The notes beneath the pieces were generated by a model. The model saw only the letters and a program-made list of their open reading frames with translations, was not told where the DNA came from and did no database searches. DNA of 64,000 bases from Phycisphaeraceae bacterium (GTDB lineage Bacteria; Planctomycetota; Phycisphaerae; Phycisphaerales; Zrk34), in contig JANQHK010000148.1 in the NCBI GenBank assembly GCA_028282685.1, positions 1-64,000 of the forward strand, given 5' to 3'. Position 1 is the first letter of the stretch, and each line of letters starts with the position of its first letter. This document shows positions 1-64,000 of this stretch, piece by piece. The position numbers were made by a program, and so were the translations under genes.

Positions 1-2
1 CC

Positions 3-716
3 ATGCCCCGTGTCGGAACAGCAGGCGCGCCTGGCGCCTCATCCGGCTTCATCCCTCGAGACCGGATTAATCCCCTGCTCCAATATGCGGATGGGATGAG
101 TCTATACCAATACGTTAAAGCAAACCCGATTAATCGTATCGATCCGCAAGGGACTTTTACATCGTTCATTGATTGTTGTCCCTGTCAAATCAAAGCGCTG
201 AAAGCGGATGAAAAACGCGCACAGCAGCAAATCATTCAATTACAAGGATCGCTTCAGTTGGCAATCAATGCGGACCATGGACAATATCCGTGGTTTACCA
301 ACTTCAAACTTAACAAAGCAAAAAATATATTAGACAAAGCATCGCGAGCGCTTAAAAACGGTAAAGTCAAATGCGTCGATGAAGATGGGCCTTATGCCAG
401 TGTTTGGCCTTGGGGTAGCACGGTGAAAGTGTATAAACCCTATTGGAAAATTCACGAGAAGGCACAGGGGGCTACACTCGTGCATGAGGGAACACATATG
501 GGATCCGGGCTGACCGATATGGCATATTTCTGGCAAAACAGGAAAGCGCCCCATGACGTACTGTTCATCGGATGGGACATTATCGCGAGCACTTACGATA
601 CGTGGATATTAGGCGGCTTTTGTGTGCCCGGCAGTAAAGATGCGGCTGGTCCTGGACGGGCATGCCCTAAAGCAGTGATCGTTAATGTGAATAGAGGTGG
701 CGCCGAATGCCCATAA
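3..716 (+). CDS. RHS-repeat protein C-terminus with HExxH toxin-like domain (5' partial)
   Basis: This is the end of a gene that probably begins before the window. Residues 18-50 carry the signature end of an RHS core (RD...YADGMSLYQYVKANPINRIDPQG), the point at which polymorphic toxins switch to a variable C-terminal domain. The following ~185 residues have no family I recognise, but residues 161-165 read HEGTH, a zinc-metallopeptidase HExxH motif, in the context TLVHEGTHMG. Six or more cysteines are spread over the tip. Base composition is visibly more AT-rich than the rest of the window, suggesting transfer. The stop overlaps the start of a small lipoprotein gene, the place where an immunity gene would be expected. 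The RHS call is firm; metallopeptidase activity and toxicity are inference. Confidence 0.75.
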   Translation: MPRVGTAGAPGASSGFIPRDRINPLLQYADGMSLYQYVKANPINRIDPQGTFTSFIDCCPCQIKALKADEKRAQQQIIQLQGSLQLAINADHGQYPWFTNFKLNKAKNILDKASRALKNGKVKCVDEDGPYASVWPWGSTVKVYKPYWKIHEKAQGATLVHEGTHMGSGLTDMAYFWQNRKAPHDVLFIGWDIIASTYDTWILGGFCVPGSKDAAGPGRACPKAVIVNVNRGGAECP

Positions 717-1066
717 GGCTAATATGTTCATGTGTACTTGTATTGGCAATCCCATTGACAGGTTGTCTGTATGAACCATACCCGCGCGTCGATTGCATTT
801 CAGAGATCTATTCCGACCTGCCCCAATGTGTTCGGGATACTTTTGAAAGTCTTCATCCCGACGTTCAAATCAGCCATGCAGAAAGTACGCATTTCAAAGG
901 TAAGATTATCGATTACAATATCGTGTATACAGACCAACGAAACGGTCAATTCAGGTCCGTGATCACCCCGAAGGGCGAAGAAATTTCTGTTAGACCTTTT
1001 AAGCAATCTTCCGATTCTGATGAATCATGTACCTGTAAACAGACATGTACATCGACCGTTGAATAA
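707..1066 (+). CDS. Small lipoprotein, candidate immunity protein of the RHS toxin
   Basis: 119 residues with a lipoprotein signal peptide: basic start, hydrophobic stretch, and lipobox LTGC with the modified cysteine at residue 20. The mature part has two Cys near the N-terminus and a CTCKQTC cluster near the C-terminus. The start codon lies inside the 3' end of the RHS gene (10-nt overlap), so the two are translationally coupled. No family is recognised. An immunity role is inferred only from position; lipoprotein localisation would fit a toxin acting outside the cytoplasm. The alternative is an unrelated envelope lipoprotein. Confidence 0.65.
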   Translation: MPIRLICSCVLVLAIPLTGCLYEPYPRVDCISEIYSDLPQCVRDTFESLHPDVQISHAESTHFKGKIIDYNIVYTDQRNGQFRSVITPKGEEISVRPFKQSSDSDESCTCKQTCTSTVE

Positions 1067-1617
1067 GCCATATTCTGGATAAACATTCTCGAAATTCAAT
1101 CCCAAGGGCACTCCGCTCTTTACCCTCCATTGATCCTTCGCCTATCATCTGCTCCATGCGGTTGATCCTGATGGGCTAGAGCATCTTGCGTCATTCATGC
1201 CGGGCTTGTACGAGCCGCGCCCGTAAGAAAGTGGTCGGCACAACGCCTGAACTCGGCGGAATGTGTTGCGGCCTGACACGCTTGCAGGAGAGCGAAAGGG
1301 CGGACGTGTATCCATGGCCCGACGACCGCTCCTTGACCGTCGCGGCTCGTTTGATGCACGAACACCCTACGATTGGATCGGGAATGTTCTAAACCGCGGT
1401 TTTTTGTTTGGTATTCCATTTCGTCCTTTAACCGTGCTGATTATCGGCTAGGAAAAATTTACATATTCCCCGTGATCGGCGGGGATTCCCTCATGAAGTG
1501 TCACGACTGAATCGTCGATACAAATCTTGAATCGTGGTGTAAAAACCAGAGTTGGACAAACCTGATGCGTCTCACTGGTTTCCGGGCAGTGCGGATGGCG
1601 GCGTAGGATGATTGCCC
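1067..1617. other. 551-base stretch without a supported gene
   Basis: Only short ORFs on both strands are present and none has a plausible ribosome site or a recognisable product. The stretch contains a small palindrome AAACCGCGGTTT followed by a T-run at 1391-1405, which could end transcription of the toxin-lipoprotein pair, and a weak hairpin with CCCCG/CGGGG arms at 1468-1484. Base composition returns gradually to the GC-rich level of the rest of the window. It may hold decayed remnants of the RHS locus. Confidence 0.5.
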
Positions 1618-3132
1618 ATGAACCAGGAGTTGTTGCAGAAGGTTCTCCGGAGCCCTCGTCTTCCGAGCTTGCCGACGATTGCTCTGAAGGTGATTGATCT
1701 GTGTCGTCAAAGCGACATCAATATCAAGCAGATCGCCACCACCATTTCCAACGATCCGGCCTTGAGCACCAAGGTGCTGAAGACCGCCAACAGCAGCTTT
1801 TACGGATTGAGTCAGATGGTCAGCACGATCAGTCACGCGATCGTGATTCTTGGCTTGAACAGCGTGAAAACGCTGGCGTTAGGTTTTTCTCTGGTCGGCA
1901 ATTTCCGCGACCAGAACGCGACGGGTTTTCCCATGATCGAGTTCTGGCGCCGCAGTCTCTACTCGGCGGTGAGTGCGCGCACCATCGCCCGGCACGTGAA
2001 TCTGCCGGAGCAGGAAGAGGCGTTCCTGTGCTGTCTCATGCAGGACCTGGGAATGCTCGCTCTCAGCCAGACCTTGGGTGAGGATTACGACGCGCTGGTG
2101 GTGGAAACGGGCAGCGAACATGCGAAGCTGTGGCGGAACGAGCGCAAGCAGTTCGATCTGGATCACATGCAGGTCGTTGGCGCCATGGCCGGGAAATGGA
2201 AGTTGCCGAAAACGCTCAGCAAGCCGATTCGTCACCATCACGTGCCCAGCCAGTCGAAAGATGAGTTGGAATCGCTGACCCAGGCGGTGTATCTGGGCAA
2301 TTTGTCCGCCGATGCGTTTCTGGATACCCGTCGGCCGAACGTGGAAAAGTTTTTCAATAAGTTGAACCAGTGCTTCAAGCTCAACCGGGACGTTGGAGAG
2401 CATTTGCTGGGGCAGGTCACCAAGGGCGTGAACGAACTGGCCGATCTGTTCGAGATCGACACCGAGAAGGTGCCGGATGTTCAGGATATTCTTTCCGATG
2501 CGAAGGAGACCCTTCTTGAATTGTCGCTGGAATCGCAATCGCAGGCGATTGAGCTGGCGGAAAGAAATCAGAAATTGCAGGAACAGGTGGTGCGCGATCC
2601 GCTGACGGGCATCGCCAACCGCGGCCGATTCACCGAGTTTCTGTCGAAGCATTTTGTCGAAGCGCAGGTGACCGATCAGCCGATAAGCGTGATCTTCATC
2701 GACGTGGATCGCTTCAAGTCGGTGAACGATGACCACGGCCACCTGGTCGGCGATTCGGTCCTGGTGACGCTGGCCGGCCTCATGGACGAACACTGCCCTG
2801 AGACCGGTCTGGCCGCGCGTTACGGAGGGGAAGAATTCGCCTTGATCCTTCCCCGGTGCGACCGTCTGGGCGCGGCGCGCCTCGCCGAATCGCTTCGCCA
2901 GGCCGTCGAAAAGCACACCATCCAGGCGGCGGAAGAACTCACTTTGAACGTCACGATTTCTCTGGGTGTCAGTTCGTTCGACGGCCGGCAGTTTTTCCAG
3001 CGTCCCGAGCAGTTGATCGAGTCGGCCGACAAGGCCGTTTATGTGGCCAAGGCCTCGGGGCGCAACTGCGTCCGGGTGTTTGTGCCCAAGTGCAAAACAC
3101 CGCTGAAGCAGGCGGCGCCAACCGTCGCGTGA
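1618..3132 (+). CDS. HDOD domain - GGDEF diguanylate cyclase
   Basis: About 504 residues. An HDOD domain (roughly residues 8-205; early motif LPSLPTIALKVIDL and later RHHHVP) is followed by a linker helix and a GGDEF domain (roughly 325-490; DPLTGIANRGRF entry motif). The catalytic signature is GGEEF at residues 403-407, preceded by RY, so cyclic-di-GMP synthesis is plausible. The RxxD inhibitory site that normally sits just upstream is absent (PETG instead), predicting no product inhibition. An upstream TTG at 1612 is in frame, but the ATG at 1618 has an AGGA about 9 nt upstream and gives the more natural N-terminus MNQELLQ. It is a single gene, converging on the M16 peptidase pair with a 22-nt gap. 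Confidence 0.88.
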   Translation: MNQELLQKVLRSPRLPSLPTIALKVIDLCRQSDINIKQIATTISNDPALSTKVLKTANSSFYGLSQMVSTISHAIVILGLNSVKTLALGFSLVGNFRDQNATGFPMIEFWRRSLYSAVSARTIARHVNLPEQEEAFLCCLMQDLGMLALSQTLGEDYDALVVETGSEHAKLWRNERKQFDLDHMQVVGAMAGKWKLPKTLSKPIRHHHVPSQSKDELESLTQAVYLGNLSADAFLDTRRPNVEKFFNKLNQCFKLNRDVGEHLLGQVTKGVNELADLFEIDTEKVPDVQDILSDAKETLLELSLESQSQAIELAERNQKLQEQVVRDPLTGIANRGRFTEFLSKHFVEAQVTDQPISVIFIDVDRFKSVNDDHGHLVGDSVLVTLAGLMDEHCPETGLAARYGGEEFALILPRCDRLGAARLAESLRQAVEKHTIQAAEELTLNVTISLGVSSFDGRQFFQRPEQLIESADKAVYVAKASGRNCVRVFVPKCKTPLKQAAPTVA

Positions 3133-3154
3133 GCGGCGGTGGGGGACATGCCTT

Positions 3155-4375
3155 TTACGGATGCGTCAGCCGCACGAGTGTGCGTGGGGTGAACGGGAAT
3201 TCCGAAAGCAGTTCGGCCAGGGCGTCGGCATCGACCGCCTCCAGCTTTGCCAGCTCTTCCGCCATCGGGCGGTACTCACCGGTATACAGCCAGCCGTTGC
3301 CCAGCGCCATCATGCGTCCGGCCGGGCGTTCCTGCTCCAGCGTCAGGTCCGTCTCCAGTTTGTGTTTGACCCGTGTGATTTCTTCTTCGGTCAACCGTTC
3401 CCCGGCCGTGTCGAGCGTTCGCAGCAGGATTTCCTCCACGCGCTCGGCCTGGGCGGGTGAGCAACTGGCATAAATCAGGAACGTTCCCGCATGGTCGAAC
3501 GGGTGCAAAGTCACCTCGGCCTCGTCGGCCAGTCCCGGATCGATCAGCTCCCAGTACAGCCGCGAGCCGTCCGCATCGCCCAGCAACTGGCTGAGCACCA
3601 AGCCGGCGTAGCGTCGCTCGTCCTGTCGACTGGGCCCGTTGGCGATGCCTACCAGATAATGGCGCGTCAGCTTGGGATCGGTCAGGTTGTCGATGTGGTC
3701 CGTCGGGGCGGTCGCCCGGTAGTCGCGCTGCGCGCCGGTCGGTTTCCACGAACCGCATAGCGATGCGATCTGATCGACGCAACGATCAAAATCCACCCGG
3801 CCGGCCAGCGCCAACGTGATGTTGTCCGGGCAATAACGGTGGGCGAAGTAATCGCGCATCTGCTCGGCGGTCAATGCGTCGATTGATTGCGGCGTGCCGA
3901 GGATGCGGTAGGCCAGCGGATGCCCGTCAAAATGCCGCTCCATCGCGTGCTCGTAGGCCACCCAGAAAGGGCGATCGGCGTACATGCCGATTTCCTCGAG
4001 GATGACGTTCTTCTCCATCGTGAAATCGTCTTCACGCAGAGCGGGGCGGAGGATGTCGGCCAGGATATCCAGCGCGTCGGGCAGGAAATGCGGTAGCACG
4101 TGGGCCCAGTAGGCGGTGGTTTCCTGGTGGGTGAAGGCGTTGTATTGCGCGCCGATGCGGTCGAAATCGATGTTCACCTCGGCGGCGGTGCGGCGGGACG
4201 TGCCTTTGAACATCATGTGTTCGAGGAAGTGGCTGACGCCCATCAATTCGATCGGCTCGTCGCGCGTGCCGGTTTTCACGAAGAAGCCGGCAGCGGCGGT
4301 GTGCGCCGAGGCGTTGACTTCGCCGATGATCGTCAGGCCGTTGTCCAGCGTGGTCTGTTCAAAAGTGACCGCCAT
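3155..4375 (-). CDS. M16 family zinc peptidase, catalytic subunit
   Basis: 406 residues with the M16 (pitrilysin/processing peptidase) inverted zinc motif HFLEH at residues 49-53 within MGVSHFLEHMMFKGT, and the downstream zinc-ligand region ILEEIGMYADRP. The C-terminal half has the second inactive M16 domain typical of the family. Its start lies 1 nt downstream of the stop of the neighbouring M16 gene, so the two form a tightly coupled operon and probably a heterodimer like bacterial PqqF/mitochondrial MPP-type pairs. No signal peptide is evident, so a cytoplasmic role (peptide turnover) is most likely. Substrate unknown. Confidence 0.9.
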   Translation of the reverse strand: MAVTFEQTTLDNGLTIIGEVNASAHTAAAGFFVKTGTRDEPIELMGVSHFLEHMMFKGTSRRTAAEVNIDFDRIGAQYNAFTHQETTAYWAHVLPHFLPDALDILADILRPALREDDFTMEKNVILEEIGMYADRPFWVAYEHAMERHFDGHPLAYRILGTPQSIDALTAEQMRDYFAHRYCPDNITLALAGRVDFDRCVDQIASLCGSWKPTGAQRDYRATAPTDHIDNLTDPKLTRHYLVGIANGPSRQDERRYAGLVLSQLLGDADGSRLYWELIDPGLADEAEVTLHPFDHAGTFLIYASCSPAQAERVEEILLRTLDTAGERLTEEEITRVKHKLETDLTLEQERPAGRMMALGNGWLYTGEYRPMAEELAKLEAVDADALAELLSEFPFTPRTLVRLTHP

Positions 4376-4376
4376 G

Positions 4377-5606
4377 TCAATCGACCTCCAGCGGTTCGGG
4401 CCCGATGCTCAGGACGGTGAATTGTTCGGGACGATGCGCCGCCAGAAATGCATTGAGCGCATCGAGCGAGACGGCATCGATTTCTTCTTCGATCTCATCG
4501 AGCGAGCGGGGCCGACCCAGCAGGAACTGGTCCGAGGCGATGGCGGCGGCCCGGGCGCTGGTGGATTCGCCCTGCATGACCAGCCGGCTTTTCAGTCCGA
4601 TGCGCGCCCGCTCGAACTCGTCTTCCTTCGCGCCGTCGCTCAGACGCTGCAATTCGCGCTGGAGCACAGCCAGGGTATCGGGCGCACGGGCGGTGGTGGT
4701 GCCGGCGTATGCGAACACCGAACCGCGGTTAAGCAACGAGCTGTAACTGGCGAAGACGGCGTAACAGAGCCCGCGCTTTTCTCGAACTTCGGTAAACAGT
4801 CGGCCGCTCATCCCCCCGCTGAGCACCGCCACGGCCAAGCGCTGGGTCATCGCGTCGGGGTGGTTCAGCGGCACGGTGGGGTAGGCCAGAGCGATGTGTT
4901 GCTGGGTGGTGTCGGCCGGGACGTGTTTGTACCCGCCGCCGGGTTGGGCATGGTCGTCCGGCAGAGGCGCCGAATCGCCGGTGTCGCCGAGCAGTTGTTC
5001 GGCCATTTGGCGCGCCGTGTCGAAATCGACCGCCCCGGCCAATGCCAGGATGCTCGAGCCGGGCACGAAACGGACGGCGTGGTGATGACGCACCTGCTCG
5101 AGGGTCAGTGCGCCGATCGTCCGGCGATCGCCGAGCGTGCTGCGCCCGAGGACCGGACCGAAATGGGCTCGTCTGAGTTCTTCGATGACGCGTTGTTGCG
5201 GTTCGTCTTCGAGCGCGTCGATGGCTTGCAGTGCCAGCTCGCGGCAGGGCTGGAGTGCGGAATCGGGCAGGGCGGGGCGAAGGGCCAGATCGGCCAGCAG
5301 GGGCAGGGCCTGCTCGATGCGCCGGCCCAGGAAGATCCCGCCGATGCGCGTGTGGTAGGTGTGCACCTCCGCCGAGCGCTTGATTCCCAGCAGGTCCATG
5401 GCCTGGCAGTGGGCCCGGGCGTCCATGCCGCCGGCTCCGCGGAAAAGCATTTCACTGAGCACCGCACCGACGCCGTGTTGCTGCTGCGGTTCCGTGCACG
5501 CCCCGGCAGGCAGCAGCAGCGTCATGCCCACGCTGGCCACATCGGCCATCGGTTCGACCAACAGCGTCAGGCCGTTGTCCAGTCGATGATGGTGAATGGG
5601 ATTCAT
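4377..5606 (-). CDS. M16 family peptidase-like protein lacking the zinc motif
   Basis: 409 residues, collinear with the downstream M16 peptidase: both begin with a beta strand followed by DNGLT. Where the partner has SHFLEH this protein has GAVLSE (residues 47-52), so both zinc histidines are gone and it cannot be a standard catalytic subunit. It is the first gene of the two-gene operon. By analogy with known two-subunit M16 enzymes it is probably the non-catalytic half that helps form the cleavage chamber. Heterodimer formation is inferred from gene pairing. Confidence 0.87.
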   Translation of the reverse strand: MNPIHHHRLDNGLTLLVEPMADVASVGMTLLLPAGACTEPQQQHGVGAVLSEMLFRGAGGMDARAHCQAMDLLGIKRSAEVHTYHTRIGGIFLGRRIEQALPLLADLALRPALPDSALQPCRELALQAIDALEDEPQQRVIEELRRAHFGPVLGRSTLGDRRTIGALTLEQVRHHHAVRFVPGSSILALAGAVDFDTARQMAEQLLGDTGDSAPLPDDHAQPGGGYKHVPADTTQQHIALAYPTVPLNHPDAMTQRLAVAVLSGGMSGRLFTEVREKRGLCYAVFASYSSLLNRGSVFAYAGTTTARAPDTLAVLQRELQRLSDGAKEDEFERARIGLKSRLVMQGESTSARAAAIASDQFLLGRPRSLDEIEEEIDAVSLDALNAFLAAHRPEQFTVLSIGPEPLEVD

Positions 5607-5761
5607 GTGTTCACTCGCTCCCGTTTGCGGGAGGCGGTATTTTACTGGACCCGACCTTTCCTGTCAGCCGACGGCGACGGATTTTTCTTTTCACCGGTCA
5701 AGTGTCGATGCTGCGGCGCCGATGCAACAGCACCGGACGCGCTTTTGGCAGGGCTTATGTT

Positions 5762-6214
5762 ATGCGCAGCTTGATCGACGGGATCATCGTGCTGGGTCTG
5801 GTGTGTGTGATGGGGGGCATGATCTATCAACAGCGCGGCACGGGCCTGGACGACGAGCGGATCGATTCGATCGGCAATGTGTTACTGGCCATCCGCAACC
5901 GGGCGGTCTATCACGGTTCGCTGGGCGAAGTGCAAACCACGCACGGCGGGATGCCGCTGACCATTGAACGAACTTGGTTCGAGAATCTCCCGCAACACCC
6001 GCTGATCGATGAACCCATGGCCTGGATGGCGGTGGCGGACGAATCGGAGAAATCGCTGATTCACCCGCGTCGCATCGACGCCGCCGCCGACACCTCCCAG
6101 TTCTGGTACAACCCCTACCGCGGTGTTGTCCGCGCTCGTGCACCGCGCCAACATACCGACCAGGCCACCAGCGAACTTTATTTTCGGTTGAATCGGATCG
6201 ACGCGGCGCACTGA
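5762..6214 (+). CDS. Membrane-anchored protein of unknown function
   Basis: About 150 residues from the ATG at 5762; a GTG at 5702 is in frame but would add a poorly structured arginine-rich extension, and a GGCAGGG lies upstream of 5762. One hydrophobic segment occupies residues 4-22 (IDGIIVLGLVCVMGGMIY), followed by a soluble domain with a polar, aromatic-rich end (FWYNPYRG). The layout resembles a prepilin-like protein (short N-terminal cytoplasmic stub, one helix, small globular domain), but the processed Gly and Glu5 features of type IV pilins are not clearly present. The gene sits between the M16 operon, divergent, and dapB, convergent. Function unknown. Confidence 0.6.
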   Translation: MRSLIDGIIVLGLVCVMGGMIYQQRGTGLDDERIDSIGNVLLAIRNRAVYHGSLGEVQTTHGGMPLTIERTWFENLPQHPLIDEPMAWMAVADESEKSLIHPRRIDAAADTSQFWYNPYRGVVRARAPRQHTDQATSELYFRLNRIDAAH

Positions 6215-6231
6215 TCTCCGCGGCATCCCGC

Positions 6232-7023
6232 TCAGGTCAACCCCAGCACATCGTTCATCGCATACCGCCCGGCGGGTTTGCCGTGCAGCCACCTGGCCGC
6301 CGCCAGGGCGCCGCGCGCGAAGGTGTCGCGCGTGGTGGCGACATGCCGCAGCTCCAGTCGTTCGCCCAATCCGGCGAAGAACACCGAATGCTCACCCGGT
6401 ACATCGCCCATACGCAGCGTTTGCATGGTGATTCGTCCGGGCTTGCGGGGGTCGTCGCCGACGCGCGTCATGTCCACGTGTTCCTGCATCGACTTGTCCG
6501 TTGCGTCGCAGATCGAGCGGGCGATCTGCAACGCCGTACCGGAGGGAGCATCCTGCTTATGGCGGTGATGCGCTTCGAGAATTTCAATGTCGTAATCGTC
6601 GCCCAGTTGTTGTGCGATCTTCGCGGCAAGGGCGAACAGCAGGTTCATGCCCAGCGAATAATTCGGCGCCCAGAGCACCGGTACGGATTCGGCGGCACGG
6701 TCGATCGCGGCGAAGTGCGTTTCGGTCAGGCCGGTCGTCCCGATCACCGCCGCCATGTTGTGTTTGACGGCGGCGTCGAGGTTTCCCCCGAGGGCATCGG
6801 GCAGTGTGAAATCGATCAACAGATCGGCTTCGCCTTTGGGTTCGCTAGCGAGAATCACATCGTTGCCCGGGATGGCCGGTTCGCCGAGACGGGCGTGGTC
6901 CGGCTGATCGAATGCTTCGGTCAGCGTCAGCCCGTCGGTCTCGCCGGCCAACGCGCACAGCCGCCGGCCCATGCGTCCAGCCGCCCCGGCAATCGCCACG
7001 TGGATGGTCTTGGGTCTGCTCAT
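6232..7023 (-). CDS. dapB: 4-hydroxy-tetrahydrodipicolinate reductase
   Basis: 263 residues. DapB reduces 4-hydroxy-tetrahydrodipicolinate with NAD(P)H in the lysine/meso-diaminopimelate pathway, feeding peptidoglycan. The N-terminal Rossmann motif GAAGRMGR follows the start MSRPKTIHVAI; GTTGL, the conserved APNYSLGMNL and the substrate/catalytic stretch HHRHKQDAPSGTAL are all present. Longer in-frame starts up to 7164 add about 47 residues not seen in the family, so the ATG at 7023 is chosen (7032 is the next option). The pathway partner dapA is about 30 kb away in this window, so the genes are not in one operon. Confidence 0.95.
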   Translation of the reverse strand: MSRPKTIHVAIAGAAGRMGRRLCALAGETDGLTLTEAFDQPDHARLGEPAIPGNDVILASEPKGEADLLIDFTLPDALGGNLDAAVKHNMAAVIGTTGLTETHFAAIDRAAESVPVLWAPNYSLGMNLLFALAAKIAQQLGDDYDIEILEAHHRHKQDAPSGTALQIARSICDATDKSMQEHVDMTRVGDDPRKPGRITMQTLRMGDVPGEHSVFFAGLGERLELRHVATTRDTFARGALAAARWLHGKPAGRYAMNDVLGLT

Positions 7024-7142
7024 GGCCGCCATTTTACGGCGGATCAGCCCGCCCGACGAGTCGCCATGCTGGAACAGCCCCGTCTTTCTGCTACGATTAC
7101 ATATCTTTGGGTTCGTCCGAAAGGCGGGCCCGGCGATGTCCC

Positions 7143-7174
7143 AGTGAACCATGTAACCGGTCAATCAGTTAACC
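7143..7174. repeat. Octamer repeat tract (4 units) immediately upstream of nuoG
   Basis: Four consecutive 8-nt units read AGTGAACC, ATGTAACC, GGTCAATC and AGTTAACC, all variants of GATYAACC. The tract ends three bases before the nuoG start codon, and so occupies where a ribosome-binding site would normally be. It belongs to the same family as the tracts near 46.3, 46.8, 55.9 and 62.7 kb. The units are more diverged here than elsewhere, so this is the least certain member. Confidence 0.6.
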
Positions 7175-7177
7175 AAA

Positions 7178-8800
7178 ATGCCCACCATCACCATCGACGG
7201 TCAAGCCTGCCGGTTCCAAGGGAAGAAGACCATTCTCCAGGTCGCCCTGGAAAACGGGATCGAGATTCCCCATTACTGCTACCACGATGCGCTGAGCGTG
7301 GTGGCCAGTTGCCGGATCTGCCTCGCCGAGGTCGCCCAGCCCAACCCCCGCAACGACAACAAGCTCGAACTGGTTCCCAAGCTCCTGCCGGCTTGCCAGA
7401 CCCCCGCGGCCGACGGAGCCGAGGTCTACACCACCAGCGAAAAATCCCAGGCCAACCAGAAGGCCGTCATGGAATATCTGCTGATCAACCATCCGCTGGA
7501 TTGTCCGGTCTGCGATCAGGCGGGCGAATGTCACCTGCAGGATTACTCTTACCGTTACGGTCGGGGCCACAGCCGATTCGAAGAAACGAAGATCAAGCAG
7601 CCCAAGAAGGACGTCGGCCCCAACGTCTACCTCTATTCCGATCGCTGCATCATGTGCACCCGTTGCGTCCGCTTCACGCGCGAAGTGACCGGCACCAGCG
7701 AACTGTGCGTGACCGGCCGAGGCAACACCGAAGAAATCGATGTCTTCCCCGGCAAGGCGCTGGATAACGAATTGTCGGTCAACGTCTGCGATATCTGCCC
7801 CGTCGGCGCGCTGCTCGATAAGAATTTTCTTTTCGAGCGCCGCGTCTGGGAACTGACCGGCACGCCCGGCATCGACGGACTGACCAGCAGCGGCGATAAC
7901 GTCTGGATCGATCACGCCGACGGGCGGGTCTACCGTTTCCGTCCGCGCGTCAACATGGACGTGAACACCTGGTGGATCAGCGATGAGATTCGCTATGCCT
8001 GGCGCCACGCGCACGACGAAAACCGTCTGACCTGGCCCGCGGTGAAGGGCAACGAGAAAGCCGACTGGAACGAGGCGCTGGCCGCTGCCGTGGAGGGCTT
8101 TAAGAAAACCGTCGAGCAGGGCAAACGGGTGTTGGCGATGATCTCGCCGATGCTGACCTGCGAAGATGCGTTTACGCTGGCCACCGCGGTTCGCGCCATC
8201 GACGGGCAGGCGTTGCTGGCGGTGGGGCCGGTGCCGATCGACGGCGAAGATAAAACTTTCCCCGGTGGATACACCGTGCGAGCCGAGAAAGCTCCCAATG
8301 CGCGCGGCGTCAAGCGCGTGCTCGAACAGGTCGCCGGGGCCGCAAATGTGTTGGATTATCCGGGGGCACTGGGTCAGATTGGCAGCGGCAACGTCGGCGC
8401 CGCTCTGATCACCGGCAACTACCCCACTGACTGGCCGACCGATGTGCTGCTCGGCGCGATGGCCGATCCGTTTGTCGTGCTGATCGATACGTTGCCGACG
8501 AAACTGACCGAGCGGGCCGACGTGGTGTTGCCCGGCGCGGTGTGGGTGGAGAAGGCGGGGACGTTTGAAAATTACCGGAACCGTTTGCAGTGTTTCGAGC
8601 GGGCGATTCGCCCGGTGGAGTTTGCCCGGGCCGAGGCGCAGATCGGTCTGGACCTTCAGGCCGGGGCGGGTGTTGCCGAGCCGCAACGGTATGACGCTGA
8701 GCAAACGCGCGCGGCGATGGGCGGTGTGTTCACGAGCGATGTCCACCAACCCACTGCCGACGAGCGCCCGCCCATGCCGGTGGAGTACGTGGAACTGTGA
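7178..8800 (+). CDS. nuoG: NADH-quinone oxidoreductase subunit G (short form)
   Basis: 540 residues. NuoG carries iron-sulfur clusters in the peripheral arm of respiratory complex I. The N-terminal [2Fe-2S] domain has C34, C45, C48 and a later Cys; the HxxxCxxCxxxxxC segment (HPLDCPVCDQAGEC) and a ferredoxin-like pair (CIMCTRCV and CDICPVGA) bind further clusters. The molybdopterin-like C-terminal domain is short, so the protein is well under the ~800-900 residues of the E. coli type. No other nuo gene is adjacent, which is unusual. An alternative is the diaphorase-linked iron-sulfur subunit of an NAD-reducing hydrogenase, but the three-part cluster pattern favours NuoG. Confidence 0.88.
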   Translation: MPTITIDGQACRFQGKKTILQVALENGIEIPHYCYHDALSVVASCRICLAEVAQPNPRNDNKLELVPKLLPACQTPAADGAEVYTTSEKSQANQKAVMEYLLINHPLDCPVCDQAGECHLQDYSYRYGRGHSRFEETKIKQPKKDVGPNVYLYSDRCIMCTRCVRFTREVTGTSELCVTGRGNTEEIDVFPGKALDNELSVNVCDICPVGALLDKNFLFERRVWELTGTPGIDGLTSSGDNVWIDHADGRVYRFRPRVNMDVNTWWISDEIRYAWRHAHDENRLTWPAVKGNEKADWNEALAAAVEGFKKTVEQGKRVLAMISPMLTCEDAFTLATAVRAIDGQALLAVGPVPIDGEDKTFPGGYTVRAEKAPNARGVKRVLEQVAGAANVLDYPGALGQIGSGNVGAALITGNYPTDWPTDVLLGAMADPFVVLIDTLPTKLTERADVVLPGAVWVEKAGTFENYRNRLQCFERAIRPVEFARAEAQIGLDLQAGAGVAEPQRYDAEQTRAAMGGVFTSDVHQPTADERPPMPVEYVEL

Positions 8801-8806
8801 TGTACA

Positions 8807-8861
8807 TTTAGCCGCGCCGCTTTCGGCGCGTTCCAGCCGCAGTGCATGCACCGCGGCTAAA
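8807..8861. repeat. Nested palindromic element between nuoG and the RDD gene
   Basis: Outer arms TTTAGCCGCG (8807-8816) and CGCGGCTAAA (8852-8861) are perfect complements. Inside lie a 7-bp GC hairpin with a CTTT loop (8813-8830) and the palindrome GTGCATGCAC (8842-8851). The arrangement looks like a dispersed REP-type element rather than a simple terminator, because there is no T-run. It could still slow or end transcription leaving nuoG. A second copy was not found in this window. Confidence 0.6.
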
Positions 8862-8877
8862 CGGGTGGGGCGCCACG

Positions 8878-9306
8878 TTGTCCGATTCCAATCCCATCAC
8901 ACCCTTCTGGATCAAGCTGGCCACGTCGGCGATTAACGTGCTCATCATCGCGGCGATGGGTGTGCCGGTGTGCTGGACGCTGGAATTATCGTTGCTGCAA
9001 TGCAAGCTGGTCTTTCTCGGCATGTCGGCGGTGTATGCCGGTGTCGCCCTGATGATCCCCGGTCAACGTTCCCCGGCGATGGTGCTGATGCGCGTAAAGT
9101 GGGCGGAACCCTACGGCTTGGCCAAGCTGATGCTCTACGCGCTGCTCTATCTGGCCAGCTTATCGACCGTGTTGTTCTACATCCGGTTCCCGTTCGATCT
9201 GCTGGCGGCCAACCTGCTTCTGGTGCAGTTGCCCTGTGTGCTGATCACCGGCACGACATTGCACGGCAAACTCGCCGGCGGCGTGACGACGGTGCGAGTC
9301 ACATAG
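8878..9306 (+). CDS. RDD-like integral membrane protein
   Basis: About 142 residues with four hydrophobic helices. The spacing and the phrase MIPGQRSPAMVLMRVKWAE resemble RDD-family proteins, where helix-flanking polar residues precede a K-x-x-G-x-R-V segment. The TTG at 8878 is taken as start because it follows GGTGGGG; the in-frame ATG at 8842 lies inside the palindromic element. Function unknown; RDD proteins are small membrane proteins, some of which act as cation/proton antiporters. Family membership is a moderate-confidence call. Confidence 0.6.
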   Translation: MSDSNPITPFWIKLATSAINVLIIAAMGVPVCWTLELSLLQCKLVFLGMSAVYAGVALMIPGQRSPAMVLMRVKWAEPYGLAKLMLYALLYLASLSTVLFYIRFPFDLLAANLLLVQLPCVLITGTTLHGKLAGGVTTVRVT

Positions 9307-9334
9307 CCGATTTTGAAAAAACCGGCGGTATATT

Positions 9335-9353
9335 CCGGTTCATGCTGAACCGG
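9335..9353. terminator. Hairpin between convergent genes
   Basis: Perfect 8-bp stem CCGGTTCA/TGAACCGG with a TGC loop between the convergent RDD and transketolase-like genes. There is no long T-run on either side, so it may act as a weak bidirectional terminator or as an mRNA 3'-end stabiliser. Confidence 0.55.
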
Positions 9354-9363
9354 CTGTATGTGA

Positions 9364-11274
9364 TCACCCCGCCAGTTCTTTCGCTTTCGCCATGATCGAT
9401 TGCGGATCGATGCCCTGGTGGGGAAAGTGGTGCCAGAGTCCGCCGCAGCCCTCGCGGTGCGTGCCGAGTCGGGCGAACTTCGGCGTGTAACCGCGCTCGA
9501 TCAGCCACGTGCCCATGCGGCTGCCCAGGCCGGTCCGCCGATTCAGCGATTCGACGACAATCACGAACGGCAACCCGCCGATCTTCGCCAGCATGTCTTC
9601 ATCGACCACGTTCAGCGTCGGCTTGTTGATCAGAGCGACTTCAATGCCGTCCTGCTTCAGTCGCTCCACGGCATCGAGCGCCCGGTAGAGCGCATCGCCG
9701 TAGCTGACGATCGCCCCGGCGCTGCCCTCGCGGATCAACTCATCCTTGCCCGGCTCGAAGGTGTAACCATCTCCGTAATAATCGGAGCCGTCGGCGGTGA
9801 GAATATTCGGCGTCTTGGAGCGCGTGGAGAAAATGAACCGCAGGCCCGGATCGTCGAATACCTGCTTGACCACGGCGGTCATCTGCGACGCATCGGCGGG
9901 GAAGTAGAGCCGCGTGGGGTGCTCGTCTTCATCGAGGCCGTTGTCGGCGAAGAGATTGTTCAGGCCGAAGTGGCAGGTGTTGTCGGCCATGTCGTCGATG
10001 CCGGCGTGGGAGAAGTGGCAGAGCATGCGCGAATAATTCAGCCGCGCCATCGTGATCTCGCTGACGCACATCTCCAGGAATGCACTGAACGTGGCGAAGA
10101 CGCCCTGCTTGCCGCTTTCGTAACCGAATCCCGCTGCGGCGGAGAGATTGCCGCGCTCCATGATGCCGGAGTGGACGAACACATCGGGGTGTTTGTCCTT
10201 GATTTTCGCCAGGCCGCACGAGCCCTGCAGATCGGAATCGATCACCATGACGTTCTGTTTCTCGGCGTTGCCAAGCCCATCGAGAATTTTGTTGATCGCA
10301 TCACCGAACACGTTGCGGTTGGAGCCGAGCTTGTCGCCGGAGCCGAGGTACTGGTAGTCGTGCTTGAGTTTGGTCAGCGATTGCAGATGCTCGGCGGCGT
10401 CGTTGCGGCCGCGCTGCGTGAGGTATTCAATCGCCAGATCCGGCTTGATCACATCGTGCGCGTGGTTGGAGCCCTCCAGCCCCTCGATGCCCGGGCACAT
10501 GGCGCGGCGGATGGTGACCGCGACCGGGCCGTCGTTGATCACGGCGGTGCGCATGGCGTCGTAGAGTTCGTCGAGGTTTTCGCCGTCGCATTCGATGACG
10601 GGCATGCCGTGTCCGCGCAGGGTTTCCGCGACGCTGAAGCCGGGCAGGTATTCGCTGGGGTGGCCGGCGATGGTGACATCGTTGTCGTCGATGAGCAGCT
10701 TGACGTTGAGTTCTTTGGCCACGGCCAGCCGCGCCGCCTCGGCGTCGTTGCCTTCCTGCTGCGAGCCGTCGGAGCCGAGGCAGCACACCGCCTTGTCCGG
10801 GTGGGCCAGCGCCACGCCGTTGCAGTACGGCCACATGTGACCGAGCCGGCCGGAGCTGATCTTCACGCCGGGGGTGAGGTTCCGCTCGGGATGGCCGGGC
10901 AGACCGGAATGGCCCTCGCGATACGTCGCCAACCGTTCGGCGGGAAGTTCGCCGTGCAGCGCGGCCATGAGGTATTGCGTGGCGGCGCGGTGTCCGGCTT
11001 CGTCGAAGAAGATCGGCACGAAGCGATCCGGCGCACCGCGGAAAAACGCATCGAGCAACAGCACCTCGGGCACGGTGTCGTACGGCCCGCCGGTGTGTCC
11101 GCCGACGCCTTTGGCGGCGCCGGTTGCGGTGAAGTAAACGATCGTATCGCGGCAGAGTTGAATGTCGGCCGCCAGCGCGTCGCGCTGCGCCTCGGTCAGG
11201 GTTTCCTGCTCGAACGGATTGATGGCGGAGGCGTGATAAGCGCTCAGGTCGATCGGGAAGGTCAACGTGGCCAT
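9364..11274 (-). CDS. Transketolase-like thiamine-diphosphate enzyme (divergent paralogue)
   Basis: 636 residues with the whole transketolase layout: a thiamine diphosphate domain (GSDGSQQEGNDAEAARLA ... LLIDDND), a pyrimidine-binding domain whose catalytic-glutamate region reads IMERGNLSAAAGFG, and a C-terminal domain. It differs strongly from the standard transketolase encoded 21 nt upstream: the substrate loop reads GGHTGGPYDTVPE instead of the usual SGHP motif. It probably uses a related but different ketose or aldehyde substrate, or forms a complex with the neighbour; neither can be decided from sequence. No signal peptide, so cytoplasmic. Family certain, exact reaction unknown. Confidence 0.82.
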   Translation of the reverse strand: MATLTFPIDLSAYHASAINPFEQETLTEAQRDALAADIQLCRDTIVYFTATGAAKGVGGHTGGPYDTVPEVLLLDAFFRGAPDRFVPIFFDEAGHRAATQYLMAALHGELPAERLATYREGHSGLPGHPERNLTPGVKISSGRLGHMWPYCNGVALAHPDKAVCCLGSDGSQQEGNDAEAARLAVAKELNVKLLIDDNDVTIAGHPSEYLPGFSVAETLRGHGMPVIECDGENLDELYDAMRTAVINDGPVAVTIRRAMCPGIEGLEGSNHAHDVIKPDLAIEYLTQRGRNDAAEHLQSLTKLKHDYQYLGSGDKLGSNRNVFGDAINKILDGLGNAEKQNVMVIDSDLQGSCGLAKIKDKHPDVFVHSGIMERGNLSAAAGFGYESGKQGVFATFSAFLEMCVSEITMARLNYSRMLCHFSHAGIDDMADNTCHFGLNNLFADNGLDEDEHPTRLYFPADASQMTAVVKQVFDDPGLRFIFSTRSKTPNILTADGSDYYGDGYTFEPGKDELIREGSAGAIVSYGDALYRALDAVERLKQDGIEVALINKPTLNVVDEDMLAKIGGLPFVIVVESLNRRTGLGSRMGTWLIERGYTPKFARLGTHREGCGGLWHHFPHQGIDPQSIMAKAKELAG

Positions 11275-11295
11275 GGCAAAACTTTCCGGAAAATC

Positions 11296-13248
11296 TCAGG
11301 TGGGAACTTCCACCAGTGCGGTGGCTTGGGTGACGATGTCCTCGGCGCTCAGCCCGACGTGTTGCATCAGGTCGGCCGGGCTCAGGCCGGACTTGGGAAT
11401 TCGCTCGACGTACATTTGCTTGCAGGTGAAGGCGTTGGCGTCGGCGGCGAGCGCCTCGGCCACGGCGGCGCCGAATCCGCCGCTGTAATTGTCTTCCACC
11501 GTCAACACGCGTCCCTGGTTTTGCAGGGCCAGGTCCACGATGGCCGCGGTATCGAACGGCATCGAATACAGATCGACCAGCGTGGCTTCGATCTCGGCCT
11601 GTTCCAGAGCGTCCAGCGCCCGGTTGGCTTCGTGGACGGTGTATCCGCTGGCCAGGATCAGCAGGTCCTTGCCTTCGCTGATCAACTCGTGTCCGCCGAG
11701 GACGAAGCGGGTGTTGTCATCGTAGAGGAACTGGGTGTCGGGCCGATGCGTGCGCATGTAGCAGGGGCCGTCGTGCTCGGCCATGCGCGCGGTGAGCTGG
11801 TAGGCGGCGAAGGCGTCGGCCGGTTGCAGCAGGTACATCGCCGGGGAACCGTCCGGGCGCTTGACGTGGGTGAACGCGCCGAACCACGCCACGTCGGGCA
11901 GGCCCATCTGGCTGGGCCCGTCGGCGGCCAGCGAGACGCCGGCGTGCGAGCCGACCAGTTTGAAGTTGGTCCCGCTGTTGATCGCCATTTCGATCTGGTC
12001 GTAACCGCGCGTGAGGAACTTGGCGAAGCTGGAGGCGAAGGGAATCTTGCCGCCGGCGCCCATGCCCGCGGCCGCACCGATCATGTTCTGCTCGGCGATG
12101 CGGCATTCAAAGAACCGCTCGGCCAATTGTTCGTCACCGGCGAATTCGCCGGCGAACGTCGAGCCGCGCACGTCGCCGTCCAGTGAGACCACGTTGGGAT
12201 TGGCCAGGCCCAGCGCCCGCAGCGCGATGCCGTAAGCCCGGCGCGTCGCCCACTTGCCCTTGGCCAATGCCGATTCCTTGCCGAACTGTCTCATCGCATC
12301 GCTGAACGTCGGTAAATCCTGCGTCTGCGGCGCTTCGGGTTCGGCGTTGGTGATCGGGGGGATCTGAAGATCGCCGTCCGTCCACTGCGCGCCGAGTTTG
12401 GACGCTGTCTCGTCCAGTTCTTTCAATACCTGCGCGCATTCGTCCTTGGTAAACGCCTTGCCGTGGCAGTTGCCGGCCTGCATGGTCTGCGAGCCCCAGC
12501 CCTTGATCGTCTTGGCGATGACGGCCAACGGACGTTCGGCGGCGGCGTGCGCATCGAGGGCGTCGGCGATCTGTTGCGGATCGTGCCCGTTGATCACGCG
12601 CACGCCGAATCCGATCGCCTTGAGTTTTGCTTCGGTCACTTCGGGCGTTTGCAACGGCGAGACCTTTGCCGACTGCGCGTAGAGATTGCAGTTGAAGATC
12701 GGGCAGGCGGTGGCCAGGTTGTGATCGATGATGAACTCCATCGCCTCCCAGACCTGGCCCTCGCGCGATTCACCGTCGCCGATCAGGCAGTAAATGCGGC
12801 GGTCCAGCCCGTCCAGTCGCGCGGCGGCGGCAATCCCGGCGGCGATGCTCAGACCCTGGCCGAGCGAGCCGGTGGCCGCGTCGAAAAACGGAAACCCGAG
12901 AATCGGATGCGGATGCCCGTCGATCGGGCTGTCGATCTGGCGCAGTTTCAATACGTCTTCGCGCGTGGTGGGGCGCCAGTCGTCGGCGTATTGGGCCACG
13001 ATGCCCAGGTCGGCCGCGGCGGCGTAAAGAATCGGCACGGCGTGCCCTTCACTGAGCACCAGTCGATCCGAGCCGCGATGTCCGGGATTGGCCGGATCGT
13101 GCCGCATGTGGCGGTAGAGCAGCACCGTCGCCAGATGCGCCAGTGAAGCGCCGCTGGTCGGATGGCCCGAGCCGCTTGCCGCCGTCATTTCGACGGCCAG
13201 CTTCGTCAGGTCGATCGCTTTGGCGTGGACCGATTCAATAAATCCCAT
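11296..13248 (-). CDS. tkt: Transketolase
   Basis: 650 residues, the usual length. Transketolase moves two-carbon ketol units between sugar phosphates in the pentose phosphate pathway. Visible motifs are the N-terminal ASGSGHPTSGASLA loop, the thiamine-diphosphate motif GDGESREGQVWEA ... NCNLYAQS, the catalytic-glutamate region CRIAEQNMIGAAAGMGA, and the later phosphate-binding segment MRTHRPDTQFLY. It is the first gene of a two-gene unit, followed after 21 nt by the divergent transketolase-like gene. The start MGFIESVHAKAIDL is preceded by AGGAGTCTGCGC on the coding strand, a good ribosome site. Confidence 0.93.
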   Translation of the reverse strand: MGFIESVHAKAIDLTKLAVEMTAASGSGHPTSGASLAHLATVLLYRHMRHDPANPGHRGSDRLVLSEGHAVPILYAAAADLGIVAQYADDWRPTTREDVLKLRQIDSPIDGHPHPILGFPFFDAATGSLGQGLSIAAGIAAAARLDGLDRRIYCLIGDGESREGQVWEAMEFIIDHNLATACPIFNCNLYAQSAKVSPLQTPEVTEAKLKAIGFGVRVINGHDPQQIADALDAHAAAERPLAVIAKTIKGWGSQTMQAGNCHGKAFTKDECAQVLKELDETASKLGAQWTDGDLQIPPITNAEPEAPQTQDLPTFSDAMRQFGKESALAKGKWATRRAYGIALRALGLANPNVVSLDGDVRGSTFAGEFAGDEQLAERFFECRIAEQNMIGAAAGMGAGGKIPFASSFAKFLTRGYDQIEMAINSGTNFKLVGSHAGVSLAADGPSQMGLPDVAWFGAFTHVKRPDGSPAMYLLQPADAFAAYQLTARMAEHDGPCYMRTHRPDTQFLYDDNTRFVLGGHELISEGKDLLILASGYTVHEANRALDALEQAEIEATLVDLYSMPFDTAAIVDLALQNQGRVLTVEDNYSGGFGAAVAEALAADANAFTCKQMYVERIPKSGLSPADLMQHVGLSAEDIVTQATALVEVPT

Positions 13249-13390
13249 GCGCAGACTCCTGGAACGGGCATGACGGACAGTTCAGATGGCGGATTATCCC
13301 TCATCGGTCAGGATCGGGCAAACATTCTCGGACCTGCGGCGCAGAATGGATGGAAAGGGCATGGGTTCGCAATCCTTGTGACCGAGCCGG

Positions 13391-13396
13391 TATAAT
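13391..13396 (+). promoter_or_regulatory. -10 box (TATAAT) upstream of the universal stress protein gene
   Basis: A perfect TATAAT lies 52 nt before the chosen GTG start. No convincing -35 box was found at 16-18 nt. An activator-dependent or extended -10 promoter is possible (the box is preceded by CCGG). Confidence 0.5.
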
Positions 13397-13447
13397 GATC
13401 GCTTTACCGGAGCGGTGTCCCCAGCGTACTTCCACACGAGGGCAAGC

Positions 13448-13873
13448 GTGAGCAGCAGTCGAATCATGGTGGCCGTCTCCTCTCCCTGGGCCAGCGAGAA
13501 ACTGTGCGAGACGATCCGCGACTTAGCCGTCCGGCTCAAGGCCTCGGTGCGCGTCGCCCACGTGGCCCAGCCCCAGGAAGATGACGACGGCCCGGACGAC
13601 ATGCACCAACGCGCCGAGCAGACACTCGCCACGCTGACCGAGCGGCTCAACGAAGCCAAGGTCGAGGCCGAGGCCGTGATGCTCTTCGGCGATGACATCG
13701 GCCGCGCCATCGTCAACGCCGCCAAGGCCCACGATGTCTCCCTGATCATCCTCGGCGCCACGGGCAAGGGGCGCATGGCCCGCCTGATCGCCGGGGATAT
13801 CCCCCAGCAGGTCATCAACAACGCCCAGGTCCCCGTGCTCGTCTTCCCGCCCGACTGGTCGGGCAAGGTGTAG
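13448..13873 (+). CDS. Universal stress protein (UspA family)
   Basis: About 141 residues, a single Usp domain. It starts with the family's beta strand (IMVAVSSPWASEK) and has the ATP-type nucleotide motif GATGKGRMARLIAGDI followed by VPVLVFP. The GTG at 13448 is chosen because GAGG lies 7-8 nt upstream; in-frame starts at 13415 (GTG) and 13466 (ATG) are alternatives. The gene is divergent from tkt. Usp proteins bind nucleotides and respond to starvation or energy stress; the specific role is unknown. Confidence 0.88.
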   Translation: MSSSRIMVAVSSPWASEKLCETIRDLAVRLKASVRVAHVAQPQEDDDGPDDMHQRAEQTLATLTERLNEAKVEAEAVMLFGDDIGRAIVNAAKAHDVSLIILGATGKGRMARLIAGDIPQQVINNAQVPVLVFPPDWSGKV

Positions 13874-13916
13874 GGAAGGGAAGGGCCAAGGGCTTGGGGC
13901 TCTGGGAACCGGGCGC

Positions 13917-13942
13917 CACGGCTTCGGCGCAGCCAAGCCGTG
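13917..13942. repeat. Dispersed hairpin repeat, copy 1
   Basis: Perfect arms CACGGCTT and AAGCCGTG flank a 10-nt loop CGGCGCAGCC. The same arms and nearly the same loop occur at 45498-45523. Location is between the universal stress protein and proA. Confidence 0.75.
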
Positions 13943-14018
13943 CCTGAATGAAATACAACTAAACCGCAAGCGAAACGCAGCGCAGACGCGGATCACCGAT
14001 CCAAGCAATCCATTCATC

Positions 14019-15317
14019 ATGCAAGACGATTCAATCACCAACATCCCCGCTTACTGCAACGAACTGGCCGAGCGCGCGGTATCGGCTTCGCGCACGCTCT
14101 GTGCGCTCAGCGGCGCGCAGCGCGATGCGGCTCTGAACACCGTCGCCGTGCGGATGATCGAGCAGTCCGATGCGTTGATCGCCGCCAATGCCGAAGACCT
14201 GACCCGCGCCGATGAACTGGGCCTGACCGAGGCGATGACGGATCGTTTGCGCATCGATGCGGCGCGCGTGAAAAAGATGGCCGACTCCGTCGCCCAGATC
14301 GCCCGCCAGACCGATCCGGTGGGGCAGACCATCGAAGGATTCGTCCGGCCCAACGGCCTGCGCATCGAAAAACGCCGCGTGCCCATCGGCGTGGTGCTGA
14401 TCATTTACGAAAGCCGCCCCAACGTGACCTCCGACGCCGCGGCGCTCTGTCTGAAATCGGGCAATGCGGTGATTCTGCGCGGCGGAAAGGAGTCGATCCA
14501 TTCCAACGCCGCCATCGCCGCTATCGTCCGCGATGCGCTTCAGTCCTGCGACATCGATCCCGATTCCGTGCAATTGGTGCGCACCACCGACCGTTCGGCC
14601 GTGGGCGAACTGCTGAAGATGGAAGGGCGGATCGACATGGCGATCCCGCGCGGCGGAGAATCGCTGATCCGTGCCGTCGTCGAGCAGGCCCACATCCCCG
14701 TCATCAAGCACTACACGGGCAACTGCCACATCTATGTGGATGCCGCGGCAGCCCAACTCCCGGCGGGGCAGGTGCGAGAGATTTGTGTGAACGCGAAAGT
14801 ACAGCGGCCCGGCGTCTGCAATGCCGTCGAAACCCTGCTCTTCCATGCCGACTGCCGGGCCTTGCTTGGCGAGACGGCCCGGGCGCTGGCTGCGGAGGGC
14901 GTCGAACTGCGCTGCTGCGAGCGATCGCAAACGCTGCTGGCGGGACACGTCGGCGACGAGCAACTCAAGCCCGCCACCGAAGACGACTGGTCCGCGGAAT
15001 ATCTCGATAAGATCGTCGCGATCCGGATCGTCGATGCGCTGGACGAAGCGGTCGATCACATGAACCGTTACGGCTCGCACCATACCGACGCGATACTCTC
15101 GGCCGATGCCTATGCGTGCGACCGGTTCATCGCGGCGGTCGATTCGGCCGACGTCATGGTCAACTGCTCCACGCGCTTCAGCGACGGCGGGGAATACGGT
15201 CTGGGCGCGGAGATCGGCATCAGCACCGACAAACTTCACGCGCGCGGCCCGATGGGGGCGGCCGATCTGACGACATATAAGTGGGTGGTCACGGGAACCG
15301 GACAGGTACGTTCGTGA
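14019..15317 (+). CDS. proA: Glutamate-5-semialdehyde dehydrogenase (gamma-glutamyl phosphate reductase)
   Basis: 432 residues, full length. ProA reduces gamma-glutamyl phosphate to glutamate semialdehyde in proline synthesis. The aldehyde-dehydrogenase-fold landmarks are present: YESRPNVTSDAAALCLKSGNAVILRGG, the PRGG loop, VIKHYTGNCH, the catalytic cysteine in QRPGVCNAVETLL, and the C-terminal TDAILS ... DVMVNCSTRFSDGGEYGLGAEIGIST. No proB is adjacent. The stop codon overlaps the GTG start of the next gene by 3 bases, indicating coupling. Confidence 0.95.
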   Translation: MQDDSITNIPAYCNELAERAVSASRTLCALSGAQRDAALNTVAVRMIEQSDALIAANAEDLTRADELGLTEAMTDRLRIDAARVKKMADSVAQIARQTDPVGQTIEGFVRPNGLRIEKRRVPIGVVLIIYESRPNVTSDAAALCLKSGNAVILRGGKESIHSNAAIAAIVRDALQSCDIDPDSVQLVRTTDRSAVGELLKMEGRIDMAIPRGGESLIRAVVEQAHIPVIKHYTGNCHIYVDAAAAQLPAGQVREICVNAKVQRPGVCNAVETLLFHADCRALLGETARALAAEGVELRCCERSQTLLAGHVGDEQLKPATEDDWSAEYLDKIVAIRIVDALDEAVDHMNRYGSHHTDAILSADAYACDRFIAAVDSADVMVNCSTRFSDGGEYGLGAEIGISTDKLHARGPMGAADLTTYKWVVTGTGQVRS

Positions 15318-16504
15318 GCACGAAACCCATCATTCTTCCTTCTCAGCCGACGCTCTGGTTCATGCGCATCGCGGCGCTGGCGGCGCTGGGCGTGGCCATC
15401 TTCCTGGCCGTTGTTCACGCCCTTTTGCAGGATGCGATGCATGACCGTTCCGTGCCGTTCTGCTCGGGCGTGAGCTGGCTGGATTGCGATACGGTGTTGC
15501 GAAGCAAGTGGTCGTATTGGTTTGGGATTTTTCCCGTCGCGTTTCCTGCGGTGCTGGTTTGGGGGATCGCTGCACAAAGACTGATTTCGCTGTCTCCTCG
15601 GCATATTGAGCCCAAACTGAAAGCATGCGGGATCATCTTCCAGGGACTGGGAGTGGTGATCGGTGGGGCGGCCGTCTGGTTCATCGCCATCCAGGCAACG
15701 ATGGGCCAGTGGTGTTCGTGGTGCATGGTCGAACATGCCATCGGACTGATCCTGACCGGCCCGCTGTTGATTCACGGTTTCCGCCTGGCGACGCGCCTGC
15801 ACTACAAGGCCATTCTCCTTGCCGTGATTGCGCTGGTGTTGCTGATTGTCGGCCAGGTGATATCCGAGCCGAATCGAAGACTGTCCGTCACCGAGACCGA
15901 AGGCAGGTGGCACGAGCCCGATGCTTCGATCTCTCTGTTCGGCGGCGCGGTCAAACTCGATCCGACAAGGCGTCCGAATCTTGGCGGTTCCATCGAGAAC
16001 GGCGTCGTGCTTTATGTCTTCGACTACACCTGCCACAACTGCCGCGCGGTTCACGGACAACTCACCGAGGCATTGACACAAATGGGCGACAGGGCCCCGG
16101 CTGTGCTGGTGGTCCTCTGCCCGCTGAACAGCGAATGCAACCGGCACATTGTCGAGACACTGGAGCGGTATCGCGATGCATGCGATATCGCGCGCCTGGC
16201 GTTGATCGTTCAGCATCGCGCGCTGCGGAACTACGCTTTGTTCCACCATTGGCTGTTCGAGAACGGCAAGCACTTGACGCCGAAAACCGCCGGCGCCGAA
16301 GCGAAACGTCTGATGGAAGGCGGAGCCGTCACGTCGGCCGATCAGGCCACGGCCGATCGGCGCCTGGAGCAGGATGTCGCATTGTGCCGTGTGCTGGGCG
16401 TGACGGGCTTGCCCGCCCTGATTGTCGGCGATCAGCGCATGACGCTGACCTCCATGACGACGGGGGAACTGGTCGATTGGCTGGGTCAAGCCCCGCGACC
16501 GTGA
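15314..16504 (+). CDS. VKOR - thioredoxin-like fusion, disulfide-forming enzyme
   Basis: About 396 residues. The N-terminal half is a vitamin K epoxide reductase (VKOR) membrane domain with several helices, the loop cysteines C50 and C58 (CSGVSWLDC) and the quinone-site pair CSWC at 134-137. The C-terminal half is a thioredoxin-fold domain with CHNC at 240-243 and a cis-proline region TGLPALIVG. Such fusions oxidise exported proteins and pass electrons to quinone, like DsbA and DsbB combined. The GTG start at 15314 overlaps the proA stop and follows a GGACAGG ribosome site; earlier starts lie well inside proA. The active domain should face the periplasm. Confidence 0.88.
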   Translation: MSTKPIILPSQPTLWFMRIAALAALGVAIFLAVVHALLQDAMHDRSVPFCSGVSWLDCDTVLRSKWSYWFGIFPVAFPAVLVWGIAAQRLISLSPRHIEPKLKACGIIFQGLGVVIGGAAVWFIAIQATMGQWCSWCMVEHAIGLILTGPLLIHGFRLATRLHYKAILLAVIALVLLIVGQVISEPNRRLSVTETEGRWHEPDASISLFGGAVKLDPTRRPNLGGSIENGVVLYVFDYTCHNCRAVHGQLTEALTQMGDRAPAVLVVLCPLNSECNRHIVETLERYRDACDIARLALIVQHRALRNYALFHHWLFENGKHLTPKTAGAEAKRLMEGGAVTSADQATADRRLEQDVALCRVLGVTGLPALIVGDQRMTLTSMTTGELVDWLGQAPRP

Positions 16505-16569
16505 TTGCCCATCCGCGCCGGTCGGCTTATCATCTTGTCTGCAAAAGACTCAGAGCAAGGACGCCGCTC

Positions 16570-17682
16570 ATGATCCATACCCACTGGCGACGGATATTCA
16601 CAGCGTGGCTGCTCGTCGCGGTTGCGACTTTGATCCCCGCGCGCGCGGAGACCTACGAGTTGCAGGAAGGGGTGTTCAAGGAAGTCGAATCCTGGCCCGC
16701 CGGCACGCCCGAATACCGGTTGCAGCAGATTCGTCGCCTGATCGCGGAGGAAGAGTACGACGATGCGATCGACTTGGCCGACGAGTGGATCGAGGACAAT
16801 CCGTACCACTTCCTCCTGCCGCAGGCCCTGTTGTTGCGCGGCGACGCGAAGGCGCACGAAAAGAATTATTTCAAAGCCCTGTACGATTACGAATACATCG
16901 CCCGCGCGTATCCCGATTCCAGCGCGTTCTTCCCCGCGCTGGAGCGTGAGTTGGACATTGCCCGGACGTACGGCAGCGGGGTGCGGCGCAAGTTCTGGGG
17001 GATGCGCATTCTCCCGGCCGGCGACGAAGCCGAGGAACTGTTCATTCGCATCCAGGAGCGCACGCCCGGCAGTCGGTTGGCCGAACGGGCCGGCAAGGCG
17101 CTGGGGGACTTTTATTTCCAGCGCAAGGAAATGGCGCTGGCCGCCGAGGCGTTCGATATCTTTCTCGAAAATCATCCCCGCAGCCAGTGGCGTTCGGACG
17201 CAATGAAAAAACTGATCGATGCCAACCTGGCCACGTTCAAGGGGCCGCGCTTCGATGCGACCGGTCTGATCGAAGCCCAGCAGCGCATCGAGAGTTTCAA
17301 GACCGATTTTCCCGCCACGTCCGAGCAGATCGGCGCCGACGCCCTGCTGGTGCGCATTGACGAATCGCTGGCGCAGAAAGCGCTGGTGACTGCGCAGTGG
17401 TATGACCGCAAGGATCGACGGGTCAGCGCCCGGTTCATGTACCGCCGTGTCGTCCGCGATTACCCCGGCTCGTCCGCGGCGGCCGAGGCGAAACGCCGCC
17501 TCGGGGAACTGGGCGAAACCGTCGCTCCGGAATCCGCGGAAGCTTCCGCAGAGCCGGAGGAAGCCGAGTCGCAAGCGCCGGACGATGCCGAGAAGATGGA
17601 TCAGCCCCCGACCCAACGCCCGGAAACGGCGCCCGATGCCGAGCAGGCCGATACACCCACCCAGCCGGAGGCGGAGAAATGA
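16570..17682 (+). CDS. BamD-like outer-membrane assembly protein with TPR repeats
   Basis: About 370 residues. A signal peptide ends with ARA (residues ~25-27) and fits signal peptidase I; no lipobox cysteine is seen, unlike classical BamD. The mature protein has helical tetratricopeptide-like repeats of the YfiO/BamD type (ALYDYEYIARAYPDSSAFFPAL, AAEAFDIFLENHPRSQWRSDAM, ARFMYRRVVRDYPGSSAAAEAKRRL) and an acidic, Pro/Glu/Ala-rich tail of about 60 residues. Upstream in-frame codons overlap the VKOR gene in another frame and are ignored. The stop overlaps the lptE-like start by 4 nt (ATGA). Confidence 0.8.
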   Translation: MIHTHWRRIFTAWLLVAVATLIPARAETYELQEGVFKEVESWPAGTPEYRLQQIRRLIAEEEYDDAIDLADEWIEDNPYHFLLPQALLLRGDAKAHEKNYFKALYDYEYIARAYPDSSAFFPALERELDIARTYGSGVRRKFWGMRILPAGDEAEELFIRIQERTPGSRLAERAGKALGDFYFQRKEMALAAEAFDIFLENHPRSQWRSDAMKKLIDANLATFKGPRFDATGLIEAQQRIESFKTDFPATSEQIGADALLVRIDESLAQKALVTAQWYDRKDRRVSARFMYRRVVRDYPGSSAAAEAKRRLGELGETVAPESAEASAEPEEAESQAPDDAEKMDQPPTQRPETAPDAEQADTPTQPEAEK

Positions 17683-18209
17683 GCTTCCGGTGCTGTCGAA
17701 ATCCGTTGGCTTGGCTTGCCCTGGCGGCATTGGTTTCGCATGGCTGCAAGAACGGTTCGGTCGCCGGGTATTCCGCCGAGGAACTGTTTCCCCCGAACGT
17801 GACGACGGTGTCGGTGAGCATTCTGGAAAACCGCGACTTTTACCGCGAGGTGGAATTCGATCTCACCGAAGTCCTGGTCAAGGAGATCGAGCTGCGCACG
17901 CCGTACAAGGTGGTCCGCCGCGCCGATGCCGATACCGAACTGACGGGCACGATCCTTTCGGTGCGCGAGGGCGTGGTCAGCCGCAGCTTCGATGGGGGGC
18001 TGCCCCAGGAGGTGCGCGTCACGGTGGCTCTGGGTTTTGAGTGGAAGGACTTACGCAACGGCCAGGTGATCCGCAAGCGCGATCGGATCGTGGGTGAGGC
18101 AACCTACGCTCCGACGCGACCGATGAGTCAGCCGTTCCGAACCGCCCAGCACTCGGCTTCGTCCGATCTGGCCCGCGAGGTGGTTTCGGTTATGCGGGAC
18201 GACTGGTAA
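17679..18209 (+). CDS. LptE-like outer-membrane lipoprotein
   Basis: 176 residues. The signal peptide ends in VSHGC, with the candidate lipid-modified Cys at 23. The mature domain has the LptE-type alternation of strands and helices: VSVSILENRDFYREVEFDLTEVLVKEI, then a residue pattern ending with LAREVVSVM. LptE supports LptD in lipopolysaccharide insertion at the outer membrane. Coupling to the BamD-like gene by a 4-nt overlap supports an outer-membrane biogenesis unit. Sequence similarity to proteobacterial LptE is only at the fold-pattern level. Confidence 0.75.
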   Translation: MSFRCCRNPLAWLALAALVSHGCKNGSVAGYSAEELFPPNVTTVSVSILENRDFYREVEFDLTEVLVKEIELRTPYKVVRRADADTELTGTILSVREGVVSRSFDGGLPQEVRVTVALGFEWKDLRNGQVIRKRDRIVGEATYAPTRPMSQPFRTAQHSASSDLAREVVSVMRDDW

Positions 18210-18303
18210 GCCGATACGATACGAAGGTGCAGCACCTTGGGAATCCGCCGAGTTCGCCGCATGCCGCCGCGGGCGCCTATGATTCCCTGCCCGCCATACG
18301 CCC

Positions 18304-20331
18304 ATGAATGAACGACCCGATCCATCCAACGATTCGCAACGCCGGGATGACGACCCGCGCAAGACCCCGCCGCCCCCGCCCCCGATGCGCCTCAATCGCG
18401 GGATGTTCGGCTGGTTCCTGCTCATCGCCCTGGCGATCATGCTCTTCGTCTTCCTCAGCAGCCAGAACCAGGCGACCGAGCGATCGGCCTACCAGTTGAT
18501 TTCGTACGCCAAGAACGGCCAGGTCGAGAAAGTGGTCTTCAAGGGCAGTCGCGTCGAGGCCAAACTCAAGGACAGTGAAGACGTGGCCGACCGGCCGGCC
18601 AACGGCATGATCTACGTCATCGCCTCCAGCGAGCCGATGCAGCAGCGCATCACCGACGAGTTGTGGAAGATCGATCCGAAACTGGTGAAGGTGGAAGAGG
18701 AAAGCATGCTGGTGCCGATTCTGATCAGTCTGCTGCCGTGGCTGCTGATCTTCGGTCTGATCTGGTTTTTCGTATTCCGTGCGATGCGCGGCGGCGGGGG
18801 GGGCATGGGCATGCTCGGCCAGTTCGGCCGTTCCCGTCACAAGCTGGTCAACAAGGAAATCACCAACGTCACCCTCTCCGACGTCGCCGGTATTGAGGAA
18901 TCGAAGGAAGAGGTCGGCGAGATCATCGAGTTTCTGAAGAATCCCAAGAAGTTCCAGCGGCTGGGCGGGCGCATCCCGCGCGGTGTGCTGCTGATCGGCG
19001 AACCGGGTTGCGGCAAAACGCTGCTGGCCAAGGCCGTCGCTGGCGAGGCCGAGGTGCCGTTCTTCTCGATCAGCGGCTCGGACTTCGTGGAAATGTTTGT
19101 CGGCGTGGGGGCCAGCCGGGTGCGCGACCTGTTCAAACAGGCCAAGGACAGCGCGCCCTGTATCATTTTCCTGGATGAGATCGACGCCGTCGGACGCCGG
19201 CGCGGCACCGGCTTCACCTCCGGCGGCCACGACGAACGCGAGCAGACGCTCAACGCCATTCTCGTCGAGATGGACGGCTTCGACACCAGCGACCAGGTGA
19301 TCGTCATCGCGGCGACCAACCGGGCCGACGTGCTCGATCCGGCCCTGACGCGTCCGGGACGATTCGACCGCACGATCCAGGTGCCGCTGCCTGATCTGAA
19401 AGGGCGGCTGGAAATCCTTCGGGTGCATGCCAAGAAGATCAAGCTCTCGCCGATGGTGAACATGGAGCGGGTGGCGCGGGGGACACCGATGTTCTCCGGA
19501 GCGGACCTGGCGGCGATCATCAACGAAGCGGCCATCCTCGCCACGCTGGGCAACAAGGATTTTGTCGAACAGGAAGACCTCGAGGAAGCGCGGGACAAGG
19601 TGCGCTTCGGCCGGGCCTACAAAAGCCGAAAACTCGAAGAGGAAGAGCGCGAGGGCACGGCGTACCACGAGGCGGGCCATGCCGTCATCCAGAAACTCAT
19701 GGAGCATGCCGATCCGCTGCACAAGGTGACGATCATCCCGCGCGGCCGATCGCTCGGCGCCACGTTCAGTCTGCCCGAGAAGGATCGTTACGGCGTGGGT
19801 CTGAATTACCTGCGGGATTCGATGCGCGTGTTATGCGGCGGGCGCATCGCTGAAATGAAGAAGACCGGCGACGCCACCAGCGGCGCCGCGATGGATATCC
19901 ACATGGTGACCGGCTATGCCCGTCACATGGTGCTGGAATGGGGCATGAGCGATCGGCTGGGCTTTGTCGATTACACGCCCCACGAGCAGCCCGGTGCGCT
20001 GATGCCGGAGAAATCCTACTCCGAGCAGACCGCCCGGCTGATCGACGAGGAAGTCAAGCGGCTGATCGATGAGGCCTACCGCGATGCCGAGAAGCTGGTC
20101 AACGAACATTGGGACACGGTCGAAGCCATGGCCCAGGCGCTGCTGAAGTATGAAACGCTCAGCGCCGACGAGGTGGACCAGATCATGAAAGGCAAGTCGC
20201 TGGACAAGCCGACGGTCAGCGACCTGCTCGATGCCGAGGCGGAGCGTGACGCCAAATCGAAACCCGCATCGCCCGCGCCCCCGACCGATCTTGCCAAAGG
20301 CGATGACGGTATCCTGCCCAGCCCCGCGTAA
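18304..20331 (+). CDS. ftsH: ATP-dependent zinc metalloprotease FtsH
   Basis: 675 residues. FtsH is a membrane-anchored AAA+ protease for membrane-protein quality control. Two transmembrane segments (about residues 38-55 and 140-158) flank a periplasmic domain. The AAA domain has a P-loop GEPGCGKT at 232-239 (the usual form is GPPGTGKT), Walker [14 protein letters not shown] and the SRH-type TRPGRFDR. The protease domain has the zinc motif HEAGH at 455-459. The proline-rich N-terminus and C-terminal tail are low complexity. A GGGGGMGM run follows the second helix. Confidence 0.95.
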
Positions 20332-20349
20332 CGGTCATCCACCCCATGG

Positions 20350-21801
20350 TTATGATTGCAGTGGCGCACGCGCGGCAGAGTGCGGATGCGCCGCGGCGCG
20401 GTGGCAATAGGCGTAATCCGCGATCAGCATCACCCACACCGGCGCGTGGACCAGCCAGACCGCCTGCGGGTGCAGGTCGGTCGCGTGATGCAGCGGCAGA
20501 AGAACGGCGTAAGCAAGCAGGGGCCACCACGGACGCAGCGCCAGCAACGCCAGCACCCACCCGTAGTACCAAGGCGCCTGTACGGGTGAGAGCAGGAACA
20601 AACCGCCGACGGCCAGCAGGCAACGCCAGATCAGTTCATGCCCATCGCGGATCGGCCGCGCGGACAGCCAGAGGATCCACAATCCCACGGCGGCGCCCAG
20701 CGTCAGGCGCACCAGATACGGCGCATGCCGGGTCGGCCATCCGAACACGCCGCACAGCCACCGCCACAGATCGCCCAACGGCTGGACGTGAGCGGCGTTG
20801 GCCTGGCCGGGGGAAAGGTAACGCAGAAGGCCGGACGCTTCACCCTGTTGCTGCAGGATGTAGGGCACGAACATCAACGCCGAGAGCGAGAGCAGCCCGA
20901 CCAGCCCGATCGCGGTGGCGCGCCGGTTCGGCCAGGTGTAGCGCAGGAACAGGGGGATCAGCAGCGCCGGCCACAGTTTGGCCCCGATGGCCAATGCCAG
21001 CATCGCATAGGCCAGCACAATCCACCGGTGCAGAAGCAGCACGACCGCCGTCATGGCCAGGCCGATGACGATCGGATCGAAATGGATACCGTTGATGAAC
21101 GCCTTGGCGGTGATCGGACACCACCAGTAGACCGCCACCCACTCCACCGGCCGACCGAGCCGCACCAGCGCCAATGCAATCATCACGGCCGCCAACGTAT
21201 CGAAGGCCAGGAACAGACCGCGCAGCGAAAGCGGATGCCACGGGGCGATGCGGTGTGCGACGGCGAACGCCAACCCCGCGACCGGCGGCGATTTCGAGTG
21301 ATGCCAGGGCGCATCGATCCGGTAAAGAATGGACGGCTCGCCGGGGGCCTGCTCGGCCAGTTCGACCAGCGGCTGGGGCGCGATGCCTTCGCGGGCCTGC
21401 ATCGGCGACCAGAGATACGGACTGATGCCCTGCGCGACCACCGCACCGTCCCACAGGTAGCGGTGATGATCGGCTTCAAATACGGTCGGCGAGAAGAACA
21501 TCAGCGCCCGGATCGCCAGGCCCACCAGTCCGATCCACAACACGCCCCTCCAGCCAATCGGAGGGCTGCGCCATAGCAACATCAGGGAGGCGAGATAGAC
21601 TCCCCCGGCCGACGCCCAAATGACGATCGCCAACGCGATCGGCGGCGAGGAATCCGGTGCATCACGCTCGAATCGCGGCGCGATGCCGAACAGGGCGATG
21701 AACAAACCGATCAGCGTCAGGCCGAGCATCGCCCAGGCGACTTTCCGCCAGCGCGGAGGTCCGGCATGGTTCTGCGACGGTTCGCCCATGCGATGCATCA
21801 T
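20350..21801 (-). CDS. GT-C fold glycosyltransferase (GT87/DUF2029-like)
   Basis: About 483 residues with ten or more hydrophobic helices. The first loop contains EADHHRYLWDGAVVAQGISPY, matching the acidic motif of polyprenol-phosphate-mannose-dependent mannosyltransferases (DxxRYxWDG...G.xPY). The start is taken at the ATG at 21801; 21789 is possible and the longer frame to 21861 is unlikely. It probably adds a sugar from a lipid-linked donor to an envelope glycan or protein on the periplasmic side. Acceptor unknown. It converges on ftsH with an 18-nt gap. Confidence 0.75.
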   Translation of the reverse strand: MMHRMGEPSQNHAGPPRWRKVAWAMLGLTLIGLFIALFGIAPRFERDAPDSSPPIALAIVIWASAGGVYLASLMLLWRSPPIGWRGVLWIGLVGLAIRALMFFSPTVFEADHHRYLWDGAVVAQGISPYLWSPMQAREGIAPQPLVELAEQAPGEPSILYRIDAPWHHSKSPPVAGLAFAVAHRIAPWHPLSLRGLFLAFDTLAAVMIALALVRLGRPVEWVAVYWWCPITAKAFINGIHFDPIVIGLAMTAVVLLLHRWIVLAYAMLALAIGAKLWPALLIPLFLRYTWPNRRATAIGLVGLLSLSALMFVPYILQQQGEASGLLRYLSPGQANAAHVQPLGDLWRWLCGVFGWPTRHAPYLVRLTLGAAVGLWILWLSARPIRDGHELIWRCLLAVGGLFLLSPVQAPWYYGWVLALLALRPWWPLLAYAVLLPLHHATDLHPQAVWLVHAPVWVMLIADYAYCHRAAAHPHSAARAPLQS

Positions 21802-21837
21802 AATGCAGGGCCGCTCGGTATGCCTGTGAGGCACGAT

Positions 21838-21990
21838 TGAACCGCAGAGACACACACTCAAAGAGAAGAAATAATGGACAGGATGAACAGGATCATTTTG
21901 ATAGATGTGAACCGTTCAGCAGTTATCCCAAACTATCCGGTTCATCCTGTCAAAAAAATATCCTCTGCGCCACGGTGTCGCTGTGGTTTT
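21838..21990. repeat. 153-bp imperfect palindromic element
   Basis: Outer arms AACCGCAGAGACACAC (from 21840) and the complement of GTGTCGCTGTGGTTT (to 21990) pair imperfectly. Inner arms ATGGACAGGATGAACAGGAT (21874-21893) and ATCCGGTTCATCCTGTCA (21935-21952) pair as well. The element is more AT-rich than its surroundings and its right end supplies the final bases and stop of the glutamine amidotransferase gene. It resembles a non-autonomous miniature element rather than a terminator. Confidence 0.7.
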
Positions 21991-22678
21991 ATGATATGAG
22001 CCGTTCGAGAATTCCGGCCATGATTCGGTTGACCGGCGCCACCTGTTCATCGCTGCGTTGCATTTGCGCGGGATTCTGAATGTACGGCGCGTCGGTCAAT
22101 TCATCGGCGCAATGATGAATCAGGTTTTGAACGGACCGGCCGGTGGCTTCGAGATGACATTGCAGTGCGAGCACGCGGTCGCCGTAAGAAAAGGCCTGGT
22201 TTTCACAGGCGACACTGCGGGCCAGATGCGCCGCTCCATCGGGCAGGGTGAACGTTTCGCCGTGCCAGTGAAAGGCGCTGAATTGCTGCGGTACGTCGGC
22301 AAACAGCGCGGAATCGGCCGCGGCCGCGGTGGTGGTCACATCGAACCAGCCGATTTCCTTGTGGGCGTTGGGGATGATCCGCGCTCCCAGCACATCGGCG
22401 ATCAACTGCGCGCCCAGGCAGATGCCCAGCACGGATTTTCCGGCCGTGATGGCGCGCTCGATGCAGCGTTTCTCAGGCGACAGCCACGCGTACTCCGCTT
22501 CGTCGTAGATGCACATCGGGCCGCCCATTACCACGAGCAGGTCGAAAGGCAGATCGTCGGGCAGGGGTTGGCCGTCGTAGAGCAGGGTGCTGCTGACGGC
22601 GTGGTCGCTTTGCTCGGCCCATTGCAGGATGTACGCCGGGTCTTCAAACGGCACGTGCTGGAGGTAGTGCAGATGCAT
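21989..22678 (-). CDS. Class I glutamine amidotransferase-like protein
   Basis: 229 residues, a stand-alone class I glutamine amidotransferase domain of the GMP-synthase-like type. It has the nucleophile cysteine C87 in GICLGAQ, the FHWHGETFTLP segment, and the catalytic His-x-Glu in QCHLE. No synthase domain is attached. The natural target is unknown; similar proteins can deamidate glutamine or act on gamma-glutamyl peptides. Its 3' end merges with a palindromic element, but the family's C-terminal pattern is complete up to it. Confidence 0.85.
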   Translation of the reverse strand: MHLHYLQHVPFEDPAYILQWAEQSDHAVSSTLLYDGQPLPDDLPFDLLVVMGGPMCIYDEAEYAWLSPEKRCIERAITAGKSVLGICLGAQLIADVLGARIIPNAHKEIGWFDVTTTAAAADSALFADVPQQFSAFHWHGETFTLPDGAAHLARSVACENQAFSYGDRVLALQCHLEATGRSVQNLIHHCADELTDAPYIQNPAQMQRSDEQVAPVNRIMAGILERLIS

Positions 22679-22746
22679 ATTTCTGCTTGGCCGTGTCGTT
22701 CACAACACGTGGGTTGCGGTGTGGTCGCCACAGCGAAACGGGCGGG

Positions 22747-24165
22747 TCAGCTGTTTTCCTTCACCGCGGTGTTCAGGTCGTCGATGGCTTTTTTACCGTC
22801 GGCGAAGTACATCAGCGTGTTGTCGTTGGCGAACAGCGGATTGGGAATGCCGGCAAAGCCGGGGCTCAGCGATCGCTTGATGACCACGACCGTGCGCGCC
22901 TGGTCGACGTTGATGATGGGCATGCCTGCGATGGGGCTGTCGTCCTTGCGGGCGTCGGGGTTGACCACATCGTTCGCGCCCAGCACGATCGCCACGTCCA
23001 CCGTATCCAGGGTGGGGTTGATCGTATCCATCTCGACGAGTTTCTCGTAGGGGATGTCGACCTCGGCCAGAAGCACGTTCATGTGTCCGGGCATGCGACC
23101 GGCCACGGGATGGACGGCGAACTCCACGTTCACCTCGCGATCTTCCAGCAGCTGGTAAAGATCGCGCACCGCATGCTGGGCCTGGGCGACGGCCATGCCG
23201 TAACCCGGCACGATGACCACGCGCTGCACACCGTCCATCAGCATCGCCACTTCCTCGGCGCTGGTGGATTTGATTTTGCCTTCGTAGATTTCGTCGGCGG
23301 TGGCGGTGGCTGAGGAAGCGTCGATCTTGCCGAAGAGGACGTTCACCAGCGAGCGGTTCATCGCTTTGCACATGATGGCGGTCAGGATCAAGCCCGATGC
23401 GCCCACCAGCGAGCCGGCGATGATAAGCACGATGTTGTTGATTACGAAACCGGTGGCGGCCGCGGCCAGGCCGGAATAACTGTTCAGCAGGGCGATGACG
23501 ACGGGCATGTCGGCGCCGCCGATCGGGCTGGTCAGCGTCACCCCCAACGTCAGCGCGAGAAGGACCAGCGGCAGATACCACCAGGCCGATCCGCCCGGGA
23601 ACGCGATGACCAGTAGCGCAGCCAACACGGTCGCGATAAACAAACCGACGTTCAGCAACTGGTGGTGCGGCAGGACCCAGGGTTTCCAGAAGATTTTGAA
23701 TTCCTGCAACTTGCCGTAGGCGATCATCGAGCCGCTGAACGTCACCGCGCCGATCAGTCCGGCCAGTGCCGCGGCGATCAGGCCCATCGTGTCGGGGTAG
23801 TGCGAGATTTGTTCATATTGTTCGGGGCTGATGCGGGAGGCGTTGGGGATCAATTCCGCCCAGGCGACGAAGATGGACGCCCCGCCGCCGAAGCCGTTGA
23901 AGATGGCGACCATCTGGGGCATGGCGGTCATCTGGACGCGCGTGGCGGCGACCACACCGATCACCCCGCCGATCAGCAGTCCGACGATTACCCACCACCA
24001 GCCGATGTCGGTGATATGCAGGGCGGTGACGGCGACGGCGATCAGCATGCCCAGCGCGCTGAGCAGATTGCCGCGCACGGCCGTGCGCGGATGGGTCAAT
24101 CCCTTGATGCCCGTGATGAACAGGAAAGAGGCGACCAGGTATGCGACGATTTCCCAGGTGTTCAT
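22747..24165 (-). CDS. pntB: NAD(P) transhydrogenase beta subunit
   Basis: 472 residues. PntB carries transmembrane helices of the proton channel and the NADP(H)-binding domain III. Visible are the helical N-terminal two-thirds and the domain-III motifs VVIVPGYGMAVAQAQHAV (nucleotide loop), HPVAGRMPGHMNVLLAEVDIPY, and VAIVLGANDVVNPDA. It is the last gene of the pntAA-pntAB-pntB operon (5-nt gap to the previous stop). The enzyme couples proton flow to hydride transfer between NADH and NADP+, supplying NADPH. Confidence 0.95.
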   Translation of the reverse strand: MNTWEIVAYLVASFLFITGIKGLTHPRTAVRGNLLSALGMLIAVAVTALHITDIGWWWVIVGLLIGGVIGVVAATRVQMTAMPQMVAIFNGFGGGASIFVAWAELIPNASRISPEQYEQISHYPDTMGLIAAALAGLIGAVTFSGSMIAYGKLQEFKIFWKPWVLPHHQLLNVGLFIATVLAALLVIAFPGGSAWWYLPLVLLALTLGVTLTSPIGGADMPVVIALLNSYSGLAAAATGFVINNIVLIIAGSLVGASGLILTAIMCKAMNRSLVNVLFGKIDASSATATADEIYEGKIKSTSAEEVAMLMDGVQRVVIVPGYGMAVAQAQHAVRDLYQLLEDREVNVEFAVHPVAGRMPGHMNVLLAEVDIPYEKLVEMDTINPTLDTVDVAIVLGANDVVNPDARKDDSPIAGMPIINVDQARTVVVIKRSLSPGFAGIPNPLFANDNTLMYFADGKKAIDDLNTAVKENS

Positions 24166-24170
24166 CGTGC

Positions 24171-24503
24171 TCAGCCCTTCTTCCTGAACATGCCGAGCAT
24201 GCGGTGCGTGACGAGGTATCCGCCGACCACGTTGATCGTGGCCATGATCACCGCCAGCAGCGCGAACAGGCGGGTGAGAAACCCGCTTTCAAAAGCGCCC
24301 GCGGCCAGCAGGGCGCCGACGATCGTGATGCCGGAGATGGCGTTGGAGCCGCTCATCAACGGCGTGTGCAGCGTCGGCGGGACCTTGGTGATGATTTCAA
24401 ATCCGACAAAAATGGCCAGCATCAAAATCGCCAGCAGCAAGCCCAGTTGCGCGCCGGAGTCGGTGGTGATTGCGGTGTCGGCCAACATCAGGCAATGGTG
24501 CAT
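24171..24503 (-). CDS. pntAB: NAD(P) transhydrogenase alpha subunit part 2 (membrane)
   Basis: About 110 residues with three or four transmembrane helices (LLLAILMLAIFVGFEII, ISGITIVGALLAAGAF, FLTRLFALLAVIMATINVVGGYL) and the family phrase PPTLHTPLMSGSNAISGI. The ATG at 24503 overlaps the pntAA stop by one base (TGATG), so the much longer upstream frame is a shadow of pntAA. The three-gene split is typical of many bacteria where alpha is divided. Confidence 0.93.
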   Translation of the reverse strand: MHHCLMLADTAITTDSGAQLGLLLAILMLAIFVGFEIITKVPPTLHTPLMSGSNAISGITIVGALLAAGAFESGFLTRLFALLAVIMATINVVGGYLVTHRMLGMFRKKG

Positions 24504-25765
24504 CAGGCATCGCTCCCTTCGTTGGAGGCGGCTTGGTCGGTCTCGGTGGAGGTGTCCGTGGCGGCGGAGGCGGAGGATTGTTCGGTCCGATCGCCCACCG
24601 AGCCCGGTTCGGGCAGCGGCTCCATGTCCAGCGCGGTGCGGACCTGCGGATGGACGATCTGCCCGTCGCAGGTGCATAGGGTCCCCGCAGTGATTTCATC
24701 GGAGCGGTCCAGCTGGATGTTGCCTTCCTTGTCGAGCAGATGGGTCAGGAACGCCAGGACGTTCTGGGCATAGGTCGATGAGGCGTCCTGCGCGACGCTT
24801 GCCGGCACGTTGACCGGACCGAGAATTTTTACGCCCCGGTGTTCGAGGGTCTGCCCGGCCTGGGTCAGCTCGCAGTTGCCGCCGCGCTCCGAGGCCAGAT
24901 CGACGATCACCGAGCCCGGTTGCATTTTCTCCACGACGTCCTTTGGCACGAGCACCGGAGATTTGCGTCCGGGGATGGCCGCAGTGGTGATCACCACGTC
25001 GGATTCAGCGATCACCTCGGCCATGAGTTCCTGTTGTCGCAGTTTCTGCTGGTCGGTCAGTTCTTTGGCGTAACCGCCTTCGCCCTCGGCGACGTCCTCG
25101 GGCATGATGAACTTGGCGCCCAGCGATTCGACCTGCTCCTTCACCGCCGGTCGCACGTCGATGGCCCGGACGGTCGCGCCCAGACGCTTGGCGGTGGCGA
25201 TGGCCTGCAACCCGGCGACACCGGCCCCGATGACGAAGACCTTGGCCGCTTTGATCGTGCCCGCGGCCGTCATCATCATCGGAAAAATCTTGCCCAGCGC
25301 CTCGGCGGCGAGAATCACGCTGCGATACCCGGCCAGCGAGGTCTGGCTCGACAACGCATCCATCGATTGCGCGCGTGTGATGCGCGGCATCAGTTCCATT
25401 GAAAGCTGGTTCACCCCGCGCTCCGCCAACGGACGCAAACGTTCGGCTTCGGCCAACGGCTCGCAGAAACCGATCACCACCTGTCCGCTTCGCAACTGGA
25501 ACAGGGCGGACTCGCCCGCATCGGGATCGGCTCCGTAGCTGCGCACCTGCGCGATCGCATCGGCCCGCTCGAAGAGCTTGGCGCGGTCGGCTTCGATGCC
25601 GGCGCCCTTGTCGGCGTACTGGGCGTCGGGGAAGCCGGCATGCAATCCCGCTTCGGCCTCGATGACCACCTCCACCCCGGCCTTGGCCAGCCGCGGCAGC
25701 AGGGCGGGCGCCATCGCCACGCGTTGTTCGCCTTCCGCCGTTTCTTTGGGTATGCCCAGGATCAT
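24503..25765 (-). CDS. pntAA: NAD(P) transhydrogenase alpha subunit part 1 (NAD-binding)
   Basis: About 420 residues. The start MILGIPKET is the conserved N-terminus of this alanine-dehydrogenase-like family, so the ATG at 25765 is chosen over the longer frame. Further markers are QRVAMAPALL, the RITRAQSMDALSSQ segment, the Rossmann motif VIGAGVAGLQAIATAKRLGATV and the AAIPGRKSP loop. The C-terminal ~45 residues are acidic and low complexity, longer than usual and likely disordered. It is the first gene of the operon and is homologous to alanine dehydrogenase, but pntAB and pntB downstream settle the identity. Confidence 0.94.
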   Translation of the reverse strand: MILGIPKETAEGEQRVAMAPALLPRLAKAGVEVVIEAEAGLHAGFPDAQYADKGAGIEADRAKLFERADAIAQVRSYGADPDAGESALFQLRSGQVVIGFCEPLAEAERLRPLAERGVNQLSMELMPRITRAQSMDALSSQTSLAGYRSVILAAEALGKIFPMMMTAAGTIKAAKVFVIGAGVAGLQAIATAKRLGATVRAIDVRPAVKEQVESLGAKFIMPEDVAEGEGGYAKELTDQQKLRQQELMAEVIAESDVVITTAAIPGRKSPVLVPKDVVEKMQPGSVIVDLASERGGNCELTQAGQTLEHRGVKILGPVNVPASVAQDASSTYAQNVLAFLTHLLDKEGNIQLDRSDEITAGTLCTCDGQIVHPQVRTALDMEPLPEPGSVGDRTEQSSASAATDTSTETDQAASNEGSDA

Positions 25766-25967
25766 GCGCGGTCCTTTTGCTGGTCCGTGAAAAGTGACAT
25801 GGTAGTGGCCTTGGAAGCGTTCGGCCAGCATGGACAAGTTAGAAATCAGATAAGCGGGTACGCCTTGGACCGGGCTGAGAATTTCCGGAAATGGTTCCGC
25901 CGGCTCGGTACAATAAACAGGCAGGCACTTCCAACGGTTCGGTCCACAAATCGGAAAGGGGGTTGTG

Positions 25968-26153
25968 ATGCCGATCAAGAAGCTGATGCGGTTTCTCGAT
26001 GAGCAGAAGGTGCGCTACATGACCATCCGCCATTCTCCGGCATACACCGCCCAGGAGATCGCCTTCAACGCCGGCTCGCACACCGAGCTGATCCGCATGT
26101 CTTACATCGACTTCGAGCGACTGGAGCAGCCGGTCGTGGCGGAACTGGTCTGA
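25968..26153 (+). pseudogene. YbaK/prolyl-tRNA-deacylase-type gene with internal in-frame deletion
   Basis: The 61-residue product starts exactly like a YbaK-domain aminoacyl-tRNA deacylase ([20 protein letters not shown], then [11 protein letters not shown]) and ends like the same family's C-terminus ([20 protein letters not shown]). The family is normally ~150-160 residues, so about 90-100 residues of the core are missing. The joint is GAGATCGCC (25968-frame codons for EIA, 26055-26063), a motif that family members carry at both positions, suggesting deletion between short direct repeats. The catalytic centre is lost. A ribosome site GAAAGGGGG precedes the start, so it may still be translated. 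It is divergent from the pnt operon. Confidence 0.75.
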
Positions 26154-26369
26154 GTGTTCGAGGCCGCGCGCTCGGGGTCACCGCGGAGACGCTCGCATTG
26201 CGGTTATCGGGCTCGTCGGCCCGGTAGCCGATCCGTAGCCACTTCGTCATCGAGGGTATCGGTCGTATGCGCACGGCCGATTCGATTATTCAAACGAGCC
26301 GGCGGGGGAAGTCGATAGTCAACACAGATTCGATGTGCATCGATACCCTTATCCTGTGTGGCCGGTTTC

Positions 26370-28202
26370 ATGAATAGCATCAAGTTAGTCATTTGGGATT
26401 TGGATGAGACGTTCTGGAAAGGCACGTTGTCCGAAGAAGGTATCGAGCCGATCCGCGAGCATGTCCGATTGGTCGGGGAACTGACCGACCGGGGCATCAT
26501 CAACAGCATCGCTTCGAAGAACGATTTCGAGCAGGCACGGCAGGCATTGCGGTCGCTGGGGGTCTGGGAGTATTTCGTTTTTCCCGCGATCCAGTGGGCG
26601 CCCAAGGGGACGCGGATTGCCGACATCATCGCTCAGTGCCGGTTGAGAGCGGAGAACGTCCTGTTCCTGGATGACAACCACCTGAATCTCAAGGAGGCGG
26701 GCTTCTACAATCCGGGCCTGCACACACGATCACCGGACTTCATTCAAAACATCCGCACGCACCCGGCCTTTGCCGGCAAGGACGACACGAACCACGCGCG
26801 CCTAAATCAGTACAAGATTCTCGAAACCAAGGCCGACGCCCGGCGGAACTTCAACAGCAATACCGAGTTCCTTCAATCCTCCAACATTCGCATTGCGTTC
26901 ATTGAGGATATGGCCGAACACAAGGATCGCATTGTCGAACTGCTGGGGCGCACCAACCAGTTGAACTTCACGAAAGTCCGCTCGACCGCCGAGAAAGTGG
27001 ACGCGTTGATTGCGGACCGGAACTACACTTCGGCGTTGTTACACGTCCGGGACAACTTCGGCGACTACGGCCTGGTGGGATTTTACAGTCTCCACCAGCC
27101 CACCCAGCGCCTGGAGCACTTCGTCTTCTCGTGTCGGATTTTGAATCTCGGCGTGGCGCAGTACGTGTACCACAAGCTGGGTTGCCCCGAGTTGAAAATT
27201 GTGCCGAAGGTGGCGGAACCGCTCGACGGCTCGCAACCGGACTGGATCACCGAAGTGTCGGGCGAGGAATCCGCTGATGCATTGACCCATCCGGTCCGAG
27301 CAACGCAAGCCGCCGGAATCCTGTTCAAAGGCGGGTGCGATCTGCGGCAGATGTTTTTCTATCTTCAGGGCGCTTCGCTGGCGATCGAAGAGGAGATCAA
27401 CTACGTCGCGGCGAACAATTTCACGGTTCACCGCGATCACACGCAGACGCTGCTCGATGCGCTGCTTCTGTCTCCGGAGGATCGCCGGTACGTGCAAACG
27501 TCTTCGTACATTCCCTTCGCGGACGAAGGAACCTACCGGACGCGGGTCTTCGACGTCGAGTATGACTGCCTGGTCTACAGCGTTCTGAAGGATTACACGC
27601 AGGAAATTTACGAGCACAAGACGCGCCGGCTGCGGGTGCCGTACGGTGGATACGGCAATCACTGGACCGATCCGGCCAACCATCGCCAGATTGTGGAATC
27701 CCATCGGGCGGGGGGCCGGGACTGCGTGACCGAACAGACGCTGAAAGATTTCACACAGAACTTTCGGCATGTCGGACAGATCACGCCGGGCCAGTTCATC
27801 GACAACCTGCGGCAAATCCGCAGCATGATCCCCGCGCACAAGCCGATCGTCTTCATCAACGGCTGCGAAGTCCGGCATGCCCGCACCACGGAAATCGGCG
27901 ACGTGGAGCGGCATCGAGTGATGAATGAGGCGTTGGATGCGTTCATCGCCGAAAGCGAGAACACGCATCTGCTGGATGTGCGCTGCATTGTGACCGGCGC
28001 TTCGCAGTTGACCAGCAACATCCGCCATTACGACCGCGCCGCCTACCGGCAGATGGCCGTCCGCCTGCTGGAAATACTCAACTCGGTCCTGGCCGGGGAC
28101 ATCTATCCGCGGCTGAGTGTCGATTCGCTGAACGAATCCCACGCTTCCTATGCCCGCCGAATCCTGAGAAAGTTCAAACGGCTGATGCGCATCCCGGCGT
28201 GA
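26370..28202 (+). CDS. FkbH-like HAD-superfamily protein
   Basis: About 610 residues. The N-terminal ~170 residues are a HAD subfamily IIIC domain with the nucleophile motif DLDETFWKGTL and the later motif FLDDNHLNLKEA. A GNAT-like middle part follows (residues ~150-290). The C-terminal ~300 residues are unfamiliar but end in an SGNH-like region (FINGCEVRHAR; TGASQLTSNIRHYDRAAY). FkbH-type proteins load glyceryl units onto carrier proteins in polyketide or glycan pathways. ATG 26370 is preferred over GTG 26358. No carrier protein or synthase is nearby; only a methyltransferase follows, 45 nt downstream. Confidence 0.75.
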   Translation: MNSIKLVIWDLDETFWKGTLSEEGIEPIREHVRLVGELTDRGIINSIASKNDFEQARQALRSLGVWEYFVFPAIQWAPKGTRIADIIAQCRLRAENVLFLDDNHLNLKEAGFYNPGLHTRSPDFIQNIRTHPAFAGKDDTNHARLNQYKILETKADARRNFNSNTEFLQSSNIRIAFIEDMAEHKDRIVELLGRTNQLNFTKVRSTAEKVDALIADRNYTSALLHVRDNFGDYGLVGFYSLHQPTQRLEHFVFSCRILNLGVAQYVYHKLGCPELKIVPKVAEPLDGSQPDWITEVSGEESADALTHPVRATQAAGILFKGGCDLRQMFFYLQGASLAIEEEINYVAANNFTVHRDHTQTLLDALLLSPEDRRYVQTSSYIPFADEGTYRTRVFDVEYDCLVYSVLKDYTQEIYEHKTRRLRVPYGGYGNHWTDPANHRQIVESHRAGGRDCVTEQTLKDFTQNFRHVGQITPGQFIDNLRQIRSMIPAHKPIVFINGCEVRHARTTEIGDVERHRVMNEALDAFIAESENTHLLDVRCIVTGASQLTSNIRHYDRAAYRQMAVRLLEILNSVLAGDIYPRLSVDSLNESHASYARRILRKFKRLMRIPA

Positions 28203-28247
28203 TGCGTTGCCGGGCGATCCACAGGAAGGCCATTGCCGCAGACCACC

Positions 28248-28961
28248 ATGAAAAAACTGATCGACATGACCGTGATCAAGCTGGCTCGCTACATTCAGAG
28301 CAATCTGAGGCGGAGCGAAGGGTTTTACAGACACAACCTGCACGGCGTGCTGTGGGAAAGAGCGATGTCGCAGACGGCCGACTACGTCGAGCCGCATCTG
28401 GCTGAGGCGATGGTCTTTCGCAACAAGCATGAAATCTGGGACTACACCGCCCAACAACTGGCCGACCGCACGGAAGGCATCTGCCTGGAGTTCGGCGTGT
28501 TTCAGGGCCATTCCATCAATTACATCTCCCGGCAACTGCCGCAACTGCGGTTTTGTGGTTTTGATTCTTTCGAGGGGCTTTGCGAAGACTGGAAAGGGCA
28601 TTTCCAATCGAAAGGGGCGTTCGATCTCAAGGGGAATCTGCCCTCGGTCAACGATAATGTCACCCTGATCAAGGGCTGGTTCAACCAGACCCTGCCCGGA
28701 TTCGTCGAAAAGGAATTGGCGGGCAACGAGCTGGCCATGATTCACGTCGATGGGGATACCTACGAGGCGGCGGAGATCGTCTTCCGGGAATTGAAGCCGT
28801 ATATTCGGCCCGGCCTGCTGATTCTGTTTGATGAATATCTCGGTTTTCCCGGTTGGCGGAACGGAGAGTACAAGGCATGGCAGGAACATTGTCAGGCCAA
28901 CGGTGTCTGCTATCGCTACCGGGGCTTCGCCGGAGCGCCGGCACTGGTCGAAGTCATATAA
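28248..28961 (+). CDS. SAM-dependent methyltransferase (TylF/MycF-like class I)
   Basis: About 237 residues. The SAM-binding motif reads CLEFGVFQGHSINYI, then GFDSFEGLCEDW, typical of TylF-like or 'FkbM-like' sugar/macrolide O-methyltransferases. Later HVDGDTYEAAEIVF and LLILFDEYLGFPGW match the metal-binding acidic positions of the family. It follows the FkbH-like gene by 45 nt and is probably co-transcribed, suggesting the two modify one carbohydrate or secondary metabolite. The TTG at 28233 is in frame but ATG 28248 is preferred. Confidence 0.82.
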   Translation: MKKLIDMTVIKLARYIQSNLRRSEGFYRHNLHGVLWERAMSQTADYVEPHLAEAMVFRNKHEIWDYTAQQLADRTEGICLEFGVFQGHSINYISRQLPQLRFCGFDSFEGLCEDWKGHFQSKGAFDLKGNLPSVNDNVTLIKGWFNQTLPGFVEKELAGNELAMIHVDGDTYEAAEIVFRELKPYIRPGLLILFDEYLGFPGWRNGEYKAWQEHCQANGVCYRYRGFAGAPALVEVI

Positions 28962-29085
28962 CCGGCAGGGGATTTGCAAAAACAACCGGGGTTTCATCCC
29001 ACATCGGCTGGTTGCCGGCATATGATTGTGACAAACGCGAAGACCGCGTCCTGCATCATCCTCTATCGGTTCGCGAGATTTAACG

Positions 29086-29973
29086 ATGTCCACCGCTGCC
29101 CTGACCCTGCCTCCCGCCCCGGTCGAACCCACGGTCGAAATGCAATGCATGGAGATCTGGGGCGGCATGGCTGCGGCCAACGAATACATCACCGTGCCCG
29201 GCCTGGATGCCTGGATTTACGCTCGGCCCCACGGCGGGAGCACCCACGGCGGCGATATCCACTACCTCTCGCTGTGCGGCGGAGGGAACATCAGCCGATT
29301 CATGGTGGCCGATGTCTCCGGTCACGGGCAGGGCGTGGCCGACGTCGCCGACCGATTCCGCAAGCTGATGCGCAAGCATATCAACACGCCCAACCAGTCG
29401 CAGTTCGCCAAATCGTTGAACCAGTCGTTTGGTAGCGACAGCAACGAAGGCCAGTTCGTCACGGCCCTGCTGGCGACCTATTTCGCCCCGAGCGACCACC
29501 TGGTGGTTGTCAACGCTGGACATCCTCGCCCCTTGTGGTATTCCGCCGAGAAGCATGAGTGGAGTCTTCTGGACGACCAATTGCCCTGCTGCTGCGAAAA
29601 AGTGCCCGGAACCGTGGTCAATCTGCCGCTGGGTGTGATTCCCGAAACCGATTACACCCAGTTTGCCGCACCGCTGGACAAGAGCGACATGGTGATCGCC
29701 TACACCGATTCGCTGATCGAGGCCGCCGATACCGACGGAAAACAACTCGGCGAACAGGGTCTGTTGGAGCTGGCCCGCAAGCATTGCACGGGCGAGCCGC
29801 ACACCCTGGGCGAGCGTCTGATCGATTCGGTCACCCGATACCGGCAGGGCGAGCCGTTCGAGGACGATGTCACGTTGATCGTCCTGCACCACAATGCCAC
29901 CGATCCCCCCCGTCATTCGCTGGGCGAATGGGTCCGCGTGATGGCGAAGATGGCCGGTCTGTCCCGGGTCTGA
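29086..29973 (+). CDS. SpoIIE-type PP2C serine/threonine phosphatase
   Basis: 295 residues consisting mainly of a PPM/SpoIIE phosphatase domain. Metal-binding motifs are HGGDIHY, MVADVSGHGQGVADVA, VNAGHPRPLWY and the final EDDVTLIVL. No sensory domain is attached, so input may come through a partner. SpoIIE phosphatases usually dephosphorylate anti-anti-sigma factors in partner-switching pathways; no STAS or kinase gene is nearby. One of at least two such phosphatases in the window. Confidence 0.87.
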   Translation: MSTAALTLPPAPVEPTVEMQCMEIWGGMAAANEYITVPGLDAWIYARPHGGSTHGGDIHYLSLCGGGNISRFMVADVSGHGQGVADVADRFRKLMRKHINTPNQSQFAKSLNQSFGSDSNEGQFVTALLATYFAPSDHLVVVNAGHPRPLWYSAEKHEWSLLDDQLPCCCEKVPGTVVNLPLGVIPETDYTQFAAPLDKSDMVIAYTDSLIEAADTDGKQLGEQGLLELARKHCTGEPHTLGERLIDSVTRYRQGEPFEDDVTLIVLHHNATDPPRHSLGEWVRVMAKMAGLSRV

Positions 29974-30205
29974 CCGTCCCGGTCGGGATCGAATTCCCAT
30001 AATTCGCCAAGATTCACTGGCACATTGCCGATAATATTGTATGATTAACCATCCGCCCATCCGGGCGGCAAGCTCGAACGGGCCTTATGCAAGTGATTGA
30101 CCGCCCCATCTCGATTCCAAGACCGACCCGCCGCCTGGCGAGTTCCTGTGCATGAACGGCATCTCCCCCCACACGTACAGCTTCCTGACATACACCGACC
30201 CCGGC

Positions 30206-30223
30206 GGCAGTGGGATCACTGCC
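30206..30223 (+). promoter_or_regulatory. Leader hairpin upstream of infC
   Basis: GGCAGTG and CACTGCC form a perfect 7-bp stem with a GGAT loop, ending 15 nt before the infC Shine-Dalgarno sequence. It is followed by CCCTTT. It could be an attenuator, a translation-control element, or the end of a leader transcript. No classical long T-run follows. The ~280-base stretch from 29974 has no other gene, only another small hairpin CCGCCC/GGGCGG at 30052-30067. Confidence 0.45.
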
Positions 30224-30254
30224 CTTTCCCATTCCCTCTAAGGAGAACACGACC

Positions 30255-30899
30255 ATCGCCCGAGGACGTTTTCAACGACGTGACAAAGAGACAGGCAAGC
30301 GCCTGCGCATCAACGAGCGGATTCGCATCAGCCCGGTCCGTCTGATCGACCACAACGACGAGCAGGTCGGCGTGGTGGAGACCAACGAAGCCCTGAACAT
30401 GGCCCGCGATGCCGGACTCGACCTGGTCGAAGTCGCTCCCAATTCCCGCCCGCCCGTCTGCCGGATCATGGACTACGGCAAGTGGAAGTACCAGCAGCGC
30501 AAGAAAGAGCAGAAAGCCAAGAGTCATTCCAAGCAGGCCGAGCTCAAGGAAATCCGCTTCCGACCCAAGACCGATGACAACGACCGCCGGATCAAGGTCG
30601 AAAAGTCCCGCGCTTTCATGGCCGACGGACACAAGGTGCAGTTCACGATGATCTTCCGGGGTCGTGAAATGGCCCACCGCAACATCGGCCTGGATATTTT
30701 CAAGAAGTTGGCCGCGGAGTTTGAAGACTTGGCGAAAGTCGAAGTGCCGCCGCGCATCATGGGCCGACGCATGACCATGCTGCTGGCGCCGCTCGGCAAG
30801 GCGGCCAAGGCCAAGTCCAAGCCGAAGGAAGAAGCGGCCGCGGACAAACCGCCCGCCGCGGCTCCCACCGAACCCCAGCCCAGTTCCACCGGTTCCTGA
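30255..30899 (+). CDS. infC: Translation initiation factor IF-3, apparent AUC start
   Basis: About 214 residues. IF-3 prevents subunit joining and proofs start-codon choice. The N-domain (RINERIRISPVRLID ... GLDLVEVAPNSRPPVCRIMDYGKWKY), the linker and the C-domain (KEIRFRPKTDDND ... VQFTMIFRGREMAH) are all present; the alanine/proline-rich tail of ~35 residues is extra. A strong Shine-Dalgarno TAAGGAGAA sits 9 nt before an ATC codon at 30255. The only other upstream in-frame start (GTG 30210) lies in the hairpin with no ribosome site. Non-AUG starts in infC are known and allow IF-3 to repress itself. rpmI and rplT do not follow. Confidence 0.93.
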   Translation: MARGRFQRRDKETGKRLRINERIRISPVRLIDHNDEQVGVVETNEALNMARDAGLDLVEVAPNSRPPVCRIMDYGKWKYQQRKKEQKAKSHSKQAELKEIRFRPKTDDNDRRIKVEKSRAFMADGHKVQFTMIFRGREMAHRNIGLDIFKKLAAEFEDLAKVEVPPRIMGRRMTMLLAPLGKAAKAKSKPKEEAAADKPPAAAPTEPQPSSTGS

Positions 30900-30993
30900 T
30901 TACCCCCGGATCGGCGCTGTTTGACTTGTGCAGCAGTGAAACCCGAGATTGAGAACGACTGCGCCGCGGACGCTCTCAACCCCGGATGAAATC

Positions 30994-32439
30994 TCATACC
31001 TTCACTTTCGTCCAGCCGTCCTGCAGGAAACGCCAAAGAAACAGCGCTCCGCGGACCATCAGTTCGATCGACAGACCGATCCACACCCCCAGCAGGCCGA
31101 AGCCCAGCGTGATGCCGAACAGGTAGGCCAGCGGCAACCGAACGCAAAACGTGGAGAAATAGGTGATGGCCATGGTGGTGCGGGTGTCGCCGGCGCCGCG
31201 CAGTCCGCCGCTGAGCACCATCGCCGTGACGAAGCCGATCTGCGCCCACCCGGCCACGAACAGCAGCGGGGGCGCCTGTTCCAGGAACAGCGGATCGTTG
31301 GTGACGATCATGGCCAGCCAGCGCGGGATCGTGATGAACAGCACGCCCAGCGTCACCATGATGGCCGCACCGTACACCCAGGCCCACCAGACGGCCTGAC
31401 GGGCGCGCTGCGGATCGTTGGCCCCCAGGAACTGCCCGGCCACGGTCGAGGCGGCGATGGCGAAGGCGAAGCCGGGGATGAAACTCAAGCCCTCCACGCG
31501 GATGGCGATGTTGTGCGTCCCCACGGGATTGGTCTCCATGCCCAGCTTGGCCAGGTAGCCGACGATCACCATCGTGCCGAAGGTGGGAGTCCAATGCCCG
31601 ATGCCCTCGATCAACGCAGGAAGACTGATCCGCAGCAACCGTTTGGCCATGGGCCAGTGCCACGGCAGATGGCGCGCATGCAGACGAATTCCGCCGCGCC
31701 CCTTGCTTACGAAGACCAGCAGCAACAGGCCGCCGAGCCCCCAGGCAACCGCCGTGCCCAGCGCGATACCGAACAGTCCCTGCCCGTATGCCGCCACCAG
31801 CGTCACGCTGATCGCCACGTTCACCAGGTTCACCACGAGCATGATGAAGAAGGGGGTGCGCGTGTCCCCGGCGCCGCGCAGGCAGGCCGAGCCGATGATC
31901 AGGATCGATCGTAGCGGCGCCACCAGCGCCACCATCCGCATGTACATCGTGCACAGTTCCCGCGCCTGCGGTTCGAGGAACATCACGCGGCCGGGCAGGT
32001 CGGCGAAGACATAGAACAGCACGCCGTTGATCAGTCCCCACGCCGCGGCCACCGTGATCGACTGGCCCATCGCCGATTCGGCGGAGGCGTGACGGTTGGC
32101 CCCGACCTCGCGCGCGATCAGGGCGGTCGATCCCACGCCGACCGACCCCTGCAGCAGGCCCATCAGCCAGAGGAAATAAACGGCGGCGCCGATGGCGTCG
32201 GAGGCCGGTCGCAGCTGGCCTTCGGGCAGGTGGCCGGCCAGGGCACTGTCCACGAACCAGACCAGCGCGAACATCAACTGCTCCAGCAGCGGCCATATCG
32301 CCAGCCCCAGGACCACGCGCCACAGCGGCAGGCCTTTCGGCAAGCCGGCCGGCCAGAGGGGCAGCGTCGGCTCCATCTCCGGTTCGGTGGTCGGTTCGAC
32401 CTGCTCCCAGGCCGGTCTTTCTGATTCGGGACGATCCAC
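30994..32439 (-). CDS. MATE family efflux transporter
   Basis: 481 residues with about twelve hydrophobic helices arranged as two repeats, each with the MATE pattern: VDSALAGHLPEG in helix 1 and GTMVIVGYLAKLGMETN in helix 7. MATE proteins export cationic compounds using Na+ or H+ gradients. The N-terminus carries an acidic stretch (EPTTEPEMEPTL). It is divergent from the flavin disulfide reductase, with a shared 140-nt promoter region. Substrate unknown. Confidence 0.9.
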   Translation of the reverse strand: MDRPESERPAWEQVEPTTEPEMEPTLPLWPAGLPKGLPLWRVVLGLAIWPLLEQLMFALVWFVDSALAGHLPEGQLRPASDAIGAAVYFLWLMGLLQGSVGVGSTALIAREVGANRHASAESAMGQSITVAAAWGLINGVLFYVFADLPGRVMFLEPQARELCTMYMRMVALVAPLRSILIIGSACLRGAGDTRTPFFIMLVVNLVNVAISVTLVAAYGQGLFGIALGTAVAWGLGGLLLLVFVSKGRGGIRLHARHLPWHWPMAKRLLRISLPALIEGIGHWTPTFGTMVIVGYLAKLGMETNPVGTHNIAIRVEGLSFIPGFAFAIAASTVAGQFLGANDPQRARQAVWWAWVYGAAIMVTLGVLFITIPRWLAMIVTNDPLFLEQAPPLLFVAGWAQIGFVTAMVLSGGLRGAGDTRTTMAITYFSTFCVRLPLAYLFGITLGFGLLGVWIGLSIELMVRGALFLWRFLQDGWTKVKV

Positions 32440-32510
32440 GCGCGGCTCCGAACAAAGGCGGCCATTGTATCAATACTGCCGTGGAGACGAAGACCGTGGA
32501 CGACTCGCCC

Positions 32511-32538
32511 TTGACTTGAATAATCATGAGTATATGAT
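32511..32538 (+). promoter_or_regulatory. Sigma-70-like promoter with overlapping palindrome
   Basis: TTGACT (32511-32516), a 16-nt spacer, and TATGAT (32533-32538) form a good promoter for the flavin disulfide reductase. The palindrome ATCAT-6-ATGAT (32523-32538) covers the -10 box, as a repressor operator would. The surrounding 50 bases are strikingly AT-rich. Confidence 0.65.
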
Positions 32539-32579
32539 ATATTGATATGTCCGGATGGTTCACAAGAAAGGAGACCGTC

Positions 32580-33998
32580 ATGGCGGGTAAGAACCGATAC
32601 GATGCGCTGGTGATCGGGCTGGGGCCGGCGGGGATGGCCGTTGCTGCGATGGGGGCCGAAATGGGGCTGAACGTGGCGGCCGTCGAGTCGAACAAAATCG
32701 GCGGGGAGTGCATGAACGTCGGTTGCATTCCCTCCAAGGCGCTGCTGCGCGCCGCCGGGCTGCGCCATGCGGTCTCTCGCCTGCCGGATTTTCAATTCCC
32801 ACCGCAGCCGATGCCCCAGGTGAACAACCCGATGCCGATGATCCGCGAGGCGATCGGGTATATCAACGACAACAAGACCTCCAGGATGTTCGACAAGGTG
32901 GACCTGCGCCTCGGCCGGGGCGCAGCGCACTTTGTGGATCCGCATACCGTGGCCGTGGGCGATGAACGGCTCAGCGCCCGACGAATCTTCATCGCCACCG
33001 GAACGCGCCCCGCGGCGCCGCCCATTGCCGGTCTCGATGCGGTCGACTACCTGACCAACGAAAACCTGTTCCGGATCGAGGCCATTCCCGAATCGATGAC
33101 GATCATCGGCGGCGGTGCGATCGGCTGCGAAATGGCCCAGGCCTTCGGTCGACTCGGCTGTCGCTGCTCCATCGTTCACATGGACGAGCACCTGGTTCCG
33201 CTTGGCGATCCCGAGGCCGGGCAACTGCTTGAGGAGGCCTTGCGGCAGGAGGGGATTGCCGTCTACAACGGCCGGAAGATCGAGCGCGTAGAGCCGGACG
33301 CACAGGGCGTTGCGCTGCTGACCGATCGGGGCGAGCGCATCGTTTCACAGAAATTACTGGTCGGGGCGGGTCGACGGATCGACCTGGAGCCGTTGCAGCT
33401 TGGCAAGGCGGGCGTGAACTACACCCGGCGCGGCATCACCGTCGACAAAACGTTGCGGACGAATCGGCGACACATCTATGCCGTGGGCGATTGCAACGGT
33501 TATGCCCAGTTGTCTCACGCGGCGATGCACCAGGGAATGATCGCACTGATCAACGCCATGCTCCCGGGCCCGATGAAGCGGGATTTTCGAAAGTTCGTCG
33601 TGCCGTGGACGGTCTTCACCACGCCGCAGCTCTCCGCAGTGGGGCTCAGTGAAAAGCAACTGCGGGAAAAGGGCATCCGGTACCGGACCATCCGCGTCAA
33701 CCACGGCGATTACGGCGCGGCCATTGCCGAGAAAGTGGAAACCGGCTTCGTGAAGGTGTTCGCCTCCGCGGCCGGGCGGATTTACGGCGCCAGCATCGTT
33801 GGCGAGGGTTCGGGAGAGATGATCAACGAGTGGGCCCTGGCGATCCAGAAGAATATCCGCCTGCACGATGTGATGCTGCTGCAACACTCGTTTCCGACGA
33901 TGGGCTTCCTCTCCAAACGCGTCGCCGAAACGTGGATGATGGGTCTGATGAAGTCGCCGCGTCTGCAGCGCTGGGCGCAGCGGATGTACCGGTGGTAA
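32580..33998 (+). CDS. Pyridine nucleotide-disulfide oxidoreductase (dihydrolipoamide dehydrogenase/mercuric reductase type)
   Basis: About 472 residues. The FAD motif VIGLGPAGMA near the N-terminus, the redox-active pair C44/C49 in GGECMNVGCIPSKALL, the NAD(P) motif IIGGGAIGCEMAQAFGRLG, the second FAD motif IYAVGDCNG and the dimer-interface HSFPTM are all present. The mercuric-reductase vicinal C-terminal cysteines and N-terminal metal-binding domain are absent, and no mer or lipoyl-complex genes are nearby, so a general NADH- or NADPH-linked disulfide or quinone reductase is the best description. The ATG at 32580 follows AAAGGAGACC; an earlier TTG/ATG frame lacks a ribosome site. Confidence 0.87.
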   Translation: MAGKNRYDALVIGLGPAGMAVAAMGAEMGLNVAAVESNKIGGECMNVGCIPSKALLRAAGLRHAVSRLPDFQFPPQPMPQVNNPMPMIREAIGYINDNKTSRMFDKVDLRLGRGAAHFVDPHTVAVGDERLSARRIFIATGTRPAAPPIAGLDAVDYLTNENLFRIEAIPESMTIIGGGAIGCEMAQAFGRLGCRCSIVHMDEHLVPLGDPEAGQLLEEALRQEGIAVYNGRKIERVEPDAQGVALLTDRGERIVSQKLLVGAGRRIDLEPLQLGKAGVNYTRRGITVDKTLRTNRRHIYAVGDCNGYAQLSHAAMHQGMIALINAMLPGPMKRDFRKFVVPWTVFTTPQLSAVGLSEKQLREKGIRYRTIRVNHGDYGAAIAEKVETGFVKVFASAAGRIYGASIVGEGSGEMINEWALAIQKNIRLHDVMLLQHSFPTMGFLSKRVAETWMMGLMKSPRLQRWAQRMYRW

Positions 33999-34029
33999 TC
34001 CGGGCCGGGGGGCGGTGGAGGCGCTTTCG

Positions 34030-34058
34030 TTGAGGGTTTGCGTGAAGCGGGTTATAAT
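34030..34058 (+). promoter_or_regulatory. Promoter of the NRAMP-like gene
   Basis: TTGAGG (34030-34035) and a perfect TATAAT (34053-34058) are separated by 17 nt, 47 nt before the start codon. Confidence 0.65.
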
Positions 34059-34105
34059 CCCCGCCACTTCTCTGCGCGTCCAAACCTTCATTACGGGAGC
34101 ACGCC

Positions 34106-35809
34106 ATGTCCGATCAGCCCACGCCTTCGCCGGATGACAAGGCCCAGCGTGAAGCGGCCGAACTGATCGCCCTCGAATCCAAACCCTTTGCCGAGCGGAC
34201 CGTCGGTTATGTCCGGCGCACCGGTCCCGGTTTGTTGCAAAGCGCCATGACACTCGGGGCGGGCAGCGCCGCGGCTTCGGTGATCGCCGGCGCTTCTTTT
34301 GGATACAAACTGTTGTGGGTGCAACCGGTGGCGATGTTCCTGGGCGTGATGATGCTCGGGGCGTTGGGTAACGTGGTCCTGGAAAAGGGCGAACGGCCCT
34401 ACAAATCGTTCGGGCGGGAAATCGGCAAGTGGCTGGTCATCCTCTGGGCGCTGGGGACGATCATGTCGTCGGTGATCTGGCACTTCCCGCAATACGGCCT
34501 GGCTGCCGGAGCGGCGCGCGACCTGGGGGCATTGGCCCAGGTCCATAGTTTTCCGGAAGAGGTGGTCCAGGCAGAAGAACAGCTGCAATTGAAGGTCGAT
34601 GAATTCCGGGAATTGAAAAGGGAACTGACAGAGCGCGGCGATACCAGCGAATCGGCCCATGCCCAACTCGCCGCGGCATTGGATGCGGTTAAGGATCAAC
34701 AGGCCGCAGTCAAGCAAGCCAAGGTGAGCGTCAAGGATGACACGGTGCTTGGCCTGGGCTTTACCGAGAAAGGCTTGATGATCAGCTTCGGAGTGGGCAT
34801 ATTAATCCTGCTCATCAACATCATCACCACGTTTAACTATGGCGGCGGCGCCAAGGGCGTACGGCTATACGAATGGTTCCTGCGCGGATGTATTGGTCTG
34901 GTGGTCGCCATGTTCGCGGTGGTGGTCGTGGCCAAGTTCGGCAGCATCAACTGGACCGAACTGGGCAAGGGTTTCATCGGTTACTACGGCATCCCCAACC
35001 TGTACGCTGCCGACGGCTCACTGAACGTCGACACCATTACGCAGGTGCTGGGCATGCTGGGCGCCGCGGTCGGCATCAACATGACCTTCCTCTATCCCTA
35101 TTCGCTGCTGAAGAAGGGCTGGGGCAAGGCGCACAAGAAACTGGCCCGTTGGGACCTGGGCATGACGATGTTCCTGCCGTTCACGCTGGTCACGTCACTG
35201 GTGATCGTGGCGATGGTGGTGGGCGGCGTGTACATCGGCGCCGACGAAGTGGACAAGCTCATCAAGCCGCTCGGTGCGGCTCGCGCGCTGTCGGGCGTGG
35301 TCGGCGAAAAGGCCGGTCGCATCATCTTCGATCTCGGCCTGATCGGTATGACCTGCGGCGCCATCAGCACGCACATGGTCGTCTGCGGTTTTACGTTCTG
35401 CGAGATGCTCGGCCTGGAGCAAACCAAGACACGGTTCCGCCTGTTTGCACTGACGCCGGCCATCGGGTTGCTTGGTGTCGTCACCACGCTGCCGATCTGG
35501 TTCCCGGTGGCGGCCTCGGCGGTCTGCTTCACCATGTTGCCGATCGCTTACCTGACGTTCCTGATCATGCAGAACAAGCGGTCGTACATCGGCGACGCCG
35601 TGGGCAGGGGGGTTGGCCGATTGGCCTTTAACCTCATCCTTGTGATCGCCCTGGCCGTGGCGACGACCGGATCAGTCATTCAGATCAAAAAGCGCGTGGT
35701 TGATAACATCTGGCCTTCCAAGAAGGCCGACACAACCGAGCAGAAGAATGCCGCGCCCGGCGCCCCTGCTGTGCCGGAATCGGATGAGGACGGTCTGGAG
35801 ACGAACTGA
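34106..35809 (+). CDS. NRAMP-like transporter with coiled-coil insertion and altered metal site
   Basis: 567 residues. About ten or eleven helices follow the NRAMP (LeuT-like) order: GPGLLQSAMTL in helix 1, later MLGAAVGINMTFLYPYSLL corresponding to helix 6. The helix-1 metal motif DPGN is replaced by GAGS (51-54) and the helix-6 MPH by INM, so the known divalent-metal site is lost. Residues ~150-210 form a strongly charged coiled coil between membrane segments, not typical of NRAMP. The acidic C-terminal tail is short. Transport substrate therefore uncertain: divalent metal, another cation, or none. Family assignment good at fold level; the function is open. Confidence 0.75.
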   Translation: MSDQPTPSPDDKAQREAAELIALESKPFAERTVGYVRRTGPGLLQSAMTLGAGSAAASVIAGASFGYKLLWVQPVAMFLGVMMLGALGNVVLEKGERPYKSFGREIGKWLVILWALGTIMSSVIWHFPQYGLAAGAARDLGALAQVHSFPEEVVQAEEQLQLKVDEFRELKRELTERGDTSESAHAQLAAALDAVKDQQAAVKQAKVSVKDDTVLGLGFTEKGLMISFGVGILILLINIITTFNYGGGAKGVRLYEWFLRGCIGLVVAMFAVVVVAKFGSINWTELGKGFIGYYGIPNLYAADGSLNVDTITQVLGMLGAAVGINMTFLYPYSLLKKGWGKAHKKLARWDLGMTMFLPFTLVTSLVIVAMVVGGVYIGADEVDKLIKPLGAARALSGVVGEKAGRIIFDLGLIGMTCGAISTHMVVCGFTFCEMLGLEQTKTRFRLFALTPAIGLLGVVTTLPIWFPVAASAVCFTMLPIAYLTFLIMQNKRSYIGDAVGRGVGRLAFNLILVIALAVATTGSVIQIKKRVVDNIWPSKKADTTEQKNAAPGAPAVPESDEDGLETN

Positions 35810-35864
35810 AAAGTCAGACGGAAAGTCGCGTCTTCGGTTGTTGATTCATGCATTTCTGCAATCA

Positions 35865-35895
35865 AAAACGACCCGCCGCATGGGCGGGTCGTTTT
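35865..35895. terminator. Bidirectional intrinsic terminator
   Basis: A 13-bp perfect stem, AAAACGACCCGCC paired with GGCGGGTCGTTTT around a 5-nt loop. The A-run on one side and T-run on the other allow termination of the NRAMP-like transcript on the plus strand and of the tRNA transcript on the minus strand. Confidence 0.9.
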
Positions 35896-35899
35896 CCAA

Positions 35900-35973
35900 T
35901 CGGGGAGACAAGATTTGAACTTGCGACCTCGACGACCCGAACGCCGCGCTCTACCAAGCTGAGCTACTCCCCG
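35900..35973 (-). tRNA. tRNA-Pro(CGG)
   Basis: A 74-nt cloverleaf. Acceptor CGGGGAG pairs with CTCCCCG, D-stem GCTC/GAGC with loop AGCTTGGTA, anticodon stem CGGCG/CGTCG with loop TTCGGGT giving anticodon CGG, T-stem GCAAG/CTTGT (one G-T pair) with loop TTCAAAT, discriminator A. CCA is not encoded. It reads proline codon CCG. Confidence 0.96.
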
Positions 35974-36114
35974 CAGTTGCGGAAAACGAAGCAGTATAAC
36001 CCCGCAATCCCCGCTTGCCAAACGGATTATCGGCTGCTTCCATCGGATCCGGTTAAGCAACCCACTCAAATAACCGATGCTGAAAGCAGGTCGATCTATC
36101 GGGAGTGAAGTCCT

Positions 36115-36300
36115 ATGGCGATTCGCATCATGTGTCCGAACCTCAAGTGCCGTCGCATTCTGGCCGTCCCCCCCGATGCACGCGGCAAGACGATCCGCTG
36201 CCGCAACTGCGGCGCGATGGTGGAGGTGCCGCAGCAGGGCGCGGCAAAACCCGAGGCCCCCGCGGCGGTCGAAACCAGCGCCGAGTCCGACGATTCCTGA
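36115..36300 (+). CDS. Small zinc-ribbon protein
   Basis: 61 residues with four metal-binding cysteines: C7 and C12 (CPNLKC) and C29, C32 (CRNC), separated by a basic turn. The tail is Ala/Glu-rich and probably disordered. The pattern resembles the MJ0042-type zinc ribbons common in Planctomycetota and myxobacteria, although the first pair has four instead of two residues between cysteines. Function unknown; probably cytoplasmic. Confidence 0.75.
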   Translation: MAIRIMCPNLKCRRILAVPPDARGKTIRCRNCGAMVEVPQQGAAKPEAPAAVETSAESDDS

Positions 36301-36414
36301 TCGTCTCAGCAATCACATCACACGGTCAATACCGGCCTGTTCAGTCCCATTGCCATCGGTGCGCCGTGCCGATACCTTACCGATTGAGAAGTTTTCTCGA
36401 TCGAAAGGACGCAC

Positions 36415-37281
36415 ATGTTTCAGGGCGCGATTACGGCCATGGTGACGCCGTTCAGCGGTGGTGAACTCGACCTGGCGCGGCTGCGCGACAATGCGGCGTT
36501 CCAGATCGAACGCGGTGTCGGCGGACTGGTGCCCTGCGGAACAACCGGTGAAAGCCCCACGCTCAGCCACGAAGAGCACGATCGCGTGATCGAAGCGGTG
36601 GTGGAGGCGGCGGGGGGAAGTGTGCCGGTGATCGCCGGGGCCGGATCCAACGCCACCGGCGAAGCGCTGCGATTGACACAGCATGCCAAGCAAGTGGGCG
36701 CGTCGGCTTCATTGCAGGTCAACCCGTATTACAACAAGCCCACGCAGGAAGGCCTCTACCGGCATTTCATGACGATAGCCGACGAAGTCGATCTGCCGGT
36801 GGTGCTGTACAACATTCCCGGCCGGTGCGGCGTGGCGCTGAGCGTCGATACCATCGTCCGGCTGGCGGATCATCCGAACATCGTGGCCATCAAGGAAGCG
36901 ACCGGCTCGCTGGATGTGGCCAGCGAAGTGGCTGCACGGACCGACCTGTGCATCCTCTCCGGCGACGATTCGCTGACGCTGCCGCTGGCGAGCATCGGCG
37001 GACGTGGGGTGATCAGTGTGGCCAGCAACATCGTGCCCGACCGCGTGGGGGCGATGGTCGCCGCCGCGCTGGGTGGAGATTTCGAATCTGCCCGTCGTCA
37101 GCATCTGGAATTGTTCGACCTGTTCAAGGCGATGTTCATCGAGACCAATCCCATTCCGATCAAGACGGCCATGCAGATCGCCGGCATGGACTCGGGTGAA
37201 GTGCGTCTGCCCCTGTGTGCGATGTCCGATGCCAACCGGTCGAAGCTTGCCGAAGACCTGAAGAAGTACAGAATCGGCTGA
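36415..37281 (+). CDS. dapA: 4-hydroxy-tetrahydrodipicolinate synthase
   Basis: 288 residues, a TIM-barrel of the DapA family. It condenses pyruvate with aspartate semialdehyde at the start of diaminopimelate/lysine synthesis. Visible are GTTGESPTLSHEEH, the tyrosine-arginine region VVLYNIPGRCG and the Schiff-base lysine in VAIKEATGSLDVASEV. An AAGGA ribosome site precedes the ATG by 6-7 nt. It is a single gene; dapB lies elsewhere in the window. Confidence 0.95.
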   Translation: MFQGAITAMVTPFSGGELDLARLRDNAAFQIERGVGGLVPCGTTGESPTLSHEEHDRVIEAVVEAAGGSVPVIAGAGSNATGEALRLTQHAKQVGASASLQVNPYYNKPTQEGLYRHFMTIADEVDLPVVLYNIPGRCGVALSVDTIVRLADHPNIVAIKEATGSLDVASEVAARTDLCILSGDDSLTLPLASIGGRGVISVASNIVPDRVGAMVAAALGGDFESARRQHLELFDLFKAMFIETNPIPIKTAMQIAGMDSGEVRLPLCAMSDANRSKLAEDLKKYRIG

Positions 37282-37299
37282 CCTGCCGCACGTCTTCCG

Positions 37300-39360
37300 C
37301 TACCGGCTTAAATCCAGACAGTGCAGGTGGCCGTTGGCGCGCAGGTAGAGACGATGGCCGACCAGGGCCGGGTGCGACCACATCTGCGTTTTGGAATTAC
37401 CGGAGAATAAACTCAACCGGTCGACCACGCGGCAGCGGTCCCCGGTGATGTCCAACAGCGCCAGGTTGCCTTCCACGGTGCAGACCAGCAGATGCTTCGA
37501 TCCGGCGATCATGGAAACGTGGTCGGCGTCGGTCAGTTCGTCGTTCTCCCATGCCACTTTCAGTCCGTCATCGAGTTTCTGACACACCAGTCGGTTGTCG
37601 AAATTGATCAGGCGGTTGCCGGTGACCAGCGGCGAGGTGCAGGTGGGGTAGATCGCATCGCTGGTCGCGGCGGGCGCGCCGACAATGCGGCCGTTGTCGT
37701 GGAAGCCGCGGACCTGTACGCCGAGCATTTCGGTCGCGGTGATGAGTCGTCCGTTCCACACCGCGGGCGTGGGCACGACGTAGTAGTTTTCATCATCCGC
37801 AAGCGAACGCCACAGTTCCCTGCCATCGGAAAGGGCATGGCCGGCCAGGGACGATTGCTTCTCGAACCGGTAATGGTCGTACAGGACGATCTGGTCGACT
37901 CCGCCCAGTCGGGCCAGGACCGGGCTGGCGTAGTTGGCGGGTTTGCCGGGCGTCTGCCAGAGCACTTTGCCGGTTTCTTTGTGCAGCGCGACGAGGGCCG
38001 CGTTCGGACCGCCCGGGTTGACGATGAGTTTTTCCGCGGCGATCAGCGGCGTCGCACAAAATCCCCACTTCGGGATTGGCGCATTGAATCGCTCGGCCAG
38101 GTTGATTTGCCAGAGCACCTGCCCGGTGTGCAAGTCCACGCAGTGCAGTTGGCCGAACGCTCCGAGCAGGTAGACGCGGCCGGAATCGATCACCGGCGTG
38201 GCCCGAGGACTGTTGCCGAAATCCATTTCACCGGAAGCGGGGTAGGTCAATTTCCAGATCGTTTGCCCGGTGTCGGCATCCAGGGCGTGGAAAGTGTCCA
38301 CCATTTGGTCCGACGACTTATCCGCCACGATGACGTAGCGATCGTTGGCGGCTATCCCCGCCATGCTCTGGCCGTCGAGCGGCTGTTGCCATGCGAAGGT
38401 CGCCGTATCGGGCAGTCGGTCGGGCACATCGGGACTGTGGCCGTTGCGTTGTGCGCCCAGAAACTGCGTCCATCCCGGGCGGGGGGAAATCAATCCGTCG
38501 GCGTTGCTTGTGTCCCCCGCATCGTGAAAAGCAATGAAGCCCAGCCGGGTTTCCAGCGCTTTGCACAACGTTGCATCGTCTTTCACATCGACCAGGGTAT
38601 TGCCGATGTCCTGCCGGTTCTCCGTGGACAGGTGGGCATCGGCAAACAGCGTGATGAACGGCAGGGAAGCCGTTTGCCCGATCACGCGAATGGAACCGGC
38701 CTCAATCGAACCGCAACCGATCAACAGTGGTTTGGCATAGCTGGAGATCACGGCGGCGTCGACCTTGCCCTCCACCACGTCCAGTGCGCCATCGGCGCAG
38801 CTGTCGCCGGTCATCTTCTTTTGAGGGATCGGAACACCCGCGTGCTTGAGCACGGCCAGCGCCGCGGCATGCTTTTCAGCGGAATCCGCCGGGCCGAACT
38901 GGATTTTTCGTCCGACCAGATCCTCGATCGTTTGTGCGGGATCGTTGTGCCGCACGATGAACAGGCCGTGCAGATTGGTCGAGCCGTCCTTGCCGCTCAG
39001 CATCGCCAAGGGAATCAGTTTGCGTCCGACACGCTCGGCATCGCTTAACACCACCGATTGCTTGCCGATCACGATGTCGAACGGTTTGCCGCTTCGACCC
39101 TGCATGGCGGCAACAAGAGAGACATCAAATGTCACTTTCATGGGCCGGCCGATCCGTTGGCCGAGAAACGAAGCCAATTGTTTGTAATCGCGCTGGGCAT
39201 ACCCTTCCACGCAATCGCAGGCCAACTGCGTGCACAGCGGATCCATCACCAGCATGGATACGGGTTGCGGTTGCGATTCCGCACGGGCCGACTCCGCCCA
39301 ACCCGACATACAAATCAGCAAGCACCACCACCCCAAACCGCGCAGGAGGTGCTTAGCCAT
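37300..39360 (-). CDS. PhnD-like binding domain fused to PQQ-type beta-propeller
   Basis: 686 residues with an N-terminal export signal (LLICMSGWAESARA). Residues ~30-300 resemble PhnD/phosphonate-type periplasmic binding proteins (MDPLCTQLACDCVEGYAQRD start; GLFIVRHNDPAQTIEDLVGRKIQFGPADSAE hinge). The rest is a beta-propeller with repeated PQQ-like blades, each ending in a phrase such as LDADTGQTIWKL, VDLHTGQVLWQI and HKETGKVLWQT. Quinone or metal-binding residues of true PQQ dehydrogenases are not apparent, so this is likely a scaffold or sensor. It overlaps the upstream NHL gene by 8 nt, so the two work together. Confidence 0.82.
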   Translation of the reverse strand: MAKHLLRGLGWWCLLICMSGWAESARAESQPQPVSMLVMDPLCTQLACDCVEGYAQRDYKQLASFLGQRIGRPMKVTFDVSLVAAMQGRSGKPFDIVIGKQSVVLSDAERVGRKLIPLAMLSGKDGSTNLHGLFIVRHNDPAQTIEDLVGRKIQFGPADSAEKHAAALAVLKHAGVPIPQKKMTGDSCADGALDVVEGKVDAAVISSYAKPLLIGCGSIEAGSIRVIGQTASLPFITLFADAHLSTENRQDIGNTLVDVKDDATLCKALETRLGFIAFHDAGDTSNADGLISPRPGWTQFLGAQRNGHSPDVPDRLPDTATFAWQQPLDGQSMAGIAANDRYVIVADKSSDQMVDTFHALDADTGQTIWKLTYPASGEMDFGNSPRATPVIDSGRVYLLGAFGQLHCVDLHTGQVLWQINLAERFNAPIPKWGFCATPLIAAEKLIVNPGGPNAALVALHKETGKVLWQTPGKPANYASPVLARLGGVDQIVLYDHYRFEKQSSLAGHALSDGRELWRSLADDENYYVVPTPAVWNGRLITATEMLGVQVRGFHDNGRIVGAPAATSDAIYPTCTSPLVTGNRLINFDNRLVCQKLDDGLKVAWENDELTDADHVSMIAGSKHLLVCTVEGNLALLDITGDRCRVVDRLSLFSGNSKTQMWSHPALVGHRLYLRANGHLHCLDLSR

Positions 39361-40633
39361 CGGTGGTTTCTCCGGTGTTGACTTGGGCCGCCTGTTCGGC
39401 GGGCTTGAATACGAAGATCTGCGATTGCGGTGCGTTGAGCATGTAGATCCGCCCGTCGGTGGGAGACAGGCCGATGGGGGTGTGCTTGCAGCTGGGGATA
39501 TTTTCGGCCTGGCAGATCAGTTGCTGGAATTCGCCGTCCGGTGAGAACCGCTTGATCGCTCCGACGCTGGCCTCGGAGGTGTAGCAGAAGCCGTCGCTGC
39601 CGAAGCGGATGTTCATCGGATTGCAGCAGGCGCCGAATCCGGCAAGGGATTTGCTCTTGCGCGCATTTTGGCCCCACATGCCCAGTCGCTTGCCGTCGCG
39701 ATCGTAGCAGATCACGCGCATCCGGGAGTTCTCCGCTGCATACACCTTGCCGTCATGTGTCTGGATGTCCAGTTGGCCGCAACAGCCGCTCAGTTTCTCG
39801 GTGATTTGCGTTGGGTTGGCCAGGTTGGTGTCCATCCGGTGGATGGCGTAGCCGTAGCCCCGGGTCATGTTGCAGCAGATGAACACGTCCTGTGCCGTGG
39901 TGGCGATCCCGGTGATCCGTGATCGTGAACGGTTCAGTGAGGCGAAGTACGCGTCGAAGTTGTTCAGGGACTGGTCGGTGTCCTGGAGCGACTGCTCATA
40001 CTGCTCGATGCGCTTGGTCATGCGCTGCTTCACCGAGTCGCTGGTCTTCGGATTGCTCAGTTTCTGATTCAGATGATCGATCTGATTCTGCAGTGTTTTT
40101 CGACTACGCTGCAATTCCTCGCGCATCTGCTGCTTCCTGGCTTCCTGCTCCGGGCTGGGCTTGGATTGGCTCGGCGAATCGGCGGTCGCCACGATCCGGT
40201 AATCCTTATCCAGCTTGATCAGTTGCGATCCGCTCCCCATGTAAATCGATCCGTCGGGGGCGATGTTCATGGCGCTGGCCTGAATCGGCAGCGGAACCAC
40301 TTTGAGGGTCTTACCGGTCGCATCCAGAACGCGCAATTCGTTTGGCCCGCTCATCTGGATCGATTCGTAGGAGTCGCCTTTCTTGACGTAGTGCTTGGTG
40401 TTCCCGCCGCATGCGGCCAGCAGGCGCCCCCGGGCATCGACACAAAACGTGTTGATGATGATCTGCTTGCCGCCTTCCTCCAGCGTCAACACTTCGCTGA
40501 GTTTGTGCGTGGGCTGCTTGGCCGATTCCGCGATGTCGTCCGCGGCTTGAGCCAGTGAAACACAGACGACCAACAAGCAGAACACCCCACCGGCGCCCAG
40601 TCGGCCCAATGAAATGGAATGTGAGTGCAACAT
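39353..40633 (-). CDS. Exported NHL-type propeller protein with coiled-coil insert
   Basis: About 426 residues. The signal sequence is LGAGGVFCLLVVCVSLAQAAD. NHL/SMP-30-like blades occupy both halves (for example MNIAPDGSIYMGSGSQLIKLDKD and MNIRFGSDGFCYTSEASVGAIKRFSPDG) and are interrupted at about residues 150-230 by a long helical, Gln/Lys-rich coiled coil. Paired cysteines recur (ICCNM, GCCGQL, ACCNPM), suggesting disulfides or metal binding. The ATG at 40633 has an AGGAG ribosome site; the longer frame to 40714 does not. First gene of a two-gene operon with the PhnD-PQQ fusion. Confidence 0.75.
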   Translation of the reverse strand: MLHSHSISLGRLGAGGVFCLLVVCVSLAQAADDIAESAKQPTHKLSEVLTLEEGGKQIIINTFCVDARGRLLAACGGNTKHYVKKGDSYESIQMSGPNELRVLDATGKTLKVVPLPIQASAMNIAPDGSIYMGSGSQLIKLDKDYRIVATADSPSQSKPSPEQEARKQQMREELQRSRKTLQNQIDHLNQKLSNPKTSDSVKQRMTKRIEQYEQSLQDTDQSLNNFDAYFASLNRSRSRITGIATTAQDVFICCNMTRGYGYAIHRMDTNLANPTQITEKLSGCCGQLDIQTHDGKVYAAENSRMRVICYDRDGKRLGMWGQNARKSKSLAGFGACCNPMNIRFGSDGFCYTSEASVGAIKRFSPDGEFQQLICQAENIPSCKHTPIGLSPTDGRIYMLNAPQSQIFVFKPAEQAAQVNTGETTDG

Positions 40634-40869
40634 GTTACAGGTTCTCCTGAAAGTGCGAATGAAAACGTACATCGCAGGTGACATGGCTTTCCCCAAACCA
40701 AGTGACGGGAACATTATAACAGCAATTCCGCATCCAAGTGGAAACAGCTCGGTGCCTTTTACTTTTTGGGCGGATGGTTCCGTGCGCGGCTCACGGAATT
40801 CGAGGACTTGTGACGGAGAGCGATTTCCATCGTTCCGGACAATGCGGCAAATCGCGCATCAGCAGACGA

Positions 40870-42210
40870 CTATTTTCGCCCTTTTCGGCGGATGCGCGAC
40901 CCGAGCGTGCGATTCGGCGGTCCCTTTGGCGCCACGCCGCCCGGGAACAACTGCGGATCGGGATTCTCGTGGTCGATCTTGTGGTGGGGGGCGGTGAAGC
41001 GGGATTCGGCCACCTTCTGGGCGGCCTGCTCGGCCTTGATTTTTTCGCGCCAGGCCTGCGGAGGGTCCGAGGGCGAGAAATCGGGGTAGTCCATTTTTTC
41101 GATGAGCACGCCGGTCAGCTTTTCGATCTCGGTCAGCAGTTGACCCTGCTCGGCGGTGACGAAGCTCCAGGCCGTGCCCGACGCCCCGGCGCGCGCGGTG
41201 CGGCCGATGCGGTGGACGTAAATCTCCGGATCTTCCGGCAGATCGTAGTTGATGATGTGGGTGATGCCCGGGACGTCGAGCCCGCGCGCCGCCAGGTCCG
41301 ATGCCACCAGGACCTCCAGCTTGCCTTCGCGCAACCGTTTCATGATGCGGTTGCGTTTGGACTGGTGCAGGTCGCCGTGAATCTCGAACGCATCGATCTC
41401 CTGCCTCTTCAGGTGATGTGTCACATCGCGCACGGTGACTTTCATTCGGCAGAAGACGACCGTCAGAGCCGGTTCCTCGTGCGTCAATAGGTGCGTCAGC
41501 AGACGCCGCTTGTCCCAGGGCTGAACGGCGAAATACTTTTGTGTCACCAGCGAAACCGTCAACGAACTGGCCTCGGTGGTCAGACGTTCGGAGTCGGCCT
41601 TCATGAACTTGCGCGCCAGCCGTTCAATCTCCTCGCTGATCGTGGCGCTGACGAAGACGGTTTGCACTTCGTGCCGGATGCCCGAGAGGATGTGGCGGAT
41701 ATCCTCGCGGAAGCCGATGTCGAGCATGCGGTCGACCTCGTCGAGCACCACCCAGCGGAGCTTGCCGTAATCCAGTTGCTTGCGCCGGTGCAGGTCCATG
41801 ACGCGTCCGGGCGTGCCGACGATGATCTGCGCTCCGGTCTTGATGGCGTTGATCTGCTTCTTGAATCCCTCGCCGCCGATCACCCCGGCGGAGCGGATCG
41901 GCGTGAACTTGCCCAACTCGTTCAGCTCCCGGACGATCTGCACGGCCAATTCGCGCGTGGGTGCCAGGATCAGCGCCTGCGCGCCGCCGTCCTCTTCGGC
42001 GTGGTTGAGGATGGGCAGGCCGAACGCCGCGGTCTTGCCGGTGCCGGTTTTGGCCTGGCCCAGCACATCGCCGCCGGCCAACATCAGGGGAATCAATTGG
42101 GCCTGGATATGGGTCGGATGGTCGAACCCGGCCTGACGGATCCCTTTGAGGATGGAGCTGCGCAATTCGAGGTCGTCGAACGTGCGCGACAATTCAAAAA
42201 TTTCACTCAT
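40870..42210 (-). CDS. DEAD-box RNA helicase
   Basis: 446 residues. Helicase motifs in order: Q-motif region GFDHPTHIQAQLIP, I AQAKTGTGKT, Ia PTRELA, Ib TPGRVMD, II DEVD (in place of DEAD), III SAT, IV VVFCRMK, V ASDLAARGLDVPGI and VI HRIGRTARAG. The C-terminal tail is basic (RTLGSRIRRKGRK) and likely contacts RNA. It belongs to the RhlE/DeaD-type group, but no specific substrate can be assigned. Roles usually include ribosome assembly and mRNA decay, often in the cold. Confidence 0.93.
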   Translation of the reverse strand: MSEIFELSRTFDDLELRSSILKGIRQAGFDHPTHIQAQLIPLMLAGGDVLGQAKTGTGKTAAFGLPILNHAEEDGGAQALILAPTRELAVQIVRELNELGKFTPIRSAGVIGGEGFKKQINAIKTGAQIIVGTPGRVMDLHRRKQLDYGKLRWVVLDEVDRMLDIGFREDIRHILSGIRHEVQTVFVSATISEEIERLARKFMKADSERLTTEASSLTVSLVTQKYFAVQPWDKRRLLTHLLTHEEPALTVVFCRMKVTVRDVTHHLKRQEIDAFEIHGDLHQSKRNRIMKRLREGKLEVLVASDLAARGLDVPGITHIINYDLPEDPEIYVHRIGRTARAGASGTAWSFVTAEQGQLLTEIEKLTGVLIEKMDYPDFSPSDPPQAWREKIKAEQAAQKVAESRFTAPHHKIDHENPDPQLFPGGVAPKGPPNRTLGSRIRRKGRK

Positions 42211-42439
42211 AATGAACGAACCTTGTCGCCTTGGCGAAAGGCCCGACGCGGATGGCGCTAACGTCCCCGTGGTTGGCGCGATCGGCGTACGGACCCCTCA
42301 CCCGGCTACGCTTGCATTTTTCAACCGGTTCTGATCGACCGGCCGACACTATCATTAACAACCGACTAGGATATCCTATACGCCCGCCGGTCCGGTGAGC
42401 AAATCGCCTCGGGCAAACGCTTCGGAAAACGGCACCGTC

Positions 42440-43741
42440 ATGATTCACCCCAGTTGGCTTGAAATCGACCTCGCCGCCCTCAGCGAAAACCACGCCTCGA
42501 TCCGGCAATGGGCGGGGGGGGATGTCGATCTCTGCGCCGTGGTCAAGGCCGATGCGTACGGTTTGGGTTGTGTGCCCGTGGCGCGGCGGCTGGCGGAAGA
42601 CGGCGTCTCCATGCTCGCGGTCTATAACGGCGACCAGGCGCGCCAGCTTATCGAAGCCGGGATCACCGCACCCCTGCTGGTGCTCATGCCCGTGCATGAG
42701 TTGGATCGACGCGATCCGGTCTACCGGGCTCTGGTCTCCGGCCGAATGCACCTGACCGTCCACAGCCCCGAGCACGCCGATCAGATCGAACAGATCGGAA
42801 AGCACCTGGGCGCCGTGATGCCGATCCACCTGGAAATCGATACGGGTATGTCGCGCTGCGGGATGTCGGCCGAGCAGGCCGAGCGACTGCTGGCCACACT
42901 GGGCGAGCGGCGTTGGCTGAAACTGTCCGGCATCTTCACCCATCCGGCCTCGGCCGATACCGATCCGATCATGACCGACCGGCAGATGGCGGCGCTGGAT
43001 GCCGTGCTCGAACGCTGCGCTGAGGTCTTGAAAACCTCCCTCCCTCATGTGGGACAGGGACCGAGGCAGGCGGCAGATTCCCCTCGCTGCGAAAGTCATG
43101 GAAGCTCACCCTCACCCCGACCCTCGCCCTTGAAGGGAGAGGGGGTGGTTGTCCACTTCGCCAACACCCACGCCATGCTGCGCGGTCGCAAGTACCATCG
43201 CCAGATGTTGCGGATCGGACTGTCGCTGTTCGGGTTGGGCGATACCGACCTGGCCGGCGGCGAAACGAACCGCCCGGTTCTCAAGCCGATCGTCAGTTGG
43301 CTCAGCCGCATCGCGCACCTGCGCGAGGTTCCGGCCGGTTCGCCGGTGGGCTACGGCGGGACGTTCACCACGTGGCGGCATTCGCGCCTGGCGGTGGTGC
43401 CGTTGGGATATGCCGATGGATACCCGGTCGCCCTGAGCAACCGCGCCGTGGTGCGCATCGGACCGAACCGTCAGCACGCGGCCGTGCGCGGCAGGGTGTC
43501 CATGGCCCAACTGACCGTGGATGTGACTGAAATTCCCGACGCCCAACTCGGCGCCGAGGTGGAGGTGTACGCCGGCGATCCGCAGGCGCCCAATTCCGTA
43601 CCGCGTCTGGCCGAACTGGCCCGCACCCATTGCTACGAATTGCTCTGTCGCCTCTCCGCCCGAATCGAGCGGCGTTACGTGACCAAGCCCTCAGGCAATT
43701 CCGCTGCCCCCATGTCCACGCCCGTTCGCCGCGAACTGTAG
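42440..43741 (+). CDS. alr: Alanine racemase with in-frame repeat insertion
   Basis: About 433 residues. Alr interconverts L- and D-alanine with PLP for peptidoglycan. The Schiff-base lysine lies in AVVKADAYGLG; VHFANTHAML, the catalytic-tyrosine segment VGYGGTFTTWR and PLGYADGYPVAL are present. Residues ~199-235 are foreign to the family and are encoded by a REP-like sequence (43034-43146), discussed separately. Without it the protein has the usual ~390 length. ATG 42440 starts the conserved MIHPSWLEIDL; the in-frame GTG at 42395 is unlikely. Function is probably retained because the frame is open and the insertion lies in a surface loop before a beta strand (inference). Confidence 0.9.
   Translation: MIHPSWLEIDLAALSENHASIRQWAGGDVDLCAVVKADAYGLGCVPVARRLAEDGVSMLAVYNGDQARQLIEAGITAPLLVLMPVHELDRRDPVYRALVSGRMHLTVHSPEHADQIEQIGKHLGAVMPIHLEIDTGMSRCGMSAEQAERLLATLGERRWLKLSGIFTHPASADTDPIMTDRQMAALDAVLERCAEVLKTSLPHVGQGPRQAADSPRCESHGSSPSPRPSPLKGEGVVVHFANTHAMLRGRKYHRQMLRIGLSLFGLGDTDLAGGETNRPVLKPIVSWLSRIAHLREVPAGSPVGYGGTFTTWRHSRLAVVPLGYADGYPVALSNRAVVRIGPNRQHAAVRGRVSMAQLTVDVTEIPDAQLGAEVEVYAGDPQAPNSVPRLAELARTHCYELLCRLSARIERRYVTKPSGNSAAPMSTPVRREL
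43034..43146. repeat. REP-like palindromic sequence inserted in alr
   Basis: About 110 bases inside the coding sequence. The 3' part contains CCCTCGCCCTTGAAGGGAGA, a hairpin around 43121-43144, within a run of CCCTCACCCCGACCC; read in frame it gives PSPRPSPLKGEG, a translation often seen where this palindrome has entered genes. The 5' part (CCCTCATGTGGGACAGGG) is also a small hairpin. The whole piece keeps the alr frame. Confidence 0.8.
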
Positions 43742-43935
43742 CCGAGCCAACAAAGACGCCGTGCGGTCCCAGGTTCTTTCGCCATGTCGCGGTTGCATCG
43801 GTGAACGAAAATCCACCACGAAAATATTTGAACGTAGCGTGTCAACGGCGCGCGTCACTTTTGCAGGAACGCGCGTGCGGCCATCGTGCATCGCAGCAAC
43901 GGAACGGTGACGATATCACGCGAAAGGGGTTGACC

Positions 43936-45465
43936 ATGTGGAAGAAAGTCCTCGCGATCGGATTGCTGTTGGGGTTGGGTGCGGGATTGGTCTGGTGGTT
44001 CTGGCCGGATGAAATACTGCCGCCCAGTGACGAGGCGATTGTCGCCGAGCCGCGCAATCCACCTCTCGTGGAACCGGACGCTTCGGACATCGCCATCGCC
44101 CTGACCTCCAATAACATCTGGATCAATTTCACGGCATCCAAGCAGGTGTTGGGCCGGGTGTTAACGGTCGGCGGCGGCTGGAACCTGGCGCTGGGCGATC
44201 CGCCGGGCGAGATCACCGGCACGATGATTCTCGATGACAGGCGCCGCATCCGCCAGGTTCGCATGCAGATCGCGCTCGATACGCTCTGGTCGGAACACCC
44301 CACGCTGACCCGGGCTCTCAAGGAACGCGGTTTCTTTGATACGGAAAACAACAACCTCGCCACGTTCACCAGCAGCGAAGTCCGTGCGGTCAAACCCAAT
44401 CCCGCTGCGCTGTTCGATGCGACGCACCTGCTCGTCGGCGATTTCCAGCTCAACGGCGTTACCAAGTCCATCGCGATTCCCGCCCGGATTGGAGACGATG
44501 GCGGGGAAGTACGCCTGGAAAGCCGGTTCCAGTTCGAACGCGGCGTCTTCAACGTCCGCTATACCAATCCGTTTTCCATAGTCCCGATGACCGATGAAGA
44601 CATCGGCGAGTCGGTTGCCATCAGCGTGGTGATTGATTCGGCCGGCTTGCTTTCCGACGAAAAGGTCGAACTGATCAAGGGCGGGCCCATGAGGGCCAAA
44701 GACGATCTGAAGGCCACGCCTGCGCAGTTCACCGATACCATTCGCAGCTCGCAGATTGATTTTGACATGGTGCTGGTGCCCGGGGATCCGCAACGGGGAA
44801 TCAAGCCGTTCTACATCGGCAAGCACGAGGTGACATGGGATCAGGTCATGCCCTGGGTGGACGGCAAGGACCTGCCTGACGATCATCTCCGGTCGATTGC
44901 GACAGCGCTGGGATTAAGGCCCTCCAAGCCCTATCCGACAGCCGATCACGGATTCGGCATGTACGATATGCCGTTGCTGGGGGTGCAGCGGCGGGTGGGC
45001 GAGTTTTACTGCAAGTGGCTTTCACGTCAGACCGGGCATGCGTACCGTCTGCCCACCGAGGCGGAATGGGAGCATGCCTTACGCATGGGCGGCATGGACC
45101 CGGACAAACCGTTGACCGAGGAACAGGCCGACAAACATGCCGTGTACGGTGAGAATTCCTACAACGACGATCTGGGCGTCCACAGCACGCTTGAGATCGG
45201 CTCCAAGGAACCCAATGCACTGGGTGTCTACGACATGGCCGGAAACGTCTGCGAGTGGGTGACCGGGACGGGGGCGGATATGGTTGCTCGGGGCGGTCAC
45301 TACGATAAGGAATCCTGGGAAGGCGGCGGTCTGCTGGCGGCGCAGGGTTGCGGTCGTCACGTCGAAGATGAAACATGGAACAGTGGCGATCCGCAGGATC
45401 CCAAGAGCATCTGGTGGTACGTCGACGCCAAGTGGGTCGGCTTCCGCGTGGTTTGTGAGCCGTGA
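43936..45465 (+). CDS. YceI-like domain fused to formylglycine-generating-enzyme-type (SUMF1) domain
   Basis: About 509 residues. An N-terminal membrane anchor (VLAIGLLLGLGAGLVWWFW) is followed by a YceI-like lipocalin-type domain (residues ~50-250; GTMILDDRRRIRQVRM, LVGDFQLNGVTKSIAIP) and then by a SUMF1/FGE-sulfatase domain (about 270-509; FYIGKHEVTWDQV, YRLPTEAEWEHALRMGG, GVYDMAGNVCEWV, ARGGHYDKESW, VGFRVVCEP). The FGE-like domain commonly lacks formylglycine activity and acts as a binding or oxidase module. The start follows AAAGGGGTTGACC. The fusion is unusual; substrate unknown. Confidence 0.8.
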   Translation: MWKKVLAIGLLLGLGAGLVWWFWPDEILPPSDEAIVAEPRNPPLVEPDASDIAIALTSNNIWINFTASKQVLGRVLTVGGGWNLALGDPPGEITGTMILDDRRRIRQVRMQIALDTLWSEHPTLTRALKERGFFDTENNNLATFTSSEVRAVKPNPAALFDATHLLVGDFQLNGVTKSIAIPARIGDDGGEVRLESRFQFERGVFNVRYTNPFSIVPMTDEDIGESVAISVVIDSAGLLSDEKVELIKGGPMRAKDDLKATPAQFTDTIRSSQIDFDMVLVPGDPQRGIKPFYIGKHEVTWDQVMPWVDGKDLPDDHLRSIATALGLRPSKPYPTADHGFGMYDMPLLGVQRRVGEFYCKWLSRQTGHAYRLPTEAEWEHALRMGGMDPDKPLTEEQADKHAVYGENSYNDDLGVHSTLEIGSKEPNALGVYDMAGNVCEWVTGTGADMVARGGHYDKESWEGGGLLAAQGCGRHVEDETWNSGDPQDPKSIWWYVDAKWVGFRVVCEP

Positions 45466-45497
45466 TGTATAACCGGGCCGTTTCGGTCCGGGGGTGC

Positions 45498-45523
45498 CAC
45501 GGCTTCGGCGTAGCCAAGCCGTG
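45498..45523. repeat. Dispersed hairpin repeat, copy 2
   Basis: Arms CACGGCTT and AAGCCGTG with loop CGGCGTAGCC; one base differs from copy 1 at 13917-13942. Confidence 0.75.
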
Positions 45524-45546
45524 CATGCCGGGTTTTTGTATCTGAT

Positions 45547-45575
45547 CCCACCTTGCCCTGTCGGGCGAAGGTGGG
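45547..45575. terminator. Hairpin between convergent genes
   Basis: CCCACCTT and AAGGTGGG flank a second stem GCCC/GGGC with a TGTC loop, making a long continuous hairpin. It lies between the convergent YceI-FGE and pdxJ genes and may end both transcripts. There is no strong T-run, and it may instead be part of the repeat 24 nt upstream. Confidence 0.6.
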
Positions 45576-45583
45576 GCGCCGAG

Positions 45584-46297
45584 CTAGATGAGGTCTTTCA
45601 TCTGTCGCACGGCATCGCGCAGGCCGGTGAAGACGGCGCGGCTGATGATCGCGTGGCCGATGTTCAGTTCCGCCATCTCGGCAATCGCGGCGACCGGCGG
45701 CGTGTTGTGGTAATTCAATCCGTGACCGGCGTGCAGGCGCAGATTGCTTTCGACCGCGCGCTGGCCGGCGGTGATCAGACGGGACAGTTCCGTTTGCCGG
45801 GCGTCATCCGCAGCATTGGCGTAAGCCCCGGTGTGCAGTTCCACGGCATCGAAGCCCAGTTCCGCCGCCGCGTCCACCTGGTCCGTATCCGGATCGATGA
45901 ACGCGCTGACGAAAACTCCCGCCTCTTTCAGTCTTTTCGACGCTTCGGCGGTGCGCTCGCCGTGGACCGGCAGGTCCAGGCCGCCTTCGGTGGTCACTTC
46001 TTCGCGGCGCTCGGGAACGAGCGTGGCCTGGTCTGGCTTGAGGCGACAGGCGATGGCGACGATCTCCTCGGCCAGCGACAGTTCCATGTTGCGCTTGACG
46101 TGGATGACATCGGCATCGCACAACCGTTGTGCATCGTCATCGTTGATGTGTCGGCGGTCTTCGCGGAGATGAAAGGTGATGCCGTCGGCCCCGCCGAGTT
46201 GCGCTTCCACCGCCGCCCAGATCGGATCGGGCTCGTAAGTCTTCCGTGCCTCGCGCAGCGTGGCGACGTGGTCGATGTTGATGCCTAATTCAATCAC
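45584..46297 (-). CDS. pdxJ: Pyridoxine 5'-phosphate synthase
   Basis: 237 residues, the usual length. PdxJ condenses 1-deoxyxylulose 5-phosphate with 3-hydroxy-1-aminoacetone phosphate to pyridoxine phosphate (vitamin B6). Motifs: LGINIDHVATLREAR at the start, GADGITFHLREDRRHI, a following MELS, and C-terminal AELNIGHAIISRAVFTGL. Other DXP-dependent B6 genes are not adjacent. It may serve PLP enzymes such as alr, but the proximity is not evidence of it. Confidence 0.95.
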   Translation of the reverse strand: MIELGINIDHVATLREARKTYEPDPIWAAVEAQLGGADGITFHLREDRRHINDDDAQRLCDADVIHVKRNMELSLAEEIVAIACRLKPDQATLVPERREEVTTEGGLDLPVHGERTAEASKRLKEAGVFVSAFIDPDTDQVDAAAELGFDAVELHTGAYANAADDARQTELSRLITAGQRAVESNLRLHAGHGLNYHNTPPVAAIAEMAELNIGHAIISRAVFTGLRDAVRQMKDLI

Positions 46298-46335
46298 GGG
46301 TCCTCAGTTCCTGAATCCGGCCGCCCATATGGACA

Positions 46336-46375
46336 GGTTGATCGGTGAATCGGTGGATCAGTTAATCGGTTTTAT
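46336..46375. repeat. Octamer repeat tract, left end of the IVP cassette
   Basis: Units on the plus strand: GGTTGATC, GGTGAATC, GGTGGATC, AGTTAATC, GGTTTTAT. The tract overlaps the last codons of the S23/IVP gene on the minus strand; its stop TAA comes from GATTAAC read on that strand. The right tract (46783-46822) is in the opposite orientation. Confidence 0.85.
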
Positions 46376-46742
46376 TCTCATTCATCTGCTTACGCAAGTA
46401 GCTGATGTATCCATTGATCAAGCGGATCACGCTGCGTGCATGCTGTCGCATGTCGTCCAGGTGGTTTGGCTGAAAATAATCCTGATCTTCGCATGCGCCC
46501 AAGTCGTCGATCAGTTCATTCAAACTCCCGCGCGAACGGTATAAATAACTGATGTTATGCTTGTAACTCCTGCTGCCATGGCCTTCAGCAATATTATTCG
46601 TCACAGACAGGGCGGCCCGTCGCATCTGTGGTACAAGTACGTACTTTTCCTCAACCGGCAGTTGAACAGTCAACTTGAATACGCGTTGTCTGAACCGACG
46701 TGCTTCCTGATACGCTTCAAGATCATCAAATTCGCCCGGCAT
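46362..46742 (-). CDS. Four-helix-bundle S23/IVP family protein
   Basis: About 126 residues, beginning MPGEFDDLEAYQEARRFRQRVF and continuing LPVEEKYVLVPQMRRAALSVTNNIAEGHGS, the signature of the 23S rRNA intervening-sequence (S23/IVP) four-helix-bundle proteins. Members occur inside 23S rRNA insertions or free on chromosomes and are related to Avd, the helper of diversity-generating retroelements. This copy lies between two opposed tracts of an octamer repeat and not in rRNA. The ATG at 46742 is chosen by the family N-terminus; the longer frame to 46898 runs through the repeat and into metG. Biological role unknown. Confidence 0.9.
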   Translation of the reverse strand: MPGEFDDLEAYQEARRFRQRVFKLTVQLPVEEKYVLVPQMRRAALSVTNNIAEGHGSRSYKHNISYLYRSRGSLNELIDDLGACEDQDYFQPNHLDDMRQHARSVIRLINGYISYLRKQMNENKTD

Positions 46743-46782
46743 GACTGTCCCCCATGCAGGTTGACTCTGTATGTGTTTCTCC

Positions 46783-46822
46783 GATGAACCGATCAACAGA
46801 TTAACCGATGAACCGGTCAACT
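46783..46822. repeat. Octamer repeat tract, right end of the IVP cassette
   Basis: Units: GATGAACC, GATCAACA, GATTAACC, GATGAACC, GGTCAACT. These are the reverse complement of the left tract's type, so the IVP gene is bracketed by inverted tracts. The tract also includes the metG stop codon (TGA on the minus strand at 46817-46819). Confidence 0.85.
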
Positions 46823-48391
46823 TTTCTCCACTCTCGGAAACAGCGGGTCGCCCTTGGCGATGGGCGTGTCGGGCTTGGATTGGCCCCAGGCGATCCACCG
46901 GGAGAACTGTCCGCAGCCATTGTTGGCCAGGGCCTGCGTGTACGCGGTCTGTCCCAGTCGCTCCCAGAGTTTTTCCATCGCATCGGGGATCACCGGCCAG
47001 AGCAGCAGCGAGGCGATGCGCAACGCCTCGGCGCAGTTGTAAAGAATCGTGCCGACCTTTGGCAGGTTTTCCGGGTCCTTGGCCAGGCGGAACGGCTGGG
47101 TCTGTTCGATGTAGGAATCGATGTCGCCGATCAGCTTGATTGCCGCTTCGACGGCCTGGGCCGGATGCACGCGGTCCATCGCCTCGGTGTATTGGGCGAC
47201 AGCCGTTTCGGCCGAACGGTCGTATTCGTGCGATACGGCGAACTCCCGCCCGTGAGGGGGCAGCTTGCCGTCGAAGTACCGGTTGATCATGTTGGTCACG
47301 CGGCTGGCGCAGTTGCCCACGGCGTTGGCCAGGTCGCTGTTGTACACGGCGACGAATTTGTCCTGTGCGAAGTCGGCATCGGTGGCGCCCATCGGGCCCT
47401 GCGTGGTCAGGAAATACCGCAACGCATCAAGCGAAAACTCCGTCACGTATTCGTCGATTTTTTCCAGATCAATGAAATTGCCCAGCGACTTGCTCATTTT
47501 CTGGCCTTCGGCGATCCAGAAGCTGTGGGCGTAGACCTGGTGCGGCAGGGGGCGGTCCAGCGCCATCAGCAGGGCCGGCCAAATCACCGCGTGGAACCAG
47601 AGAATGTCCTTGGCGATCAGGTGGACACTGGCGGGCCAGTACCGAATGCGGTCGTCGGTGTCGACGGTTGTCAGGTAGTTGAACAGCGCGTCGATCCAGA
47701 CGTAGATACTTTGCTCATCGTCGCCGGGCACGGGGATGCCCCAGCCGCCGGTGCCCGTGCGCGAGATGGGCACATCGTTCAGGCCCTCGCGAATGCGGGC
47801 CAGCACTTCATTGCGTCGCGCTTCGGGCTGGACGAACGTGGGATTGTCTTTTTCGATCAGTTGCAGGAGCCGATCCCGGTAAGCGCTGAGTTTGAAGAAA
47901 TAGTTCTTCTCGCGCTTTCGGACGAGCGGCTGATTGTTGATCGGGGAGCGGAAGTCGTATTCCTTGGCCTTGTTTTCCGGGATGTACTCTTCCTGTCCCG
48001 CATCGTACCAGCCCTCGTATTCGCCGGCATAAACATCGCCGCTTGCCAGCAATTGCTCGACGTACGCCAGCACCTTGTCTTTGTGGCGGTCTTCGCTGGT
48101 GCGGATGAAATCGTTGTTGCTCATGCCCAGGCGGGCGAAGGTGTCTCGGAAGGCGGCGGCGTTCTGGCCGGCCCATTGCTGCGGGCTCAGGCCGCGGTCC
48201 GTCGCCGAATCGACGACCTTGGCCGCATGTTCATCGGTGCCGGTCAGGAAGAACACCTCGTCCCCGCGCAGCCGGTGGTAGCGAGCCAGCACGTCGGCCA
48301 CGGTGGTCGTGTAAACATGGCCGATGTGGGGCCGATCGTTGACGTAGTAGATCGGTGTGGTGACGTAGAATCGGGCGGTATCGGTACTCAT
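46817..48391 (-). CDS. metG: Methionyl-tRNA synthetase
   Basis: 524 residues. Class I signature motifs are YVNDRPHIGHVYTTTVADVL (HIGH) and KMSKSLGN (KMSKS); the anticodon-binding C-terminal domain is a compact helical bundle. The zinc-knuckle cysteines of the E. coli-type enzyme are absent, as in other short zinc-free MetRS forms, and there is no C-terminal dimerisation (EMAP-like) domain. The final few codons and stop are part of the octamer repeat tract, so the natural C-terminus may have been slightly remodelled. Confidence 0.95.
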   Translation of the reverse strand: MSTDTARFYVTTPIYYVNDRPHIGHVYTTTVADVLARYHRLRGDEVFFLTGTDEHAAKVVDSATDRGLSPQQWAGQNAAAFRDTFARLGMSNNDFIRTSEDRHKDKVLAYVEQLLASGDVYAGEYEGWYDAGQEEYIPENKAKEYDFRSPINNQPLVRKREKNYFFKLSAYRDRLLQLIEKDNPTFVQPEARRNEVLARIREGLNDVPISRTGTGGWGIPVPGDDEQSIYVWIDALFNYLTTVDTDDRIRYWPASVHLIAKDILWFHAVIWPALLMALDRPLPHQVYAHSFWIAEGQKMSKSLGNFIDLEKIDEYVTEFSLDALRYFLTTQGPMGATDADFAQDKFVAVYNSDLANAVGNCASRVTNMINRYFDGKLPPHGREFAVSHEYDRSAETAVAQYTEAMDRVHPAQAVEAAIKLIGDIDSYIEQTQPFRLAKDPENLPKVGTILYNCAEALRIASLLLWPVIPDAMEKLWERLGQTAYTQALANNGCGQFSRWIAWGQSKPDTPIAKGDPLFPRVEKS

Positions 48392-48493
48392 AAGAGGGCA
48401 AATTGTAACCGCAATGCCGAGGCGGGGGGAAATCCGGACGAATGGCGAAACTCCGATGACGAACGAGGGCAGGGGAGAACCGGCTACAATGTG

Positions 48494-48676
48494 ATGATGC
48501 GACAGAGGTCTGAAACATCCTTGGAATCATCGGTCCATCGCCGGCGTCGGGGCGTGTGGCGGCGGATCGGGGATTGGGTTCGGGCGTGGCTGAACGTGCA
48601 TCCGGGCTGTTCGGGATGCCGCTTGCCGTATGGCAAGGCGGATGAGCGGAAAAACAGTTCGACCCGTACAGGGTAA
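48494..48676 (+). CDS. Possible small basic protein
   Basis: A 60-residue frame starting with tandem ATGs (48494, 48497) directly after a TACAAT box (48484-48489). The product is highly basic (VHRRRRGVWRRIGDWVRAWL) with a GCSGC pair. There is no ribosome site, and no recognised family. It is divergent from metG and converges on the PBP4 gene. It might be a leaderless small gene or simply open frame in GC-rich DNA; the rest of 48392-48686 holds nothing else evident. Confidence 0.3.
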   Translation: MMRQRSETSLESSVHRRRRGVWRRIGDWVRAWLNVHPGCSGCRLPYGKADERKNSSTRTG

Positions 48677-48686
48677 TGCCGATCGA

Positions 48687-50177
48687 TCACGGCCGGGGGG
48701 CGGTGCGGACCAGCTCGGCGTCGATTTCACGGACGATCTTGTCGATCAGGGCCTTGCCGTTGTGGACCGGACCGGTGTAGTCGTTGAGAATGATGGCAAA
48801 GGCGACGGCGCGGTGATCGTGCTCAATGTAACCGCTCAGCGAGAGCACTCCCTTGAGATACCCGCTCTTGGCAAGGACGCGACCGACGATTTTTCCTCTG
48901 TTGAATCGATGCTCCAGGGTTCCGTTGGTTCCACCCAGCGCCAGGGAGTCGCGGTAGACGGGCCAGAGTTTGGCATTGGAGTGCATGTTCTGGAGCACTT
49001 TCACAAGCAGGCGCGGACTCAGACGGTTTTTGCGGGACATGCCGCTGCCATCGTCGATAACCAGTTGCGATGACTGGGGCCCGAGTTGTTTGGCGAAATA
49101 GTTTCGCAACACCGCGGCGCCGTTCTTCCAGGAACCGGGCTCGCCGGTGGCTTCCCGGCCCAAACGCCTGAACAGCGCCTCGGCGAACAGGTTTTGCGAA
49201 TCCCGGTTGCATCGCTGCAACACCACCGGCAGGGGGGTGCGCACCAGGGCGATCACCTCGGCGTTGCGGTAGTCGGGGTGGTCGTCGGCCGGCGCCACCG
49301 GGCCGACCGTCAGGCCGGCCTTGTTCAGGCGATTGGACAGTAACTCGCCGAAAAACTTCGGCGGATCGTGAATGGTGACGAAGAAGGGCGTCGATCGGTG
49401 CAGCTTGACGCGTCCGTGTACGGTAATGCGGTTGGTTCCCGGATTGCGCGTGAACCAGGGCGCATCGGTGCGAATGTTGGGATTGGTTGTAGCGACAATG
49501 TTGAGCTGAACGGGCGGATCGATCGGCATGGCGCGCACCAGCGGGGCCTGCCCCGATTGCGTCGGCGCGGTGTAAAGGTCCAGGCAGTTGTTGTTGAAAT
49601 TGATCCCCGCCACCTGGGCGCAGTACCAACGGTCCAGTTGATCCGCGGGCCAATTGGGATGAACAAATTGGCGATCAAGGATATGGTCATCGATAATCAG
49701 CCGCCGGATGCGCGTGATGCCTCGACTCTTGATCACACGCACCCACCGGGACAGCATGTCTTCGACGGTCATCGGCGGATCGAGTGAGCCGAGCAGTTTT
49801 CCATCGCCGAAGGCCGGGTCGCCCGAGCCGACGACGATCAGGTCTTCGTCCTGTTTCAGGAGCTTGGTTTCAAAGACGAAATCGGGTCCGAGGATTTCCA
49901 GTGCGGCGGCGGTGGTCAGCAGCTTTTGGTTGGACGCGGGGATCACGGCGCGATCGCCGTCATGCCGGGCAAGCACGAAGTCATTGGCCAGATCAACCAC
50001 GTAGAGTGCGCAGGTGCTCTTGGTTTGCGGCCGCGCCTCGACCAGACGCTGAATGCGAACCTGCAGCGGTTGGGCCGCGAGGGGTTCGGTGAGGGCGACC
50101 AGGCACAGGATAAACAAGCACATCGCCCCGGGCGATGCCTGCAATGGAGAGCGAAGCTGGAATCGACGGCCGATCAT
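48687..50177 (-). CDS. dacB: D-alanyl-D-alanine carboxypeptidase/endopeptidase (PBP4, peptidase S13)
   Basis: 496 residues with an N-terminal hydrophobic export segment (MCLFILCLVALTEPLAAQ). The active-site SxxK motif is SNQK at 82-85 in VIPASNQKLLTTAAAL; the second motif is within DDGSGMSRKNRLSPR and the KTG-like motif is KSG in VLAKSGYLKGVLSLSGYIEH. Long inserted domain between SxxK and SxN is characteristic of PBP4. It removes terminal D-alanine or cleaves cross-links in peptidoglycan, periplasmically. Start choice at 50177 is approximate; a later ATG (MCLF, 50120) would still keep the signal. Confidence 0.9.
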   Translation of the reverse strand: MIGRRFQLRSPLQASPGAMCLFILCLVALTEPLAAQPLQVRIQRLVEARPQTKSTCALYVVDLANDFVLARHDGDRAVIPASNQKLLTTAAALEILGPDFVFETKLLKQDEDLIVVGSGDPAFGDGKLLGSLDPPMTVEDMLSRWVRVIKSRGITRIRRLIIDDHILDRQFVHPNWPADQLDRWYCAQVAGINFNNNCLDLYTAPTQSGQAPLVRAMPIDPPVQLNIVATTNPNIRTDAPWFTRNPGTNRITVHGRVKLHRSTPFFVTIHDPPKFFGELLSNRLNKAGLTVGPVAPADDHPDYRNAEVIALVRTPLPVVLQRCNRDSQNLFAEALFRRLGREATGEPGSWKNGAAVLRNYFAKQLGPQSSQLVIDDGSGMSRKNRLSPRLLVKVLQNMHSNAKLWPVYRDSLALGGTNGTLEHRFNRGKIVGRVLAKSGYLKGVLSLSGYIEHDHRAVAFAIILNDYTGPVHNGKALIDKIVREIDAELVRTAPRP

Positions 50178-50286
50178 GGGCTCGCGAGGTAACGGTTTAC
50201 CGTAACCGAGGCGTTGTAAGCGGTATCGACCGGTCGGGCGAACGGCCTTGAGGATTACCGGCAGTGGGGGCGGACAGGCCGATCCA

Positions 50287-51039
50287 TCATCCTTTACCGG
50301 CCATGGAAGCTTTCAGCTCGCTTTCGAGAAAGAGAATGCGCGAGCAGCTGGGGCAGCGCACCAGCACGTCCTGCGTGGCCAGGAGATTCACCTTTTCCAC
50401 GGGAATCTGCATGTAGCAGCCGCCGCAGGTGTACTCCATCCGCCGGCGGTCTTCCTCGATGACCGGAGCCATGGCTTCGCCTTCGTAAGTTTCAACCAGC
50501 CGCTCGAAGACGCTCAGCGGTTCGGGGTTGACGGCGTCGGCCGCCTTCTCCCGGTCTGCCTTAAGGGCGTTCAGCTGTTCGCTGACTTCGGCGGTGCGCT
50601 CGTCCAGTTCTTTGTCCGCCACCAGTTTGATGCGCTGCTGCTCAGCCAACTGCTGTTCTATGGCCTGCAGTTCGGCCTGGAACCCTTCCACGCGGCTCAT
50701 TTGCTCCAGCAACTGGTCTTCCAGTTTTCCTTTTTCGGCCTTGAAGGTGTTGACCTCCACCAAGAACGCCGAATACTCCTTGTTGGTCTTGGCGGTGTTC
50801 ATCTGGCTGCGCAGCTTATCGATGCGCTCGTCGATGGCGCTGATTTCGTTTTCCAGGCTGCCGCCGTGCGCTTGCGCCTGCTTGAGTTGATTCAGAATCT
50901 CGTCGCGCTGCTGGGTGAGTTGGTCGATCTTGATCTGCTGCACCCGAACGTGCCGGCGCGCTCCATCCAGCCGGCTTTCCAGGCCCCGTACCTGCTGGTC
51001 GACCAGGAAGAGGGCGTGGAGCGATTCGTTGATGGTCAT
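50287..51039 (-). CDS. Coiled-coil plus C4 zinc-ribbon protein (CT398/DUF164-like)
   Basis: 250 residues. About 180 residues of continuous coiled coil (QQVRGLESRLDGARRH ... QLAEQQRIKLVADKEL) are followed by a zinc ribbon with CGGCYM and later CPSCSR pairs. This matches the CT398 (DUF164) family of Chlamydia and Planctomycetota, reported as binding RpoN and flagellar or secretion components in Chlamydia. Here the partner is unknown. Confidence 0.85.
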   Translation of the reverse strand: MTINESLHALFLVDQQVRGLESRLDGARRHVRVQQIKIDQLTQQRDEILNQLKQAQAHGGSLENEISAIDERIDKLRSQMNTAKTNKEYSAFLVEVNTFKAEKGKLEDQLLEQMSRVEGFQAELQAIEQQLAEQQRIKLVADKELDERTAEVSEQLNALKADREKAADAVNPEPLSVFERLVETYEGEAMAPVIEEDRRRMEYTCGGCYMQIPVEKVNLLATQDVLVRCPSCSRILFLESELKASMAGKG

Positions 51040-51187
51040 CGTGGCCGCACTCCGTATTCGTAAACCCGCAGCTTACCACAAAATTACCGATCTGTGGAAG
51101 CGGACATCCGTTTTGGCTCGCTTCGGCCATCCTCAGCCGATATAATAAAAGATTACCCAAATTTGTTAAAATGAGGACCGAACGGTC

Positions 51188-51934
51188 ATGGCCACCAACT
51201 ACGCCGCCCTGTGCACCGATTTCTACGTCAACCAGAAGCTCGCCCTGAAGCTGGAAATGCCGACGGAGCGGGAGACGGTGATCCACTTCTTCGACCGGAT
51301 TCGTCAAGCCGAGCCGGGCATGAACCGTCTGCGCACCTACCCCGATGAGTTGGCGCTGGAAAGTCCGCGGCGCGAGGGGCAGTACCAGTGGATGGCGCTG
51401 CAACGCCAGTCGCTGCGCAGCGGTGTGGTCAATCCCGATGACCTGAACCAGGCCTACGCCCTGCACCGCTTGATCCTGGAGGTCAGCCCGTGGTTTTTAA
51501 CCATCAGCCCGTTGGAAATCGACGCGCTGGAGGTGCTCTTCGGCTTTGATTTCGAGTGCAAGGCCAATCACAACCAGATCGTCCGCGAGGCGTTGATGGA
51601 CAACGCTCCGCTCAGCCGACTTCTGGACTGGCCCGAATCGCGGGCCCTAGATGTCCAGCCGGCGTTCGGGATGGCGCTGTCGCCGCGCTGCGATCTTCAG
51701 GCGTGGTTCGAGGTGAAAACGCGCACCCGCCAATCGGAGGTCCGCCGTGAGCGTTACCGCACCGAGCCGTTGAGCGTGTTCATGACGTTGCGTCGTCTGG
51801 GTCCGTTCGACTCCGTGGAACAACTGCCGGCGATTTTCAACGAATTGACGGTTGTGGCGGAAAAACTGGCCGAGGATCGGCTTCTGCCGCTGATGATCCA
51901 GCCGATCAGCCGGGCCATTATCGGCAGCGTGTAA
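51188..51934 (+). CDS. Conserved protein of unknown function
   Basis: 248 residues, soluble, with no signal peptide or clear motif. It is rich in aromatic residues and Arg/Glu, and has a mixed alpha/beta look (FYVNQKLALKLEMP; SPWFLTISPLEIDALEVLFGFDFECKANHNQI; VEKLAEDRLLPLMIQPISRAIIGSV). The beginning TDFYVNQKLALKLEMPTERETVIHFFDRI and the FEC-region suggest a lineage-restricted family. A TATAAT box lies 42 nt upstream (51141-51146). It is divergent from the CT398-like gene. Not recognised. Confidence 0.7.
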   Translation: MATNYAALCTDFYVNQKLALKLEMPTERETVIHFFDRIRQAEPGMNRLRTYPDELALESPRREGQYQWMALQRQSLRSGVVNPDDLNQAYALHRLILEVSPWFLTISPLEIDALEVLFGFDFECKANHNQIVREALMDNAPLSRLLDWPESRALDVQPAFGMALSPRCDLQAWFEVKTRTRQSEVRRERYRTEPLSVFMTLRRLGPFDSVEQLPAIFNELTVVAEKLAEDRLLPLMIQPISRAIIGSV

Positions 51935-52046
51935 CGCGGAGCAGGCGTTTGGGCGCATCAGGCCGGTTTGAAGCCGTATGGGTATCTTGATTATGCGATT
52001 CGCCTGGCCATTTGTCGGGGATACAATGACAAAAGGAGGTGACGCC

Positions 52047-53669
52047 ATGGGTTTGCGCTACACCGTACTTTTCGTTCTGGTGTTGATAATGAGTGCGGTT
52101 CCAGCCCTGGGCCAATACGGTTTGGGACGCGGCCGACACGTAAGGCAATCAAACAACAGCGGCTTCGGACTGGGATACGGCGATCGACTGGATAACAATC
52201 TCCGTGCGGGCTCCGGGGGTCGCAACACTACGGCTTTGAGGGATTATTACGGTTCAACGATCGGTCGTTATCAAACCCAGCGCATCGGTAATGCGTTGGT
52301 GACGGGCAACCTGGCCGGCTTGGGTAATTTCCGCGGCAACATCGGTTACACCGCCCCCAATGAGTTTCGCGGAAACCTGGGCTCCAACGAGCTCTACGAT
52401 TTCCATCGCCGCAGCTATACTCCGCCGCAGTCGTACGGCCGAGCGCCCGGCGCCAACCTGGCGTCATCCAATCCCTATTCCGGTTCCCAGTTTCTCCAGC
52501 GTTCGGGCGCCGGGGTCTCTGTGGGTAACGTGGCGAGCGGTGGTTACAACAGTTACAACGCCACCGCATATTCCGGCGCGCGACTGGGTGTATCGCCACT
52601 GAATTACAGCCAACCCGCCCGTTTTTCTCAGCAAACTCTGGCCCAGGGGATGGACGCCCGGGGCAACGTGGTGCGCGTCAACACCTCGCCCCTGAAGGGC
52701 CTGACTTACGAGCCGCTCTATAAACCGCAGGATTTTCAGTACAAGGCGCCGAACGCTACGCCATACTCCGGGATCACACCGCCGGATGCGGAATCCGACG
52801 CCTCCGCCACGCAGGCGGCACCGGTTGCCGCGCAGCCGTTTGCCGATTCCATGCTCATCCAGAACACGACCCTCCCCGCGATCGGCCAACGTCTGGGCGA
52901 ACAGTTACGACGGTCGGGCTTAACAAAACCGGCCGAGCGTGAATCGGTTTCGGATCGCGCTGGCCAAATGCAGGCGATGAATCGATCGATGTTTGGCGCG
53001 ATGCGCGAGCGGGAGCAGGTCGAAACCGGCCGTGACGTGTATCTCGACCTGTTGCGCCGCATCGAAGAGCAATCCACAAAAGACCCGGACGCCCCATCCC
53101 CGGAGCCCGATACCCAGGTCACCTTGGAGAAAATCCTCAGCAAGCTGGATTACGAGATGCCTTCGGTCGACAGCTTCGTCGGCCAGGGGGATCATCCGTT
53201 GAATCGTGCCATGAGCCGCGCCGAGCAGGCCATGGCCGGGGAACGGTATTTTGATGCCGAACAGTATTACAGCGCGGCGTTACGCTTTGAGCCAAACTAT
53301 CCTCCGGCGCTGGTCGGTCAGGCCAATGCCCGGATCGGCGCGGGCATGTACCTTTCGGCCACCCGCCGCCTGCGGCAACTGTTTGATGACCATCCGCAAA
53401 TGATCTCGGCCCGGTACCGGCGACCGCTGCTTCCCTGCGAATCACGCCTGGCGACGGTGCAGTCCAATCTGCGCAGCAACCTGGCCGGGGACGAGCCCCT
53501 TGCGGAAATGGCGTTTGTCCTGGCCTACCTCGGCCACCAGCGCCAGGACGTCGACCAGGTGACACAGGCGCTGGACCGCATGCAGGAATTGGCGGGCAAC
53601 GATCCGCTGCTGCCGTTGTTGCGCCGGCTTTGGGGACAGACCGATGCCGATGGAAAGAGCGCCGGGTAA
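52047..53669 (+). CDS. Exported Gly/Asn/Tyr-rich protein with C-terminal TPR
   Basis: About 540 residues. A perfect Shine-Dalgarno AAAGGAGGT is 7 nt before ATG 52047, deciding the start over upstream frames. A signal peptide ends VPALGQ. Residues ~25-260 are low complexity, rich in Gly, Asn, Tyr and Ser (LGYGDRLDNNLRAGSGGRN). A helical acidic spacer follows, then two TPR-like repeats near the C-terminus (MAGERYFDAEQYYSAALRFEPNYPPALVGQ). Probably a surface or matrix-associated scaffolding protein. A TACAAT box at 52021-52026 may be the promoter. Confidence 0.75.
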   Translation: MGLRYTVLFVLVLIMSAVPALGQYGLGRGRHVRQSNNSGFGLGYGDRLDNNLRAGSGGRNTTALRDYYGSTIGRYQTQRIGNALVTGNLAGLGNFRGNIGYTAPNEFRGNLGSNELYDFHRRSYTPPQSYGRAPGANLASSNPYSGSQFLQRSGAGVSVGNVASGGYNSYNATAYSGARLGVSPLNYSQPARFSQQTLAQGMDARGNVVRVNTSPLKGLTYEPLYKPQDFQYKAPNATPYSGITPPDAESDASATQAAPVAAQPFADSMLIQNTTLPAIGQRLGEQLRRSGLTKPAERESVSDRAGQMQAMNRSMFGAMREREQVETGRDVYLDLLRRIEEQSTKDPDAPSPEPDTQVTLEKILSKLDYEMPSVDSFVGQGDHPLNRAMSRAEQAMAGERYFDAEQYYSAALRFEPNYPPALVGQANARIGAGMYLSATRRLRQLFDDHPQMISARYRRPLLPCESRLATVQSNLRSNLAGDEPLAEMAFVLAYLGHQRQDVDQVTQALDRMQELAGNDPLLPLLRRLWGQTDADGKSAG

Positions 53670-53748
53670 ATCGTATCATCGCACTCCATCTTACCCCCGA
53701 TGACCTGCCACGCATCCGCCTGATCGGGCGGGTGACGGAGTATGTATT

Positions 53749-55461
53749 GTGGTTGAACGTCTCGATCAGTTGATCCGCAGCGGTGTGCTGCAGGAAATCC
53801 AGGACGCTTTCATGGCGATCACCGGCCTGGAAGCGATGTTCGTGGACCCCAGCGATCAGCCGATGACCCGTCCGACCGATTGCAGCCGCCTGGCCCAACG
53901 CGAATGGGTGTTGCAGCAGACCGTGCAAAACGGCCGCGGCGATCTGCTGGACCAGCCCATCCATGCGCGCATTACGGTGGACGGGCATTCGCTGGGCTCG
54001 CTTCGCCTGACCGGTCGCGTGATGGATGTCCTTTGCCGGCCCGCTGTCACCGAAGCCAAGCGATTGGCGGAACGTTTCGGTATCCCCGCCGACCAGCGTG
54101 ACGCCTTCATCGAAGCCGTCCAGTCGATGGATCGCTTCCGGCAGACCGAAGCCATCCGTTTTGCCCACCTCCTGGCCGGGGCCATCGGACAGTTGTGCGC
54201 GCAGGATGTGCAGTTGCAGCAGCGTGCCGATGAGATGGCGACGCTCTACCGCTTGAGTACGCTTTTGGCCGGGCAACGCGATCTGGACAAGCTGCTGCGC
54301 ACGGTCTGCCGCTCGGCGGCGGAAGTCATGGGCGCCAAGGCGGTCTCGATCCGCCTGTTCGATGAAAATCAGCAGGAACTGATTCCGCGCGCGGCCTGGA
54401 ATCTCTCCGAGCAGTACCTGTCCAAGGGTCCGATCCGATTGGAAAACAACCCGCTGGACAGCAGCGCCCTGGCCGGCGAAGTGGTGTACGTGGAAGACAT
54501 GGCCGCCGACGCGCGCGTGCTTTACCCCGGCGATGCGCGCGCCGAGGGGCTGAAGTCGATTCTGATCACGGGACTGATTTACTGGGGACGCCAATTGGGC
54601 GTGATGCGGATTTACACCGACCAGGTGCGCCGGTTCAGCGCATACGAGTGCGAACTGCTCCAGGCGATCGGCCAGTTGTCCGCCGGCGCCATCGAAAACG
54701 CCCGTCTCGATGCCTACCGCAAGGAATCCGAGCGCATCGAACGGCAGGTGCAACTCGCCGCGGACGTCCAACGCCGGTTGATGTCCTCCGTCCCACCGAA
54801 GTCGGGACCGGTCGACGTGGCCGCCCGGTACGAACCCTGCTTTGAGCTGGGCGGTGATTTTTACGACATCATCCCCTTCGAGCATTCCCTGGGGCTGGTG
54901 GTCGGGGACGTCGTCGGCAAGGGCGTGGCCGCCTCCCTGCTCATGGCTTCGGTCCGTGCCGCCCTGCGCGCCCACGTGCAGGATGTGTACGACCTCGACG
55001 CCATCATCGGGCGCGTCAACGCCTCGCTGGTCCAGGACACGCGCGACAACGAGTTCGCCACCGTCTTCTACGGCACGCTCGACACCACCACACTGCGGCT
55101 GACTTACTGTTCCGCGGGGCACGACCCGGCCCTGCTGCTGCGCAACGGCAAGATTACCCCGTTGGGCGTCGGCGGCATGGCCATCGGTATCGATCCCCAT
55201 CAGTCCTACGACAAGGGGCTGCTCGATCTGCGGGGCGGGGATGTGCTGTTGATCTACACCGACGGCGTAACCGATTCCCAGGATTTCCAAGGCCGGAGAT
55301 TCGGCCGCGACCGCCTCTATCGCGCCATGCTGGACATGGCCGACCGCACCGCCAACGATCTGGTCAATCACGTGCTGTGGGAAATCCGCCGGTTCATCGG
55401 CCTGCACGAGCGGACCGACGACATCACGCTGTTGGCCGTGCGAATCGATGACGATGCCTGA
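53749..55461 (+). CDS. PocR - GAF - SpoIIE phosphatase, signal-responsive
   Basis: 570 residues. An N-terminal PocR-like sensory domain (residues ~1-120; LQEIQDAFMAITGLEAMFVDPS), a GAF domain (about 160-320; TLYRLSTLLAGQRDLDKLL ... SIRLFDENQQELIP), a coiled coil, and a PP2C/SpoIIE phosphatase domain (about 345-570; FELGGDFYDI, VGDVVGKGVAASLLM, SAGHDPALLL, ERTDDITLLAV). Such proteins dephosphorylate anti-anti-sigma or related regulators in response to ligand. The GTG at 53749 follows GGAG by 8 nt. It is a single gene. Confidence 0.88.
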   Translation: MVERLDQLIRSGVLQEIQDAFMAITGLEAMFVDPSDQPMTRPTDCSRLAQREWVLQQTVQNGRGDLLDQPIHARITVDGHSLGSLRLTGRVMDVLCRPAVTEAKRLAERFGIPADQRDAFIEAVQSMDRFRQTEAIRFAHLLAGAIGQLCAQDVQLQQRADEMATLYRLSTLLAGQRDLDKLLRTVCRSAAEVMGAKAVSIRLFDENQQELIPRAAWNLSEQYLSKGPIRLENNPLDSSALAGEVVYVEDMAADARVLYPGDARAEGLKSILITGLIYWGRQLGVMRIYTDQVRRFSAYECELLQAIGQLSAGAIENARLDAYRKESERIERQVQLAADVQRRLMSSVPPKSGPVDVAARYEPCFELGGDFYDIIPFEHSLGLVVGDVVGKGVAASLLMASVRAALRAHVQDVYDLDAIIGRVNASLVQDTRDNEFATVFYGTLDTTTLRLTYCSAGHDPALLLRNGKITPLGVGGMAIGIDPHQSYDKGLLDLRGGDVLLIYTDGVTDSQDFQGRRFGRDRLYRAMLDMADRTANDLVNHVLWEIRRFIGLHERTDDITLLAVRIDDDA

Positions 55462-55583
55462 TTCATCTTTCGTCCCGATAATCCCATCCCTATGCGGTTA
55501 CAGGACTTATTCGAACGAGTCCGATCAAGGGGCAGGACGGGTTTTGCCGATATGTCAAATAACGGACGCCCGAAAGCGAGCTT

Positions 55584-55901
55584 ATGACGATGAGTTCGAT
55601 TCACGCCAACATTGCCGCCAGCGCTTCCCAGGCCGCCCTGCAGCAGAGCCAGATCGACCGGGCCAACGATGCTTCCAAGCGTCAGCAGGAGTTGGCCAGC
55701 CAGAAGCTCAAGGAACTGCTCGATCAGCATCTGGAGTCTGTCGAAGATTCGACCGAAGCCGACGCTGAGAAAATGTGTGTGCGCGATGAGGATGGCGAGC
55801 AGCAGCAGAAGCGCCGCAAGCGTCAACAGCAGGATTCGCAGGAACAAACCCGCACCTTCAAGGACGCCGAAGGCGAAAACCACATCGATATCGAGGCGTG
55901 A
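55584..55901 (+). CDS. Small Gln/Glu-rich coiled-coil protein
   Basis: 105 residues, without recognised domain. It is helical and hydrophilic throughout (SIHANIAASASQAALQQSQIDRANDASKRQQELASQKLKELL), with a strongly charged Gln/Lys/Glu C-terminal half. The 3' end is followed directly by an octamer tract. Its position after the phosphatase is not evidence of a link. The name-giving features are only the composition and probable coiled coil. Confidence 0.6.
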   Translation: MTMSSIHANIAASASQAALQQSQIDRANDASKRQQELASQKLKELLDQHLESVEDSTEADAEKMCVRDEDGEQQQKRRKRQQQDSQEQTRTFKDAEGENHIDIEA

Positions 55902-55904
55902 GTT

Positions 55905-55984
55905 GGCAAACTGGTTAACTGGTTGATTTGTTGATTGGTTAACTGGTTAAATGGTTGATTCGTTGATTCGTTGATTTGTTGTCA
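55905..55984. repeat. Octamer repeat tract (about 9-10 units)
   Basis: Longest tract in the window. Units from 55905: GGCAAACT, GGTTAACT, GGTTGATT, TGTTGATT, GGTTAACT, GGTTAAAT, GGTTGATT, CGTTGATT, CGTTGATT, TGTTGTCA. It begins 4 nt after the stop codon of the preceding small gene. It is the same family as the tracts near 7.1, 46.3, 46.8 and 62.7 kb. Confidence 0.9.
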
Positions 55985-55991
55985 TATCAAG

Positions 55992-56038
55992 CCGGACCTG
56001 AGAAGCCCTGAGCTTGGCGAAGGGCGACGAAGGTCCGG
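55992..56038. repeat. REP-like hairpin
   Basis: Outer arms CCGGACCT and AGGTCCGG are perfect complements and enclose a smaller CCCT/AGGG stem containing CCTGAGCTTGGCGAAGGG, a palindrome type widely dispersed in bacterial genomes. It lies 8 nt after the octamer tract and 39 nt before the trpC stop codon. Confidence 0.75.
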
Positions 56039-56076
56039 ATTCAATCGCTGCGTGCAGCCCGGCTCCGATAGCAGGA

Positions 56077-56889
56077 TTAGTCCCGGTTGCCGTGGATCAG
56101 CGCGTGCAGCGCGGCGCCGGGGTCGGGCTGTTTCATCAGGTGCTCGCCAACGAGAACGGCTCGGATGCCCGCGCTCCGTAACTTCACCACGTCTTCATGC
56201 GTGCGGATGCCCGATTCGCTGACGAGAATGCTCGGGTCTTCAATCAGATCGAGCATGCGCAGCGTGTGCGTCAGGTCGGTTTTCATCGTGCGCAAGTTGC
56301 GGTTGTTCACCCCCAGCAGGCCGTAGCCGGCGTGAGGAAAGCCGATGTGCGGTCGAACGCGCAGCAGCGTCTGCGTGTCGTGCACTTCCAGCAGAGTCGT
56401 CAGCTTCAGTTCCGTCGCCCCGATCAGCAGATCGACCAGCTCGGCCTCGGCCAGCACCTCGCCGATCAGCAGGACGGCGTCGGCCCCGGCGGCGCGGGCT
56501 TCCAGCAACTGGTACGGATCGATGATGAAATCTTTCCGCAGCACCGGCAGCCCCACCGCCTCCTTGATCTGCGAAAGGTGCTCCAGCCGGCCCTGGAAAT
56601 ACTTCTCGTCGGTCAGGCAGCTGATGGCGACGGCTCCGTTTTCGCGGTAAGCCGAGGCGATGGCCACCGGATCGAAGTCTTCACAGATCAGTCCCGCCGA
56701 GGGCGAGGCGCGCTTGACCTCGGCGATCACGTTGACCGTATCGCTGGTGCGGGTGACGGCTCGGAAGAAATTGCGCGGGCCGGGCAGATCGGCGATGCGT
56801 TGGCGCAATTCCTCGGCGGGGACGGCGGCCTTGGCGCGTTCGACTTCCACGCGCTTATGGGCGACAATCTCATGAAGAATATCCGGCAC
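56077..56889 (-). CDS. trpC: Indole-3-glycerol phosphate synthase
   Basis: 270 residues, a TIM barrel. TrpC closes the indole ring in tryptophan synthesis. Motifs: ASPSAGLICEDFDPVAIA, VLRKDFIIDPYQLLEARAAGADAVLL with the catalytic lysine, LLGVNNRNLRTMKTDL and VSESGIRTHEDV, then VLVGEHLMKQPDPG. It is not in a trp operon here; a CPBP protease gene is divergent. Confidence 0.95.
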   Translation of the reverse strand: MPDILHEIVAHKRVEVERAKAAVPAEELRQRIADLPGPRNFFRAVTRTSDTVNVIAEVKRASPSAGLICEDFDPVAIASAYRENGAVAISCLTDEKYFQGRLEHLSQIKEAVGLPVLRKDFIIDPYQLLEARAAGADAVLLIGEVLAEAELVDLLIGATELKLTTLLEVHDTQTLLRVRPHIGFPHAGYGLLGVNNRNLRTMKTDLTHTLRMLDLIEDPSILVSESGIRTHEDVVKLRSAGIRAVLVGEHLMKQPDPGAALHALIHGNRD

Positions 56890-56954
56890 GGCAATTCCTC
56901 GGCGGTCGATCGTGCCAGTGTAGAGCGTACCCCACAGGGGCTCAAACCGAACCG

Positions 56955-57845
56955 ATGAAAACGTTGTTACTGACCTGCGCCCAGACCGATCCCGCCGCCG
57001 ACACGCGCTTCACGGTGATTCTGCTGGTGCTGGCGGCTTTGACGTTGATCACGCTGATCGCCACGGGAATCTTGAGCGGCAGGGCTTTTCAGCACGCTCC
57101 CAAACGCAATGGGAAACTGAACCTCGCGGACCTGGGCATCGGGATTGGACTGCTTTTCGTGGGAGCGTTCGTTGTGGGAGGGATGGCTGCGGGCATACTG
57201 GAAAACAATGGCGAAACCCCAGCGCCCTCCGACACGATGTTACGGATGCTGATCGGCCAGGCGGGCATGCTCCCGGTGGTGATTTTCATCCTTTGGCGCG
57301 GTGGGAACGCGACGCAGGGGGGGGTGGGGGCATTCGGCCTGGGCTTCGGTCAACCGCGCGCTTCGTTGGCGGTCATGGTTCTGGGCTGTGGGGCGATTGT
57401 TCTTCTGACGATGGCCACGTCCATCCTCCTCTACCTGCTGTTGATCCTGCTGGGTGTGGAGCCGCCGCGCATCGCTCACGAGGCGCTGGTGGCGCTGCTG
57501 GACACGAACTCGCCGGGCGTAAAATGGGCGCTCATCGTTTCGGCCATCGGATTGGCGCCGCTCTTTGAGGAGATCATTTTTCGCGGACTGCTTCAGACCG
57601 GGCTGCAACAGTCGGGCCTGGTTCGCGGACGCTGGGTGACGATCGTCATCGCCAGCGGCCTGTTTGCAGTGATTCATTTTTCCCCGATCGCGTGGCATAC
57701 GATACCCGCGCTGTTCGTCCTTGCTGTGGGGCTGGGCTACGCTTACGAAAGGACCGGCAGTCTCTGGCCGCCGATTTTCATTCATGCGGCGTTTAATGCG
57801 CTGAACGTCTGGTTTGTGTTGTCGGGCATGGTGAAAACGCAATGA
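56955..57845 (+). CDS. CPBP family intramembrane protease
   Basis: 296 residues, eight or so hydrophobic helices. The CPBP (Abi/CAAX) motifs are EEIIFRGLLQ (Glu205/Glu206 and Arg) and later FAVIHF and HAAFNALN, which form the metal site. Such proteases process prenylated or small membrane peptides or act in bacteriocin immunity. The N-terminus is a tandem membrane segment. The stop overlaps the next gene's start by 4 nt (ATGA), starting a run of lipoprotein genes. Confidence 0.87.
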   Translation: MKTLLLTCAQTDPAADTRFTVILLVLAALTLITLIATGILSGRAFQHAPKRNGKLNLADLGIGIGLLFVGAFVVGGMAAGILENNGETPAPSDTMLRMLIGQAGMLPVVIFILWRGGNATQGGVGAFGLGFGQPRASLAVMVLGCGAIVLLTMATSILLYLLLILLGVEPPRIAHEALVALLDTNSPGVKWALIVSAIGLAPLFEEIIFRGLLQTGLQQSGLVRGRWVTIVIASGLFAVIHFSPIAWHTIPALFVLAVGLGYAYERTGSLWPPIFIHAAFNALNVWFVLSGMVKTQ

Positions 57846-58390
57846 GAAACGCCATTGCCATCATTCTTGCTGTGCTGGTTTCGGCCGGGTGCAGTGCCCC
57901 GCGCGTTTCAAATACACGGCTCGGCCCGGACGATCTGCAAGCCATGACCGATCAAATGGTCGAATCGCTGCTCAATTCACGAGCGGTAGCCGGGCGTTCG
58001 GCCGATAGCGATTTTTGGATTATCACGCTGGATCGCGTGTCGAATCAGACCAACGATGTCCTGCCTCTGCGCGAGCGGTGGGTGTTCATGAATCGGTTGC
58101 GCGCGCGACTGAACGAATCCGATGCAATGCGTCAGCGGAACCTGGCGTTTGTTCTTTCGGCCGAGGCCGCCGAAGCGCTCAACCGGCGCCAGCGCGAGGT
58201 GTGGGGCCGACGGGCCGTGCCTACGCATGCCCTGGCGGCGACGTTCTCGGCGCTGACGCAATTCGGCCACACCGGCCGCAGCGATACCTACCTCTGCGCG
58301 TTCCGGCTGACCGAACTGGCCAGTGATCTGCTCGTCTGGGAAGACCGTTACGAAGTCAAGCGCACCGTGGTGCGGAACAAACTGGATTGA
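57842..58390 (+). CDS. LpoB-like lipoprotein, first paralogue
   Basis: 182 residues. The lipobox is VSAGC with Cys17. The domain includes TLDRVSNQTNDVLPLRERWVFMNRLRARL, comparable to the 'x-N-R-T' strand of LpoB, the outer-membrane activator of penicillin-binding protein PBP1b. The overlap with the CPBP gene and the near-immediate next gene (4 nt) suggest one operon. Similarity to the second paralogue at 60510 is in the same order but is not strong. Confidence 0.72.
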   Translation: MRNAIAIILAVLVSAGCSAPRVSNTRLGPDDLQAMTDQMVESLLNSRAVAGRSADSDFWIITLDRVSNQTNDVLPLRERWVFMNRLRARLNESDAMRQRNLAFVLSAEAAEALNRRQREVWGRRAVPTHALAATFSALTQFGHTGRSDTYLCAFRLTELASDLLVWEDRYEVKRTVVRNKLD

Positions 58391-58394
58391 TCCG

Positions 58395-60038
58395 ATGATC
58401 CGCTGCCTGTTGCTCATCCTGATTCTGTTTGTCAGCGGCTGCGCTTCGCAACGGGCCCGGCGTGTGGATGAACTGGCGCGTTTGTTCTACCGGCACGAGT
58501 ATCCGGCCTACCGCGAGCAGGTCCGCCGGGCCGCGGCCGATCTCGACAGCGAAAACGTGGTCATCGACAACCTGCGCCTGGGCATCGCCGCCCTGGCCGA
58601 TGGCGATCGGTACGAAGCGGAGAAAGCCCTGATGCGGGCGTACGAGTACCTGACCGGCGGCGGAGTGAACCGGCCGGACCGCGTCGTCGCTTCCACGTTG
58701 TTGTACGAGGGACTGAAGGTCTGGACGGGAGAGCCGTTCGAGCAGGCGATGGCGTTTTACTATGTTGCGGCGCTGTCGATGTTGCAGCAGGACTGGGAGA
58801 ACGCTCGCGCGGCCGCGGCCAATTCCCTGTTCGCCCTGCGGAATTTCGCGGGGGACGATCCGAACCAGCCAACCGGCGCGGCGATTGAATCGGAGTTTGT
58901 GCTGGGGTATATGCTTGTCGCACTCAACTCGCAATTGTCCGGGCGCAGCGACCTGGCCGACCGGGCGTTCGAGCGCGTGGTGGAACTGGACAGCCGTCAC
59001 GGCGCCTTGATCGCAGCGCTGCGGCGGGGCGATTACGACACGTTGCTCATCCTCGATGTCGGCCGCGGTCCGGTCAAGCAGGCCTACGGCGAGGACAACC
59101 AGTTTGTCCGATACGTTCCGGACGGCCGCACAGCGCCCCGGCCCGGTGCGCAGGTGACGGTGGACGGGCAGCCGCGCTCCGTTGCCGGATCGTTGCCGCT
59201 GGTTGATCTGTGGACGCTGTCGCAGTTTCCGCGGTGGTGGTCGAACCAGCCGCAGCGCAAAACGCGCAGCGACATCGGCAATCTCATGGTGATCGGCGGG
59301 ATGATTGCGGCGGTGGTCGGTTCGGCGATGGACAAAGACGAAGTCACCTGGGCCGGTGTCGGTTCCGCGGTGGCGGGATTGGGCGTCAAAGCGGCGTCCG
59401 AGGCCGATCCGCGTCACCTGGCCTGCCTGCCGCGGAGCGTTTTTCTCATCCCGCTCAAGCTCGGTTCCGGTCCGCATGACATCGGCCTGCATATCGAAAA
59501 CGACGCCGGTTCGGATTCGACCTGGCACGATCTGCACGGCGGGGCGCCGGGCAATCCGGCAGTCTACTTTCTACGGATGCACAACGGCGGGGGGCGCGGG
59601 ATGCCGCCGTGGTCGGATCGACCTCTGTATTCCACACGCCACACGCCGGGCGCCCCGGCCCGACAGCATTACCTGCTGGGAGGGTACGATCTGACCACCC
59701 CCGATCAACGCTGGCTGCAGGGCCTGCACGCGCGCGGCATGCTGCGGGACACGACCTATCAGCAGTGGGAGCAGATGCTCGGCCGCGAGGGACTTGTCTT
59801 GCAGCCCGGTCCGCAGGGCATGGCCGGCGACAAGGCGTTGGATCGCGATCTCTACCGCCACGTTGCCGAGGGCGGCCGCGTGATCGCAATGCCTCCGCCC
59901 GGTTGCCACCGGTACGAACGGCTGACTCGCATGGAACATCCACCGTACCGACCGCGCACCGAAGAAATGGCACGTTTGAAACAGAATTTAACGCTACCAA
60001 AGCAACGCGATGTCGAGACGATCGATCGAGCACGATAG
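58395..60038 (+). CDS. COG3014-like lipoprotein
   Basis: About 547 residues. The lipoprotein signal ends VSGC (Cys16). TPR-like helices follow (LFYRHEYPAYREQVRRAAADL; LRLGIAALADGDRYEAEKALMRAYEYLTGGG), then a beta-rich region and a second helical part (QQWEQMLGREGLVLQPGP). The layout matches COG3014 proteins that stand beside ycfL and lpoB in gamma-proteobacteria. The upstream in-frame codons from 58323 overlap the previous CDS and are ignored. Function in cell-wall synthesis is inferred from context. Confidence 0.72.
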   Translation: MIRCLLLILILFVSGCASQRARRVDELARLFYRHEYPAYREQVRRAAADLDSENVVIDNLRLGIAALADGDRYEAEKALMRAYEYLTGGGVNRPDRVVASTLLYEGLKVWTGEPFEQAMAFYYVAALSMLQQDWENARAAAANSLFALRNFAGDDPNQPTGAAIESEFVLGYMLVALNSQLSGRSDLADRAFERVVELDSRHGALIAALRRGDYDTLLILDVGRGPVKQAYGEDNQFVRYVPDGRTAPRPGAQVTVDGQPRSVAGSLPLVDLWTLSQFPRWWSNQPQRKTRSDIGNLMVIGGMIAAVVGSAMDKDEVTWAGVGSAVAGLGVKAASEADPRHLACLPRSVFLIPLKLGSGPHDIGLHIENDAGSDSTWHDLHGGAPGNPAVYFLRMHNGGGRGMPPWSDRPLYSTRHTPGAPARQHYLLGGYDLTTPDQRWLQGLHARGMLRDTTYQQWEQMLGREGLVLQPGPQGMAGDKALDRDLYRHVAEGGRVIAMPPPGCHRYERLTRMEHPPYRPRTEEMARLKQNLTLPKQRDVETIDRAR

Positions 60039-60081
60039 AATAAACGCATACCCGGGTACGTCTTGCCTACTGGAGGTCATC

Positions 60082-60483
60082 ATGCAATCACGACTTCGTC
60101 CCCTGATGCTCGGACTGGCCGCGATGTTGGTCGCCGGGTGCCACAAGCCCATCGAGCCGCGCTACGAATCGACCTCGAGTTACGGCAAGGTCACGCTCAG
60201 CGACATGCGCCTGCGCGATCAGATCGTATTCGGCGACGCCCAACTGACGCGCAACGAGGTCGGGCTGTTGCGGATGACCCAGCCCGTCCGGGAGCGCAAG
60301 GGCCGCAGCATCTGGATCGAATACCGCGTGATCTGGCTGGACGAATCCCGCCAGCCGATCCATCCGCAAATGACCTGGCGAGCCAAGCGACTGGAATCGG
60401 CCCAGCCGGATTACCTGGCCGCTTCGGCCACCAGCACCCGCGCGATCGACTACCGCCTGGAAGTCCGCCGGGCCGACCGGTAA
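60082..60483 (+). CDS. YcfL-like lipoprotein (DUF1425)
   Basis: 133 residues. A strong Shine-Dalgarno GGAGG is placed 6-7 nt before ATG 60082. The lipobox is VAGC with Cys20. The domain (LSDMRLRDQIVFGDAQLTRNEVGLLRMTQPVRE ... EYRVIWLDESRQPIHPQMTWRAKRL) matches the DUF1425 (YcfL) pattern. YcfL is encoded next to LpoB in E. coli, as here. Role probably in envelope assembly. Confidence 0.78.
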   Translation: MQSRLRPLMLGLAAMLVAGCHKPIEPRYESTSSYGKVTLSDMRLRDQIVFGDAQLTRNEVGLLRMTQPVRERKGRSIWIEYRVIWLDESRQPIHPQMTWRAKRLESAQPDYLAASATSTRAIDYRLEVRRADR

Positions 60484-60509
60484 GGTGCGCAACACGAGGA
60501 GCAATCACC

Positions 60510-61058
60510 ATGATGATTCGTTGGATGACCGTATCGATGTTGGCCGTGTTGCTGTTGGCGAGCGGTTGCCGCAGCGAACCCAGATCGCGCGCCGAGGAAG
60601 TGGAAACACGCAAGGGCGACCGGGGAACCGGCCTCAGTTCAGCCGATCTGACCCACGCGACCGACATGGCGGTGGAGAAGATCGCCGCGCTTCCGGAGAT
60701 TCGCCAAACCGGCGGACGGACCGTCATCGTCATGGACACGGTGCTCAACCGCACTTCGGATCCCACGGCGGATTTCCGCATCTTTCTGGCGCGGATTCGC
60801 GCCTCGCTGAATCAATCCGGCGCGACGGAGAATCTGGTGTTTGTTGAATCGCGGCGGACCGCCGAATCGATTCGCGCGCGCGAAGGACAGGGCGTGGCGG
60901 CGAACCGCGCGCTGCCGCAGTACGCCCTGCACGCCACGTTCTACGACATGCCGCGCGGCAGGACCAATTACCACCTGCTCGAGTTCAACCTGGTGAACCT
61001 GGCCAACGATCTGATCACACCGGCCGGCAGTTACGAAGTGAAAATCAGTTACCCGTAA
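60510..61058 (+). CDS. lpoB: LpoB-like lipoprotein, second paralogue
   Basis: 182 residues. Ribosome site GAGGA, lipobox ASGC (Cys20), and a domain with VIVMDTVLNRTSDPTADFRIFLARIRASL followed by LVFVESRRTAESIRAREG, the typical LpoB strand-helix pattern with N-R-T. LpoB reaches from the outer membrane to stimulate a bifunctional penicillin-binding protein. It is the better LpoB match of the two paralogues in the cluster. The downstream DJ-1 gene is separated by a hairpin. Confidence 0.8.
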   Translation: MMIRWMTVSMLAVLLLASGCRSEPRSRAEEVETRKGDRGTGLSSADLTHATDMAVEKIAALPEIRQTGGRTVIVMDTVLNRTSDPTADFRIFLARIRASLNQSGATENLVFVESRRTAESIRAREGQGVAANRALPQYALHATFYDMPRGRTNYHLLEFNLVNLANDLITPAGSYEVKISYP

Positions 61059-61090
61059 CGATCGTATAGCCGAACGCCTGGGTCTGGGAA

Positions 61091-61115
61091 TGTCCGCGCC
61101 GAGTCGGTGCGGACA
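61091..61115 (+). promoter_or_regulatory. Hairpin between the lpoB-like and DJ-1-type genes
   Basis: TGTCCGC pairs with GCGGACA around a GCCGAGTCGGT loop which itself can pair GCCGA/TCGGT-like. It may end the lipoprotein transcript or mask the ribosome site (ACGGAGG) of the next gene, which begins 14 nt later. Confidence 0.45.
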
Positions 61116-61128
61116 TACGGAGGCCGCG

Positions 61129-61659
61129 ATGGGAAAACTGATGCACAAGCGCGTGTTGATGTTCGTGGACGAGGTCTACGAAGACCTGGAGTTGTGGTAT
61201 CCCAAGCTGCGCCTGGAGGAGGAAGGGATGCACGTGACCGTGGCCGGGCCCGTGGAAGGCCGGGTCTACACCGGCAAGCACGGCTATCCCTGCAAGGCCG
61301 ATGCGGCCATCGACATGATGGAGGAGGCCGATTTCGACGCGCTGGTGATCCCCGGCGGTTTCGCTCCCGACCAACTGCGCCGCGACGAGGAGGTCAAACA
61401 ACTCACGCGCCAGTTCCACGAAGCCCGCAAACTCGTGGCCCACATCTGTCATGCCGGATGGATCCCGATCAGCGCGGGGATCGTGGCCGGCTACCAATGC
61501 ACGAGCACCCCGGGTATCAAGGATGACCTGGTCAACGCCGGGGCGCACTGGGTGGATGAGCCGGTCGTGATCGATCGCAACCAGGTTTCCAGCCGACGCC
61601 CGTCCGATCTGCCTCAATTCTGCCGGGCCATCATCGAAGTGCTCAGCGGCTTGGATTGA
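61129..61659 (+). CDS. DJ-1/PfpI family protein
   Basis: About 176 residues. The nucleophile is C107 in HICHAGW, following the Glu-rich strand DFDALVIPGGFAPDQLRRD, typical of DJ-1/PfpI proteins. The family includes intracellular proteases, glyoxalases and deglycases; the subgroup cannot be decided. The start ATG 61129 is preceded by ACGGAGGCCGCG. Single gene between lpoB-type and ribH. Confidence 0.87.
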   Translation: MGKLMHKRVLMFVDEVYEDLELWYPKLRLEEEGMHVTVAGPVEGRVYTGKHGYPCKADAAIDMMEEADFDALVIPGGFAPDQLRRDEEVKQLTRQFHEARKLVAHICHAGWIPISAGIVAGYQCTSTPGIKDDLVNAGAHWVDEPVVIDRNQVSSRRPSDLPQFCRAIIEVLSGLD

Positions 61660-61712
61660 GCCGCCGGCCCGGGGGCTGTCTGCGGCGAATTTCGTGTTTC
61701 CCCGATTCCCGG

Positions 61713-61718
61713 TACAAT
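61713..61718 (+). promoter_or_regulatory. -10 box upstream of ribH
   Basis: TACAAT lies 33 nt before the ribH start. The candidate -35 (TTCGTG at 61691-61696) is weak. Confidence 0.45.
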
Positions 61719-61750
61719 GCTCTGCTTGCATTCGGATCAAGGAGACTGTC

Positions 61751-62221
61751 ATGCCGAAGGTCTATGAAGGTCAGTTGCTGGCCGAGGGGACCAAGCTGTC
61801 GATCGTGGTCAGCCGGTTCAACGAGTTTGTCACGACCAAGCTGCTGGACGGCGCGCTGGACGCGATCCGGCGTCACGGCGGTGACGACGAAGCGGTGCAG
61901 GTCTGTTACGTGCCGGGCAGTTTTGAGCTGCCGGTGATCGCCAAGCGGATCGCGGCCTCCGGTCAGGCCGACGCGGTCGTTTGCCTGGGCTGCGTGATCC
62001 GCGGAGCGACCGGCCATTACGATCACGTGGCCAACGAGGCGGCCAAGGGGATCGGACAGGCGTCGCTGGAGACGGGCGTGCCGATCGTCTTCGGCGTCAT
62101 CACCGCCGACACCATCGAACAGGCCGTCGAGCGTGCCGGGCTCAAGCAGGGCAACGCGGGCGCCAAGGCGGCGCTGTCGGCCATCGAAATGGCTAATCTG
62201 CTTCGCCGGATGAACGCCTGA
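61751..62221 (+). CDS. ribH: 6,7-dimethyl-8-ribityllumazine synthase
   Basis: About 156 residues, the usual length. RibH makes the lumazine precursor of riboflavin. Motifs: SRFNEFVTTKLLDGALDAI, VPGSFELPVIAKRIA, CLGCVIRGATGHYDHVANEAAKGI with the catalytic histidine, and GVITADTIEQAVERAG. It is followed by nusB after 48 nt, a pairing seen in many bacteria. The ATG 61751 follows GGAGACTGTC. Confidence 0.96.
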   Translation: MPKVYEGQLLAEGTKLSIVVSRFNEFVTTKLLDGALDAIRRHGGDDEAVQVCYVPGSFELPVIAKRIAASGQADAVVCLGCVIRGATGHYDHVANEAAKGIGQASLETGVPIVFGVITADTIEQAVERAGLKQGNAGAKAALSAIEMANLLRRMNA

Positions 62222-62269
62222 TGGCGTGGTTTATCCGCAGAACCATCTCGCTGCACGGGTCTTGAGCCG

Positions 62270-62764
62270 ATGAACATTCGACGCCAGATTCGCCGGCTGG
62301 CCGTGCAGGCCCTGTACCAGATCGATGCGCATGGCGGGGACGATCCGCAGGAAATCCGCCGGATCGTGCGCCGCATCGTCGAAATCGACGACGATGAGTC
62401 CGATCCCTCACGCACCGGCGAATCCCTGAACGAAGAGGAACTGGCCATGGCCGCCGACTGGGCGATCGGCGCCTGGGCCGAGCGCGAAGCATCCGATGCG
62501 TTGACCGCGGAATTGGCCCCCGGCTGGCCGGCCACGCGCCAGCCCGCCATGGACCGCGCCCTGCTCCGTTTGTCCCACCACGAAATGGCCGCGGACCTCA
62601 CGCCGCACAAGGTGGTCATCAACGAGGCCGTCGAACTGGCCAAGCAGTTCGGCACCGAGCGCAGCCCGGCGTTTATCAACGGCGTCCTCGATAAGATGTT
62701 CCGCCGCCTCCGGAGCACGGTGGAGCCCAAAACGGATCAACTGAATAACGGATCAACGGATTAA
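62270..62764 (+). CDS. nusB: Transcription antitermination factor NusB
   Basis: 164 residues. NusB binds boxA in rRNA operons with NusE. The helical fold is recognised from [16 protein letters not shown] at the start, then [15 protein letters not shown] and [29 protein letters not shown]. An acidic loop of ~25 residues is inserted in the middle. The last nine residues (DQLNNGSTD) and the stop come from an octamer repeat tract. It is followed by ftsY after 6 nt. Confidence 0.92.
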
Positions 62765-62766
62765 CG
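62735..62766. repeat. Octamer repeat tract at the 3' end of nusB
   Basis: Units: GATCAACT, GAATAACG, GATCAACG, GATTAACG, ending 4 nt before the ftsY start. The TAA stop of nusB is inside the last unit. Confidence 0.8.
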
Positions 62767-62770
62767 CATC

Positions 62771-63694
62771 ATGGGTTTGTTTTCCAAAGTTTTTTCCCAG
62801 GTCAAAAAAGGCCTGGCGCGCACGCACCAGACGTTCGTCGGCGGTCTCCGTTCGCTGTTGACCGGCCGCACGCTCAGCGATGAGCTGTTAGAGCAACTCG
62901 AAGCCCGACTCATCCAGTCCGACATCGGCGTGAAGACCACGGCGCGCCTGCTTGAGGAAATCCGCCGCGCCCATAAGGAGGGCGAGATCGACAAGGGCGA
63001 GCAGGTGTTGGAATACCTCAAGCAGCACCTGATGGATTTCTGGCCGCGGGACGATCGTCGTCTGCGCTTTGCCGAATCCGGGCCGACGGTCATTCTTGTT
63101 GGCGGGATCAACGGGGCGGGCAAGACCACCAGCATCGCCAAGATCGCCAAATCCCTCCGCGACGAAGGCAAGACGGTGCTCCTGGCGGCCTGCGATACCT
63201 TCCGCGCCGCGGCGGTCGAGCAATTGGAAATCTGGTCGCAGCGGCTCGGGGTGGAAGTGGTCAAGGGCAAGCAGGGCGGCGATCCGGCGGCGGTGGCGTT
63301 CGATGCCTGCGAAGCGGCGCAGGCGCGCGGGATCGATGTCCTGCTGGTCGACACCGCCGGCCGTCTGCACACGCAGGACCACCTGATGCGCCAGCTTACG
63401 AAAATCCGTGACGTGGCGGCCAAGCGGATCGACGGCGCGCCGCACGAAGTCATTCTCGTGCTTGATGCCACCACCGGCCAGAACGCCATCCAGCAGGCCC
63501 GACTATTCAAGCAGGCGATCGACGTGACCGGCGTGTTCCTGGCCAAGCTCGACGGCACCGCCAAGGGCGGCATTGTCGTCGCCATTCGGGAACAGGTGGA
63601 CATTCCGGTCAAGTTTATCGGGGTGGGCGAAACGCCGGACGATGTCGAGCCCTTCGATCCGCAAACGTTTGTCGAGGCGTTATTTGCCGATTGA
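62771..63694 (+). CDS. ftsY: Signal recognition particle receptor FtsY
   Basis: 307 residues. The NG domain of the SRP GTPases is complete: G1 GGINGAGKTTS, G2 DTFRAAAVEQL, G3 DTAGRLHTQD, G4 TKLDGTAKGG and a C-terminal VKFIGVGETPDDVEPFDP. The acidic A-domain of E. coli FtsY is absent; the short basic N-terminus (MGLFSKVFSQVKKGLARTHQTF) is likely the membrane-targeting helix. FtsY recruits ribosomes with nascent membrane proteins to the translocon. It follows nusB closely. Confidence 0.95.
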   Translation: MGLFSKVFSQVKKGLARTHQTFVGGLRSLLTGRTLSDELLEQLEARLIQSDIGVKTTARLLEEIRRAHKEGEIDKGEQVLEYLKQHLMDFWPRDDRRLRFAESGPTVILVGGINGAGKTTSIAKIAKSLRDEGKTVLLAACDTFRAAAVEQLEIWSQRLGVEVVKGKQGGDPAAVAFDACEAAQARGIDVLLVDTAGRLHTQDHLMRQLTKIRDVAAKRIDGAPHEVILVLDATTGQNAIQQARLFKQAIDVTGVFLAKLDGTAKGGIVVAIREQVDIPVKFIGVGETPDDVEPFDPQTFVEALFAD

Positions 63695-63779
63695 GCGGTG
63701 GGGGATGCGTTTGTGTTGACGTTGGATGGATGCCGGTCCATACTGCTGGTGGTCACATCGCTCATCGTGAAGGGAACAC

Positions 63780-64000
63780 GTGATCGAACGGGTGTTGACA
63801 CGTTGTGCGCATCTGGATGAATGCGCCCTGTGGCGGGTGTTGGATGTCACGCGCGAAATGGGCGCTCCGATCGAGCTGGAAGCGATTTTGCAGCGTGTGA
63901 TCGACGCGGCCCTGGACGTGCTCTACGCCGAGCGCGGCACGGTGTTTCTCTATGATCCGGCCACCAACGAATTGTATTCCCGCGTGGCGACGGGCACGGG
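63780..64000 (+). CDS. GAF-domain signalling protein (3' partial)
   Basis: The start is GTG at 63780, preceded by AAGGGAACAC. About 73 residues are visible before the window ends: a helical lead (ERVLTRCAHLDECALWRVLDVTREM) and the start of a GAF domain (APIELEAILQRVIDAALDVLYAERGTVFLYDPATNELY). The effector domain lies outside; by resemblance it may be another phosphatase, kinase or cyclase. Confidence 0.8.
   Translation, partial: MIERVLTRCAHLDECALWRVLDVTREMGAPIELEAILQRVIDAALDVLYAERGTVFLYDPATNELYSRVATGT

Follow-up and report, generated by a model that had tools for sequence, protein, structure and literature searches.

S23/IVP genes between mirror-image arrays of lineage-specific 7-8 nt repeats point to a widespread class of selfish element

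Results and discussion

An array-framed S23 gene between pdxJ and metG

The window, i.e. the whole stretch of 64,000 nucleotides that was analyzed, carries an S23/IVP gene framed by two opposed octamer tracts between the start of pdxJ (46297) and metG (Table 1). This layout, with a gene of 126 codons inside a 487-bp unit, had been proposed in an initial annotation of the same DNA and is confirmed by tract scores relative to shuffled sequence and by profile matches of the encoded protein. Using a periodic octamer model, the maximum among 30 shuffled 64-kb windows was 16.9, well below the score of the left arm (Table 1) and that of the right arm (35.9, counted with a degenerate sixth unit at 46775-46782). 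The octamer GGTTGATC taken singly is not strikingly rare (7 matches versus 2.8 expected); the striking part is its tandem arrangement. Both arrays overlap neighboring coding sequence. The left array contains the stop codon of the S23 gene, and the metG stop codon, formerly placed beside the unit, in fact lies within the right arm, whose outermost unit also includes the last serine codon of metG.

No matches to rRNA or other Rfam families were present within 45000-48500, in agreement with the earlier placement of the unit outside rRNA. Whereas 23S rRNA intervening sequences interrupt an rRNA gene and are excised by RNase III, the element does not lie in one; it does have in common with them an S23 open reading frame inside terminal inverted repeats capable of forming a stem, and terminal inverted repeats are also a feature of insertion sequences and MITEs. 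A search for a defence role gave no PADLOC match, and no part of a diversity-generating retroelement (reverse transcriptase, template repeat) was seen among the open reading frames of 42000-51000, which were read by eye. Three further tracts of the same octamer family were located elsewhere in the window (Table 1). A nusB-like reading frame (62270-62764) ends in one of them, indicating that arrays can reach into coding sequence.

Table 1. Positions of the S23 element, its parts and related octamer tracts in the 64-kb window
Feature	Position	Strand	Description
Whole S23 element	46336-46822	.	487 bp from outer edge to outer edge, between pdxJ and metG
Left arm	46336-46367	+	Four octamers, GGTTGATC GGTGAATC GGTGGATC AGTTAATC; unit reads inward; tract score 29.7
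Right arm	46783-46822	-	Five octamers, AGTTGACC GGTTCATC GGTTAATC TGTTGATC GGTTCATC; inverted relative to left arm
S23/IVP gene	46362-46742	-	126 codons; ATG at 46742, stop at 46362
metG stop codon	46817-46819	-	In outermost right-arm unit (AGT TGA CC)
Gene-less octamer array	55912-55976	+	About 8 units of TGGTTGAT; same family as window element; intergenic, beside trpC-like gene
Gene-less octamer array	62735-62774	-	Same family as window element; makes the 3' end of a nusB-like reading frame
Weak degenerate octamer tract	7135-7174	.	Same family as window element; score 17.6, barely over shuffles

Predicted structure of the S23 protein

We know of no role established since the 1990s for S23/IVP proteins, which occur in many phyla. 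The window gene matched PF05635 with 98.6 bits (E 3e-28, curated cut-off 33.8) and TIGR02436 with 90.5 bits (curated cut-off 24). Its product, modeled as a monomer, was predicted to form a helical bundle (pLDDT 95.7), and the predicted structure superposed on the solved S23 family proteins XCC0516 (2gsc; TM 0.85, rmsd 1.2) and BT_0352 (2rld; TM 0.76) as well as on Avd of diversity-generating retroelements (4dwl; TM 0.75, with a sequence identity of only 14%), consistent with a four-helix bundle of the XCC0516 type. The 2gsc and 2rld entries contain five chains each, a title cited by PMC3936711 describes five four-helix bundles assembled in XCC0516, and Avd (4dwl, 8ub7), of similar fold, is pentameric according to the literature. 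Neither a catalytic residue nor a nuclease was seen in the S23 protein.

Other S23 genes and octamer tracts of the window genome

Genome-wide repeat counts rest on pattern searches, and a two-unit octamer pattern gave 51 matches in the window genome compared with 1 for the reversed control. The genome contains five S23 genes, only two of which (L002 and L004) carry the window-type octamer. The other three carry inverted arrays of other units: AAGGCAY at L001 (score 48, over controls), a shorter GTTCAGT-type pair at L003 and a CCGAAAY-type pair at L005, the latter two seen by eye in the flanks and scoring inside the control range. The octamer as a signature of the window S23 gene alone is ruled out by the dozens of gene-less NGTTRATY tracts in this genome and by the different units at other S23 genes. 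The initial annotation had also held that S23 genes without such tracts would speak against a cassette. Since the other S23 genes bear different units, looking for this octamer alone would have misled. Convergent octamer tracts on contigs C56 and C133 are 1.1-1.4 kb apart, with unrelated genes in between.

Distribution of the layout across genomes

In order to establish how widespread this layout is, S23 loci were given a flank score combining tandem periodicity on each side with reverse complementarity between the sides. Across 94 S23 loci from the window genome and 60 relatives in the same order, the median score was 54, compared with a maximum of 46 at shifted positions in the same loci, and 78 loci scored above all 60 window control positions and all shuffles (maximum 44). 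Chance or low complexity is ruled out as a source of the arrays by the shuffles, the shifted positions and the window controls. By our count, approximately 56 of 80 loci from named public genomes scored above the 99th percentile of 146 shifted controls; scores of these controls extend up to 53, since gene-less arrays occur too. The array-framed named loci belong to Bacteroidota, Clostridia, Acidobacteria, Deltaproteobacteria, Nitrospirae, Verrucomicrobia, Elusimicrobia, Planctomycetota, Patescibacteria and others, and four further genomes contributed 13 S23 loci with scores of 47-68. With few exceptions the unit is 7 nt long (93 loci) or 8 nt long (27), and it differs between loci. Elements have a median length of 467 bp (5-95% range 430-584), with arms of four to five units, a rough figure because the detection window sets a floor of about 4.4 units to the estimate by extension.

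Some ten loci were without arrays, among them one protein clade (L060, L061, L063, L064, L099) together with L111, L113, L115, L124 and L125, which include the pairs L111/L115 and L124/L125. Low-scoring S23 loci were also considered as possible rRNA insertions, and no rRNA was found at the 11 loci tested. As a separate observation, some arm units at L181, L172, L213 and L039 look like plant-type telomere repeats (TTTAGGG), a likeness into which G-rich heptamers probably fall by chance.

Arms as part of the element

The two arms of an element are near copies of each other. The ungapped stem between them has a median of 28 nt, whereas mismatched arms, drawn from separate loci, give 8 nt. Identity between arms (0.91) exceeds that of an arm against itself shifted by whole units (0.79; p = 6e-17), so imperfect units tend to stand in the same order in both arms, as at L036 (34 of 34). 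A common polarity was also evident, with G exceeding C on the inward-read strand at 109 of 120 loci (p = 2e-21).

The unit tracks the lineage of the protein. Similarity between repeats correlated with protein identity (Mantel r 0.378), a value that none of 5000 permutations equaled (maximum 0.11) and that was little changed when only pairs from different genomes were used (r 0.349). Motifs are still common to pairs at 48-57% protein identity, which would not be expected of unselected intergenic DNA, and a single genome can contain several units, each belonging to a different S23 lineage. This tracking could in part reflect joint descent rather than binding. Among 30 orthologous elements at one Flavobacterium site, an element's own arms pair better with each other than with those from different species (p = 1e-4). 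Similarity of the left arms remains correlated with that of the right arms after correction for internal divergence (partial r 0.47). The two arms have changed in concert at this site, e.g. from CTAAG-type to CAAAG-type units.

Occupied and empty sites

The genes metG and pdxJ are adjacent in seven of eight relatives of the window genome. Comparison of this interval across relatives, which had been proposed as a check, revealed that presence of the cassette differs: the window genome has the S23 element there, G006 has a pair of octamer units, and in G004 and G005 the interval is short, with nothing inserted. In G001 and G003 the interval holds RAYT transposase cassettes with REP-like palindromes (L264, L265). 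No transposition event or target-site duplication was seen, the flanks of the empty intervals, in these relatives and in Flavobacterium, being too diverged to fix the junction.

A similar alternation was found in Flavobacterium. The gmk-nadD interval contains an S23 element (approximately 425-610 bp) in many species and gene-less inverted arrays of several unrelated units in others, and is empty at 33 bp in G209. A second Flavobacterium site likewise holds S23, gene-less inverted arrays, or nothing. The S23 insertions at both sites are common to many Flavobacterium species and are hence old and stable. Other sequences were also encountered at the two sites: a DoxX-like gene takes the place of the element in the gmk-nadD interval at L244, L247, L248, L251 and L287, and long palindromic repeats of another family (CCTCTCCCCGACCCTCTCC...) stand at L345, L349 and L356 of the second site where other genomes have S23. 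Within genera and families the occurrence of S23 is patchy, and related elements are found in unrelated contexts. The S23 proteins of L140, L145 and L153, for example, are 67-72% identical; the three elements all carry AGG-type octamers and span phyla (KSB1, Desulfobacteraceae and Nitrospirae).

Arrays without a gene

Dispersed arrays are most abundant where the matching S23 gene is present. GTTRAYY array matches numbered 125, 92 and 89 in three genomes with a cognate S23 and 0-28 in 15 other genomes (28 in G006, 11 in G005, 2 in G008 and none in the rest); the reversed control gave 19 matches in G000 and 91 in G001, where some units fit the reversed pattern, making those two counts less clean. 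For RAGGCAY, 21, 11 and 7 arrays were counted where a cognate octamer S23 is present (three genomes), compared with 0-2 in the others. Gene-less arrays dispersed over a genome often stand alone rather than in pairs. At least 11 gene-less inverted pairs with short spacers were nevertheless found in G007, with the same inward polarity as the S23 cassette. Derivation of such pairs by internal deletion of an S23 cassette was considered and rejected for G007, as the spacers are mutually unrelated.

Two further observations concern individual genomes. The 28 GTTRAYY matches of G006 occur without a recognized cognate S23, which may mean that the S23 partner has been lost or that it acts in trans. In G001, several contigs (C13, C17, C19 and C26) end in perfect GTTGACCA arrays, probably representing assembly breaks in longer arrays.

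Interpretation of the S23 element

The best explanation, to which we assign a probability of roughly 0.6, is that the S23 element is a selfish element similar to REPtrons, in which an S23 gene lies between inverted arrays of a lineage-specific 7-8 nt unit that is recognized as DNA. The observations that it brings together are the architecture, the near-identical arms with their inward G-rich polarity, the tracking of protein lineage by the unit, the concerted change of arms, site occupancy, gene-less copies and purifying selection. The cassette idea of the initial annotation, that gene and inverted arrays form one element with a protein matched to its repeats, is well supported by the comparative part of this evidence, namely site occupancy, repeats that track the protein lineage, arms that evolve together and the gene-less copies scattered over genomes; that the element moves, and that the S23 protein binds or expands the repeats, we infer. 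The S23 protein would recognize its own arrays as double-stranded, single-stranded or hairpin DNA, and host replication or repair functions may copy or move the element ends. A pentamer facing four to five or more units, by a rough count, would be suggestive of one unit per subunit. A wider reading is offered only tentatively, namely that S23/IVP represents a class of mobile element without a recognizable transposase, whose pentamer would recognize 7-8 nt units and both seed and maintain inverted arrays, with and without the gene. Such a class would explain many orphan heptamers and octamers, and rRNA intervening sequences would be its copies in rRNA genes.

An unlikely alternative, though the most probable of those considered, places the function of the arrays in RNA, as a stem bound by S23 and involved in 3' end protection, termination or RNase III processing. 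The arms do pair into a long stem (the window element has a folding energy of -154.5 kcal/mol, z -2.28), rRNA intervening sequences hold S23 together with a 28-bp stem cut by RNase III (PMC4990558), and the homologue Avd works as part of a ribonucleoprotein that includes reverse transcriptase (8ub7 and related entries). Selection on a transcript stem, however, would be expected to leave an excess of G-U over A-C among stem mismatches on the sense strand, where 92 G-U and 101 A-C were counted (p 0.56). The lack of such an excess favors DNA over a selected transcript stem, and the dispersed gene-less arrays, frequently unpaired, likewise speak against an RNA function.

Domestication of S23 by the host for a cellular function, with the arrays as a leftover or a cis-regulatory device, is also improbable. 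In its favor, S23 has long been retained at both fixed sites in Flavobacterium, where the two sets show purifying selection (dN/dS 0.10 and 0.12). These old stable insertions, which a domesticated gene would fit equally, count against the selfish-element reading, as do the arrayless S23 clades, the unrelated spacers of the G007 pairs and the G006 matches that lack a recognized cognate S23. Against domestication are the patchiness within genera and families, the related copies in unrelated contexts and phyla, and the retention of matched arrays on both sides of the gene.

A lower likelihood still is given to the proposal that the arrays are ordinary host intergenic repeats produced by replication slippage, between which S23 genes land or survive. 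Short tandem repeats are widespread in bacteria (PMC6749651), and the genomes and sites that have S23 elements commonly have arrays and inverted pairs with no gene as well. Against slippage are a unit proper to each S23 lineage across genomes and phyla, with several units per genome, and arms that are near copies with a common G-rich inward polarity, and the shifted controls suggest that other positions are not framed by matched inverted arrays. Mobilization of S23, as a non-autonomous passenger, by a RAYT/Y1 transposase with REP cassettes in the same intergenic sites is hardly credible in spite of the RAYT cassettes between metG and pdxJ in two relatives and four Y1 transposase matches in the window genome, given that G061 (Flavobacterium) and G580 have S23 elements and arrays with zero Y1_Tnp matches and that array units are tandem 7-8-mers, not single palindromes.

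Relation to known systems

The S23 elements interpreted here as selfish have their closest counterparts in 23S rRNA intervening sequences and REPtrons. Intervening sequences encode the same protein family and are of similar dimensions, the Coxiella burnetii intervening sequence being 428 nt long with a 28-bp terminal stem (PMC4990558), compared with medians of 467 bp and 28 nt for S23 elements, and they have been proposed to be selfish or mobile (PMC4990558). Unlike them, the S23 element is intergenic, and its inverted repeats are arrays of a 7-8 nt unit, with gene-less relatives dispersed in large numbers. The window element has the appearance of an intervening sequence located outside rRNA. 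REPtrons, consisting of a RAYT gene, REP palindromes and dispersed REP/BIME (PMC3733652), resemble S23 elements in inverted framing, lineage-specific repeats, gene-less copies and the use of intergenic sites, even the metG-pdxJ interval. Inverted flanking repeats and dispersed gene-less copies are both present in the case of the window element; the gene for a Y1_Tnp (HUH tyrosine transposase) is not, as the window gene matches PF05635 only. In place of a transposase there is a four-helix bundle with no known nuclease, and the tandem units again differ from the single palindromes of REPtrons.

Searches of the open-access literature with S23/IVP family names and accessions recovered no report of such arrays, and within that literature the arrays around S23 genes are new. 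They offer the S23 protein a testable partner, its own array, and would provide the ownerless heptamer and octamer arrays of bacterial intergenic DNA with an owner. If the reading as a selfish element is correct, a REPtron-like system whose protein has no known nuclease would be added, rRNA intervening sequences would become part of a larger family, and variable intergenic repeats would have a cause. Reported links of S23 genes to CRISPR loci (PMC3936711, PMC10910872) could also be re-read in light of the arrays.

An S23 gene between GGGAATC arrays

Intergenic arrays of 7-nt units similar to those of S23 elements have been described in other contexts. Xanthomonas has nearly 200 GGGAATC arrays per genome, with approximately 70 convergent pairs and conserved positions, and GGGGATT arrays occur in Nostoc (PMC4692102); TAACTGA arrays are also on record (PMC4679880). 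S23 is not mentioned in either paper, and no link to a mobile element was found in them. Ownership of such arrays by S23 elements would predict that, in a genome bearing GGGAATC arrays, an S23 gene lies between arrays of this unit. Among 369 Gammaproteobacteria, GGGAATC arrays were present in one, G580, and its only S23 gene (L292) is framed by inverted GGGAATC arrays, in agreement with the prediction in this one genome. L292 lies between genes read by eye as accB-like and accC-like and has an apparent frameshift; it is a decaying copy. The same genome supplies the exception to the unrelated spacers of gene-less pairs, with the pair L291 having GGGAATCGTTCAAGC in common with the S23 cassette L292.
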